Positions 1 through 39,280 of a stretch of 39,280 nt of DNA are shown piece after piece. Source of the stretch: an uncultured Bacilli bacterium (GTDB taxonomy: Bacteria > Bacillota_I > Bacilli_A > RF39 > UBA660); contig CANQMM010000008.1 of assembly GCA_947624955.1 (NCBI GenBank), positions 1 to 39,280 of the forward strand, in the 5' to 3' direction. Numbering within the stretch: position 1 is the stretch's first letter; every line of letters begins with the position of its first letter. The notes under the pieces were generated by a model, which was given only the letters and a program-made list of their open reading frames with translations, was not told where the DNA came from and did no database searches. The position numbers and the translations under genes are program-made.

Positions 1-209
<209 letters not shown>

Positions 210-273
210 AATGATTTATTAAAATCACTTGTATTTAAGTTTAATCTAAGCTACTCAAATTGACTTTTTTACT

Positions 274-289
274 TAGTTTTCAAAGATCA
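274..289 (-). promoter_or_regulatory. boxA-like antitermination element in rRNA leader
   Basis: The minus strand reads TGATCTTTGAAAACTA, very close to the TGTTCTTTGAAAACTA boxA found in Firmicutes rRNA leaders. It lies between promoter P2 and the 16S gene, the expected place for a NusB/S10-dependent antitermination signal. Confidence 0.75.
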
Positions 290-319
290 TTCAGCGCCAC
301 TTTTCCGTCGCGCATTTGT

Positions 320-348
320 AATATACCAAATCCCGTTTCCTTTGTCAA
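320..348 (-). promoter_or_regulatory. rRNA promoter P2
   Basis: TTGACA (343-348), a 17-base spacer and TATATT (320-325) on the minus strand give a near-consensus sigma-A promoter. Transcription would begin near 313, about 100 nt upstream of mature 16S. Confidence 0.85.
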
Positions 349-466
349 CACTTTTTTTCACTTTTTTCGACAACCTTTTGTCAAAGTTATCAATTCCCGT
401 AAAATCAAGCATTTAAACAGGATTTTTGGAATTAAAAAACATTGATTTAATCAATATTTCTTATTC

Positions 467-495
467 AGTATACAATAATATATTCGTAAATGCAA
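467..495 (-). promoter_or_regulatory. rRNA promoter P1
   Basis: TTGCAT (490-495), a 17-base spacer and TATACT (467-472) on the minus strand, about 150 bases upstream of P2. Tandem promoters are typical of rRNA operons in Firmicutes. No GC-rich terminator is visible between the DUF402 gene and this promoter, so some readthrough from 534-1067 is possible. Confidence 0.75.
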
Positions 496-533
496 GTAAA
501 AATTTCATTTTTTGTAAATTTTTTTGTAAAATT

Positions 534-1067
534 CTAATTTTTCGTTAAATTCTTGTAAATTTCATAGTACTTATCGACCTCTCCCGGGGTAAATGGCCCA
601 CTTTCAGCGCGCTTCATTTCGATAAGTTTTGATAACTCACTCTTCAAAATTAAATCTAAATCATCCGAATATTTCATAATCTTCTTATGATAATTATATT
701 CATTTCGGTCTAAAACTCTAAACCCACCATCAGGAAATACTCTCAAATCTAAATCATAATCGATATACTTTATTATTCCATTGTCTATTAAATATGGCGA
801 TGCAATATTACAATAGTAAAATAAACCATGTTTTTTTAGTTGCCCAATTACATTAAACCAACTTTTCTTATAAAAAAACATTACCGCCGGCTCATTCGTC
901 TTATGACTTCTTCCGTCATTTTCTGTAACCTTAGTTTTATTATTCGCACAAATAAGTACATCATCGTTTATTTCTAAAACTGTCGCTTCATCCCAAGTGC
1001 GATGAATTTTACCATTATGTTTATAACAATGGATTGTTAACCGATCTCCTACTTTAACTTCGTTCAT
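534..1067 (-). CDS. DUF402 nucleoside tri/diphosphatase (YgaC/Ntdp family)
   Basis: The 177-residue product matches the YgaC/Ntdp family along its full length (B. subtilis YgaC is 176 residues). Visible family motifs are YKHNGKIHR near the N-terminus, NDGRSH, WFNVIG, YYCNIASP and YIDYDLD, followed by the DUF402 metal-binding acidic region. Family members hydrolyse NTPs and NDPs with Mg/Mn. It has its own promoter and is the first protein gene upstream of the rRNA operon. The ATG is preceded by a modest GGGAT ribosome binding site. Assignment to the family is firm; the in vivo substrate is not known. Confidence 0.93.
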   Translation of the reverse strand: MNEVKVGDRLTIHCYKHNGKIHRTWDEATVLEINDDVLICANNKTKVTENDGRSHKTNEPAVMFFYKKSWFNVIGQLKKHGLFYYCNIASPYLIDNGIIKYIDYDLDLRVFPDGGFRVLDRNEYNYHKKIMKYSDDLDLILKSELSKLIEMKRAESGPFTPGEVDKYYEIYKNLTKN

Positions 1068-1090
1068 AACAATCCCGTCTTTCGTTATCC

Positions 1091-1119
1091 ATTATACACC
1101 ATTTTCAAGAAAATGACAA
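1091..1119 (-). promoter_or_regulatory. promoter of the DUF402 gene
   Basis: TTGTCA (1114-1119), 17-base spacer, TATAAT (1091-1096) on the minus strand. It begins 7 bases downstream of the ctp terminator. Confidence 0.75.
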
Positions 1120-1125
1120 ATGCCA

Positions 1126-1150
1126 CGAAAAAAGTTGTCGTAAGACAACT
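1126..1150 (-). terminator. intrinsic terminator of ctp, overlapping its stop codon
   Basis: On the minus strand AGTTGTC-TTAC-GACAACT is followed by a T run. The left arm starts inside the TAG stop codon of the protease gene. Confidence 0.9.
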
Positions 1151-2300
1151 AATAAGCTAATGTTTCAATTGCTTTAGCTAACTGTAAATCCTCTACTTGA
1201 CCATCGCCAATTATTTGATTATCAATTTCGATATCCGGCACGATGCCTACCTCATCGATACATTCCCCGGTTGGTCTTAACCATTCAGCTGTTGTGTATT
1301 TTACTAGACTGCCATCACCTAAGTCCATCGTCTGCTGTACTTTTCCTTTACCATAACTGCGCTTACCAACGAGTATTGCGCCATAACTATCTTTTAAAGC
1401 CGCCGCTAAAACCTCCGAAGCTGAGGCCGTAGCTTCATTCATTAAAATTGCTACGCTATATTCTCTTTTCTCTCCGGTTTTATCATAAGTACTTTTTGTA
1501 TTATCTTTATTTCTTAAAGAATAAATTAATTTCCCTTTTTCTAAAAACATATTCAAAATATTTTCGGTTTTATCTAAATAGCCACCTGAATTATAACGAA
1601 CGTCGATAATTAAAGCATCGATACCTTGATCTTCGACCTCTTTTAATTTCTTTTCAAATTGAGTATCGACATTCTTCGTAAAAGAACTAATAGCTAAATA
1701 ACCAATCTTCTTATCATTCTCCGTAAAAATATCTGAAGTAACTACCGGTTTATCAATCGTCTTAGATGTCACTGATACCTCAAAGGTATCATCGCCTCGT
1801 TGTAATTTAATTTTTACCGTATCATTATTTCCAATTAACGCAACCGTTTCGGTACTATTATTCACCGTAACTCCATCTACCGCTAAGACTTTATCCCCAG
1901 CCATAATCCCCGCTTTCATTGCTGGCGAATCACTAAAAACCTCAGCAATTACATTATCGGCTTTGATAGAAATCCCAATTCCTTTATATTCTCCCGACAA
2001 CTGACTAGTCAAACTATCAGCTTCCGTATCATTCATATATATAGAGTAGTTATCCCCTAAATATTTCATCATCCCATTGATAGCACTATCGACCATTCCT
2101 TGTTTATCGACTTCTTCATAATACTTATCTACTACTTTAGCATAAACATTGATAAACTCTTGTAAGGCTTTATCTTCGCCCATACCCGAATATTTATAAC
2201 TACTAAAGATAATAATACCGGTTGTTAAACTAGCTACAACTCCCGTCACTATTACAATAATTATTATTTCCGTTATACTAAAATTACTTTTCTTCTTCAT
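1149..2300 (-). CDS. S41 family C-terminal processing peptidase (CtpA/CtpB-like)
   Basis: The 383-residue protein has a short cytoplasmic N-terminus, one membrane segment (about residues 11-34), then a PDZ domain (about 97-180, with KGIGI and GDKVLAVDG) and the S41 catalytic domain. The nucleophile region is TASASE (291-296) and the general-base lysine lies in SYGKGKVQ (K318), so the Ser/Lys dyad is intact. Such proteases are anchored outside the membrane and trim secreted or membrane proteins from the C-terminus; in Bacilli some activate regulatory proteins. Ribosome binding site GAGGGTGA precedes the ATG. The gene is a single unit, ended by a terminator fused to its stop codon. Confidence 0.95.
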   Translation of the reverse strand: MKKKSNFSITEIIIIVIVTGVVASLTTGIIIFSSYKYSGMGEDKALQEFINVYAKVVDKYYEEVDKQGMVDSAINGMMKYLGDNYSIYMNDTEADSLTSQLSGEYKGIGISIKADNVIAEVFSDSPAMKAGIMAGDKVLAVDGVTVNNSTETVALIGNNDTVKIKLQRGDDTFEVSVTSKTIDKPVVTSDIFTENDKKIGYLAISSFTKNVDTQFEKKLKEVEDQGIDALIIDVRYNSGGYLDKTENILNMFLEKGKLIYSLRNKDNTKSTYDKTGEKREYSVAILMNEATASASEVLAAALKDSYGAILVGKRSYGKGKVQQTMDLGDGSLVKYTTAEWLRPTGECIDEVGIVPDIEIDNQIIGDGQVEDLQLAKAIETLAY

Positions 2301-2319
2301 TTTGTCACCCTCTATTTTA

Positions 2320-2327
2320 ATGATACC
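2320..2327 (-). promoter_or_regulatory. possible extended -10 promoter of ctp
   Basis: The minus strand reads TGG-TATCAT with the -10 hexamer at 2320-2325. No convincing -35 hexamer is visible at the right distance. Confidence 0.4.
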
Positions 2328-2390
2328 ATATAATAAATATATTTTAAAGTTTTAAAACTTTTAACAACATCGATTAGACATTTTGCCAAA

Positions 2391-2417
2391 ATAAAAAGGA
2401 CAACTTATTTATCGTCC
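2391..2417 (-). terminator. terminator overlapping the stop codon of the 2405-2926 gene
   Basis: AGGACGA pairs with TTGTCCT (one G-T wobble) around a loop that contains the TAA stop, followed by TTTTATTTT on the minus strand. Confidence 0.75.
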
Positions 2418-2926
2418 TCATCTTTTATATTTAATTCTTTTTTAATTGCCTCAGCAGTTTCTAAGTATTTGTTTACTTTACCCTTCTTAACTCTTACTAA
2501 AGTAAAGTCTCCAAACTTAAATTCTTCCACTGTCTTCGCTTTTGGATTAGATTCTTCATCTTCGCTGGCTTTATAATCCTTATTAAAATAATCATTTAAT
2601 TCGACATAATAGATTCTTAACTTATTTTCATTTTCTGTATCATTTAAATATTCTGTAACATAATCACTAGATTTATAGAACTCACCGTTGATAGCTTCTG
2701 AATCATAAACGAATACATAGTAATCATCTTCTGGCTTATTTAACATATTCCCGACAATAGCCATATCATAGTTAACTGTTCCGACTGCCGGCGTATCTGC
2801 TTTCTCTTCATCTACTTCTTTAGTAATAAATTTCTTCGTAAAGAAATATACCCCTAAAACTACTACCACTACGGCTACTAAAATACCTACAAACCTCAAT
2901 AATTCTTTTTGTTCTTCACTTTTCAT
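2405..2926 (-). CDS. membrane-anchored thioredoxin-fold-like protein, function unknown
   Basis: The start is placed at the ATG giving MKSEEQKELL, because GGAGTAGGTGG lies just upstream; a longer frame from a GTG inside that site is an artefact. The 173-residue product has one N-terminal membrane segment (about residues 12-32, rich in Val) and an extracytoplasmic domain. The pattern YYVFVYD, then LRIYYVELND, then FTLVRVKKGKV and a final amphipathic helix resembles the strand order of a thioredoxin fold, but no CxxC is present, so redox activity is unlikely. This is a fold-level inference only. Confidence 0.7.
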   Translation of the reverse strand: MKSEEQKELLRFVGILVAVVVVVLGVYFFTKKFITKEVDEEKADTPAVGTVNYDMAIVGNMLNKPEDDYYVFVYDSEAINGEFYKSSDYVTEYLNDTENENKLRIYYVELNDYFNKDYKASEDEESNPKAKTVEEFKFGDFTLVRVKKGKVNKYLETAEAIKKELNIKDEDDK

Positions 2927-2944
2927 AAAAACCACCTACTCCTA

Positions 2945-2953
2945 ATTATACCA
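2945..2953 (-). promoter_or_regulatory. extended -10 promoter after terminator
   Basis: The minus strand reads ATGG-TATAAT, -10 at 2945-2950, directly after the T run of the preceding terminator. The leader to the ATG at 2926 is only about a dozen bases. Confidence 0.65.
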
Positions 2954-2984
2954 TAAAAAAATAGGAAAGCAACTTACTTTCCTA
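2953..2984 (-). terminator. terminator overlapping stop codon of the lipoprotein gene
   Basis: TAGGAAAG and CTTTCCTA form a perfect 8-bp stem around a loop containing part of the TAA stop, followed by seven or more T on the minus strand. Confidence 0.92.
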
Positions 2985-3975
2985 CATAACTGCCAGTATT
3001 ATTTAAAGAATCGGCTATCGACATTAATTCTCCCGTCGTCAAATCGCTACTTGCTAAGTAATAGTCGATATTGTTGGATGTCCACGATAATGAGTTAGCA
3101 CTAATCGCCGCAATTGTATCACTTAACATTAATGGGTCTCCATATACCGGAATAATTTCAAATTCTTTTTTAGGACTACTAGCTTCTTCTACTAAGACGA
3201 AGTTCTTATCTCCCGCAAAAGTTAGTATGGCCCGGTTTCCATTATCTACCGAAATTGTTTCCTTACTCTTTAAATAAGTATTACTTGGAATATATAATGG
3301 ATAAATAATATCATCTAAACTACTCGTTTGTTCATCAGTTTCTCCACAGCAATCTTGGTCGATTAAATCTTCAAGAATAAAATCTTCTTTCGATAATTTA
3401 GCTTTATAGTCAATTGAACTAAACATCACCTTAATCATCATTGTATTTTCTTCATTATATACTTCAATCTTTTTTAAATTATAATCGTCATCAAAGTATA
3501 ACTTTTCATATACTAATTCTTCGTTATTAGGATAATTAACCTCAGTTGTTAAAACATATTCTTTATCTTTCTTTTCTGATACAACCTCTTCATCTTTTTC
3601 TAAATCATCGACGATTGGTCCTAATAAATATGATTGACTACTGCTATGTGGCCAGTCACTTTGAAATTTAAAACTTTTATTTAGTGAAGGGGTAACTACA
3701 TACACGCCATCATCATTCTTTAAGATAATCTGTTCATGATTATTCGTTTGATTTAATAAATTTACTTTATAATAGTCATCTTTTAAATACTTAACCTCTA
3801 CCGCATAAGTAAAAGTATCTTCATTACTATAGATTTCCATATTTGCTTTTAAAGTATAAGCTTTCGCACTTTTTACATCATCTTTAAACTTATCTAGAAC
3901 TTTTTCCTCGCTCTTTTTTCCACACCCACTAACAGTTAATAGAATTACTACCAATAATATCCATATTTTTTTCAT
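2974..3975 (-). CDS. LolA-like/DUF4367-like lipoprotein
   Basis: The 333-residue product begins with a lipoprotein signal peptide (MKKIWILLVVILLTVSGCGKK, lipid Cys at 18). Residues about 25-200 have the alternating strand pattern of LolA/RseB-like proteins, with repeated YxLKxNMEIYSN and DDYYKVNLLNQ-type strands, as in the sporulation-linked YdcC and GerS groups. Residues about 225-333 resemble the DUF4367-type C-terminal domain. Such proteins are attached to the outer face of the membrane and are thought to carry or sense lipids. It is monocistronic. The lgt gene at the right end of the window encodes the enzyme that would lipidate it. Specific function unknown. Confidence 0.8.
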   Translation of the reverse strand: MKKIWILLVVILLTVSGCGKKSEEKVLDKFKDDVKSAKAYTLKANMEIYSNEDTFTYAVEVKYLKDDYYKVNLLNQTNNHEQIILKNDDGVYVVTPSLNKSFKFQSDWPHSSSQSYLLGPIVDDLEKDEEVVSEKKDKEYVLTTEVNYPNNEELVYEKLYFDDDYNLKKIEVYNEENTMMIKVMFSSIDYKAKLSKEDFILEDLIDQDCCGETDEQTSSLDDIIYPLYIPSNTYLKSKETISVDNGNRAILTFAGDKNFVLVEEASSPKKEFEIIPVYGDPLMLSDTIAAISANSLSWTSNNIDYYLASSDLTTGELMSIADSLNNTGSYVGK

Positions 3976-4078
3976 AAACCACTTTCCTTTTCTAATAAAA
4001 TATATTTCATTATTAATTAAATATTACGTATAAAAGATAAAAACTCATCCATAATATAAATAGAAAAGAGGTTAATAT

Positions 4079-4279
4079 ATGCAAATAGTTCAAAAAGTAG
4101 CATTAGTTTTTACTCTAATTGGAGCAATTAACTGGGGGCTTATCGGGTTCTTCGACTTTAACTTAGTAACGGCTATTTTTAAAGACGACATGCTACCAAG
4201 AGTAATTTATGGCATAGTTGGTATTTGTGCATTAGTTAATATTGCCTTATTATTCACTGACTATGACCATGATAAATAA
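4079..4279 (+). CDS. DUF378 small membrane protein (YuzA-like)
   Basis: The 66-residue product has two hydrophobic helices and the DUF378 signatures FTLIGAINWGLIG and RVIYGIVGI. AGAGG lies at proper spacing upstream of the ATG. It is one of only three plus-strand genes here, and faces cdaR tail to tail with a shared bidirectional terminator. Members of this family are small integral membrane proteins of unknown role. Confidence 0.92.
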   Translation: MQIVQKVALVFTLIGAINWGLIGFFDFNLVTAIFKDDMLPRVIYGIVGICALVNIALLFTDYDHDK

Positions 4280-4300
4280 AAAACTCGTTAACCGAGTTTT
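4280..4300. terminator. bidirectional terminator between DUF378 gene and cdaR
   Basis: AAACTCG and CGAGTTT pair around TTAAC, with A runs on the left and T runs on the right, so the hairpin can end transcription on both strands. Confidence 0.9.
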
Positions 4301-5671
4301 TTAATTGGAAATTATTACCTCTATCGTTGCAGAAGCGATATATTTAATTCTTGGATCAGCACTTTCAACATTGACTTTAACCGTATGCGTTCCGATTGTG
4401 AAATTAGTTAAATCAATATAAGCATAAACATCATCCGGATCGATATCCTCAATGACACTTTCTACCCCTTCGGCAATAACACTTATCACATTGCCAGTAG
4501 AACTAGATGCCGTTACCTTTAAACCACTAGGTATATTTATAGTTTCTACTCGAATATTAGTTAAAGTTCGTTGAGTTGCCGTATCGAATTCTAATTCAAT
4601 GACCGCCGAAGAATCACTGATGTATCTTACACCTCGAGGGCGGGAAATTGTTACTGGATATTTTTTACTCTCCCCAGAGCCTTGTCCGTCTACATCGATA
4701 GAAACTTGGACGCTATCAAGCGATGCTAGCTCTTCTTGATCACCATAAACAGTTACTAGATATTCGCTTTTACCGTTGATCGTAATATTTTTAATTGCTC
4801 TAGAACTTGCTAAATCTCCATTAGTCGTAACTCTTATTGGTACTTGCTTAGAATAAGATTCCAAAATAACCTCTGCTGATAATGTTCCCGGAACCATTTC
4901 TACATTATTTAATATCTCCCCATTACTATCATAAGCAACTAAACCGACATTATCTACCGTGTATTTGCCTTCGCCAACAAAATCTTTATTACTTAAATCG
5001 ATTAGAGCTTTTACTGAAGCAATCTGGGCAAGTGTATCAGCACTACCCTTAACTACAACTTCATCTTTAGAAAGTTTAACATCCTTAACACTTAATTTCT
5101 CATCTAATTGATCTTGATTTAATAAATCCCATTTAACTTCTTTAATATCACTAACTTTTTTCTTAATTGTCACCGTTACATATGAAGGATCTAATTTATA
5201 ATTTATCGAATCGATAGTTTTATTATAAGTTAATTTAACTCTAACTGGTTCATCACTAACTTCATAATCACTTAAATCTAAGACTACCTCATGATCTCCC
5301 AATTGTTTAGCTAAATATAAATCACTTTTTCTTCCCGTCAATATAATATCGACAGAATCTGGAATGCCTTCAACGACATAAGCACTCTTATTATAGATTA
5401 CATTAATCGGTTGATTCGCGATAATCTCCGCATTGGTTTGGACTAGAGTTATAGCTTTTGAATCAACTAAATAAAATACTAATACCGCTAAAGCTAAAGA
5501 GATATAGACTAAGACGTTAGGTCGATTTAAAATCGTTTCTAATTTATTACCTTTAGCTAACTTATTACCTATTATATATACTAATTTACTAATTGGTGTA
5601 ACAATGAACCGATCGATAAATGAATAAATCTTTTTCCCTAAAGCTGTTAAAGCTTTTTTAAATTTCTTCAT
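4301..5671 (-). CDS. cdaR: CdaR, YbbR-domain regulator of diadenylate cyclase
   Basis: The 456-residue product has a short basic N-terminus, one membrane helix (around VYISLALAVLVFYLV) and an extracytoplasmic region of repeated YbbR domains: strand-rich units with I-x-V-x-V-x-G patterns, about four copies. YbbR proteins partner with and modulate CdaA. The start giving MKKFKKALTA is chosen because GAAGGTGAAG lies just upstream; it overlaps the end of cdaA by 14 bases, which favours translational coupling. Longer starts at 5701 and nearby lack a ribosome binding site. glmM, the usual third gene of this operon, is not present downstream. Confidence 0.9.
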   Translation of the reverse strand: MKKFKKALTALGKKIYSFIDRFIVTPISKLVYIIGNKLAKGNKLETILNRPNVLVYISLALAVLVFYLVDSKAITLVQTNAEIIANQPINVIYNKSAYVVEGIPDSVDIILTGRKSDLYLAKQLGDHEVVLDLSDYEVSDEPVRVKLTYNKTIDSINYKLDPSYVTVTIKKKVSDIKEVKWDLLNQDQLDEKLSVKDVKLSKDEVVVKGSADTLAQIASVKALIDLSNKDFVGEGKYTVDNVGLVAYDSNGEILNNVEMVPGTLSAEVILESYSKQVPIRVTTNGDLASSRAIKNITINGKSEYLVTVYGDQEELASLDSVQVSIDVDGQGSGESKKYPVTISRPRGVRYISDSSAVIELEFDTATQRTLTNIRVETINIPSGLKVTASSSTGNVISVIAEGVESVIEDIDPDDVYAYIDLTNFTIGTHTVKVNVESADPRIKYIASATIEVIISN

Positions 5672-6482
5672 CATCTTCACCTTCGCTTTCATCATCAGCA
5701 TTATAGAATATCTCCGTCTTTGGTTTCAATTCATCGAGTAGACATACTCTAAACTCATCGACACTTAAATTGTATTTGAGTTCGTGATCGACAGCAATAC
5801 TCAATCTTCCAGTCTCCTCTGATACCACTAAAGCAATAGCATCCGTTTCTTCCGCTATTCCTAATGCTGCTCTATGTCTAGTTCCTAATCTTTTACTAAT
5901 TGATTGATTCATACTCGTTTTAAAAACCGCTCCGGCACAAGTAATTCGGTCTCCCTGAATAATAACTCCCCCATCATGAAGTGGGCTATTAGGAAAGAAA
6001 ATAGTTCCCAATAAAGGACTCGTTAAATCGGCATACACTTTAGTTGCCGGCTCGATATATTCTTGCAAAGACATATCTCTTTCGATAACGATTAATGCCC
6101 CAATGCGATTTTTTCTTAAATATTCTACCGCATCCATTATTTCGTAAACAACGTGTTCTCTTTCATCTACTGACAATATTTTATGTCGCCCTAATAACTG
6201 TGTTCTCCCAATTGATTCTAAAACATTACGAATTTCTGGTTGAAATAATACGATGATTGCTAGTGGTCCCCATTCGATAACATACTCTAGCAATAAACCG
6301 ACCGTATTTAATTTTAAAACATCACTTAAAATCTTAATTATTAATATTAAAATAACCCCTTTAACAATCAAGACCATCTTAACATTATTTTTAATATTTT
6401 TTAATATATAATAAAACATCAACCAAACGACTGATATATCAATAATCTTTGTAATAATCGACCAAATAGAACTTAAGGTCAT
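5658..6482 (-). CDS. cdaA: CdaA, membrane diadenylate cyclase
   Basis: The 274-residue product has three N-terminal membrane helices (to about residue 85) and a DAC (DisA_N) catalytic domain. Active-site motifs are visible: LHDGGVII (168-175, where many CdaA proteins have DGA) and GTRHRAALGIAEETDA (200-215). It makes cyclic di-AMP from two ATP. It is followed directly by cdaR, the conserved arrangement of Firmicutes. Ribosome binding site AGGGAGTGA precedes the ATG. Confidence 0.96.
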   Translation of the reverse strand: MTLSSIWSIITKIIDISVVWLMFYYILKNIKNNVKMVLIVKGVILILIIKILSDVLKLNTVGLLLEYVIEWGPLAIIVLFQPEIRNVLESIGRTQLLGRHKILSVDEREHVVYEIMDAVEYLRKNRIGALIVIERDMSLQEYIEPATKVYADLTSPLLGTIFFPNSPLHDGGVIIQGDRITCAGAVFKTSMNQSISKRLGTRHRAALGIAEETDAIALVVSEETGRLSIAVDHELKYNLSVDEFRVCLLDELKPKTEIFYNADDESEGEDDEEI

Positions 6483-6510
6483 ATTTTCACTCCCTTTTAC
6501 ATCGTTTATA

Positions 6511-6519
6511 ATTATAACA
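6511..6519 (-). promoter_or_regulatory. extended -10 promoter of cdaA-cdaR
   Basis: The minus strand reads TGT-TATAAT with the -10 at 6511-6516; no strong -35 is seen. It lies downstream of the preceding gene's terminator-like sequence. Confidence 0.55.
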
Positions 6520-6549
6520 AAATTTCCGGTAAAAGAAAACCCCTAAGAA

Positions 6550-6613
6550 AAAACCAACCCCTTTATGCTTTAAATCCTGTTGATGTTGTATCCTCTTTAA
6601 TAAGTGGTTGGTC
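6550..6613 (-). terminator. possible long-loop terminator after the 6563-6946 gene
   Basis: ACCAACCACTT inside the gene's 3' end pairs with AAGGGGTTGGT (10 of 11 positions) beyond its stop, followed by TTTTTT on the minus strand. The loop of nearly 40 bases makes this a weak call. Confidence 0.4.
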
Positions 6614-6946
6614 ATAACTATTTTTATCTTCTCCCGTATTAATTTCCTTATTTATCTCTTTACTATCATTAGTCTTTGGTTTCTCCATATCCAAGACTTC
6701 ACTTTTTGTATCCGTTACTTCGATATTATTATTTTTAAAAGCTTGGTTTAATGGTTTGTCTGCCACATTCTCTTTTAATTTTTCAATATCTAAAGTTTCT
6801 TGTGACGGTTTTTCTACTACTACCTCTTTGATATTACTACTATTCTTACCTTCCGTAAAATACCCAATCAAAGCTAGTAGAAAAATAACTGTTCCCAAAA
6901 TAAACCAAATTAAATTACTAGCAAAAAAACTTAATACACTATCCAT
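6563..6946 (-). CDS. small membrane-anchored protein with acidic tail, unknown
   Basis: The 127-residue product has one N-terminal membrane segment (LIWFILGTVIFLLALIGYF, about 12-30). The rest is a low-complexity polar tail rich in Lys, Glu, Asn and Thr with no recognised domain. AGGGGA, overlapping the TAG stop of the upstream DUF3048 gene, precedes the ATG, so the two genes are co-transcribed and probably coupled. It may be an accessory partner of the DUF3048 protein; this is inference from position only. Confidence 0.7.
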   Translation of the reverse strand: MDSVLSFFASNLIWFILGTVIFLLALIGYFTEGKNSSNIKEVVVEKPSQETLDIEKLKENVADKPLNQAFKNNNIEVTDTKSEVLDMEKPKTNDSKEINKEINTGEDKNSYDQPLIKEDTTSTGFKA

Positions 6947-6956
6947 TATAAATCCC

Positions 6957-8000
6957 CTATTCTATTACTAAATCTTGGCCGGTAGGTTGTATTTGAATAA
7001 AAGTATTACCGTCATTTACAACAATCTCTTCCCCATTTAAATAAGTATATTTAGTTTGATTTTCTCTCTTATCCTTACTCCATTTAATTGGTATAGCTTT
7101 GCCTTCAGTAATTAAATAACCTTCGCCACTACCTAGATTATCAAAGTCTTGTCTACCCTTATCATCACCTGTTATATTACTATTATATACTTGATAAGTA
7201 ATGATATTTTTAAATGTATATTGTTTACCGGTAATTGCATCTTTATGGACTTTTCCGTTAACAAACCGTTTATAAACTTTATTTTCGGCATCATATTCAT
7301 AACTTGATGTTACACTACTAGAATATCTAATGCTAACATTGGTCGCATCTTTAACGCCATCTAAATTGCTATAGTCCACACTTTCTGTACTATAATCTAA
7401 TAATAATGGTTTATTAGTGTCCCGATTATAATTTAACTTTTCCGCAGCTTTCTCTAACATACTCGTCGTTGTAAATCCCGTATGTTCATAAGCGACATCT
7501 AAATCCGTATCCCGATAAAAATAGATTCCTTCATAAGCTAAACCATTTACGTTATTAACCTGATATTTACTGATATCCGCTTGCGCTTGTGGACTCCATC
7601 CCCAATGGACATAAATGGCATCATTTTCTAAAGCGTAATCGATAAAATAATGTCTAGCACTCCGTACTGAACCAATTTTTTCGACATCGACATCTTTAAA
7701 TAACGCCAAATATCTTGTTAATCCCCCTTCCACAATCATCTCATAAATAATATACGCATCCTGTAATCCTGCGTGATTAGCTCTTGCTGCGCTATGATTA
7801 TTAATCATTACCGCAAAAGGTCTAGTTTTCGAATTAACATCGATACCACTAAAATTCGTGGTATTCCCCTGTTTAACTTCTTCCTTTTTATCCGGATCTT
7901 TATCTTCATTTAAACCTATTAAAAAATATATTCCTACGCCAATTAAAACAATAAATATTATACTAATTATCGCTACAGCATTTTTCCCAAGTTTTTTCAT
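6957..8000 (-). CDS. DUF3048 (YerB-like) exported protein
   Basis: The 347-residue product has an N-terminal membrane anchor (about 8-30, no lipobox Cys) and the YerB/DUF3048 domain: RPFAVMINNHSAARAN, GLQDAYIIYEMIVEGGLTRYLALF, GSVRSARHYFIDYA and a C-terminal DUF3048_C region with GGEG-like NLGSGEGYLI and WSK. In Firmicutes these are exported, usually lipid- or membrane-anchored proteins of unknown biochemical role. It is the first gene of a two-gene unit with 6563-6946. Confidence 0.9.
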   Translation of the reverse strand: MKKLGKNAVAIISIIFIVLIGVGIYFLIGLNEDKDPDKKEEVKQGNTTNFSGIDVNSKTRPFAVMINNHSAARANHAGLQDAYIIYEMIVEGGLTRYLALFKDVDVEKIGSVRSARHYFIDYALENDAIYVHWGWSPQAQADISKYQVNNVNGLAYEGIYFYRDTDLDVAYEHTGFTTTSMLEKAAEKLNYNRDTNKPLLLDYSTESVDYSNLDGVKDATNVSIRYSSSVTSSYEYDAENKVYKRFVNGKVHKDAITGKQYTFKNIITYQVYNSNITGDDKGRQDFDNLGSGEGYLITEGKAIPIKWSKDKRENQTKYTYLNGEEIVVNDGNTFIQIQPTGQDLVIE

Positions 8001-8020
8001 ATATACCTACTTTCTTCTCT

Positions 8021-8029
8021 ATTATAACA
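8021..8029 (-). promoter_or_regulatory. extended -10 promoter of the DUF3048 gene
   Basis: The minus strand reads TGT-TATAAT (-10 at 8021-8026), some 20 bases upstream of the ATG at 8000. No clear -35. Confidence 0.55.
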
Positions 8030-8037
8030 TCAATTAA

Positions 8038-8472
8038 TTAAAACTTATAGTCCCTAGCACTTTCAATTCTTAAATCTCGTTCTTTAATTGACTCTCGCTT
8101 GTCATATTTTTTCTTCCCCTTAGCTAATCCTAACGCCATTTTAGCTCGATCTTTCTTAAAATAAATCCGCAATGGTACTAAACTATACCCCTCTTGGCTT
8201 ACTTTCTCTAATAATTTTTTTATCTCTCTTTTATGGAGTAACAGTTTTCTCGTTCTGCGCTCATCATGATTATATCGATTGCCTTCTTCATACTTGGCAA
8301 TATACATATTTATTACATATACCTCGCCTTTTTTAATTATTGCAAAAGAATCTTTTAAATCAGCACTACCTTTCCTTATACTCTTTATCTCTGTACCTTG
8401 TAAAGCAATGCCACATTCAATTTCTCTTTCGATAAAATAATCAAAATTAGCCTTCTTATTCCTAATTTCCAT
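8038..8472 (-). CDS. smpB: SmpB, tmRNA-binding protein
   Basis: The 144-residue product is a full-length SsrA-binding protein: [31 protein letters not shown], the [20 protein letters not shown] block and the C-terminal [16 protein letters not shown] tail that enters the decoding centre. It works with tmRNA in rescue of stalled ribosomes. It follows rnr, as in most Firmicutes, but has its own promoter. No tmRNA gene is seen in the window. Confidence 0.98.
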
Positions 8473-8489
8473 TTTTTATCACCATCTCA

Positions 8490-8498
8490 ATTATAACA
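8490..8498 (-). promoter_or_regulatory. extended -10 promoter of smpB
   Basis: TGT-TATAAT on the minus strand (-10 at 8490-8495), immediately after the rnr terminator. Confidence 0.6.
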
Positions 8499-8503
8499 CA
8501 ACT

Positions 8504-8538
8504 TAAAAAGAAGAACTACTCTCCATTCTCCTTCTTTT
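8504..8538 (-). terminator. terminator spanning the rnr stop codon
   Basis: AAAAGAAG in the last codons of rnr pairs with CTTCTTTT after the stop, with the TAG in the 17-base loop and a T run after it. Confidence 0.6.
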
Positions 8539-10624
8539 CGACAATCTCAAAATCGATTAAACCCGCTTCCTTATTTGCAGCCACTACTCGAATATTGACT
8601 GTATCCCCAATGCGGTAGGTCTTTTTCGTTGATTTGCCAATCATTGCCAATAAATCTTCGACGTAATTAAAGTAATCGCCTTTTAAAGTGGAAACGTGGA
8701 CTAAACCCTCGATTAAATTTGGTAGCTCGACAAAGAAACCAAAGTTCGTTACGGAAGTAATAATTCCTTCGTACTCTTCCCCAATATGGCTTTCCATATA
8801 TTCCGCCATCTTCATATCTAAGACATCTCTTTCCGCATTGACACTCGCTTGTTCTCTTTCCGAAGAATGACTTGCTATATCGACTAAAAGACTATCTAGA
8901 GTATTGATTGTCGTCATCGAATAATCCCCTTCGACAAGATATTTCTTTAGTAAGCGATGCACCGTTAAATCTGGAAATCTTCTGATTGGCGAAGTAAAAT
9001 GCGTATAAGCTCGACTCGCTAAGCCAAAGTGACCCTTATTTTCTTTACTATATTCCGCTTTGCGCATACTCCGTAATAATAAACTCGATAATATAGCAAA
9101 CTCTTTCTTATCTCTTAACTCATTCAAGATATTTTGAATTCCTTTAGGCGTTAAATCATTGACATTACTGCGTAATTTATATCCTAATATTTTCACTAAA
9201 TTCACAAAGTCTTCGATTTTTTCACTTTTCGGATTTTCGTGAATTCGGTAAATAAATGGTAAATCCATATTATATATATGAGTCGCTACCGTCTCATTAG
9301 CAGCTATCATAAAGTCTTCGATTAAGGTTTCTCCGGATTCTCTTTCTCTTCTCACAATATCGATACATTTACCATTTTCATCTTGCACAGCTTTGGCTTC
9401 ATCTAAGTCAAAATCCATATAACCGCGCCCAATTTTCTCTTTTCTTAAAATATCCGCTAACTCTTTCATTTTCTTTAATGTTGGTACAAATGGTTCATAA
9501 CCCGGCGCCACGATATCTCTTTCGATAATGTCATTAACTTTTTTATAAGTCATCTTACATTTACTTTCGATTACACTTAAAAATATTTCGTAATCGACAA
9601 CTTTCCCTTTATCATTAATATCCATTACACAAGAAAAAGCTAAACGTTTCTCATTCGGATTTAAAGAACAGATTCCATTAGATAATTGATGGGGTAACAT
9701 CGGAATAACGGTATCGGCTAAGTAGGAACTAGTTCCTCTTTCGTAAGCCGCATCTCCTAAAGCTGTATCTTCTTTAACATAGTTACTAACATCCGCAATA
9801 TGCACCCCTAATCGATAATTGCCATCAACCATTTCCAAACTGATTGCATCATCGATATCTTTGGTATCATCCCCATCGATAGTAAATATCTCTTTATCAG
9901 TTAAATCTCTTCTGCCAACCATTTCCTTATCACTAACACTATTAGGAATACTCTCTAATTCTTTTTCAACCTCTTCCGAAAAATCTTCATAAATTCCATA
10001 CTTATAAGCGATACTTAAAATATCGATTCCAGGGTCGTCCTTATGACCAATGATTTTTATAACATCAGCAATAAAAGTCCGTCGACTTACTTGTTTTACA
10101 ATCTTTACTAATACTTTATGGCCCTCGACACAATAAAAAGTACTGCTCTTAGTTAGAATTACCTCGATATCTTTCTTCGGATCATCTAATTTTAATTGAA
10201 ATTGATTATCTTTTAAAACAATCTCCCCTACTAGTGTCGATAACTCTCTTTTTAAGACTTTAATAACTTTCCCTTCTCTTTTTATCTTCCCCGGAAAAGT
10301 CTCACATAAAACGATGTCATCATCTAACCCATCATTTAAATTCTCTTTAGCAATATAAATATCTTCTTCTTTATCTAAGATAACAAATCCAAACCCTTTC
10401 TTGTTAATGGATAGCTTTCCAATCTTTAAAGAAGGGCAATTTTTCAGTAATATATATTTTCCCTTTTTCGTATAAAATACTTTATACTCTGCCACTAATT
10501 CTTCCAAAGCATTAACGACATCTCGATACTCACTAGGACTTTTAAGTCCTAACATATCATTAATCTCGATGGCTTCCTTAGCTTCATGCACATTCTCTAA
10601 TACCTTTAATATTCTTTCTTTCAT
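8516..10624 (-). CDS. rnr: RNase R, 3'-5' exoribonuclease
   Basis: The 702-residue product has an N-terminal winged-helix part, cold-shock domains, the RNB catalytic domain (FTIDGDDTKDIDDAISLE with metal-binding Asp residues; later HFGLASRAYTHFTSPIRRFPD split by conserved Arg) and a C-terminal S1 domain (YEGIITSVTNFGFFVELPN). It degrades structured RNA and acts with SmpB-tmRNA. The start giving MKERILKVLE is chosen because AGGAGTGA lies 6-7 bases upstream; that site overlaps the TGA stop of the upstream pilin-like gene, coupling the two. Confidence 0.97.
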   Translation of the reverse strand: MKERILKVLENVHEAKEAIEINDMLGLKSPSEYRDVVNALEELVAEYKVFYTKKGKYILLKNCPSLKIGKLSINKKGFGFVILDKEEDIYIAKENLNDGLDDDIVLCETFPGKIKREGKVIKVLKRELSTLVGEIVLKDNQFQLKLDDPKKDIEVILTKSSTFYCVEGHKVLVKIVKQVSRRTFIADVIKIIGHKDDPGIDILSIAYKYGIYEDFSEEVEKELESIPNSVSDKEMVGRRDLTDKEIFTIDGDDTKDIDDAISLEMVDGNYRLGVHIADVSNYVKEDTALGDAAYERGTSSYLADTVIPMLPHQLSNGICSLNPNEKRLAFSCVMDINDKGKVVDYEIFLSVIESKCKMTYKKVNDIIERDIVAPGYEPFVPTLKKMKELADILRKEKIGRGYMDFDLDEAKAVQDENGKCIDIVRRERESGETLIEDFMIAANETVATHIYNMDLPFIYRIHENPKSEKIEDFVNLVKILGYKLRSNVNDLTPKGIQNILNELRDKKEFAILSSLLLRSMRKAEYSKENKGHFGLASRAYTHFTSPIRRFPDLTVHRLLKKYLVEGDYSMTTINTLDSLLVDIASHSSEREQASVNAERDVLDMKMAEYMESHIGEEYEGIITSVTNFGFFVELPNLIEGLVHVSTLKGDYFNYVEDLLAMIGKSTKKTYRIGDTVNIRVVAANKEAGLIDFEIVEKKENGE

Positions 10625-10629
10625 TAAAA

Positions 10630-11007
10630 TCACTCCTGTAAAGTACAAGTCTTCTCCATATTTGGATAAGAAACTAATACAAAGTTACTTCTTAATTCCT
10701 TAACCTCTACCCCTTCTTTAGGATTATATAATTCCTCATCGATCAGTCCCTCATCAATTAAAGTTCCAATCGTAATCTTACAACTTGCTGAATTCGGATT
10801 ATTTTTACAAGCTGATTTTTGTTCACTATAAATTAATTTTTCAATATATGTACAAGCGGCACTTTCGACTTGCATTTTATAACTTTCATACTCGGTTTCT
10901 TTTTCTCTCCCTTGTATCCCTACCATATTATTAGCAATAATTAAAGCAACCATTCCTAGAAGGCCAATAACCGTTATTACTTCCACTAAAGTAAATCCTC
11001 TATTCAT
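10630..11007 (-). CDS. type IV pilin-like (pseudopilin) protein
   Basis: The 125-residue product starts MNRGFTLVEVITVIGLLG: a class III prepilin signal with cleavage after G4, Phe at +1 and the conserved Glu at +5, then a hydrophobic helix. The C-terminal part has Cys residues (AACTY, SACKN, ASCKI, KTCTL) that may form disulfides. The start is the ATG preceded by GGTGAT, four codons inside the longest frame. It sits between secG and rnr, where no pilin is expected. No prepilin peptidase or assembly ATPase is in the window, so assembly is unproven. Confidence 0.85.
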   Translation of the reverse strand: MNRGFTLVEVITVIGLLGMVALIIANNMVGIQGREKETEYESYKMQVESAACTYIEKLIYSEQKSACKNNPNSASCKITIGTLIDEGLIDEELYNPKEGVEVKELRSNFVLVSYPNMEKTCTLQE

Positions 11008-11029
11008 TATTATCACCATTCTATTATGA

Positions 11030-11038
11030 ATTATAGCA
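11030..11038 (-). promoter_or_regulatory. extended -10 promoter of the pilin-rnr unit
   Basis: TGC-TATAAT on the minus strand (-10 at 11030-11035), directly downstream of the secG terminator; no good -35. Confidence 0.65.
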
Positions 11039-11049
11039 AAAAAACCACA

Positions 11050-11072
11050 TAAAAAAAAGGTCTTCCGACCTA
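11050..11072 (-). terminator. terminator overlapping the secG stop codon
   Basis: AGGTC-GGAA-GACCT followed by eight T on the minus strand. The left arm begins in the TAG stop of secG. Confidence 0.9.
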
Positions 11073-11285
11073 CTTAACATATAAAATAAATGATATTACA
11101 AAAAATGCTATACCTAATAAAATAGTCAACCTAGTAATTAATAGTTCTATTCCTCTTTCCTTTTGGTGTTGGAATAATACTTCATTTCCTCCTGTGATTA
11201 TCTGACTAGCATCACTTGATTTATTACTTTGTAATAGTACTAAGACGATTAATAGAATTGATATTATTAATAATGCTGTTTCCAT
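11070..11285 (-). CDS. secG: SecG, preprotein translocase subunit
   Basis: The 71-residue product has two membrane helices separated by a polar loop and the SecG pattern: LLIVLVLLQSNKSSDASQIITGG and the second helix ending in FILYVK. It is an auxiliary subunit of the SecYEG channel. secG upstream of rnr-smpB is a common Firmicutes order; here a pilin-like gene lies between. GGAGAG precedes the ATG. Confidence 0.93.
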   Translation of the reverse strand: METALLIISILLIVLVLLQSNKSSDASQIITGGNEVLFQHQKERGIELLITRLTILLGIAFFVISFILYVK

Positions 11286-11312
11286 CTATATCTCTCCGTT
11301 TCAATAGATAAT

Positions 11313-12653
11313 TTAACATAAATCATTTCTAAAAGCAAGATTTAATTTATGTTTGGAGCCTTCACTACTATCCAGTTCCCCACTAGCGGATTTCCTTAAC
11401 CGATTACCTAAGTCATCTCTTATTTCCCGAAGTCTAGTAACTTCACTAACATAACTAACAATTTGTTTGGTTTCACTTTGAACATTTACTTGTAATAAAA
11501 ACTCTAAATAACCAATAAGACTACTAGTTTGCATATGCCGACTAATTAAAAAATTCACTTTACCTACAAGGGTAATCCACCTTTCATAATCGAGTGAGTT
11601 AGTAGTATTTTCTACTTCCGCTATAGCTTCCTCGATTTCCATCTTAGAAGTTATAATTTTCACAACTACCCGACCAAATCTTCTGACATCCTCGTATTGA
11701 CTTTTTTGAGTTATGTCCAAAGCTTCATCTAATCTATCTAAAGCAATTAGGATATAAACTCGTTGCATCATTATCGTCATATTATTTTGCCATCCCGGCA
11801 TTTCACATAATGCAAAAGCTTCTTCGTATCTTTCTAGTTGTTTTAAGACTGCTACCCTAAGTTCAATAAAAGCTGGCTTATAAGATAAGTTAGGCTGCTC
11901 ACAAATATCTAGCGCTTCCTCTAATCTCCCAAGTTCTTTTAATAAACCAACGCGCTGTACCAAAACATTAGTATTGTCGGCATAAGGACCGTTTTCACAC
12001 AAATCTAAAGCTTCTTCAAATTTGTCTGCATCCCTTAACCGAGCAATCTCTTTAATAACATCATCGACACTAATCGCCTTTGACTTATGATCTTGCACTG
12101 GGGCATTACAATGAATGCCAACATCCCTTCCATAAAATGCCTTATACTGATCACTTAAAATTGCTGCGTCTTCATATCTTTCCATCGCTTTTAATACACT
12201 AATCCTTTGCGCCATAACACTTTTATTATTGGCATAAGGACTTTTTTCACACAATTCTAAAGCATCTTCTAAACTTTGATTAGCTAAACATTTTACATAT
12301 TTTTGAAATTGCGCTTGCCCTCCTAAAAATGTCTTATCACCGACTACTACTTTACCCGCCTCATTTTGGTTTCTAACTTTACCCATAATTAGATTCTTAA
12401 AAAAACCAATATCAAAGAATTTACTATTTTGCTTACTTCTTTCTATTAATCTCTTCTTTACCCGTAGCATTTCTTCATTTTCTGACCAAAAAGCTTGATT
12501 TAATAATCGCTTTAACTCATAACTCATTTTATTAACTTCGTAATAAGCATATAACAAGATGGCTTTCGTTTTACTATCTAAATCCATCCTAGTTATTTCT
12601 TCTAATGTAATATCTCTATCTTTTATTCTTCCTAATATCAATTGATAATTCAT
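11313..12653 (-). CDS. TPR-like repeat protein, paralogue 3 of tandem triplet (6 repeats)
   Basis: The 446-residue product shares with its two neighbours an N-terminal domain (residues 1-90, MNYQ-LILGRIKDRDITLEEI) and a C-terminal helical domain ending in LRKSASGELDSSEGSKH. Between them are six units of a helix-turn-helix repeat with the core EEALDLCExxxxxxNxxVxxQRVxxLKxLxRx, starting at about residues 129, 161, 213, 245, 277 and 309; the usual spacing is 32 residues, broken by an insert after the second. This is TPR/SEL1-like and suggests protein-protein binding. No signal peptide or membrane segment, so it is cytoplasmic. AGGAGGGGGA precedes the ATG. Confidence 0.8.
   Translation of the reverse strand: MNYQLILGRIKDRDITLEEITRMDLDSKTKAILLYAYYEVNKMSYELKRLLNQAFWSENEEMLRVKKRLIERSKQNSKFFDIGFFKNLIMGKVRNQNEAGKVVVGDKTFLGGQAQFQKYVKCLANQSLEDALELCEKSPYANNKSVMAQRISVLKAMERYEDAAILSDQYKAFYGRDVGIHCNAPVQDHKSKAISVDDVIKEIARLRDADKFEEALDLCENGPYADNTNVLVQRVGLLKELGRLEEALDICEQPNLSYKPAFIELRVAVLKQLERYEEAFALCEMPGWQNNMTIMMQRVYILIALDRLDEALDITQKSQYEDVRRFGRVVVKIITSKMEIEEAIAEVENTTNSLDYERWITLVGKVNFLISRHMQTSSLIGYLEFLLQVNVQSETKQIVSYVSEVTRLREIRDDLGNRLRKSASGELDSSEGSKHKLNLAFRNDLC
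11680..12300 (-). repeat. 96-bp (32-codon) in-frame repeat tract
   Basis: Coding repeats of the paralogue at 11313-12653. Homologous tracts with fewer units lie in the two upstream paralogues. The units are diverged at DNA level, so the period is clear mainly in the protein. Confidence 0.7.
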
Positions 12654-12666
12654 AAATCCCCCTCCT
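12521..12666 (-). repeat. near-identical 146-bp 5' segment, copy A
   Basis: This stretch, covering the ribosome binding site and first 44 codons, aligns without gaps to 13437-13582 with three mismatches seen by eye. A more diverged copy covers about 14440-14595. Confidence 0.9.
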
Positions 12667-12675
12667 CATTAAATC

Positions 12676-13569
12676 TTAAGATTCCCTCTTTAATGTATGT
12701 TGGGCAACTTCGCCACTATCTGGCTCCTCTCCAGCGGATTTCCTTAACCGATTAACGAAATTATCCCTTAAATCGCGAATGCGTAAAACATTATTAATAT
12801 ATTCACGATGACAGTAGCGCGAACCCCTAACATTTACTTGTAATAAAAAGTCTAAATACTCGACTATACTCCTAGTTGCTCCTTGCTGATCAATTAGAAG
12901 CCTCACCTTACATACCAATGAATACCAATTATTATAATCGATAAAATTATTAAAATTTTTTACTTCAGTTATAGAACTATCTATATCCATCTTAATTCGT
13001 CTAATTTTTGCTACCAAATTTTTTAAACTCTTACTTCCCCTAAACCGATATTGTTGGATTAGTGCTAAGGCCTCATCCAATCTATCTAACGCGATTAAGG
13101 TTTTAACGTGCTGGATTATAACTTGCTCATCGTCACAAAATTCTGTCATTTCACATAATGTCAAAGCTTCATTTAATTTACCATCATTCATTAACTGAAC
13201 AATCTGTTCAATTAGGTCATTATAAGCATTTGTCTCAGAAGTAGCCATTTCCTGATTATTTTGCATTAAACTACTAGTACTATTAACTGTTCTACTTCCA
13301 ATAATTAAATTCATAAAATATCCGACTTCAAATAATTTATTATTTTGTTTGCTTCTTTTTGCTAATTTATTTTTTAGGTCAAACATCTCTTCATCGTCTG
13401 TCCAAAATTCTTGACTCAATAATAGCTTGATATTATAACTCATTTTATTACCTTCGTAATAAGCATATAACAAGATGGCTTTCGTTTTACTATCTAAATC
13501 CATCCTAGTTATTTCTTCTAATGTAATATCTCTATCTTTTATTCTTCCTAATATTGATTGATAATTCAT
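12676..13569 (-). CDS. TPR-like repeat protein, paralogue 2 (2 repeats)
   Basis: The 297-residue product has the same N-terminal domain as its neighbours, a linker rich in Ser, Asn and Gln (about 95-115), only two 32-residue repeat units (starting near residues 133 and 165, NEALTLCE and DEALALIQ) and the shared C-terminal domain ending LRKSAGEEPDSGE. It is the shortest of the three. A 22-base gap separates it from the next paralogue, so they are co-transcribed. Confidence 0.8.
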   Translation of the reverse strand: MNYQSILGRIKDRDITLEEITRMDLDSKTKAILLYAYYEGNKMSYNIKLLLSQEFWTDDEEMFDLKNKLAKRSKQNNKLFEVGYFMNLIIGSRTVNSTSSLMQNNQEMATSETNAYNDLIEQIVQLMNDGKLNEALTLCEMTEFCDDEQVIIQHVKTLIALDRLDEALALIQQYRFRGSKSLKNLVAKIRRIKMDIDSSITEVKNFNNFIDYNNWYSLVCKVRLLIDQQGATRSIVEYLDFLLQVNVRGSRYCHREYINNVLRIRDLRDNFVNRLRKSAGEEPDSGEVAQHTLKRES

Positions 13570-13582
13570 AAATCCCCCTCCT
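13437..13582 (-). repeat. near-identical 146-bp 5' segment, copy B
   Basis: Partner of 12521-12666 (three mismatches by eye). Points to recent duplication or gene conversion at the 5' ends, while the repeat tracts differ. Confidence 0.9.
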
Positions 13583-13634
13583 AATTAAGTTTGTTATAAG
13601 TATAATAAACTTCTATATACCTAAGCAAAAATTT

Positions 13635-14582
13635 CTAATAAGATTCAATATTTAAACTATGCTTTGAACCTTCATCGCCATCCGGCACTTCACTAGCGAG
13701 CTGTCTTAAATTTTTAGACAAGTTATCTCTTAGTCTACGAATATGGGCAATATCCCTTAAATAATTATTAAACTCTTCTCCAGTAGTTTGCACATTTACT
13801 TGTAATAAAAAGTCTAAATAACCCCCGATACAGTTAGTTACAGCACGCTGATTTATTAAAAATTCCACTTTCTCAATCAGCAAAACCCAACTATCATAAG
13901 TGATAGCATTACCTGTATCTTCTACATCAGCTATAACTCTATCAATATCTATCTTAATCCATTTAATTTTTGCAATTAAGCCGCTTAAAATTTTGACATT
14001 TTTGCTCCGATTTTTTTTCACTAATTTTAAAGCTTCATCTAATCTACCTAATGCTATTAAGACATATATACGTTGAATAAATATAGCTAAATTATCCTGA
14101 AATGGTCCATTTTCGCAAAGTTCTAAGGCTTCTTCAAATCTCTCTAACTGTTTTAAAATGGCTATTCTTTGTTTAATAATGGTTAAATTTGCAGCTAATC
14201 TAGGTTGTTCACATAAATTTAAAGCTTCCTCTAATTCTCCTGTTGCTCTTAATAAACTAATTCTTTGTAGCGAACCTTCAACACTATTAACGGTACTATT
14301 TTTAGCACTCCCCACAATTAAATTATTAAAATAGCCAATGTCAAAAAATTTACTATTTTGTTTATTTCTTTCCACCAAGCGTTTCTTTAACCAAAGCATC
14401 TCTCCATCTTCTGTCCAAAATTCTTGGTTCAATAGTTGTTTGATGTTATAACCCATTTTATTAACTTCATAATAGGCATATAACAATATGGCCTTTGTTT
14501 TACTATCTAAATCCATCCTAGTTATTTCTTCGAGATTAATATCCCTATCTTTTATTTTTCCAAGTATTAATTGATAATTCAT
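13635..14582 (-). CDS. TPR-like repeat protein, paralogue 1 (3 repeats)
   Basis: The 315-residue product is the first gene of the triplet in transcription order. It has the shared N-terminal domain (RMDLDSKTKAILLYAYYE), three 32-residue units starting near residues 118, 150 and 182 (EEALNLCE, EEALELCE, DEALKLVK) and the shared C-terminal domain. Its 5' end is more diverged from the other two copies. A good promoter precedes it. Role unknown; the fold suggests a binding scaffold. Confidence 0.8.
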   Translation of the reverse strand: MNYQLILGKIKDRDINLEEITRMDLDSKTKAILLYAYYEVNKMGYNIKQLLNQEFWTEDGEMLWLKKRLVERNKQNSKFFDIGYFNNLIVGSAKNSTVNSVEGSLQRISLLRATGELEEALNLCEQPRLAANLTIIKQRIAILKQLERFEEALELCENGPFQDNLAIFIQRIYVLIALGRLDEALKLVKKNRSKNVKILSGLIAKIKWIKIDIDRVIADVEDTGNAITYDSWVLLIEKVEFLINQRAVTNCIGGYLDFLLQVNVQTTGEEFNNYLRDIAHIRRLRDNLSKNLRQLASEVPDGDEGSKHSLNIESY

Positions 14583-14606
14583 TAGTCCCCCTCCTAATTA
14601 AATCAT

Positions 14607-14635
14607 ATTATAACTAGAAATCTTCATAATGTAAA
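14607..14635 (-). promoter_or_regulatory. promoter of the TPR-like triplet
   Basis: TTTACA (14630-14635), 17-base spacer, TATAAT (14607-14612) on the minus strand; the -35 abuts the stop codon of the upstream gene. Confidence 0.8.
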
Positions 14636-15298
14636 TTAAAAATTTTTTATAATACTTAAAGCTAGCAACAAACCATAAGCTAGCATAATACCTAGACATC
14701 CCAAAGTTACTTTATAGATATTTTGCCATATCTTTAAATTTCTTAATCCCTCACCCTTTTTTATTTCGTAACCACTAACATTGCCCTCGACCTTTTCATC
14801 TAATTTTTTCGTAAATTCTGCCAACTTCGAATAATCTTTTAAAGTTATCCGGTAAACCCGTTCATCAGTTAAGTTTAATAACTCTTCATAAAATTCTTGA
14901 CTTATCGCATAATCATATAAACTCTTCCCCGTATAACTTGCGATATCTAAATCATATACATTATTCGCAATTTTCATTGATAACGTTTTAGCATCACTAG
15001 CAAGCCAAGAAGGAGCTATCACTTGATTTTTAGCAAGCGTCACCTCACCTGTTAAGAAAATCATCTTACTATCCCTAATCCCTTTTAACCCTGTAGTTAT
15101 TTCCTTTACCTCTCTAAAGTTTTTAATCTTTTGATAATTACTTTTATCGGTCACTATTTCGACATATGATCCGGCAAAGATTAGATTATTTTCCTTGACA
15201 TAATGTTCCTTAACCAAATAAACGCCAAAAACTACCAAACCTAATAATAAGAAAGCTCCCATATATTCTAAAAACCGTCGGTCCTTAACTATTTTCAT
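14636..15298 (-). CDS. two-helix membrane protein with extracytoplasmic domain, unknown
   Basis: The 220-residue product has a membrane helix near each end (about 13-29 and 197-217) and about 165 residues between them predicted outside the cell. The middle part has alternating strands (YVEIVTD, KMIFLTGEVTL, VYRITLKDYSKLAEF). The layout recalls the extracellular region of FtsX/MacB-type permeases without the remaining helices, but no motif confirms this. GGAGTTAAAG precedes the ATG. It may be co-transcribed with the TPR-like genes, though these have their own promoter. Confidence 0.65.
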   Translation of the reverse strand: MKIVKDRRFLEYMGAFLLLGLVVFGVYLVKEHYVKENNLIFAGSYVEIVTDKSNYQKIKNFREVKEITTGLKGIRDSKMIFLTGEVTLAKNQVIAPSWLASDAKTLSMKIANNVYDLDIASYTGKSLYDYAISQEFYEELLNLTDERVYRITLKDYSKLAEFTKKLDEKVEGNVSGYEIKKGEGLRNLKIWQNIYKVTLGCLGIMLAYGLLLALSIIKNF

Positions 15299-15329
15299 CT
15301 TTAACTCCTATAATTTATAATTATAATTA

Positions 15330-15359
15330 AATATAATTAGATTTTTTACTTCTTGTCAA
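15330..15359 (-). promoter_or_regulatory. promoter of the 14636-15298 gene
   Basis: TTGACA (15354-15359), 18-base spacer, TATATT (15330-15335) on the minus strand. The -35 forms part of an imperfect 9-bp inverted repeat at 15353-15376. Confidence 0.65.
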
Positions 15360-15388
15360 TAACTTGTCAGTTATTAACTTACTTAATT

Positions 15389-15415
15389 AAAAAAGAATTA
15401 ATTATTATTTAATTC
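15389..15415 (-). terminator. terminator overlapping the enolase stop codon
   Basis: GAATTAA and TTAATTC pair around ATAATAA, then six T on the minus strand. The TAA stop lies at the start of the right arm. Confidence 0.8.
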
Positions 15416-16630
15416 TTCCTCAATTCTTAATAATTGATTATATTTAGCAATCCTCTCGCCTCGCGACAATGAACCTGTTTTAATGTAAGGAATACTAAGT
15501 CCGACAGCTAAATCGGCGATGAACGTATCTTCCGTCTCGCCACTTCGATGCGAAATAATCATCTTATAATTATTCTTCTTCGCCATCATAATCGTTTCGA
15601 CCATCTCACTTATCGTCCCCACTTGGTTGGCTTTTAATAATATGGCATTCCCGGCTTGATGTTTAATCGCATAATCTAAATATTTTTTATTAGTAACAAA
15701 GTAATCGTCTCCCACAATCATAATGCGATTACCAACAATACTAGTAAATACTGCTAAGCTATCGAAATCATTTTCATAGAAAGGATCTTCGATACTCAAT
15801 ATTGGATACTTACTTATTAACATAATATAATATTTCATTAATTCATCAGCTGATATATAATTACCATCGATTAAATATGTATTGGACTCTTTATCATAGA
15901 AAGAACTAGCTGCTACATCTAACGCAATGTAGACATCTTGCCCTGGTACATAGTTACTTTCAACTATTGCTTCAATAATTAAATCCAAAGCTTCCTCATT
16001 ACTCTTTAAGTTCGGTGCAAATCCGCCTTCATCGCCAACCCCTGTTGATAATCCTTTACTTTTCAACAATCTTTTCAAAGTATGGAAAATTTCTGAACCG
16101 GCTCTTAATCTTTCTTTGAAAGTCTTAACCACCGGCACAATCATAAATTCTTGAATACTCAAATTATTGTCCGCGTGCATTCCCCCATTAACGATGTTCA
16201 TCATCGGTATAGGTAGTGTAACGCGTCCATTAGCAACATATTGATATATTTTCTTTTTATTAAGTAATGCTCCGGCTTTCAATGTACACAAAGAAACCGC
16301 TAAACAAGCATTAGCTCCTAACTTACTTTTATTATTCGTTCCATCTAATTTAATTAACGTACTATCGATACTAGTTTGGTCGACGTGCATACCTACTAAT
16401 TGATCTTTAATTAGCGTATTAATATTATTGACGGCCTTAAGAACACCCTTACCATCGTAGCGGGCTTCATCATTATCTCTTAACTCTAAAGCTTCTCTAG
16501 TCCCTGTTGAAGCCCCGGAAGGAACACTAGCCATAACTTTAATCCCATTTTCTAAAGTCATTTCTGCTTCTACTGTGGGATTCCCTCGCGAATCTAATAT
16601 TTCTCTTCCTTTTACATCGATTATTTTCAC
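15398..16630 (-). CDS. eno: Enolase
   Basis: The 410-residue product has all main enolase motifs in order: [78 protein letters not shown] and the C-terminal [16 protein letters not shown]. It converts 2-phosphoglycerate to phosphoenolpyruvate. It is about 20 residues shorter than B. subtilis enolase, and has A for the usual L or V in the KxNQxGT loop. The start is a GTG giving (M)[12 protein letters not shown], preceded by AGGTGG; the longer frame begins at a GTG inside that site. Monocistronic, away from other glycolytic genes. Confidence 0.97.
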
Positions 16631-16655
16631 ATTTACCACCTAATATTCTAGTTAT

Positions 16656-16684
16656 AGTATACCCCAAATAGGTGGCATTATCAA
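16656..16684 (-). promoter_or_regulatory. promoter of eno
   Basis: TTGATA (16679-16684), 17-base spacer, TATACT (16656-16661) on the minus strand. Confidence 0.75.
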
Positions 16685-16693
16685 TTAAATCAA

Positions 16694-16719
16694 ATAAAAA
16701 AGCATCTATCTAGACACTT
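16694..16719 (-). terminator. terminator of the HdeD-like gene
   Basis: AAGTGTCT and AGATGCTT form an 8-bp stem with two G-T wobbles around AGAT, then TTTTTT. The left arm begins in the TAA stop. Confidence 0.65.
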
Positions 16720-17278
16720 ATTTAAATATTTTCATTATTGCACTAATTCTTTTATAATAGAGCATTGAATACATAATGTTAAGTAAGGCGCTAGCAATAA
16801 CAAATACCCCTAATACTTTAGTGGTTTCCATAACCCAAGTAAATGGATTAATAATTAAAGCAATACCTAGTAGAATACTTGCTAAACCGATGCCTAAACA
16901 TAATGGCCATATTTCTTCTTTATGTTCTTTGAAGAAAAAACTATATCTTAATTTCATTAATCCTTCAGCTACTAACCAAATGCCAAAACCAATAATAAAT
17001 AAATTAAAGGTATCAAAAGGATTAAAAATAATAAATAATCCTAATAATAAACCAAATATTCCTAAAAATAATTCCCACCTATAAAATCTCATTTTCGTTC
17101 CATCAGTTAAGAATTTAATAATCGCTAATAGAGAACTTAAGATAATGGTTACTCCTAAAGCTATACTAATTAAATTAATTGCTAAACTTGTTTTATAAAT
17201 TAAGAAAATTCCTAGTAAAATGTATACCGTATATACTAAGATATTTCCTAGTAATATTTTCTTTAAATACTGTTTCAT
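16718..17278 (-). CDS. HdeD/DUF308 family membrane protein
   Basis: The 186-residue product is almost wholly hydrophobic with six membrane helices in three pairs, each with a pattern such as GIFGLLLGLFIIFNPF and GIGLASILLGIALIINPF. These G-x-L-xx-G-x-x-x-x-NP repeats are typical of HdeD/DUF308 proteins. Function in Gram-positives is unknown. It is divergently transcribed from the FemAB-like gene with back-to-back promoters. Confidence 0.85.
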   Translation of the reverse strand: MKQYLKKILLGNILVYTVYILLGIFLIYKTSLAINLISIALGVTIILSSLLAIIKFLTDGTKMRFYRWELFLGIFGLLLGLFIIFNPFDTFNLFIIGFGIWLVAEGLMKLRYSFFFKEHKEEIWPLCLGIGLASILLGIALIINPFTWVMETTKVLGVFVIASALLNIMYSMLYYKRISAIMKIFK

Positions 17279-17295
17279 AATCCACCTCTATTATC

Positions 17296-17324
17296 ATTCT
17301 AATACAATGCCTCTTCTTTGTCAA
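17296..17324 (-). promoter_or_regulatory. promoter of the HdeD-like gene
   Basis: TTGACA (17319-17324), 17-base spacer, TAGAAT (17296-17301) on the minus strand. Confidence 0.75.
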
Positions 17325-17332
17325 AGACATAG

Positions 17333-17361
17333 TTGCAATTCTTTCTAAAAAATGATAAAAT
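17333..17361 (+). promoter_or_regulatory. promoter of the FemAB-like gene
   Basis: TTGCAA (17333-17338), 17-base spacer ending in TGA, TAAAAT (17356-17361). Its -35 lies 8 bases from that of the divergent promoter. Confidence 0.7.
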
Positions 17362-17391
17362 ACTATAATTTCATTAGAAAGGGGCGTTAAT

Positions 17392-18627
17392 ATGTATCTT
17401 AAAAAAATTGATGAACCATCCTTTACTACTTTTGCTAGTACTCATCCTCTTCGAAGTTATCACCAATCTGCTTCTTATGCCCAATATATGCAAAATAAAG
17501 GTTTTAAACATCATTACATTGCTTTAGTCGATGATAATAACCGGATATTAGCAGCTTCCCTAATTCTCTATAAAAAATTAGGTTTCTTCAGTAAATATGG
17601 TTATGCCCCTAAAGGTTTCTTAATCGATTATACTAACCAACAATTAGTTAAAACCTTTACTCAAGAATTGAAGAAATTTTACTTTGCTAGGAATTTTGCC
17701 TTTATGAAAATAAATCCCGAAATATCGATTGGGGAAATAATTCCTGAAGATAATAAAGTTATCTATAATCAAAATAGTTTAATTATCGATACCTTGCAAA
17801 ATAATGGTTATCATCGTGTTGGCCCTAATTATAAATTTGAAACGCTTCAACCCCGCTTTAATGCGATTATTCCCTTAAAATACTTTAATTTTACTTTACT
17901 TAATAAACCTTTTAAGACGAAAATCCGCAAATCTACCCGTCTTGGCTTACAATTTACTAAAGTGAGTAAAGAAGAATTACCCATTATCTATGAATTTGTT
18001 AAAAATAAAAAGAATCGGACCTTCGATGATTATGTTAATTATTATAATGCCTTCTCTAAAAATATGGATTTCTTCTTAGTTAGTGTCGACTTTGAAAAGT
18101 ATTTAATTTTATTGCGTGAAGAATATGAAAAGGAACTCAAAAGAAATGAACAATTAGTAGAGAAAATGCTTGCTAAAAACACTACGAATATCCTTAATCA
18201 AAAACTAAATTCCGATTATTTATTAGAGTCTTTAAAAAATGATATCATAATTGCTACTAAATCTCTTGCCCAAAATAAAACTAAATATGTTGCAGGAGCA
18301 ATTACTATTAGATATCAAAATCGTGTTAGTATTATCACTAGTGGTTATGATTTAAATTATAAAAGACTTTACTCTAATCACTTTCTCCATTATGAATTAT
18401 TAAAATATTATCAAAAAGATTTTGATTTCCTTGATCTAAATGGCATTACTGGTGATTTTTCTAAAGAAAATCCTTATTATGGCTTAAATAAATTTAAACT
18501 AGGAATGCACCCTAAATGCTTTGAATATATTGGCGAGTTTGATTATATCATCAATCCCGGCTTATATAAAGGATTACTCAATAATGGTTTACTACAAAAA
18601 GAATTTACTAAAAAGCAAAAAAAGTAA
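17392..18627 (+). CDS. FemAB family aminoacyltransferase (peptidoglycan bridge)
   Basis: The 411-residue product has the FemA/FemX layout: two GNAT-like halves (about 1-160 and 165-400) with the family signatures SYHQSASYAQYM, YGYAPKGFLIDY and KTKIRKSTRLGL, plus a long helical arm (about 240-295) like the coiled-coil arm of FemA. The C-terminal part has FDFLDLNGITGDFSKENPYYGLNKFK, the usual family ending. Such enzymes add amino acids from aminoacyl-tRNA to the lipid II stem peptide, giving the interpeptide bridge. This implies a cross-linked wall and agrees with the sortase in the window. Confidence 0.92.
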   Translation: MYLKKIDEPSFTTFASTHPLRSYHQSASYAQYMQNKGFKHHYIALVDDNNRILAASLILYKKLGFFSKYGYAPKGFLIDYTNQQLVKTFTQELKKFYFARNFAFMKINPEISIGEIIPEDNKVIYNQNSLIIDTLQNNGYHRVGPNYKFETLQPRFNAIIPLKYFNFTLLNKPFKTKIRKSTRLGLQFTKVSKEELPIIYEFVKNKKNRTFDDYVNYYNAFSKNMDFFLVSVDFEKYLILLREEYEKELKRNEQLVEKMLAKNTTNILNQKLNSDYLLESLKNDIIIATKSLAQNKTKYVAGAITIRYQNRVSIITSGYDLNYKRLYSNHFLHYELLKYYQKDFDFLDLNGITGDFSKENPYYGLNKFKLGMHPKCFEYIGEFDYIINPGLYKGLLNNGLLQKEFTKKQKK

Positions 18628-18637
18628 TTCTTTTTTA
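18601..18637 (+). terminator. terminator overlapping the FemAB-like stop codon
   Basis: GAATT(T)ACT pairs with AGTAATTC with one bulged T, then six T. The TAA stop (18625-18627) is in the right arm. Confidence 0.75.
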
Positions 18638-19411
18638 TTAGCAATTATTTACTATATAATTATTATAACTTTGATAGAAATCATATATCTCATTATAAAA
18701 ATATTCAATCTTTCCCTTAAAATCTTTCTGTCCATACTTCGATAAAAATACCGTTAAATAAGGTTTATCTAAATCATATATTGCTAAATCATTAAAATAA
18801 ACTTGATAATGTCCATATTTATGTAAAAAATTCACCTGGGTAATCAGGTTATAATTGACATCTGCCCTTAAGAATAAATCATATAATTCATCACTATAGC
18901 TATCCTCAACTTGTAAATAATTATATAAAGCTTTTAAATATATGATTCCTTCTTTAGCATTGATATTACCATAATTATCGCCGATTAAAATATTTACTGC
19001 TCCTAAATCTTTCCCAAATTTCTGAATATTTCCCTTTCCTAAATATTTCACCATCTTTTGATGGGCATTATTATCACTAAAAAGAATCATTTTAGCAACT
19101 AACTCCCTAATTGTTTCCTTATCTATGAAAGTATTTAAATCTATTTTCGTATCTCTAGCTAAAGTATAAATATATAGAGCATTAACTAATTTAATGGTAC
19201 TTGCAGCATAATAGACATCTTCATCTTTAAATCCCACATAAAAATCATTAGCGATATCATAGTAAGCAAAAGACATATCTTCATCAGCAACTTTGCTAAT
19301 TAAATTATCGACTAAATTATTAATATATTGTTTATCACATACCTTTTGCTCTACTTTCTTTTCACATCCGCAAAATCCTAAAATAACTATTAACAAGATT
19401 AATTTTTTCAA
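18638..19411 (-). CDS. beta-lactamase-like serine hydrolase lipoprotein
   Basis: The 257-residue product has a short signal peptide ending in GFCGC (a loose lipobox) and a class A beta-lactamase-like fold. Active-site motifs are STIK (71-74, SxxK) and SDN (112-114). Where KTG or KSG is expected the protein has KYG (198-200). It may be a penicillin-binding or peptidoglycan hydrolase relative rather than a lactamase; the omega-loop glutamate is not evident. The start is taken as TTG, giving MKKLILLIVI, because AGGTGA lies at correct spacing; the longer frame begins at a GTG within that site. Confidence 0.85.
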   Translation of the reverse strand: MKKLILLIVILGFCGCEKKVEQKVCDKQYINNLVDNLISKVADEDMSFAYYDIANDFYVGFKDEDVYYAASTIKLVNALYIYTLARDTKIDLNTFIDKETIRELVAKMILFSDNNAHQKMVKYLGKGNIQKFGKDLGAVNILIGDNYGNINAKEGIIYLKALYNYLQVEDSYSDELYDLFLRADVNYNLITQVNFLHKYGHYQVYFNDLAIYDLDKPYLTVFLSKYGQKDFKGKIEYFYNEIYDFYQSYNNYIVNNC

Positions 19412-19475
19412 ATTTATCACCTATGATAAATTATTAATAATTAATCCATTCGGTTACCTAGATATTTTCGGGCAT

Positions 19476-19505
19476 CAAAAAAAGCGAACGAATTCGCTTT
19501 TTTAA
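19476..19505 (-). terminator. strong terminator after tuf
   Basis: On the minus strand AGCGAA-TTCG-TTCGCT, extended by A-T pairs, is followed by a T run. TTCG is a stable tetraloop. Confidence 0.95.
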
Positions 19506-19512
19506 ATTCTCA

Positions 19513-20679
19513 TTATTCAACGATTTCTGATACTACACCAGCACCAACAGTACGTCCACCTTCACGGATAGAGAACTTAGTACCGTTTTCAAGAGCTACT
19601 GGAGCGATAAGTTCAACAGTCATATCTACGTTATCGCCTGGCATAACCATTTCAACACCATCAGGTAATTTGATTTCCCCAGTAACGTCTGTAGTTCTGA
19701 AATAGAATTGAGGTCTGTAGTTTGAGAAGAATGGAGTATGACGTCCGCCTTCTTCTTTACTTAGAACATAAACAGATGCTTTGAATTTGTGATGTGGAGT
19801 AACACTTCCTGGTTTAGCAAGAACTTGACCACGTTCAACATCTTCACGAGCAATACCACGAAGTAATGCACCAGCATTATCCCCAGCTACTGCAGAATCT
19901 AGTGACTTTCTGAACATTTCGATTCCTGTAACAACTGTCTTTCTAGTAGGTTTAAGACCAACAATTTCAACTTCGTCATTAAGTTTTAATTCACCACGTT
20001 CTACACGTCCAGTAACAACTGTACCACGTCCAGAAATAGTAAATACGTCTTCGATACTCATTAAGAATGGTTTAGCTGTATCTCTAACTGGTACATCGAT
20101 ATAACTATCAACAGCAGCCATTAAATCTCTAATAGATTGAGCAGCAGCTTCATCACCCTCAATAGCTTTAAGAGCAGAACCACGGATAATAGGACATTCA
20201 GTATCGAATCCATATTCTCCTAATAATTCTCTGATTTCCATTTCTACTAAGTCAAGTAATTCTGGGTCATCAACTTGATCACATTTATTCATGTAAACAA
20301 CGATTTTAGGAACACCAACTTGACGAGATAGTAAGATATGTTCTCTTGTTTGTGGCATTGGTCCATCTGCAGCTGAAACAACTAAGATAGCACCATCCAT
20401 TTGGGCAGCACCAGTAATCATGTTTTTAACATAATCGGCATGTCCTGGGCAGTCAACGTGAGCATAGTGACGTGTTGCAGTCTCATACTCAACGTGAGCA
20501 GTATTAATTGTAATACCTCTTTCTCTTTCTTCTGGAGCTTTATCGATATCAGCATATGCAACAAAGTTACCAAAATATTTTGTAATAGCAGCAGTTAATG
20601 TTGTTTTACCATGGTCAACGTGTCCAATAGTACCAATATTAACGTGTGGCTTAGAACGATCGAATTTTTCTTTTGCCAT
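19513..20679 (-). CDS. tuf: Elongation factor Tu
   Basis: The 388-residue product has the GTPase motifs [24 protein letters not shown] and GSALKA, followed by domains 2 and 3 ([35 protein letters not shown]). It delivers aminoacyl-tRNA to the ribosome. The ATG giving [12 protein letters not shown] is chosen because AAAGGAGG lies just upstream; the open frame extends further 5' without a ribosome binding site. Last gene of the str operon, with an additional promoter of its own. Confidence 0.99.
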
Positions 20680-20707
20680 AATTTTTTCCTCCTTTATATA
20701 CAATATT

Positions 20708-20736
20708 ATTTTATCTAATGCTTGAATGTTTTTCAA
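20708..20736 (-). promoter_or_regulatory. internal promoter of tuf
   Basis: TTGAAA (20731-20736), 17-base spacer, TAAAAT (20708-20713) on the minus strand in the fusA-tuf gap. A 6-bp hairpin CTTGAA/TTCAAG overlaps it. Confidence 0.65.
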
Positions 20737-20745
20737 GTATTATTT

Positions 20746-22818
20746 TTAATTAACGCTGTTTTTCTTAATGATTTCTTCAGCGATTGATTTAGGAACTTCT
20801 TCATAATGATCCATTGTCATTGTAAATGTTCCTCGACCTTGAGAATTTGAACGTAATGTTGTTGCATAACCAAACATCTCAGATAGTGGTACCATTGCAC
20901 TAATTTGTAGGGCATTACCTCTTGATTCTTGACCAAGTGGTTTACCACGACGACTTGTAAGGTCACCCATAACATTACCCATATATTCTTCCGGAACTAC
21001 TACTTCAACCTTCATAATTGGTTCAAGTAATACTGGTTTACATTTATTTTTTGCTTCTTTTAATGCTAATGAAGCGGCAACTTTAAAGGCCATTTCTGAT
21101 GAATCGACATCGTGGTATGAACCATCAAATAATGTTGCTTTAATATCAACCATTGGATATCCAGCTAAGATACCACCAGCCATCGCTTCTTGCAATCCTT
21201 TATCCGTTACTGGAATATATTCTCTTGGTACAACACCACCAACGATAGCATCGACAAACTCATAACCTTTATCAGGATTTGGTTCAAATTTTACCCAAAC
21301 GTGACCATATTGTCCACGACCACCAGATTGTTTAATATACTTACCTTCACATTCACCGGCTTGGGTAATTGTTTCCCTATAAGCAACTTGTGGTTTACCA
21401 ATATTGGCCTCAACATTGAATTCTCTACGCATCCGGTCAACAATGATATCTAGGTGAAGTTCACCCATACCACTAATAACTGTTTGTCCTGTTTCATGAT
21501 CCGTTCTTGTTCTAAATGTAGGATCTTCTTCAGCTAACTTTTGTAATGCTAAAGCCATCTTATCTTGGTCATTCTTACTCTTAGGTTCGATAGCTAAATC
21601 GATAACTGGTTCAGGGAATTCCATACCCTTCATAATTACCGGATTCTTTTCATCGCAAAGTGTATCAGCAGTTGTTGTATTTTTTAAACCTACAGCTGCT
21701 GCAATTTCTCCGCAGTATACGGCATCGATTTCTTTTCTTTGATTAGCGTGCATTTGGAGAATCCGCCCAATTCTTTCTTTTACTCCTTTAGTAGAGTTAA
21801 GTACATAAGAACCACTCTCTAATTTCCCAGAGTATACTCTAAAGAATGATAATCTACCTACGAATGGGTCAGTCATAATTTTAAATGCTAAAGCAGTAAA
21901 TGGTTCATTATCTGATGGATGACGTAATACGTCTTTACCATCTTCATCGACACATTCGATAGCTTCAACATCAAGTGGACTAGGTAAATAATCCACAACT
22001 GCATCTAGTAATGGTTTAATACCTTTATTACTTAGAGCATCAGCACATAGTACTGGGAAGAATTCTACACTTAAAGTTGCTTTTCTAATAGCTGACTTTA
22101 ATAATTCTTCACTAATTTCTTGACCTTCAAGATATTTCTCCATTAACTCATCATCATAATCAGCAACTGTTTCAATTAGTAGATTACGATATTTAGTTAC
22201 TAAATCTTTCATATCTTCCGGAATTTCAATCTCTGTTGCATTTTCGTGTTCAGTTCCATCGAATTCAATAGCTTTTAAAGTAACAAGATTTACAACGCCT
22301 CTAAAAGTATCTTCAGCCCCAATTGGCAATTCAATTGGTGCAGCTTTAGCTCCTAATCTACTTTCGATAGTTTTTAAACTATAGTAGAAATCAGCTCCTA
22401 ATTTGGCCATTTTATTAGCACAAATCATTCTTGGAACTTTATAATCATTCGCTTGACGCCATACTGTTTCTGTTTGTGGTTCAACCCCAGCTTGGGCATC
22501 AATAAGTGCTACGGCACCATCCAATACTCTTAAACTTCTTTGAACTTCGATAGTGAAGTCTACGTGTCCCGGAGTATCAATAATATTTAAACGGTATCCT
22601 TTCCAGTGAGCAGTTGTTGCAGCACTAGTAATAGTAATACCTCTTTCTTTTTCTTGGTCCATCCAGTCCATTTGTGACTCACCATCATGAGTTTCCCCAA
22701 TCTTATGAGTTATACCAGTATGGAACAAAATTCTTTCTGTAGTAGTTGTTTTACCAGCATCTATGTGCGCCATAATACCGATATTTCTTATTTTATCTAA
22801 TGTAACATCTCTAGCCAT
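20746..22818 (-). CDS. fusA: Elongation factor G
   Basis: The 690-residue product is a complete EF-G: GTPase motifs [23 protein letters not shown] and [11 protein letters not shown], then domains II-V with GMGELHLDI and [13 protein letters not shown]. It drives translocation. It lies between rpsG and tuf with short gaps (12 bases from rpsG), the standard str operon. Confidence 0.99.
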
Positions 22819-22830
22819 TGTGTCCTCCTA

Positions 22831-23298
22831 CTACCATCTATAATGCGCAAATGCTTTATTAGCTTCAGCCATCTTGTGAGTATCTTCTCTTTTCTTAACA
22901 GCTCCACCAATTCCCTTTGCGGCATCCATAATTTCATTTGCTAAATTTACAGCCATACCTTTACCATTTCTAAGTTTAGCATAATTAACTAACCAACGAA
23001 GTGCTAAAGCTTGACTTCTTTCATCACTAACTTCAATAGGTACTTGATAGTTAGAACCCCCAACACGACGAGATTTAACTTCTAGTGCTGGTCTTATATT
23101 TTCCAGTGCTTTATTATAAACATCGATAGCGGGTTCCCCAGTTTGTTCGGCAACTATATCGAATGCTTCATATAAAATCTTTTGCGCAGTACCTCTTTTA
23201 CCATCTTTCATAATTTGATTTACTAGTTTAGTAACTACTTTCGAATTATAAATTGGATCAGGTAATACGTCTCTTTTAACTGCACGTCTCTTACGCAT
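22831..23298 (-). CDS. rpsG: 30S ribosomal protein S7
   Basis: The 155-residue product has the S7 motifs [56 protein letters not shown] and ending FAHYRW. Primary 16S-binding protein. AAAGGAGGAAAG precedes the ATG; 29 bases downstream of rpsL. Confidence 0.99.
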
Positions 23299-23327
23299 TT
23301 TCTTTCCTCCTTTACTCTATTTATCTA

Positions 23328-23741
23328 TTAATTTTTAGGTTTTTTAGTACCGTATTTACTACGTCCTTGTTTACGATTATTAACGCCTTGTGTATCAAGT
23401 GCTCCACGAATAATGTGATAACGAACACCGATTAAGTCTTTAACACGTCCACCACGTACTAATACAACACTATGTTCTTGTAAGTTATGTCCTTCACCTG
23501 GAATATAAGTATCTACTTCACGTCCATTACTTAATCTAACCCGCGCATATTTTCTTAATGCTGAGTTCGGTTTTTTTGGTGTACGAGTTGCAACTCTTGT
23601 ACAAACACCTCTCTTTTGTGGGCTAAATGTTTCAGTAGTCTTTCTTTCCATACTGTTATACCCGACATTTAAAACAGGGCTTTTACTCTTTCTAGTTTTT
23701 GCTTTTCTGTTTTTTCTTACTAACTGATTAATTGTTGGCAT
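23328..23741 (-). CDS. rpsL: 30S ribosomal protein S12
   Basis: The 137-residue product matches S12: [75 protein letters not shown] and the basic end. First gene of the str operon. One unusual position is Tyr after [11 protein letters not shown] where Val is common. AGGAGGA precedes the ATG, and a structured leader lies upstream. Confidence 0.99.
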
Positions 23742-23830
23742 AAAATCCTCCTCTCATATAAACACACCCTGGTGTATCAAATTATCCTTTAAACAAGGTT
23801 CCACCATAGTAGAACCTAAATTTAAAATGC
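23742..23830 (-). promoter_or_regulatory. structured leader of the str operon
   Basis: The roughly 90-nt leader before rpsL holds two hairpins. One at 23796-23817 has a 9-bp stem (AGGTTC-T-AC / GT-G-GAACCT with a U-G pair) and a TATG loop. A smaller one at 23762-23777 is ATACAC-CAGG-GTGTGT with one wobble. Neither is followed by a U tract, so they are not terminators; a regulatory role such as feedback by S7 or S12 is possible but not shown. Confidence 0.5.
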
Positions 23831-23836
23831 ACAAAT

Positions 23837-23866
23837 AATATATCATTAAACTATATGATAAGTCAA
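23837..23866 (-). promoter_or_regulatory. promoter of the str operon
   Basis: TTGACT (23861-23866), 18-base spacer ending in TGA, TATATT (23837-23842) on the minus strand, giving both -35 and extended -10 elements. It starts 10 bases downstream of the accessory gene 23876-24697. Confidence 0.8.
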
Positions 23867-23875
23867 GTAAAATAA

Positions 23876-24697
23876 TTATTGTTTTGCCATAACTGGTGGA
23901 TTTTTCGCTAAGAAAGCTAATTTAAGACTTAAAGTTTCCATTTCTTGGGCATATTCACTAGCTTTTTCATAACTAATTTCTCCATTTTGAATATCTTTTA
24001 AGACATCTTTTCTCAGCAAATTAATAAGTATATCTAACGTTTTATGTCTATCAGCATAATTCACTAAACTTACAACAGATCCCGTAAAATTTAGACTATC
24101 ATAAGATAAAACTTGTCTTTTTACCTTGCGTTTTCCTACGTTTTTTATAAACTTAGGATCATAAATACTTTCTTGAATTTCCCCATCATAATAAGCATAA
24201 ACTTTAACTGTCTTATAATACTTTTTTTGTAAAGCATACCGTACTACCAGACTAATAAAATATTTTGCTACTGAATCATTTTTATCAAAGATTATTTCCG
24301 GTCCATTGCATAAACATTTAGGAGCAGTAGTTGAATGTGACTTAGTATATTGTTTTAAACAAACTGAGCATTTAGTTTGTGCCTCATCATTGCATTTTCC
24401 TATATAAATTTGCGAAATCCATTCATTAAATGGATCATTACTAGCAATCGTAGAAAAACTCTCACAACATTGTCTAAAATAATCAAAGACAACATCAACT
24501 TTTTCCAATATTTCTTCGGCCTTTTCTAAAGGCACCGTTTCAGGATGACGCTCTACGTTTATAGAACTTGGAGCTTCATAAACCCGTTCCTCTTGCCCAT
24601 TATTAGTTGCTACCTTAACTCTTTCGCATTCATCTAAAGATATTTCAATATTACTCCCAATAATTTCTATTTCTTTATCATCATACTTAACCTTCAT
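23876..24697 (-). CDS. unrecognised Cys-containing family, paralogue 3
   Basis: The 273-residue product is not recognised. It shares with the two upstream genes a strand-rich N-terminus (MKVKYDDKEIEII), then FDYFRQCCESF (about 70-80), ISQIYIGKC, KCSVCLKQY, CNGPEIIFD (about 131-139), AKYFISLVVRYALQKKYYKT and a basic stretch before VLSYDS, followed by helices. Cysteines in the shared positions (CC pair, later single Cys) are kept. It has more Cys than its paralogues (KCSVC, KCLC), which could bind metal. No signal peptide or membrane segment. No terminator is seen before the str promoter. Confidence 0.65.
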   Translation of the reverse strand: MKVKYDDKEIEIIGSNIEISLDECERVKVATNNGQEERVYEAPSSINVERHPETVPLEKAEEILEKVDVVFDYFRQCCESFSTIASNDPFNEWISQIYIGKCNDEAQTKCSVCLKQYTKSHSTTAPKCLCNGPEIIFDKNDSVAKYFISLVVRYALQKKYYKTVKVYAYYDGEIQESIYDPKFIKNVGKRKVKRQVLSYDSLNFTGSVVSLVNYADRHKTLDILINLLRKDVLKDIQNGEISYEKASEYAQEMETLSLKLAFLAKNPPVMAKQ

Positions 24698-24744
24698 AAA
24701 AATCCCCCATTTATTAAAGAATTATTTATTATAATTTTAATTAC

Positions 24745-25542
24745 TTAATTTTGTGGTTTATCAAAATGTAATTGTAATTTTGCTACTGCTGCTTCCATAT
24801 TCACCGCACATTTATCAGCTTGTAGATAAGACATCGTCCCATTTTGAATTGCTCTAAAAGCTTGGGTTTCCATATATTGCATATAAATATCACTAGCTTT
24901 CCCCTTAATTTGTGAATGTAGCGTACTTAATATATCATAAACATAGCAACCATTCTCATAAGCTAAAACTTTCGATTTAGGCATTACTGAACTCATACTT
25001 CTTGTAAATTTACCATCAAAGAGCTCTTCTCTTTCCTTACAATAATAACTAAATACACTGCTAGTTTCATAATATTTTTTTCGCATCGCATAAAGTCCTA
25101 CTAAACTAAGGAAATATCTACTTATAGCAGTTTCCCTATCGAAAATTATTTCTGGACCTTCACATACCACCTTACTTTTCTTAGGTTCTATATATTCCTT
25201 AAGATTTACCGAGCATTTAACCACTCCGCCCTCTTTACAAGTACCCATATATATTTGTATAAATTGTTTCTTATCGTTTCCTATTCTTTTTTCAAATACT
25301 TCACAACACCGTTTAAAATACTCAAAAGCTTCTTGAACCTTTTTCAAAATATCGTGAGCATCATTTACAGAAACAGATCCCCATTTCTGGTCAACCTTTA
25401 AGGTATTTAATTTTTGCACATCATTATAGACAAATACCCCCGGACGTCCAGCTATCTCTGGATTTTCAGGTGATGTAATATTTGCACCCTCACCAACATC
25501 TAAAACAATTTCTACCAAATTGCCATTATATTTTATATTCAT
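24745..25542 (-). CDS. unrecognised Cys-containing family, paralogue 2
   Basis: The 265-residue product is a diverged copy of its neighbours: MNIKYNGNLVEIVLDVGEG at the start, FEYFKRCCEVFE, IQIYMGTC, KCSVNLKEY, VVCEGPEIIFDRETAISRYF, YAMRKKYYET and SKVLAYENG. Predicted soluble and intracellular. AGGAGG lies 9 bases before the ATG, with 16 bases to the upstream paralogue, so they are co-transcribed. Function unknown. Confidence 0.65.
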   Translation of the reverse strand: MNIKYNGNLVEIVLDVGEGANITSPENPEIAGRPGVFVYNDVQKLNTLKVDQKWGSVSVNDAHDILKKVQEAFEYFKRCCEVFEKRIGNDKKQFIQIYMGTCKEGGVVKCSVNLKEYIEPKKSKVVCEGPEIIFDRETAISRYFLSLVGLYAMRKKYYETSSVFSYYCKEREELFDGKFTRSMSSVMPKSKVLAYENGCYVYDILSTLHSQIKGKASDIYMQYMETQAFRAIQNGTMSYLQADKCAVNMEAAVAKLQLHFDKPQN

Positions 25543-25558
25543 TCTTCATTTCCTCCTC

Positions 25559-26377
25559 TTATTTTTGCGTAGAAGCATTTAGTAGTAAAGCTAATTTTGG
25601 TATTAACTCCTGTACTTTTTTTGCACAACTATCCATCGTTAAATCTTTATTGGCATAGCCATCAAAACTCATTGTATGAATAGCACCCTCTCTTATTCCC
25701 GTTATAATTGATTCATCATAGCCACCTTTAATTGCTCGAGATAGCAAATCAAATAATTCAGATAACATACCACTTGAACTTTCATAAACTAATACTTTTC
25801 TTTCGGCTCTTCGACGACCCAATCTTTCTAAAAATTTATCATCAAATATTTTTAAAGTATTTTGCGGCTCAGCATTTTCATAAAAATCGTCAGTTTTAAA
25901 ATAACCTTTTTTAAGAGCAAACCGGATAATTAGAGCAATAAAATATCTTGTTACTACATCATTATTGGGCAAAATTATTTCTGGTCCTTCACAAAGATGA
26001 GTAGTAGTTATACCCTTTGGTCCCGTTTTCTGATAATCATATTTTTCTAATCTAATCTGACAAACAATATTTTTAAAATCAGCTTGTCTAAATAAATTTA
26101 TTTGTAAGGTACGTCCCGGATTTTCACCTCGTTTACCCAAGGCCTGTTCAAATGCTTCACAACATTTTTTAAAATATTCAAACGCTCCATCTACTTGACT
26201 CAAAGCTTGCTCTGCTTTCATTTGTTTCCAATCAACATCGCTAAAAGCTTGCAAATTATTTAAATTATTGCAAACAATCATTTCACTCTTAGACCCATCT
26301 TCCTTGCCGACTGTTAAAGTTTCTCCTTCATCTAATTCAATTTTAGCAATTACTTCACCATTATATTTAATTTTCAT
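25559..26377 (-). CDS. unrecognised Cys-containing family, paralogue 1
   Basis: The 272-residue product is the first of the triplet. Shared blocks are MKIKYNGEVIAKIELDEGE, FEYFKKCCEAFE, LQINLF, CQIRLEKY, LCEGPEIILPNNDVVTRYF, RFALKKGYFKT and RKVLVYESS. The invariant core across all three is F-x-YF-xx-CCExF, then GPEII, then a (R/K)YF-x(4)-L helix. Cytoplasmic by absence of export signals. AGGAGGAAAG precedes the ATG, 11 bases after the pilin-like gene. Function unknown. Confidence 0.65.
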   Translation of the reverse strand: MKIKYNGEVIAKIELDEGETLTVGKEDGSKSEMIVCNNLNNLQAFSDVDWKQMKAEQALSQVDGAFEYFKKCCEAFEQALGKRGENPGRTLQINLFRQADFKNIVCQIRLEKYDYQKTGPKGITTTHLCEGPEIILPNNDVVTRYFIALIIRFALKKGYFKTDDFYENAEPQNTLKIFDDKFLERLGRRRAERKVLVYESSSGMLSELFDLLSRAIKGGYDESIITGIREGAIHTMSFDGYANKDLTMDSCAKKVQELIPKLALLLNASTQK

Positions 26378-26388
26378 AAACTTTCCTC

Positions 26389-26739
26389 CTAACTTTTATA
26401 ACCCTTAGTTACATATTTATTACATTTAATATATGGTTCATATCTAAATGTTAACCCTTTTTTATATATTTCGACATAACCGTCACATTCGTCATCATTA
26501 ACTTTTAACTCTTCTATTACCTTAGCTTCTTGTAATTCCTCTAAAGTAACTTTAACTTTTTCATTATCGCCAATCGTAGCAGCATCCCGGTATTTAGCCG
26601 CCCCATCACTTAATTTATCTTCTAGTCTTTTGTAAACTCCGGTATTATTTTTCCAAATAATGCCCGCAATCGTTAAAGCTCCGACCAACACTACTAATAA
26701 TAAACCCCAAATAATTTTTAATCTTCGCATTTTTTCCAT
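26389..26739 (-). CDS. pilin-like membrane protein with CDGY motif
   Basis: The 116-residue product has one N-terminal membrane helix (about 9-28) and an external domain ending CDGYVEIYKKG-(x)n-YIKCNKYVTKGY, the same ending as its upstream neighbour. It lacks a clear prepilin cleavage site, unlike that neighbour. The ATG overlaps the TGA stop of the upstream gene (TGATG), so the two are translationally coupled and probably act together. The two Cys are likely disulfide-bonded. Confidence 0.7.
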   Translation of the reverse strand: MEKMRRLKIIWGLLLVVLVGALTIAGIIWKNNTGVYKRLEDKLSDGAAKYRDAATIGDNEKVKVTLEELQEAKVIEELKVNDDECDGYVEIYKKGLTFRYEPYIKCNKYVTKGYKS

Positions 26740-27218
26740 CAGCCGACATACCCTTCAGTTTTATAATTATCACATTTAATATAACCATCGATAGTAGCTA
26801 TGCTATTTTCCACAAAAATTCTTGCATATCCATCACAAGGATTTCCACTTATTTGGTCTTTAATTTCTTGAACATAACCTTTATCGGCTAACTCTCCAAG
26901 ATAGATATTTACTCCTCCTAAGGATTCATCAGTCATATTTTCTAGCCAATAGTTTCTCCCTGCTGTCTCCAGTTTCTTCTCTAAGTTCAAATAATATATT
27001 AAATCAATTTCTTCTTCTGGTTCTGGATTAGAGACTGATGGTTCAGATTGTCCTGGTTGTTGAACTGGTACATCATCTTCTTTATCATTTGTAAAATCTT
27101 CATCCATCCGGTTATACATTTTTAAAACTAAAAAAACTGATACTAATAAAAATAATAACAATACGGAAGATAATATCAGCATCTCACGTAAACCCCAACC
27201 ATGATTATTTAATTTCAT
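26739..27218 (-). CDS. pseudopilin-like protein with CDGY motif
   Basis: The 159-residue product starts MKLNNHGWGLREMLILSSVLLL: G7 followed by WGLRE puts Glu at +5 and then a hydrophobic helix, as in class III prepilins, though +1 is Trp. A Pro/Glu/Asp-rich linker (about 45-75) follows, then a globular domain ending in NPCDGYARIFVENS and YIKCDNYKTEGY. Two conserved Cys suggest a disulfide. The gene opens the accessory block after rplL and has an extended -10 promoter. Possibly a component of a type IV pilus- or T2SS-like filament; partners are not in the window. Confidence 0.72.
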   Translation of the reverse strand: MKLNNHGWGLREMLILSSVLLLFLLVSVFLVLKMYNRMDEDFTNDKEDDVPVQQPGQSEPSVSNPEPEEEIDLIYYLNLEKKLETAGRNYWLENMTDESLGGVNIYLGELADKGYVQEIKDQISGNPCDGYARIFVENSIATIDGYIKCDNYKTEGYVG

Positions 27219-27235
27219 AAAAATCCCTCACCAAT

Positions 27236-27244
27236 AATATATCA
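27236..27244 (-). promoter_or_regulatory. extended -10 promoter of the accessory block
   Basis: TGA-TATATT on the minus strand (-10 at 27236-27241), immediately downstream of the rplL terminator T run; no good -35. Confidence 0.55.
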
Positions 27245-27272
27245 CAAAAAAAGATAGTTTTCACTATCTTTT
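27245..27272 (-). terminator. terminator after rplL
   Basis: AAAGATAGT-GAAA-ACTATCTTT followed by a T run on the minus strand; a GNRA-type loop. It ends the rplJ-rplL transcript before any rpoB gene. Confidence 0.95.
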
Positions 27273-27281
27273 CCAAATTAA

Positions 27282-27656
27282 CTAAGCTAATTCTACAGTA
27301 GCTCCAGCTTCTTCTAATTGTGCTTTAATTTGGTTAGCTTCATCAGCAGGAATATTTTCTTTAACATTTCCACCGTTATCAGCTAAGGCTTTAGCTTCAA
27401 CAAGTCCTAAACCAGTAATTTCTTTAAGGATTTTGATAACACCAATCTTAGCGCCGCCAGCATCTTTTAAAACTACAGTTTTCGTAGAACTTCCAGCGTC
27501 TTCGACAGCTCCAGCACTAGCAGGAGCAGCAGCTACAGCTACCGCACTTGGATCTACTCCAAATTCCTCTTTCATTGCATCAACTAATTCTTTAACTTCA
27601 AGAATAGTCATTTCTTTTAAAGCACTAATAAAATCTTCCTTTGTTAATTTTGCCAT
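27282..27656 (-). CDS. rplL: 50S ribosomal protein L7/L12
   Basis: The 124-residue product has an N-terminal dimerisation helix pair, an Ala-rich hinge (VAVAAAPASAGA) and the C-terminal domain with GAKIGVIKILKEITGLGLVEAKAL. Stalk protein that recruits translation GTPases. A terminator follows 10 bases after the stop. Confidence 0.99.
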   Translation of the reverse strand: MAKLTKEDFISALKEMTILEVKELVDAMKEEFGVDPSAVAVAAAPASAGAVEDAGSSTKTVVLKDAGGAKIGVIKILKEITGLGLVEAKALADNGGNVKENIPADEANQIKAQLEEAGATVELA

Positions 27657-27672
27657 TTAAATCATTCCTTTC

Positions 27673-28164
27673 CTATTTTTCTAATTGTTCTGCATAAAGG
27701 TTAAGTCCAATTGCTAAATCTCTAACATATTGGATCATACCACCAGCAAGCATTGTAAGTAATCCATCTCTTGAAGGAATACTTGCATATTCTTTAATAA
27801 CGCTACAATCAGCAACATCGCCACTGATTATTCCAACTCTAATGCCCACTTTATCGTGTTCTTTAGCAAACTTATCAAGAGCTTTAATTGATCCCAATAA
27901 ATCTTTACCAAACATAATCGCATTAGGTCCTTCTAGAAAGCCATCTAAGTTGATTTTTAATTCATCTAAAGCAATCTTTAATAAAGTATTCTTATAGATT
28001 TTAGCTTCTCCACCACATTCGTGAAGAGCAACTCTAAGTTCACTTAATTCGGCAACTGTTAATCCTTGATATGTAAATAATACAACAGCATCATTATTCT
28101 TAATATTATCGATAATCTCGGCAACAATTGCTTTCTTTGTCTCTAGATTTGCCTGACTTGCCAT
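27673..28164 (-). CDS. rplJ: 50S ribosomal protein L10
   Basis: The 163-residue product is L10: ETKKAIVAEIIDNIKNNDAVV, YQGLTVAELSELR, AKIYKNTLLKIAL and the C-terminal helix that binds L7/L12. The ATG giving MASQANLETKK is chosen by the GGGAGGA site; the frame extends 14 codons into the leader without a site. 16 bases to rplL. Confidence 0.98.
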   Translation of the reverse strand: MASQANLETKKAIVAEIIDNIKNNDAVVLFTYQGLTVAELSELRVALHECGGEAKIYKNTLLKIALDELKINLDGFLEGPNAIMFGKDLLGSIKALDKFAKEHDKVGIRVGIISGDVADCSVIKEYASIPSRDGLLTMLAGGMIQYVRDLAIGLNLYAEQLEK

Positions 28165-28169
28165 ATTCT

Positions 28170-28294
28170 TCCTCCCTTTATATTTTATTAAAAAAGCTTT
28201 TCCCACGGAAAAGCTCTAGCATTTATACTAAAAGTTTTTCCTCGGTAGGATTTATCTTTGTACCTACTTTCTTCGGAGATTTGCTTCTTTAAAC
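28170..28294 (-). promoter_or_regulatory. ribosomal protein L10 leader with attenuator
   Basis: About 130 nt between promoter and rplJ hold the L10-leader pattern (AATCTCCGAAGAAAGTAGGT then AAGATAAATCCTACCGAGG on the minus strand). It ends in a perfect attenuator hairpin GCTTTTCC-GTG-GGAAAAGC (28196-28214) with a T run. In Firmicutes, excess L10 or L10(L12)4 binds such leaders and promotes early termination. Confidence 0.9.
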
Positions 28295-28300
28295 ACCATT

Positions 28301-28329
28301 ATTATATTAAATTATCTCTTAGTTGTCAA
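28301..28329 (-). promoter_or_regulatory. consensus promoter of rplJ-rplL
   Basis: TTGACA (28324-28329), 17-base spacer, TATAAT (28301-28306) on the minus strand: a perfect match to the sigma-A consensus. The -35 is made of the last codons of rplA. Confidence 0.92.
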
Positions 28330-29017
28330 AAGAATTCTTATCTACTTTGATACCAGGACCCATAGTAGATGAAATTGTAATACTTTGAACATAAGCACCC
28401 TTGATTACTGAAGGTCTTGCTTTATTAATTGTATTAACAATAAATTCTAGGTTTTCAAGTAATTGTTTATTATCAAATGATACTTTACCAATTACACTAT
28501 GAACATTACCATAAGTATCAGTCTTATATTCAACCATACCTTTTTTAATGTCCTCTACTGCTTTAGCAGTATTCATTGTAACTGTTCCGGTTTTAGGATT
28601 TGGCATTAAACCTTTAGGTCCTAAAACTCGGCCAATTTTACCAAGAGCAGCCATCATATCAGGTGTTGCTACGATAACATCAAAATCGAACCAATTTTCT
28701 TTTTGAATTTTATCGATCATATCAACATCGCCGACATAATCAGCACCAGCATTTTTTGCTGCTTCAGCAGCTTCACCTTTAGCAATAACTAAAACTCTCT
28801 TAGTTTTACCAGTACCATGAGGTAATACTATTGACCCACGTAATTGTTGGTCAGCTTTTTTTGTATCGACATTTAGTTTAAGAGCAACTTCTACTGTACT
28901 ATCAAACTTTGTAATAGATGTCTTCTTAACTAAATCTACGGCTTCTTCTTTAGTATATAATTTATTTCTATCTACTAATTTTGAAGCTTCCACATACTTT
29001 TTACCTAATTTTCTCAT
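28319..29017 (-). CDS. rplA: 50S ribosomal protein L1
   Basis: The 232-residue product has L1 motifs: [66 protein letters not shown] and a C-terminal [12 protein letters not shown]1 stalk protein, and in many bacteria repressor of its own operon. AAGGAGG precedes the ATG. Confidence 0.99.
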
Positions 29018-29065
29018 TATTATACCTCCTTAATTGTGGTTATTAAGCGGATTAATTTATCAAAT

Positions 29066-29659
29066 CTAATTTTCTTCTTCAGTTTCTTCTTTATTTTCAC
29101 CGATTACTTCTACTTCAGTAGCTGTTGCACTCTTAGCTTCTTCTTCCATCTTAGCAAGTTCAGCATCACGTTTAGCTGCTTCAGCTTCTTCTTTTTCAGC
29201 TTCTTTTTGTTGTTCAGCTAACTCTGCATCGTTAACACCTTTAACTGCAACACCCATATTTCTCGCTGTACCTTCAATGATATTCATTGCGGCTTCAACA
29301 TCATAAGCGTTTAAGTCAGGTAACTTAGTTTCTGCTATACTTCTAAGTTCTTCTTTCGTAATCGTTGCTACTAATTCATTAGCACCTTTTTTGCTACCTT
29401 TTTGAATTTTTGCTGCTTTCTTAATTAAGAATGCTGCAGGTGGCGTCTTTAATACGAAATCAAAACTTCTATCTTCATATAAAGAAATTTCGACTGGTAC
29501 AACGTCTCCCATCTTATCTTTAGTAGCATCATTAAATCTTGTACAAAAATCTTGTAAATTAATTCCGGCAGGACCTAAAACAGTACCAACTGGTGGTGCT
29601 GGAGTAGCTTTACCAGCAGGAATTTGTAATTTAATTTTCTTTACGACTTCTTTTGCCAC
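29066..29659 (-). CDS. rplK: 50S ribosomal protein L11 with acidic C-terminal extension
   Basis: Residues 1-141 are normal L11 ([50 protein letters not shown]). A further 56 residues follow, rich in Glu, Ala and Lys and probably forming a charged helix ([21 protein letters not shown] as one part), with an acidic end. L11 is normally about 141 residues. The start is GTG giving (M)[11 protein letters not shown], with AGGAGG upstream; the longer frame begins at a GTG next to that site. Confidence 0.97.
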
Positions 29660-29690
29660 GAAAAACACCTCCTATAAATAGTTTAACGGG

Positions 29691-29723
29691 TAGTGGTTTG
29701 GGCATCCGCTTTCCCCTCCACTA
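29691..29723 (-). promoter_or_regulatory. putative L1-binding leader of rplK-rplA
   Basis: TAGTGG and CCACTA on the minus strand form a 6-bp outer stem enclosing GAGGGGAAAGCGGATGCCC, with a possible inner GGG/CCC pairing and a GGATG bulge. Its position before rplK and its shape recall L1 operator mimics of the 23S site. Not verified by covariation. Confidence 0.5.
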
Positions 29724-29760
29724 ACACTAATTATATAAAAAATATATAATTGCAACCAAA

Positions 29761-29789
29761 ATAATATCACAGATTACTTTATTAATCAA
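29761..29789 (-). promoter_or_regulatory. promoter of rplK-rplA
   Basis: TTGATT (29784-29789), 17-base spacer ending in TGA, TATTAT (29761-29766) on the minus strand. The -35 includes the TGA stop of the upstream accessory gene. Confidence 0.75.
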
Positions 29790-30424
29790 GCATTTTCCTC
29801 ATTCTTATATTTCTTATAATCATCCCATTGTTTTTTCATTTGCAACTTTATTTCGCCATATATATCTCTTTTATCCGAGGCAACCTTTTCCCCACCTAAA
29901 ACCCAACTAACTTGGACATAGCGTTCATCAAGAAAAGTCAAATCTCCTCCCATAGATACTAATACTCCACAAGTTCCCATATAAAGAACCACACATTCAT
30001 TATATTCATTAATCCCATAAATATCATGAAAAGGAGGATTTTCAATATGACCTTCCTCACCATAAAATTCCGCTTCTCTAATAAAATCTTCTAATAAGAC
30101 ATAATCATCGATTAACTTTTCTAAAGATACCTTAATCATTTCCCTTAATTCCGGCCGACTGATATTTACTAAATAAAATTCCCCATTCCTAATTCGTAGT
30201 TCATAGATATTATCACTATTTTCATAATCTAATCCTTTATATAATCCCGAATTATTATAACTTTCTGCTATTTCTTTATATACTTGAAAGATATCTTTTT
30301 CCATCCCATCGAGGTCCGTAAGAAAATCTTCGAACTCTTGCTCTAAAGCCGTTCTTTTTTCTTCATTCGGCGGATAAAACTTTTTCCTAAAATATATTTG
30401 TCCATTAAATGCTATATGTTCCAT
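29786..30424 (-). CDS. unknown acidic protein, last gene of accessory operon
   Basis: The 212-residue product is not recognised. It starts MEHIAFNGQIYFRKKFYPP, has a helical, acidic middle (about 20-130) and a strand-rich end (CVVLYMGTCGVLVSMGG, YVQVSWVLGGE), finishing in a basic helix. No signal peptide or membrane helix. Its ATG lies inside the last codons of the HNH-like gene (20-base overlap), with GAAGG upstream, so the two are coupled. It may act with that protein; this rests on position only. Confidence 0.65.
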   Translation of the reverse strand: MEHIAFNGQIYFRKKFYPPNEEKRTALEQEFEDFLTDLDGMEKDIFQVYKEIAESYNNSGLYKGLDYENSDNIYELRIRNGEFYLVNISRPELREMIKVSLEKLIDDYVLLEDFIREAEFYGEEGHIENPPFHDIYGINEYNECVVLYMGTCGVLVSMGGDLTFLDERYVQVSWVLGGEKVASDKRDIYGEIKLQMKKQWDDYKKYKNEENA

Positions 30425-30797
30425 TATTTACCTTCTTTAATCTTACCATTTCCCGGTAAGCGCCATATCTAAAGTCTAAAGTTCTTTTCTTTAAACTCGC
30501 TATCCATTCTTGCATTTCTTCCGTTGGGGGTTTATTAGAAGCATTAATTATCCCAAATAGTAAGTTCCACTCCTCATATAATTCCGGTTTATATACCTCT
30601 AATAAATTTAAAAGCTTATGTCCCTTCTTCGTAACTAATGCCCCATTTTCTTTGGTCAATGGTCCACCATTTCTTCTTCTCGTAATATGATGATAAGTCA
30701 AAATATTCCCATTAGTAATTGGAAAGCCCATCCAATCAACTTCAACCGTATTATAAATACTTATCATTTGTTCAATTAATATTCTACTACCTGTCAT
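30405..30797 (-). CDS. HNH-like nuclease-fold protein
   Basis: The 130-residue product has an HNH-type motif: YHHITRRRNGG (H36-H37), then ENGALV (N51) and KKGHKLLN (H60). Spacing H-x(13)-N-x(8)-H fits a beta-beta-alpha metal site, and NGAL with a following His is common in HNH proteins. The rest is helical and basic. No Cys, so there is no structural zinc site of the CxxC type. It could be a nuclease or a domain-only relative. GGGGG precedes the ATG, 23 bases after the transglutaminase-like gene. Confidence 0.65.
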   Translation of the reverse strand: MTGSRILIEQMISIYNTVEVDWMGFPITNGNILTYHHITRRRNGGPLTKENGALVTKKGHKLLNLLEVYKPELYEEWNLLFGIINASNKPPTEEMQEWIASLKKRTLDFRYGAYREMVRLKKVNNGTYSI

Positions 30798-30820
30798 AAA
30801 CTACCCCCATAATTAACTAT

Positions 30821-31858
30821 TTAAGATGCCATTTTTATTGATGGCTCTTCCGGATACTCAAAATCTACTCCTAAGCTTCTTAAATAATCTATTTCTTCGG
30901 CAATCCTATCGCGATCATAATCTATATTACTGATATCATAACTCTCATAAGTATTAGCATAATCCCTAGCAATTGTCCTACTTCTTCCAACTAGAAAGTA
31001 TCTCTTTTCCCAACACCGGTTTTTCAAAAAATAATCATAATTAGTATAACTTCGTGTAATACTGCGAGAGTTATCCATATAATAACCCTTACCAGCAATT
31101 TTTACATAATTCCAAGCATGTTCCAAATTCCCTGCTCTTCTTACATCTACTTTCAATATTGGATTATTTAGTAGTAAAACACTAGCACTAGCTATGGCTA
31201 CACATAAACCATATCCTTTTAATAACACACTTTCCACATATCCTAATTGCTGTAATTCCTCTTCACCTAGTTCATTACTAAAAATTCTACCATCTACTGT
31301 CTTAGTGACATTTCCATCAACATATTGTGTATATCTTTGCAAATAATTACTAACTATTAGAGTTTTTTCTAAATCACTTAAATTAGGTATTGTCGCAATT
31401 AAACTGCTAACTCTTTGGGATTCCACTAATGCCGCCTGACTTACCTTTTCACCTTCATTAGCATACCTAGCTCCTAAAATAGCACTACCGCTTTGAAATA
31501 CTGAACCATATACCCAAAAATCTTTCTTACTAGGAATATTCCACATTACATAATTAAAGGGTAAAAATAATCTAATATGTTGATATTTATCATAATCGAT
31601 ATAAGACCGATCTCTATTTAAGCCATCATCTAATAAGTAACCTTCGATATTTAATCCTAAACTATCTAAATAATCGATAACTTCGATATCTTCCGTACTA
31701 ATTTCCTTAGGTATTAAACCACTTTTAATTAACTCATTAAAATCATTAATAAATTCTACTAAAGTTGCATAATCCTTAATATATAAACGTTCAGGTATAA
31801 TTCTATTTTTATTAAAAGCATATTCTAAAATACTACAATCTTTTTTGACTTTTTCCAT
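30821..31858 (-). CDS. transglutaminase-like cysteine protease-fold protein
   Basis: The 345-residue product has a transglutaminase-like core near its C-terminus: KGYGLCVAIASASVLLL (C219), GNLEHAWNYVKIAGKGYYMDNS (split: H247 in LEHAWNYV and D262 in YYMDNS). This Cys-His-Asp order is that of the superfamily that includes transglutaminases and related peptidases. The N-terminal 150 residues are helical and unrecognised. No signal peptide is seen, so it appears intracellular, unusual for the group. The ATG giving MEKVKKDCS follows GAGGTGG; a GTG in that site starts the longer frame. Confidence 0.75.
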   Translation of the reverse strand: MEKVKKDCSILEYAFNKNRIIPERLYIKDYATLVEFINDFNELIKSGLIPKEISTEDIEVIDYLDSLGLNIEGYLLDDGLNRDRSYIDYDKYQHIRLFLPFNYVMWNIPSKKDFWVYGSVFQSGSAILGARYANEGEKVSQAALVESQRVSSLIATIPNLSDLEKTLIVSNYLQRYTQYVDGNVTKTVDGRIFSNELGEEELQQLGYVESVLLKGYGLCVAIASASVLLLNNPILKVDVRRAGNLEHAWNYVKIAGKGYYMDNSRSITRSYTNYDYFLKNRCWEKRYFLVGRSRTIARDYANTYESYDISNIDYDRDRIAEEIDYLRSLGVDFEYPEEPSIKMAS

Positions 31859-31879
31859 AGAACCCACCTCATTAAAATT

Positions 31880-31888
31880 ATTTTACCA
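31880..31888 (-). promoter_or_regulatory. extended -10 promoter of the accessory operon
   Basis: TGG-TAAAAT on the minus strand (-10 at 31880-31885), directly after the nusG terminator T run. Confidence 0.55.
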
Positions 31889-31895
31889 TATTTAC

Positions 31896-31921
31896 TAAAA
31901 AAAGAAAGATTTCTCTTTCTA
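31896..31921 (-). terminator. terminator overlapping the nusG stop codon
   Basis: AGAAAGA-GAAA-TCTTTCT followed by a T run on the minus strand. The stem begins in the TAG stop. Confidence 0.93.
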
Positions 31922-32452
31922 ATTTTTATTAACTTGAAATAATTCTACTTCTACAGTCGTTTCTTGACCGAATAAATCGATTAAAACATTTAAGCGATTA
32001 TTATCTTTATCAATACTATCTATTGTACCAATCATCCCTTTAAATGGTCCATCGACAATACTTACTTTATCGCCGACATTCATATCGTTATCCACGTCAA
32101 TTCTACTCATACCCATATTAGCTAGAATTCTATCTATTTCTTGTGGTAATAGTGGTGTTGGTTTCGCCCCGTGTCCACTTGATCCGATAAATCCGGTTAC
32201 TCCTGGAGTATTACGGACGATATACCAAGCTTCATCACTCATATCCATTTCGACTAATATATAGCCCGGAAACATCTTCTTGACCTTTTCTTTTTTAACT
32301 CCATCTTTAATTTCTACTTCCGTAGTTTCCGGAATTATAACTCTAAATATATGGTCTTGCATACCCATTGATTCAGTACGCATTTCTAATTTTTCTTTTA
32401 CTTTACTCTCGTGTCCGCTATAAGTATTTACTACATACCATAGTTTTTCCAT
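31919..32452 (-). CDS. nusG: Transcription termination/antitermination factor NusG
   Basis: The 177-residue product has the NGN domain (KLWYVVNTYSGHESKVKE, KMFPGYILVEM, VRNTPGVTGFIGS) and a C-terminal KOW domain (GDKVSIVDGPFKGMIGTI). It binds RNA polymerase. Its ATG directly follows the TAG of secE with no gap. Confidence 0.99.
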   Translation of the reverse strand: MEKLWYVVNTYSGHESKVKEKLEMRTESMGMQDHIFRVIIPETTEVEIKDGVKKEKVKKMFPGYILVEMDMSDEAWYIVRNTPGVTGFIGSSGHGAKPTPLLPQEIDRILANMGMSRIDVDNDMNVGDKVSIVDGPFKGMIGTIDSIDKDNNRLNVLIDLFGQETTVEVELFQVNKN

Positions 32453-32650
32453 CTAAAACAACCCCTTTATATAAGATGCTAATAAATCCACACCTTGGAA
32501 AAATAAAGCTAAAACAATACAGAAAATTACTGTTGCTACCGTATACTTAACCATTTCATTAAAAGTTGGCCATTTAACTTTCTTTAATTCGGCCTTTACT
32601 CCACTAAAATAGCTCTCTTTTGGCGTTTTTTTCTTTTCTTTCTTTTTCAT
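32453..32650 (-). CDS. secE: SecE, preprotein translocase subunit
   Basis: The 65-residue product has a Lys-rich start, the amphipathic SGVKAELKKVKWPTFNEM helix and one membrane helix (about 34-52). Standard place before nusG. GAGGTGG precedes the ATG. Confidence 0.96.
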   Translation of the reverse strand: MKKKEKKKTPKESYFSGVKAELKKVKWPTFNEMVKYTVATVIFCIVLALFFQGVDLLASYIKGLF

Positions 32651-32678
32651 AAAGCCACCTCATTTTTTTCTAAAATAA

Positions 32679-32697
32679 AAACACCTTTTCGTGTTCT
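32679..32697 (-). other. hairpin in the secE 5' leader
   Basis: AGAACAC-GAAAAG-GTGTTTT on the minus strand forms about 7 bp (one G-T), then TATTTTAG. It could be a weak terminator or attenuator ahead of secE. Confidence 0.35.
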
Positions 32698-32707
32698 TCT
32701 ATAAAAT

Positions 32708-32736
32708 AACATATAATCCATAAAAAAACAAGTAAA
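32708..32736 (-). promoter_or_regulatory. possible promoter of secE-nusG
   Basis: TTTACT (32731-32736), 17-base spacer, TATGTT (32708-32713) on the minus strand. The -35 lies in the arm of the upstream terminator. Weak -10. Confidence 0.35.
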
Positions 32737-32752
32737 ATTTGCACTTTACTTG
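32722..32752 (-). terminator. terminator of the wall-anchored protein gene
   Basis: CAAGTAAA and TTTACTTG form a perfect 8-bp stem, then seven T on the minus strand. Confidence 0.92.
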
Positions 32753-32763
32753 CTAACTACATA

Positions 32764-34038
32764 TTAGTTATTTCTTTTTTTAAGAGTTTTAACACCTAAT
32801 ACTAACATTCCCATACTTACTAATCCGATACTAGCATACATCATTATTGCATCACCAGTAGTTGGATTATCAACAGCAGGTTCAACTACTGTATCTTCAT
32901 AAGCTAAAGCATATGTAGAGAATTTATCAGTAGCAAATGTTAAATTCTTACCATCTTCTGATAAAGTAGCATTAAGTTTTTCTACTTTACCATCGTGTTC
33001 TCTTAAGATATAGTATGTTCTTGTATAACCATCTTTAACAGCCGCAACACTTGTAGGAATAGCTACAGTAAGACTTACAGGTTTAGTTAATTCGTGTAAA
33101 TTGTATGTTGCTTCTCCAGCAGTAACTACAACTTCAATATCTAAGTATTCAGCAATTTTGCCATTACCAGCGACTTTTTCGAATGCAGTTTTAGAATCAT
33201 CAGTAACAGTAGCTTCTGATGATTCTAATTTAACATTGACATCTAATAAATCTTTAATCTCATCATAGTTTTCTAAATTACTTAAAGATCCTTCTAGGAT
33301 ATCAGCAACATCTTTATCTGTAGCAGTTACAACTTTTGATTCGCTATTAGCATCTACAACAGTTTGTGGTAATCTAGAATGAACATAAACACCATTTTCG
33401 GCTTTGATATTACAGAACCAAACACTTCTTAAAGCAACGGTATCTTTGTTATCTGCAGTAATTTCTGTTACTTCTACTTCTCCAGTAGAGCCAACTTCTT
33501 CATCACCAAGTAATAGAGTAAAAGTTACATAACCTTTATCTTCTTTTACTGTATATTCCCATCTGTAAGTATAAACACCGCTTTTTGTTACTTTCGCAAT
33601 AGGATTCTTATCATACCAACCAGCTGTAAGAACAAATTCGTCACCAGACTTTTGTGTCATTACAACGTGTTCTGTTAATTCCGCTTCAGCTTTAGCTTGT
33701 GCATCTAAAGAAACAGTTAACTCAAATAATTCACCATTTTCATAATTTGTTGGATCTAATTCCACATATACTTCTTCTTTGATGCCATCTTTTAATAATG
33801 CGCCTGTACTAGCTTTAGTATAAGCACCAACAATTTGACCATCAAAATCAGGTGATTGATCCTTTCCAACTAATTTGGTAACGACATCGCTAACTTCCTC
33901 CTTAGTTCCATAATATCCATCTGCTGTATTCCAGTCTTTATATTCGAACTTTGTTAAAGCTGCAACTGGATTTACTGCCATTCCTAAGCTTAATAATAAG
34001 CCCATAACACCTGTACTAATTTTTCCAACCTTTTTCAT
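32764..34038 (-). CDS. sortase-anchored surface protein with NPTTG sorting signal
   Basis: The 424-residue product has a signal peptide (MKKVGKISTGVMGLLLSLGM, likely cleaved after NPVAA) and a C-terminal sorting signal: NPTTG (391-395), a hydrophobic helix and the basic tail KTLKKRNN. NPTTG is a variant of LPXTG. The middle is strand-rich and acidic; the part just before the signal (TYYILREHDGKVEKL, KFSTYALAYEDT) resembles C-terminal Ig-like modules of wall proteins. The class B-like sortase gene is divergent and adjacent, so it is the likely anchoring enzyme. The ligand of the protein is unknown. Confidence 0.88.
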   Translation of the reverse strand: MKKVGKISTGVMGLLLSLGMAVNPVAALTKFEYKDWNTADGYYGTKEEVSDVVTKLVGKDQSPDFDGQIVGAYTKASTGALLKDGIKEEVYVELDPTNYENGELFELTVSLDAQAKAEAELTEHVVMTQKSGDEFVLTAGWYDKNPIAKVTKSGVYTYRWEYTVKEDKGYVTFTLLLGDEEVGSTGEVEVTEITADNKDTVALRSVWFCNIKAENGVYVHSRLPQTVVDANSESKVVTATDKDVADILEGSLSNLENYDEIKDLLDVNVKLESSEATVTDDSKTAFEKVAGNGKIAEYLDIEVVVTAGEATYNLHELTKPVSLTVAIPTSVAAVKDGYTRTYYILREHDGKVEKLNATLSEDGKNLTFATDKFSTYALAYEDTVVEPAVDNPTTGDAIMMYASIGLVSMGMLVLGVKTLKKRNN

Positions 34039-34061
34039 AATTATCTCCTTCCTATAATAAA

Positions 34062-34089
34062 ATTATACCTAATCATCACCAAAAGTCAA
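34062..34089 (-). promoter_or_regulatory. promoter of the wall-anchored protein gene
   Basis: TTGACT (34084-34089), 16-base spacer, TATAAT (34062-34067) on the minus strand, followed by GGAAGGAGA ribosome binding site. Confidence 0.8.
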
Positions 34090-34110
34090 TAAGTTAAAAT
34101 CTCCCCTTAC

Positions 34111-34139
34111 TAGACTTTTAAACTAAAATAAGCTAAAAT
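34111..34139 (+). promoter_or_regulatory. promoter of the sortase gene
   Basis: TAGACT (34111-34116), 17-base spacer, TAAAAT (34134-34139) on the plus strand, back to back with the promoter of the presumed substrate. Confidence 0.6.
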
Positions 34140-34158
34140 TTAAGAAGAGATGATACTA

Positions 34159-34992
34159 GTGAAAAAAAGAAAGAAAAAACTCAATCCTAAAATAGTCAAA
34201 GGTTTTATAATTATCTGTATGCTGATTGCTAGTGGTTTCTTATGCTATTCACTTTATAATATGTACAAATGGTATCAAGATAATAAACAAATAGTTAAAT
34301 TAACTAAAGAAATTCAAGAACAAGTAACTATTACCGATGTTGATGAAAATGCCACCGAAGTCGTAACTCCCGAAAGAGAAGAACCCAAAGAAAACCCCTA
34401 TTGGGATTATATTAAGATGTCTTTAATTGATGTCGATTTAGCTGAACTTAAAAACACCAACCCCGATGTTATAGGTTGGTTACAAGTTAATGGCACCAAT
34501 ATCAATTATCCTTTCGTCCAAACTACCGATAACGACTACTACTTAACCCACGCTTTTGATAAATCTTATAATAATGCCGGTTGGATATTCCTAGATTACC
34601 GGAATAGTATCGATGATTTAGATAAAAATACTATCATCTACGGTCACGGTAGATTAGATAAGACGATGTTTGGTTCTCTTAAAAATATCTTGGATTCTGA
34701 TTGGTATAATAACTTAGATAATCACATTATTAAAGTTGTCCTTAATAATACAAGTAGTCTATGGCAAGTATTTAGTGTTTACCGTATACCTAATACTAAT
34801 GACTATATTCGCACCAAATTTAATAATGATGATGACTTTACATCCTTCATTGACTTAATAACTCAAAGAAGTTTTTATAAGTTCAATACCGAAGTTCTCC
34901 CCACTGATAAAATCATCACTTTATCCACTTGTTATGATTTAAAAGAAAAAGTTGTCATGCACGCCAAATTGATTAAATATACTGCTAATTAA
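34159..34992 (+). CDS. class B-like sortase
   Basis: The 277-residue product has a basic N-terminus, one membrane helix (about 14-33) and a sortase barrel: NPDVIGWLQVNGTNINYPFVQ, the catalytic His in IYGHGRLD (H163) and Cys in TLSTCYD (C258). The Arg expected six to nine residues after the Cys is replaced by Lys (K264 in EKVVMHAKL). A GTG start is preferred because AAGAGATGA lies eight bases upstream; the ATG at 34150 would leave almost no leader. It faces sigH tail to tail, with the stop codons overlapping. Confidence 0.88.
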   Translation: MKKRKKKLNPKIVKGFIIICMLIASGFLCYSLYNMYKWYQDNKQIVKLTKEIQEQVTITDVDENATEVVTPEREEPKENPYWDYIKMSLIDVDLAELKNTNPDVIGWLQVNGTNINYPFVQTTDNDYYLTHAFDKSYNNAGWIFLDYRNSIDDLDKNTIIYGHGRLDKTMFGSLKNILDSDWYNNLDNHIIKVVLNNTSSLWQVFSVYRIPNTNDYIRTKFNNDDDFTSFIDLITQRSFYKFNTEVLPTDKIITLSTCYDLKEKVVMHAKLIKYTAN

Positions 34993-35588
34993 TCATCGAT
35001 TAATAATCTAATTTTGGCTTTAATTCTTTGAATAGTATTATCAATTGATTTCGTTGGTTTATCTAATAATTGGGCAATCTCGGAATAAGAATAACCTCTA
35101 ATCATTAATTTATAGACTTCTTGTTCAGCTTTCGAAAGACTATCTTTAATTAGGACATTTAATTCTTTTTCTACGATGTCATCCAAAGGATCATTATGTA
35201 CATCATCTTTAATTATCTCGCCCAAGGATGACCCATCAGGTCCATATTCCCCATCGATTGATATAGTCCCATTCAAGATTTTATTTTTTAATCTTCCCGC
35301 TTTATTGAGCGCTACTTGTAATCTTCTATCTACACATAAAGTAATAAAAGTCGACATTTTCGTGGATTTATCATCACGATATTTAGCAATGGCATCCGAA
35401 AAACCTAGTAATGCTTCTTGATATAAGTCACTATAATCGATTCCTAAAGCGTGACCCGCTTTTCGATACTTACTATAAACTACTTCGATTATATATTTAT
35501 ATTTTTCATAAAGAATATCTTTAGCATCTTCATTATTCTCACCAATTAGATACAATAATTCTTCATCTGGATACTCATCATACTTCAT
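34989..35588 (-). CDS. sigH: SigH-like sigma-70 family factor
   Basis: The 199-residue product has region 2 (about 18-85: KYIIEVVYSKYRKAG, DYSDLYQEALLGFSDAIAKY, STFITLCVDRRL) and region 4 with a helix-turn-helix (about 145-195: SKAEQEVYKLMIRGYSYSEIAQLLDKPTKSIDN as two parts). Size and place after rlmB match SigH, which in Bacilli controls stationary-phase, competence or sporulation genes. No sporulation gene is certain here, so its regulon is unknown. Its AGGTGA site includes the TGA stop of rlmB. Confidence 0.85.
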   Translation of the reverse strand: MKYDEYPDEELLYLIGENNEDAKDILYEKYKYIIEVVYSKYRKAGHALGIDYSDLYQEALLGFSDAIAKYRDDKSTKMSTFITLCVDRRLQVALNKAGRLKNKILNGTISIDGEYGPDGSSLGEIIKDDVHNDPLDDIVEKELNVLIKDSLSKAEQEVYKLMIRGYSYSEIAQLLDKPTKSIDNTIQRIKAKIRLLIDD

Positions 35589-35591
35589 ATG

Positions 35592-36275
35592 TCACCTATT
35601 TACTATCCCATATATCAAGATAGCAGCTGCTACAGAAGCATTCAAACTATTGACATGTCCCACCATTGGAATACTAATTACTTCATCGACTTCTCTTTTA
35701 ACTAATCTTGATACTCCATTACCTTCACTACCAATTACTAGTAATACTTTATCCGCAAAATCACAATCTTTATAATTAACGCCATCCATATCGGCCGCAT
35801 AAACAAAAAAACCCTGTTTCTTAAAATCATTAATTACATTGACTAGATTACTTGCCATCGCTACATTGACATAATTAAGTCCCCCACTACTTGTTTTCAT
35901 AACTGTCCCATTGACAACAACACTCCGATCTTTCGGAATAATAATCGATTTAATCCCGGCTGCTTCACAAGTTCTTATAATCGCTCCAAAATTATGAGGA
36001 TCTTCTAAATGATCTAAAACTACGACAACTCTATCATTAAACATTTCTGTATAATCGTGATATTCATATTCATTAATTTCAATAACAATTCCTTGATGAT
36101 TACCACTAACCATTTTATCAATAACTTTATTATCAACACTTTCATATTTAATATGTTTATCTTGAATAAATTTAATTATCTCTTTATCATTAAAACGATT
36201 ACTTAAATAAACTTTTCTAATTACTTCATAATTATTTCTTAATTCATTAAAAACATTCTTCCCAAATACTTTCAT
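35592..36275 (-). CDS. rlmB: SpoU-family 23S rRNA 2'-O-methyltransferase RlmB
   Basis: The 227-residue product has an N-terminal RNA-binding domain and the SPOUT knot motifs DHLEDPHNFGAIIRTCEA, VIGSEGNGVS and IPMVGHVNSLNASVAAAI. It methylates G2251-type ribose in 23S rRNA. The ATG overlaps the TAA stop of mrnC by one base. yacP, usual between rlmB and sigH, is absent. Confidence 0.96.
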   Translation of the reverse strand: MKVFGKNVFNELRNNYEVIRKVYLSNRFNDKEIIKFIQDKHIKYESVDNKVIDKMVSGNHQGIVIEINEYEYHDYTEMFNDRVVVVLDHLEDPHNFGAIIRTCEAAGIKSIIIPKDRSVVVNGTVMKTSSGGLNYVNVAMASNLVNVINDFKKQGFFVYAADMDGVNYKDCDFADKVLLVIGSEGNGVSRLVKREVDEVISIPMVGHVNSLNASVAAAILIYGIVNR

Positions 36276-36634
36276 TAAATCTTAAATATCTCCTTCATTA
36301 TTTCATTTAATCTCTCTATTTTTTTATCCGTATATAAATAACCTATTAGTGTTTCCAACCCCGTAGCTATGCGATAAGTAACAATATCACTACTCTTACT
36401 TTTCCCACCATGGGCATTTCTTCCCCGTTTATATATTTGTTCTTCCTCTTCCGTTAATAATTTATTATCTATTAAGTATTCTAGTATTCTTCTTTGACTC
36501 TTAGCACTTACATATTCTAAACTTTTACTTTGTAACTCATTAACTTTGACAATTCCTAAATTTACTAAATACTCTCTTACATAGACTTCATATATTGCAT
36601 CACCTATATAAGCCATAGTTAATGCATTTTTCAT
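36275..36634 (-). CDS. mrnC: Mini-ribonuclease 3 (Mini-III)
   Basis: The 119-residue product has an RNase III domain without dsRBD: MAYIGDAIYEVYVREYL holds the catalytic acidic residues, and AKSQRRILEYL and YKRGRNAHGG are typical of Mini-III, which matures 23S rRNA. The ATG giving MKNALTMAYIG follows GGTGGGA; the frame extends nine codons upstream without a site. Confidence 0.95.
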   Translation of the reverse strand: MKNALTMAYIGDAIYEVYVREYLVNLGIVKVNELQSKSLEYVSAKSQRRILEYLIDNKLLTEEEEQIYKRGRNAHGGKSKSSDIVTYRIATGLETLIGYLYTDKKIERLNEIMKEIFKI

Positions 36635-36651
36635 AATTCCCACCAACACAA

Positions 36652-36681
36652 ATATTACCATAAAATATTTAAAAAGTCCAA
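36652..36681 (-). promoter_or_regulatory. promoter of mrnC-rlmB-sigH
   Basis: TTGGAC (36676-36681), 18-base spacer ending in TGG, TAATAT (36652-36657) on the minus strand. Confidence 0.6.
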
Positions 36682-36694
36682 ATAAGAAAATACT

Positions 36695-36727
36695 ATAAAA
36701 AAAGATTATGCCAACAAATCATAATCT
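36695..36727 (-). terminator. terminator of the coiled-coil lipoprotein gene
   Basis: AGATTATG and CATAATCT form a perfect 8-bp stem, followed by seven T on the minus strand. Confidence 0.92.
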
Positions 36728-36741
36728 CTAGATATATTAAC

Positions 36742-37332
36742 TTATTTTTCAGCAATAAAACCATATGATAAATATAATTTATTATCTTTATAAATATAAG
36801 AGTAAGCCATTGGTCTTGCCTCGCTATTACCAAGTTGGATATCGCCAATAATCCAATTGCCAATAACTTCACAATTGTCCGTAAATACAATCGGTCCCAT
36901 ATTACTATTAATTAATTTCCAAGAACCAATCAACTGACTCTTAGTAATCGTATATTGATTAGTTGTTTTATTGGAATTACCAGAATTTAAAGAACTAACA
37001 ATACTATTTAAACTTTTATTAGAAGATTCTAGCTCACTAATTTTACTAGTTAAAGAATTATTCGTATCTTGTAATTTTTTAACTTTATCTTCTAAATCTT
37101 TTTTGTCTTTAGTTAAACTTTCTATTTTTTGGTTATTTCCTTCGACGATTACTTTCAATTCATCTAAACTAGCATTTTCGATATCGACACCATCTATTGT
37201 ACTTTGTTTATCTAATTGCTGCTTTAAATTATTGATTTCTTCTTTTAAATCGGCGATATCCCCACTTTCACTCTTAGCACCACAACCCGTAATCAACATA
37301 ACACTTAAAAATAATATTAAATACTTTTTCAC
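36742..37332 (-). CDS. coiled-coil lipoprotein
   Basis: The 196-residue product has a lipoprotein signal (MLITGC with lipid Cys near 18), a long coiled coil with heptads (about 25-115, IADLKEEINNLKQQL and similar) and a small strand-rich end (about 125-196) starting SQLIGSWKLINSN that resembles a lipocalin-like barrel. The start is GTG giving (M)KKYLILFLSV, with AGGTGA upstream. Role unknown; surface exposed. Confidence 0.78.
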   Translation of the reverse strand: MKKYLILFLSVMLITGCGAKSESGDIADLKEEINNLKQQLDKQSTIDGVDIENASLDELKVIVEGNNQKIESLTKDKKDLEDKVKKLQDTNNSLTSKISELESSNKSLNSIVSSLNSGNSNKTTNQYTITKSQLIGSWKLINSNMGPIVFTDNCEVIGNWIIGDIQLGNSEARPMAYSYIYKDNKLYLSYGFIAEK

Positions 37333-37349
37333 AACACTCACCTATAATC

Positions 37350-37379
37350 ATTATACCACAATGCTTTTTCCTTAATCAA
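37350..37379 (-). promoter_or_regulatory. promoter of the coiled-coil lipoprotein gene
   Basis: TTGATT (37374-37379), 18-base spacer ending in TGG, TATAAT (37350-37355) on the minus strand, directly after the trxB terminator. Confidence 0.75.
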
Positions 37380-37422
37380 AAAAAGGTTGCTTAGTTATTA
37401 TTCTTAACTCTTTTTACAACCT
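37376..37422 (-). terminator. terminator spanning the trxB stop codon
   Basis: AGGTTG within trxB pairs with CAACCT after the stop, with an inner AGTTA/TAACT stem, then seven T on the minus strand. The TAA stop lies within the inner stem. Confidence 0.8.
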
Positions 37423-38287
37423 CTAACGCTGCAACAGCACCTTCACTAGCAGCCGTTACAATCTGATAAACTTTCTTTAATATAGCATCACCAACGGCAT
37501 AAATACCATCTTCTTTAGTTTGATAGTTATCATCTACTAAGATATAACCTTTTTCATCAGTTATTTCTAAGTCACTTAAGAAATCTCCTTGTGGTTCATA
37601 ACCCACATAAGTAAATAGACATGCCACATCTAATTTTCTTTCACCATTTACTATAATGCCCTCTAATTTTTCCGTTCCAATTAATTCTGTAACATTAGAA
37701 TTATAAAGAATTTCGACATTTGGTAATTTTTTTAATTCCTCCACTAATTTTTCATCTGCTCTAAATTCATCTCTTCTGTGGATAAGATAAACTTTATTCA
37801 CAAGCTTTGCTATATAGATAGCTTCCTCAATTGCGGAATTTCCACCCCCAACTACCGCTACATCTTTACCTTTATATAAAGCCGCATCACAAATAGCACA
37901 ATAACTAATACCTTTATTTACTAAATTAGCTTCATTTTTAAGTCCTAACTTGCGAGCTTTTCTTCCTGAAGCAATAATAACATACTTACTTTCAAATACT
38001 TCATTATCACAATGTACTTTCTTTGTTTCTCCGCCTTCAATCCAAGTTACTTTCTTGATTTTAAAAGGTATCTCTAACTTTCTAATTTGTTCAAATAATA
38101 AAGCTGCTAACTCCGGTCCCGTAGTATGTGGAAATCCCAAATAGTTATCTACCGTATTAATCCTATTGAGTAATCCTCCTGGTGCTTCGGCTTCTAGACA
38201 TAAAACATTCAAGCCACTGCGTTTCGCGTATATTGCGGCCCCCGCTCCCGCTGGGCCTAATCCTACAATAATTAAATCATATACCAT
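37391..38287 (-). CDS. trxB: Thioredoxin reductase
   Basis: The 298-residue product has the FAD motif GLGPAGAGAA, the redox pair CAIC (130-133), the NADPH motif GGGNSAIEEA with HRRDEFRA, and the C-terminal FAD motif GIYAVGDA. It reduces thioredoxin with NADPH. The redox pair is CAIC rather than the common CATC. It follows lgt by 10 bases. Confidence 0.95.
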   Translation of the reverse strand: MVYDLIIVGLGPAGAGAAIYAKRSGLNVLCLEAEAPGGLLNRINTVDNYLGFPHTTGPELAALLFEQIRKLEIPFKIKKVTWIEGGETKKVHCDNEVFESKYVIIASGRKARKLGLKNEANLVNKGISYCAICDAALYKGKDVAVVGGGNSAIEEAIYIAKLVNKVYLIHRRDEFRADEKLVEELKKLPNVEILYNSNVTELIGTEKLEGIIVNGERKLDVACLFTYVGYEPQGDFLSDLEITDEKGYILVDDNYQTKEDGIYAVGDAILKKVYQIVTAASEGAVAALEVVKRVKNNN

Positions 38288-38297
38288 TAATCATCAC

Positions 38298-39113
38298 CTA
38301 AAATCTTATTTTTTCATTATCCGGTTCATTATATCGATCTTCAAATCTTCCCTTACGACTTAAAATCATAAATGCTAATAAACCGATAACAAACATCCCA
38401 ATAGAAACTATTTGTGCTACCTTAAATCCCCCTAGCATTAAACTATCCGTTCTACTAGCTTCGATGAAGAATCTTCCAACGCCATACCACATCGCATATA
38501 TCGCTGTTACTTGTCCTACTTTAGTTACTTTAAGTCTTCTAATAACTAATAGAATAATAAATCCTAATAAACACCATAATGACTCATAAAAGAAAGTTGG
38601 AATATAATATTCTCCATCTATTAACATCCCATCTATCACGAATTTCGGAAGTAGCGGATTACTTTGTAAATTAGCTAGCGTCGTTACGGCTCCGTGCGCT
38701 TCCTGATTAAAGAAATTTCCCCATCTTCCTAGTGCTTGCCCTAATATTAAAGGTACTACTAAAATATCTGTAATTCGCCAAAATCGCGCATTATATTTTT
38801 TACAATATAATAAGGCCGTAACAAATCCGAATAATATACCCCCGTGAATAGCTAAGCCGCCTTCCCATACTTTGAATATACTTAACCAATTACTACTATA
38901 TTTTTCTAGATTGAATATTACATAGTATGCTCTAGCGCCGATAAACCCCATAATAATCGTCCAAAAACATAAATTAAAAATAAAATCAGTAGGAATCCCA
39001 AATCTTTTCGCTTCGCGCATCGCTAACCCAATACCGAGTATTACCCCAATCATTATAAATATCGAATACCACATAACTTGAATATTCCCAATTGTAAAAG
39101 CTACACTATCCAT
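38298..39113 (-). CDS. lgt: Prolipoprotein diacylglyceryl transferase
   Basis: The 271-residue product has seven membrane helices and the Lgt signature GRWGNFFNQEAHG (129-141) and GGLAIHGG (86-93, catalytic-region His). It adds diacylglycerol to the lipobox Cys of prolipoproteins and so serves the several lipoproteins in this window. AGGAGG precedes the ATG; first gene of an lgt-trxB operon. Confidence 0.98.
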   Translation of the reverse strand: MDSVAFTIGNIQVMWYSIFIMIGVILGIGLAMREAKRFGIPTDFIFNLCFWTIIMGFIGARAYYVIFNLEKYSSNWLSIFKVWEGGLAIHGGILFGFVTALLYCKKYNARFWRITDILVVPLILGQALGRWGNFFNQEAHGAVTTLANLQSNPLLPKFVIDGMLIDGEYYIPTFFYESLWCLLGFIILLVIRRLKVTKVGQVTAIYAMWYGVGRFFIEASRTDSLMLGGFKVAQIVSIGMFVIGLLAFMILSRKGRFEDRYNEPDNEKIRF

Positions 39114-39139
39114 ATTGTCGCCTCCTAGTATTATTTAAA

Positions 39140-39168
39140 ATTATATCAAAGAATTTTTAACAAGTAAA
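39140..39168 (-). promoter_or_regulatory. promoter of lgt-trxB
   Basis: TTTACT (39163-39168), 17-base spacer ending in TGA, TATAAT (39140-39145) on the minus strand, an extended -10 promoter. Confidence 0.75.
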
Positions 39169-39185
39169 CCTAACTAAAAATAATT

Positions 39186-39207
39186 TACAACTATTTAAAT
39201 TGTTGTA
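39186..39207. repeat. 22-bp near-perfect palindrome upstream of lgt
   Basis: TACAAC-T-ATTTAAAT-T-GTTGTA, symmetric except for one mismatched pair, about 18 bases upstream of the lgt -35. No T run follows on either strand, so it looks more like an operator than a terminator. Confidence 0.5.
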
Positions 39208-39280
39208 GATTAAAAAGTTAAATTCTCGATATTAAGAAATAAGAGAAGTTAGTTTTGTAATAATTTATATTATAATAAAC

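Follow-up and report, generated by a model that had tools for sequence, protein, structure and literature searches.

Accessory genes between rplL and rpsL in an uncultured gut Bacilli lineage whose rpoBC genes have left the ribosomal cluster

Few bacterial gene clusters are as well conserved as secE-rpoBC-str, yet 163 rearrangements and deletions have been inferred in it across 204 species (PMC8046335). The insertions described in that study comprise few genes and are then followed by disconnection: the rplL-rsmC junction was broken by an nrdHEF insertion in Lactobacillaceae, with full separation later in two of five species, and the rpoBC-str junction was broken by a tusDCB insertion in Gammaproteobacteria (PMC8046335). 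The locus described here resembles the published rearrangements in being broken at these same two junctions, but differs from them in that rsmC-rpoB-rpoC has left as a whole from between intact rplKAJL and str operons, that the interval retains a pilin pair and that the lineage belongs to uncultured Bacilli. The interval is mostly the product of ordinary genome rearrangement, another instance, in uncultured Bacilli, of the known reshuffling of this cluster; what the locus offers besides the rearrangement, a diverged pilin type and a lineage-restricted orphan family (hereafter FamC), are modest leads.

The genome under study (G000) is a 1.17-Mb draft of an uncultured gut Bacilli in 65 contigs, and the window, the whole stretch of 39,280 nucleotides that was analysed, is its contig C8. 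An earlier note on this DNA had described five tightly spaced minus-strand genes between rplL and rpsL, and all five open reading frames were recovered (27218-23876) together with the TGATG overlap and the 11- and 16-nt gaps. The features of the interval and its flanks are as follows.

27282..27656, minus strand: rplL, upstream flank
27245..27272, minus strand: terminator of rplL, stem-loop and U-run (folding energy, congener comparison)
26739..27218, minus strand: orf1, type IV pilin-like protein, 159 aa (open reading frame, alignment, hhalign, AF2)
26389..26739, minus strand: orf2, partner protein of orf1, 116 aa (open reading frame, alignment)
25559..26377, minus strand: FamC1, orphan family member, 272 aa (open reading frame, paralogue comparison)
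24745..25542, minus strand: FamC2, orphan family member, 265 aa (open reading frame, paralogue comparison)
23876..24697, minus strand: FamC3, orphan family member, 273 aa (open reading frame, orthologue in G002)
23837..23866, minus strand: putative rpsL promoter, TTGACT-18-TATATT (conservation in G001 and G002)
23328..23741, minus strand: rpsL, downstream flank, of the str operon rpsL-rpsG-fusA-tuf

The overlap joins orf1 to orf2, the 11-nt gap lies between orf2 and FamC1, and FamC1 and FamC2 are 16 nt apart, followed by 47 nt between FamC2 and FamC3. The FamC genes are probably co-transcribed with orf1 and orf2.

The RNA polymerase genes have indeed moved, as the note had suspected: the single rpoB found in G000 lies on contig C29, off the rplL-rpsL interval, in the order rsmC-like methyltransferase, rpoB, rpoC. 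We annotated the gene order around rplL, rpoB and rpsL in 37 genomes of the taxonomic family, including G000; these are draft assemblies, in which detachment was read from gene order on contigs and the distance and orientation of rpoBC relative to rplL are not measurable. Twenty of the 37 genomes keep rpoB at rplL, usually with rsmC between the two, while 13 have it detached and in 4 the gene or the contig is missing. The outgroups likewise retain rplL-(rsmC)-rpoB-rpoC. In a tree of concatenated ribosomal, elongation-factor and polymerase proteins, 11 of the 13 detached genomes formed, together with the congener G002 (rpoB not found, state unassigned), one clade of 12 genomes holding this genus with a local support of 1.0. 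Its sister G033 retains the rpoBC block, and the detachments in G016 and G019 are separate from this clade. The departure of rpoBC is therefore clade-wide and older than the genus: the ancestral order stands in the outgroups and an altered one in a subclade, with the missing genes elsewhere in the chromosome (C29, and likewise in relatives). Given that rsmC, rpoB and rpoC are still together in most detached genomes, the trio moved as a unit. A common new neighbourhood of the moved block was sought across the clade and was seen only between this genus and G025. A second, distant rpoB in the G022 assembly (G022:C14:18574-21597, 62%/46% identity) is probably contamination.

Many relatives have the order rplL-rsmC-rpoB-rpoC-pilin-rpsL. 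The pilin lies directly between rpoC and rpsL in G024 and G011 and is separated from rpoC by two genes in G003 and G004; the arrangement in G016 is rpoC-(3 genes)-pilin-(1 gene)-rpsL, and G006 and G014 keep pilin remnants just there, upstream of rpsL. Since genomes that retain rpoBC and carry a pilin at this place occur in each of the family's two main branches, the pilin at rpsL predates the departure of rpoBC. Among the relatives compared, the pilin is one gene in many genera and a pair in this clade. Pilin genes were also found away from rpsL in G035, G036, G013 and G033, showing that the pair also moves, and because orf1 and orf2 are still paired in the first three of these genomes, the pair is a unit independent of rpsL. 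Its independent return to rpsL may have occurred in some lineages. In Bacillus, we take ybxF/rplGB to be comparable as a small extra gene at the junction between rpoC and rpsL, with a protein that is presumably unrelated to the pilin pair.

Within the genus, the interval was compared in two congeners. G001 has rplL-orf1-orf2-rpsL, and no FamC gene was found anywhere in its draft, whereas G002, which is the public rabbit MAG Lapin-027__bin52, has orf1-orf2-FamC-rpsL on a contig that shares a 77-nt overlap with the one carrying rplL. The notion of a conserved operon of five genes was thus not upheld, with two of the genes present in G001 and three in G002, and the pilin pair alone is conserved. 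The rplL-pilin-rpsL layout recurs in the public MAGs L147-L151 from rabbit and rumen projects, and MAGs of neighbouring genera (L147-L152) carry rplL, pilin-type genes and rpsL, some of them with a membrane protein of ~90 aa before orf1. In other genera the same slot holds unrelated proteins, namely one of 357 aa in G025, proteins of 277 and 280 aa in L155 and L156, and a paralogue pair of 321 and 318 aa in L153 (L153:7138-9131). As the L153 pair is unrelated to FamC, paralogous orphan families have come to occupy the slot on more than one occasion. The ~90-aa membrane protein lies before the pilin pair in other genera (L149:3865-4140, L150:5636-5950, L151:5627-5950 and L168:3017-3295), has the conserved motifs DYFR, GxGYK and EFGPFFI and travels with the pair in G013; it is absent at this place in the window species.

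The strong terminator claimed for rplL was confirmed as a stem-loop with a U-run (-12.6 kcal/mol, z -3.65) having counterparts in both congeners: that of G002 is nearly identical, and G001 has at this position a stem of the same type but unrelated to it. A stem of one kind at one place despite the unrelated sequence in G001 fits a selected terminator. The TTGACT-18-TATATT sequence upstream of rpsL is likewise present in G001 and G002. A general promoter scan gave 31 sites against 29.6 in shuffled sequence, which is not above chance, so that the promoters of the interval were called by conservation and are given here as putative.

Type IV pilins and pseudopilins (PF07963, N_methyl) share with orf1 a basic leader ending in Gly, a hydrophobic N-terminal helix of ~25 aa, Glu5 and a C-terminal Cys pair in the soluble head. 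In orf1 the basic leader runs into HG|WGLRE and the hydrophobic helix, and the C-terminal part has C.GY...YIKC..Y.T.GY; in an alignment of 16 homologues, Glu5 is not retained in every sequence. The prepilin leader KLNNHG|WGLREMLILSSVLLLFLL was recognized by inspection and is also found in G001 and G002, and the G031 homologue has an intermediate leader, NNKGFGLPEVLL. Orf1 has no Pfam N_methyl match, but a profile of eleven orf1-type homologues was aligned by hhalign over the whole length with three PF07963-positive pilins from relatives (98%, E 2.6e-13, 120 columns). Judged by its sequence, orf1 is a remote relative of type IV pilins, from which it differs in that GWG(L/M) replaces GFTL(V/I), Glu5 is not universal, the protein falls below Pfam detection and its gene lies outside any pilus gene cluster. 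The AF2 model of orf1, of low confidence, has a long N-terminal helix and a C-terminal beta hairpin, and a fold search with this model returned no pilin among its matches. Orf2 consists of an N-terminal membrane anchor and a C-terminal domain with a Cys pair common to orf1, and is 54% identical in G001 and 70% in G002; its start, MEKMRRLKIIWGLLLVVLVG, has no cleavable GWG-type leader. The description of both proteins as pilin-like accordingly stands for orf1, on the profile comparison, but not for orf2, which shares the C-terminal domain only and lacks a prepilin leader.

Pilus machinery is encoded elsewhere in G000, with a prepilin peptidase (PF01478) and an adjoining two-domain platform protein (PF00482) on C6 and an ATPase (PF00437) of the PilB/GspE type on C50. 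Our best guess is that orf1 and orf2 form a minor-pilin or pseudopilin pair of this PilB-PilC-PilD machine. Most likely the prepilin peptidase would process orf1 as a minor pilin or pseudopilin and the PilB/PilC-type machine would assemble it into a pilus, with orf2 as its non-cleaved partner. Besides the PilB/PilC/PilD genes, this 1.2-Mb genome has two Tad-type gene clusters, L142:3754-9314 (G000:C6) and L145:3052-11048 (G000:C11).

The three larger genes proved to be paralogues of an unrecognized family, as the note had stated. FamC1-3 are ~270 aa long with pairwise identities of 31-36% and four invariant Cys residues, and no hydrophobic membrane segment was seen by inspection. Searches against Pfam, NCBIfam, PHROGs, PADLOC and, by sequence, the PDB returned noise-level matches at most, which places FamC in no described family. 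FamC was not found in phage, plasmid or viral-contig collections, nor outside the genus in GTDB contigs. It was present in 2 of 386 sampled genomes of the taxonomic family, and, in samples of 395 genomes from the class and 392 from the phylum, in none but G000 (G002 apparently not having been drawn). The copy numbers in G001, G002 and G000 are zero, one and three, respectively. The AF2 model was weak (pLDDT 63.5, pTM 0.65) and gave no Foldseek match at E <= 0.001; its fold matches were weak and scattered, several of them to RNase H-like proteins (TM about 0.2), and were not used as evidence.

FamC3 is the orthologue of the single G002 copy (72% identity, pN/pS 0.39). FamC1 and FamC2 each have much the same identity (31-36%) to FamC3 as to the G002 copy, which makes it look as if the duplications preceded the species split, in which case G002 would probably have lost two copies; alternatively, a recent duplication may have been followed by faster divergence. 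Between FamC3 (23876-24697) and its G002 counterpart, pS is 0.37, compared with about 0.6 for orf1 and orf2 and 0.48-0.70 for most non-ribosomal neighbours, a low value that could come from codon bias or from exchange between lineages. Because other genera hold unrelated proteins in this slot, we regard FamC as an accessory passenger; its members are most likely cytoplasmic accessory proteins that would share a transcript with the pilin pair, which could do without them.

We consider it highly probable that the interval is a layered remnant, in which an old pilin stood at rpsL, rsmC-rpoB-rpoC left as a unit and FamC was added within the genus. On this reading, a type IV pilin-type gene settled immediately upstream of rpsL early in the history of the family, with rpoBC still upstream of it, and the later exit of rsmC-rpoB-rpoC brought rplL up against the pilin genes. 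With the terminator of rplL and the separate rpsL promoter, the ribosomal operons would stay transcriptionally closed, which would allow the interval to tolerate accessory genes; different genera would then have filled it with different unrelated genes, and the ~270-aa FamC family would have been acquired in this genus and become three copies. The note had also offered displacement, in which insertion of the five-gene block would have driven rpoBC from the cluster. These genes do occupy the place expected for rpoBC, and published insertions in this cluster often go on to complete the separation of neighbours (PMC8046335), but relatives with rpoBC still behind rplL already have a pilin beside rpsL, rpoBC left before the genus arose, FamC is present in only two of the three genus members and G001 shows the rearrangement without it, all of which makes this displacement very improbable. 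FamC is excluded as the displacer since it postdates the clade-wide departure, and for the pilins displacement is unnecessary, with genomes outside the detached clade that have rpoC-pilin-rpsL arguing against it. In a weaker form, insertion of the old pilin may have made the rpoC-str junction easier to break, as the author of PMC8046335 proposes for other insertions. In a draft of 65 contigs, the junctions at 23876 and 27218 might be suspected of being artefacts of assembly or binning, but both recur in the two congeners, and the rplL-pilin-rpsL layout recurs in public MAGs from different projects; misassembly at these positions is thereby rejected, and we assign the artefact a negligible probability.

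Rivals to the passenger reading of FamC concern its function. The five genes might work together as a single system, in which a pilus-like apparatus would have three cytoplasmic FamC components of its own, as their 11- and 16-nt gaps, the position of FamC directly after orf2 in G002 with the same 11-nt gap and the purifying selection on FamC3 would suggest. Such a system is unlikely, given that FamC is missing from G001 and from every other searched genome that has the pilin, that the slot elsewhere holds unrelated proteins and that the 47 nt before FamC3 would permit a separate transcript. Rather less probable is that FamC was carried in by a mobile element or phage with the slot as its insertion site, for instance as a gene for defence or counter-defence; its patchy presence within the genus, the low pS of FamC3, if due to exchange between lineages, and the variable slot content among genera agree with this, but the phage, plasmid and viral-contig collections contain none, PADLOC gave no match and PHROGs only noise, no integrase or transposase gene was identified in the interval and the GC content is like that of the neighbours. 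We give still less credence to the speculation that FamC proteins are genus-restricted, Cys-containing cytoplasmic partners of the diverged pilin pair in a small surface or uptake module, their three diverged copies having been placed between two highly expressed operons for expression or copy number. The locus provides a datable case, from an uncultured gut lineage, in which the core RNA polymerase operon moved out of the ribosomal cluster, with intermediates that show an extra gene at the rpoC-str junction before the break, and it cautions that a gene found where rpoBC should be need not have displaced rpoBC.

Accessory genes without a Pfam match were also found at the nusG-rplK junction of the same cluster (29786-31867). 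Two of them (29786-30424 and 30405-30797) are a fast-evolving pair with 42-61% identity in G001 and G002, and the third (30821-31867), absent there in both congeners, has Cys/His motifs that by eye resemble those of transglutaminases. The contig begins within a 16S rRNA gene (RF00177, 1-208, minus strand), a typical assembly break, and an Rfam L10_leader (RF00557) was detected above the gathering score at 28181-28294, upstream of rplJ.

Follow-up and report, generated by a model that had tools for sequence, protein, structure and literature searches.

The three genes that lie between nusG and rplK in the window, the 39,280-nucleotide stretch analyzed here (contig C8; the draft genome measures 1.17 Mb), are probably best explained by a permissive junction that took up a phage-type HNH endonuclease gene with a coupled partner gene, X3, and then a gene encoding a transglutaminase-like protein (TG), without forming a three-gene machine. 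In the proposed course of events, the junction between secE-nusG and rplK-rplA would tolerate insertions in this bacterial family; the ancestor of the genus would have acquired a small free-standing HNH gene, from a family shared with phages, along with the overlapping X3; and TG would have come later, only in the window species, separating HNH from its promoter. The original reading of these genes from sequence was a sound observation, and what it describes is mostly ordinary: common parts at a permissive junction.

The gene order on the minus strand is secE, nusG, TG, HNH, X3, rplK, rplA, the L10 leader, rplJ, and rplL, with secE-nusG flanking the three-gene stretch on one side and rplK-rplA on the other. 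Names of housekeeping genes, in the window and in its relatives, were read from their own sequences except where a search is cited. The layout given in the sequence-only reading, with three open reading frames from nusG to rplK and a 20-base overlap between the last two, was confirmed, all three being on the minus strand (Table 1). A GTG codon 9 bases before the ATG of TG is a possible alternative start. Comparisons within the genus drew on three genomes, each from a different species: the window genome (G000), G012 (uncultured Bacilli bacterium CALVJF01), and G422.

Table 1. Features between nusG and rplK, in window positions; G012 and G422 are the two other sampled species of the genus
Feature	Position	Strand	Details
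Stop codon of nusG and a U-tailed hairpin resembling an intrinsic terminator	31894-31921	minus	hairpin kept in G012 and G422
Extended -10 of the promoter before TG	31880-31888	minus	sequence TGGTAAAAT; compared with G012 and G422
TG, transglutaminase-like	30821-31858	minus	345 aa; ATG at 31858 behind AGGTGG
HNH, small HNH endonuclease-type protein	30405-30797	minus	130 aa; pI 9.5
X3, function unassigned	29786-30424	minus	212 aa; acidic, pI 4.6
rplK promoter, TTGATT-N17-TATTAT	29761-29789	minus	-35 shares bases with the TGA stop codon of X3

The A+U-rich hairpin 3' of nusG (-7.5 kcal/mol, z -1.8) leads into a U tract. A generic terminator scan, which demands three G-C pairs, missed it. The sister species carry at the same place foldable hairpins with a U tail and another sequence (z -5.4 in G012 and -2.9 in G422), and because these hairpins differ yet remain foldable, the comparison supports the terminator that had been proposed behind nusG. 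Counterparts of the extended -10 before TG are TGTTAAAAT in G012 and GGTTAGAAT in G422, both of which directly precede HNH; no promoter was evident between TG and HNH. The rplK promoter scored 9 of 12 in the scan, has TGTGA ahead of its -10, and is conserved in all three species. Promoter-like matches over the whole region numbered 15, not above the 17.1 expected from shuffled sequence, so that the case for both promoters rests on conservation in the two sister species and not on score, and on that ground both predictions hold. The further claim that the rplK promoter is built over the last stop codon is correct for the window and G012, but in G422 the -35 lies 18 nt behind the X3 stop. An Rfam scan found no RNA element within the three-gene stretch itself. 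The leader and promoter of rplK (29650 to 29760, minus strand) are strongly conserved across the three species, match no Rfam family, and have a folding energy that is not unusual (z 0.4).

Each of the three species sampled from the genus carries HNH-X3 between nusG and rplK. Among 28 genomes outside the genus, rplK lies within 138 to 364 bases of nusG in 18; the remaining 10, mostly from near genera whose nusG is most like that of the window, have other genes or no rplK behind nusG. These include an AAA+-like gene (L187), a membrane protein with an ABC-type ATPase (L189), and, in L190, a kinase-like gene followed by rplK (Pfam E of 2e-6, below the cut-off). These 10 genomes indicate that the junction admits insertion or rearrangement, and the locus shows that foreign genes can enter where essential transcription units meet even when the genome is a reduced one. 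Three tandem paralogues of about 270 aa (23876 to 26377, minus strand; functions unassigned), located between the rplL side and rpsL, are another lineage-specific insertion among translation genes.

TG belongs to the transglutaminase-like superfamily by its Cys-His-Asp residues, which occur in the core order, and by a matching fold. C219, H247, and D262 are invariant in the alignment of five full-length relatives. Two of the relatives, from G018 and G304, score above the Pfam threshold for PF04473 (DUF553, transglutaminase-like), whereas the window protein reaches no curated threshold. The core of its low-confidence model (pLDDT 57 overall) matched Streptococcus pyogenes TglA (9crn) with a Foldseek E of 2.5e-4, along with further proteins of transglutaminase fold; only this core match was used because of the low model confidence. 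9crn was also matched at an E of 5e-4. TG thus shares its catalytic core with PF04473, TglA, and 3isr in sequence and fold, but it differs from them by an N-terminal half of its own, in which the motif DD....DR..I....Y..W is conserved. No signal peptide is evident, and TG would be a cytosolic cysteine-type amide-bond enzyme acting on its own.

The TG subfamily was found in 5 of the 193 genomes of the family, including that of the window, and each neighborhood is different. The other full-length relatives (G018, G082, G102, and G304) have neither HNH nor X3 alongside; their neighbors are a DUF2441 protein in G018 and mostly uncharacterized proteins elsewhere. In G018 the relative lies directly behind the DUF2441 protein (L062:4964-6678; Pfam E of 2e-22). 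A class-wide genome sample contained no further full-length relative. A phage origin of TG was considered and rejected, as a viral scan using the TG alignment returned no relative. At the nusG-rplK site TG is present in the window species only, directly behind the promoter that in the sister species serves HNH, where HNH-X3 occurs alone. The HNH tree places the window and G422 as sisters with G012 outside (support of 100/93 and 98/95), and, with TG confined to G000, a single gain in the window lineage is the simplest history. Two losses within the genus are possible but less simple.

The second gene encodes a member of the HNH endonuclease superfamily with a conserved His-Asn-His core. H36, H37, N51, and H60 are invariant in an alignment of 21 relatives. 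The last His is replaced by Asn in G422 and by Gln in one further relative; other HNH-type enzymes tolerate a change of the last His to Asn. The sequence-only reading had named an intact Cys-His-Asp set in TG and an HNH motif in the second gene, and the conservation of these residues among relatives, with these few exceptions at the last His, agrees with that description. PF01844 was matched by 16 of the 21 aligned proteins (best E of 4.4e-8), the window protein scoring 16 bits, under the Pfam cut-off of 21.4 bits. In a profile search against solved structures, the family matched the HNH region of IscB type (3.9e-6) and McrA (1.7e-4). The window protein is like these domains in its profile-matched H-N-H core but, unlike IscB and McrA, has no further nuclease or modified-base domain. 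It starts at the HNH region, and neither a delivery or secretion domain, another domain, nor a hydrophobic leader was found. A secreted polymorphic toxin-immunity pair was accordingly rejected, as the 130-aa protein has no delivery part.

The HNH family is patchily distributed, being present in 41 of the 193 family genomes; in the class-wide sample, 10 genomes had a match, only one of them outside the family. Close relatives occur in different genera at different sites, and among the 46 HNH genes analyzed no neighbor is shared beyond small groups. HNH is found as a lone gene beside rlmN, tpiA, glyS, nusA-ylxR, tsf-rpsB, rpsO, and rplU, and in two loci it directly precedes genes for the small and large terminase subunits (PHROG E of 1e-17 to 4e-69). 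One of these terminase-adjacent loci, L057, belongs to the HNH subclade of the window. Relatives were also found on nine IMG/VR viral contigs, all in a subclade other than that of the window, whose own pattern gave no viral match, and tblastn against named phages with the window and L170 HNH proteins as queries found no relative. In L055, L166, and L056, from different genera, HNH genes of two subclades lie directly upstream of rlmN, which may be one insertion site that was reused.

T4-like phages are known to carry free-standing HNH endonuclease genes between their conserved genes (PMC2988022). As a lone endonuclease gene of sporadic distribution between conserved genes, the HNH gene resembles these phage enzymes in anatomy and distribution, and membership among homing endonucleases is not claimed for it. 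The likeness to the T4 mob genes and to phage HNH genes beside terminase lies in a small lone intergenic gene next to conserved genes, in relatives on viral contigs, and in adjoining terminase genes. In contrast to them, the window HNH gene belongs to a bacterial chromosome, occupies a single site in three species, and is coupled to X3, and its product of about 130 aa has no identified DNA-binding domain. Bacterial chromosomes, like phage genomes, thus host phage-type HNH genes next to conserved housekeeping genes.

X3 is almost confined to the genus of the window, with weak relatives elsewhere. Its orthologues in G012 and G422 are 43 to 46% identical and stand beside HNH; among the 46 HNH genes analyzed, X3 is a neighbor only in this genus, and some X3 relatives have no HNH gene beside them. 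A search of named genomes gave CALVJF01 as the sole match, and the family searches gave no family match. The X3 model (pLDDT 77) has two small barrel-like parts, for which the fold search returned no significant match (best Foldseek E of 0.022, with a poor superposition). An SH3/Tudor-like fold was rejected, as the best Z of 6.5 over 54 residues is below the informative level. Similarity of X3 to the C terminus of a J-domain protein (L086:49-1710; E of 9.8e-4, in one genome) is too weak for a shared domain, and later X3 profiles included that sequence and are hence no test of the resemblance.

The HNH and X3 reading frames overlap by 20 bases in the window and by 4 and 23 bases in the other two species, and translation of the two is probably coupled because of this overlap. 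In all three species HNH is basic (pI of 9.2 to 9.7) and X3 is acidic (pI of 4.5 to 4.6). Both appear to evolve fast yet under constraint, with dN/dS values of about 0.15 to 0.73 versus 0.02 to 0.12 for nusG and rplK; these values are rough because dS is near saturation. An acidic X3 with a basic HNH protein is compatible with a nuclease and its binding partner, although it proves nothing.

The sequence-only reading had compared the three genes to a toxin, defense, or processing module, and that they form one functional module, for example in defense or processing, is now very improbable. A single promoter with none evident between TG and HNH, small gaps, and a common strand would fit such a module, but G012 and G422 lack TG at the site, its four other full-length relatives are not near HNH or X3, and the three sets of homologues do not occur together as a set. 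Of the two refuting conditions attached to the sequence-only reading, lack of co-occurrence of the homologues therefore applies, whereas loss of the catalytic residues among homologues does not. No match to a defense family was found either: PADLOC returned nothing for TG, HNH, or X3 up to an E of 10, on which ground a known anti-phage defense system was ruled out, and none of the three proteins matched a known toxin or immunity family, in keeping with the earlier remark that no partner or immunity gene can be named. What survives of the module is a two-gene unit, HNH-X3, maintained in one genus. The locus illustrates that a common promoter need not mean a functional module.

For the two-gene unit, the favored account of a phage-type gene taken up at a permissive junction holds that HNH remains able to cut or nick DNA, acting most likely as a domesticated phage endonuclease or a free-standing, homing-type one, and that X3 would bind or temper it. 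Against this account, HNH-X3 has remained in place while three species diverged, a pattern that fits a gene of use to the cell better than it fits an active selfish element. It is rather unlikely that the pair is instead a nuclease with its inhibitor or immunity protein, a toxin-antitoxin-like or addiction system in which binding by X3 averts DNA damage. The order of enzyme and then partner, the overlapping frames, the opposite charges in three species, and the fast evolution of both genes would suit such a system, as would the basic character (pI of 9.1 to 9.2) of two X3 relatives in genus g35 that are not beside HNH. However, most HNH relatives are solitary with no fixed neighbor, and the protein is therefore tolerated without an antitoxin; X3 relatives occur without an adjoining HNH gene; and acidic proteins are common here, with a pI of 4.6 or less in 7 of the 44 open reading frames of the window. 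The pair thus recalls HNH/ENDO VII toxin-immunity pairs in that the nuclease gene overlaps a downstream gene whose product is acidic, but it differs from them in lacking a delivery domain and an immunity-family match and in having mostly partnerless relatives.

Domestication as a cellular DNA-processing enzyme for repair or recombination, with X3 as an accessory that binds DNA or protein and guides the enzyme, is quite unlikely. It draws on the maintenance of HNH-X3 at a single site under constraint in three species and on the weak, subinformative resemblance of the X3 barrels to SH3/Tudor-type folds, but the patchiness of HNH argues against a core function, and the fold matches of X3 are not significant. 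That HNH-X3 is a new nuclease-partner pair, kept in one genus, in which the acidic two-barrel X3 controls or targets a phage-derived HNH protein, is in our estimation unlikely. The pair offers a simple, testable candidate for a nuclease that has a partner of its own, the point of interest being whether X3, which is acidic, holds the basic HNH protein in check or guides it.

Elsewhere in the window, three tandem repeat-containing paralogues that start with MNYQ.ILG.IKDRDI, with function unassigned, lie at 11313 to 14582 on the minus strand.
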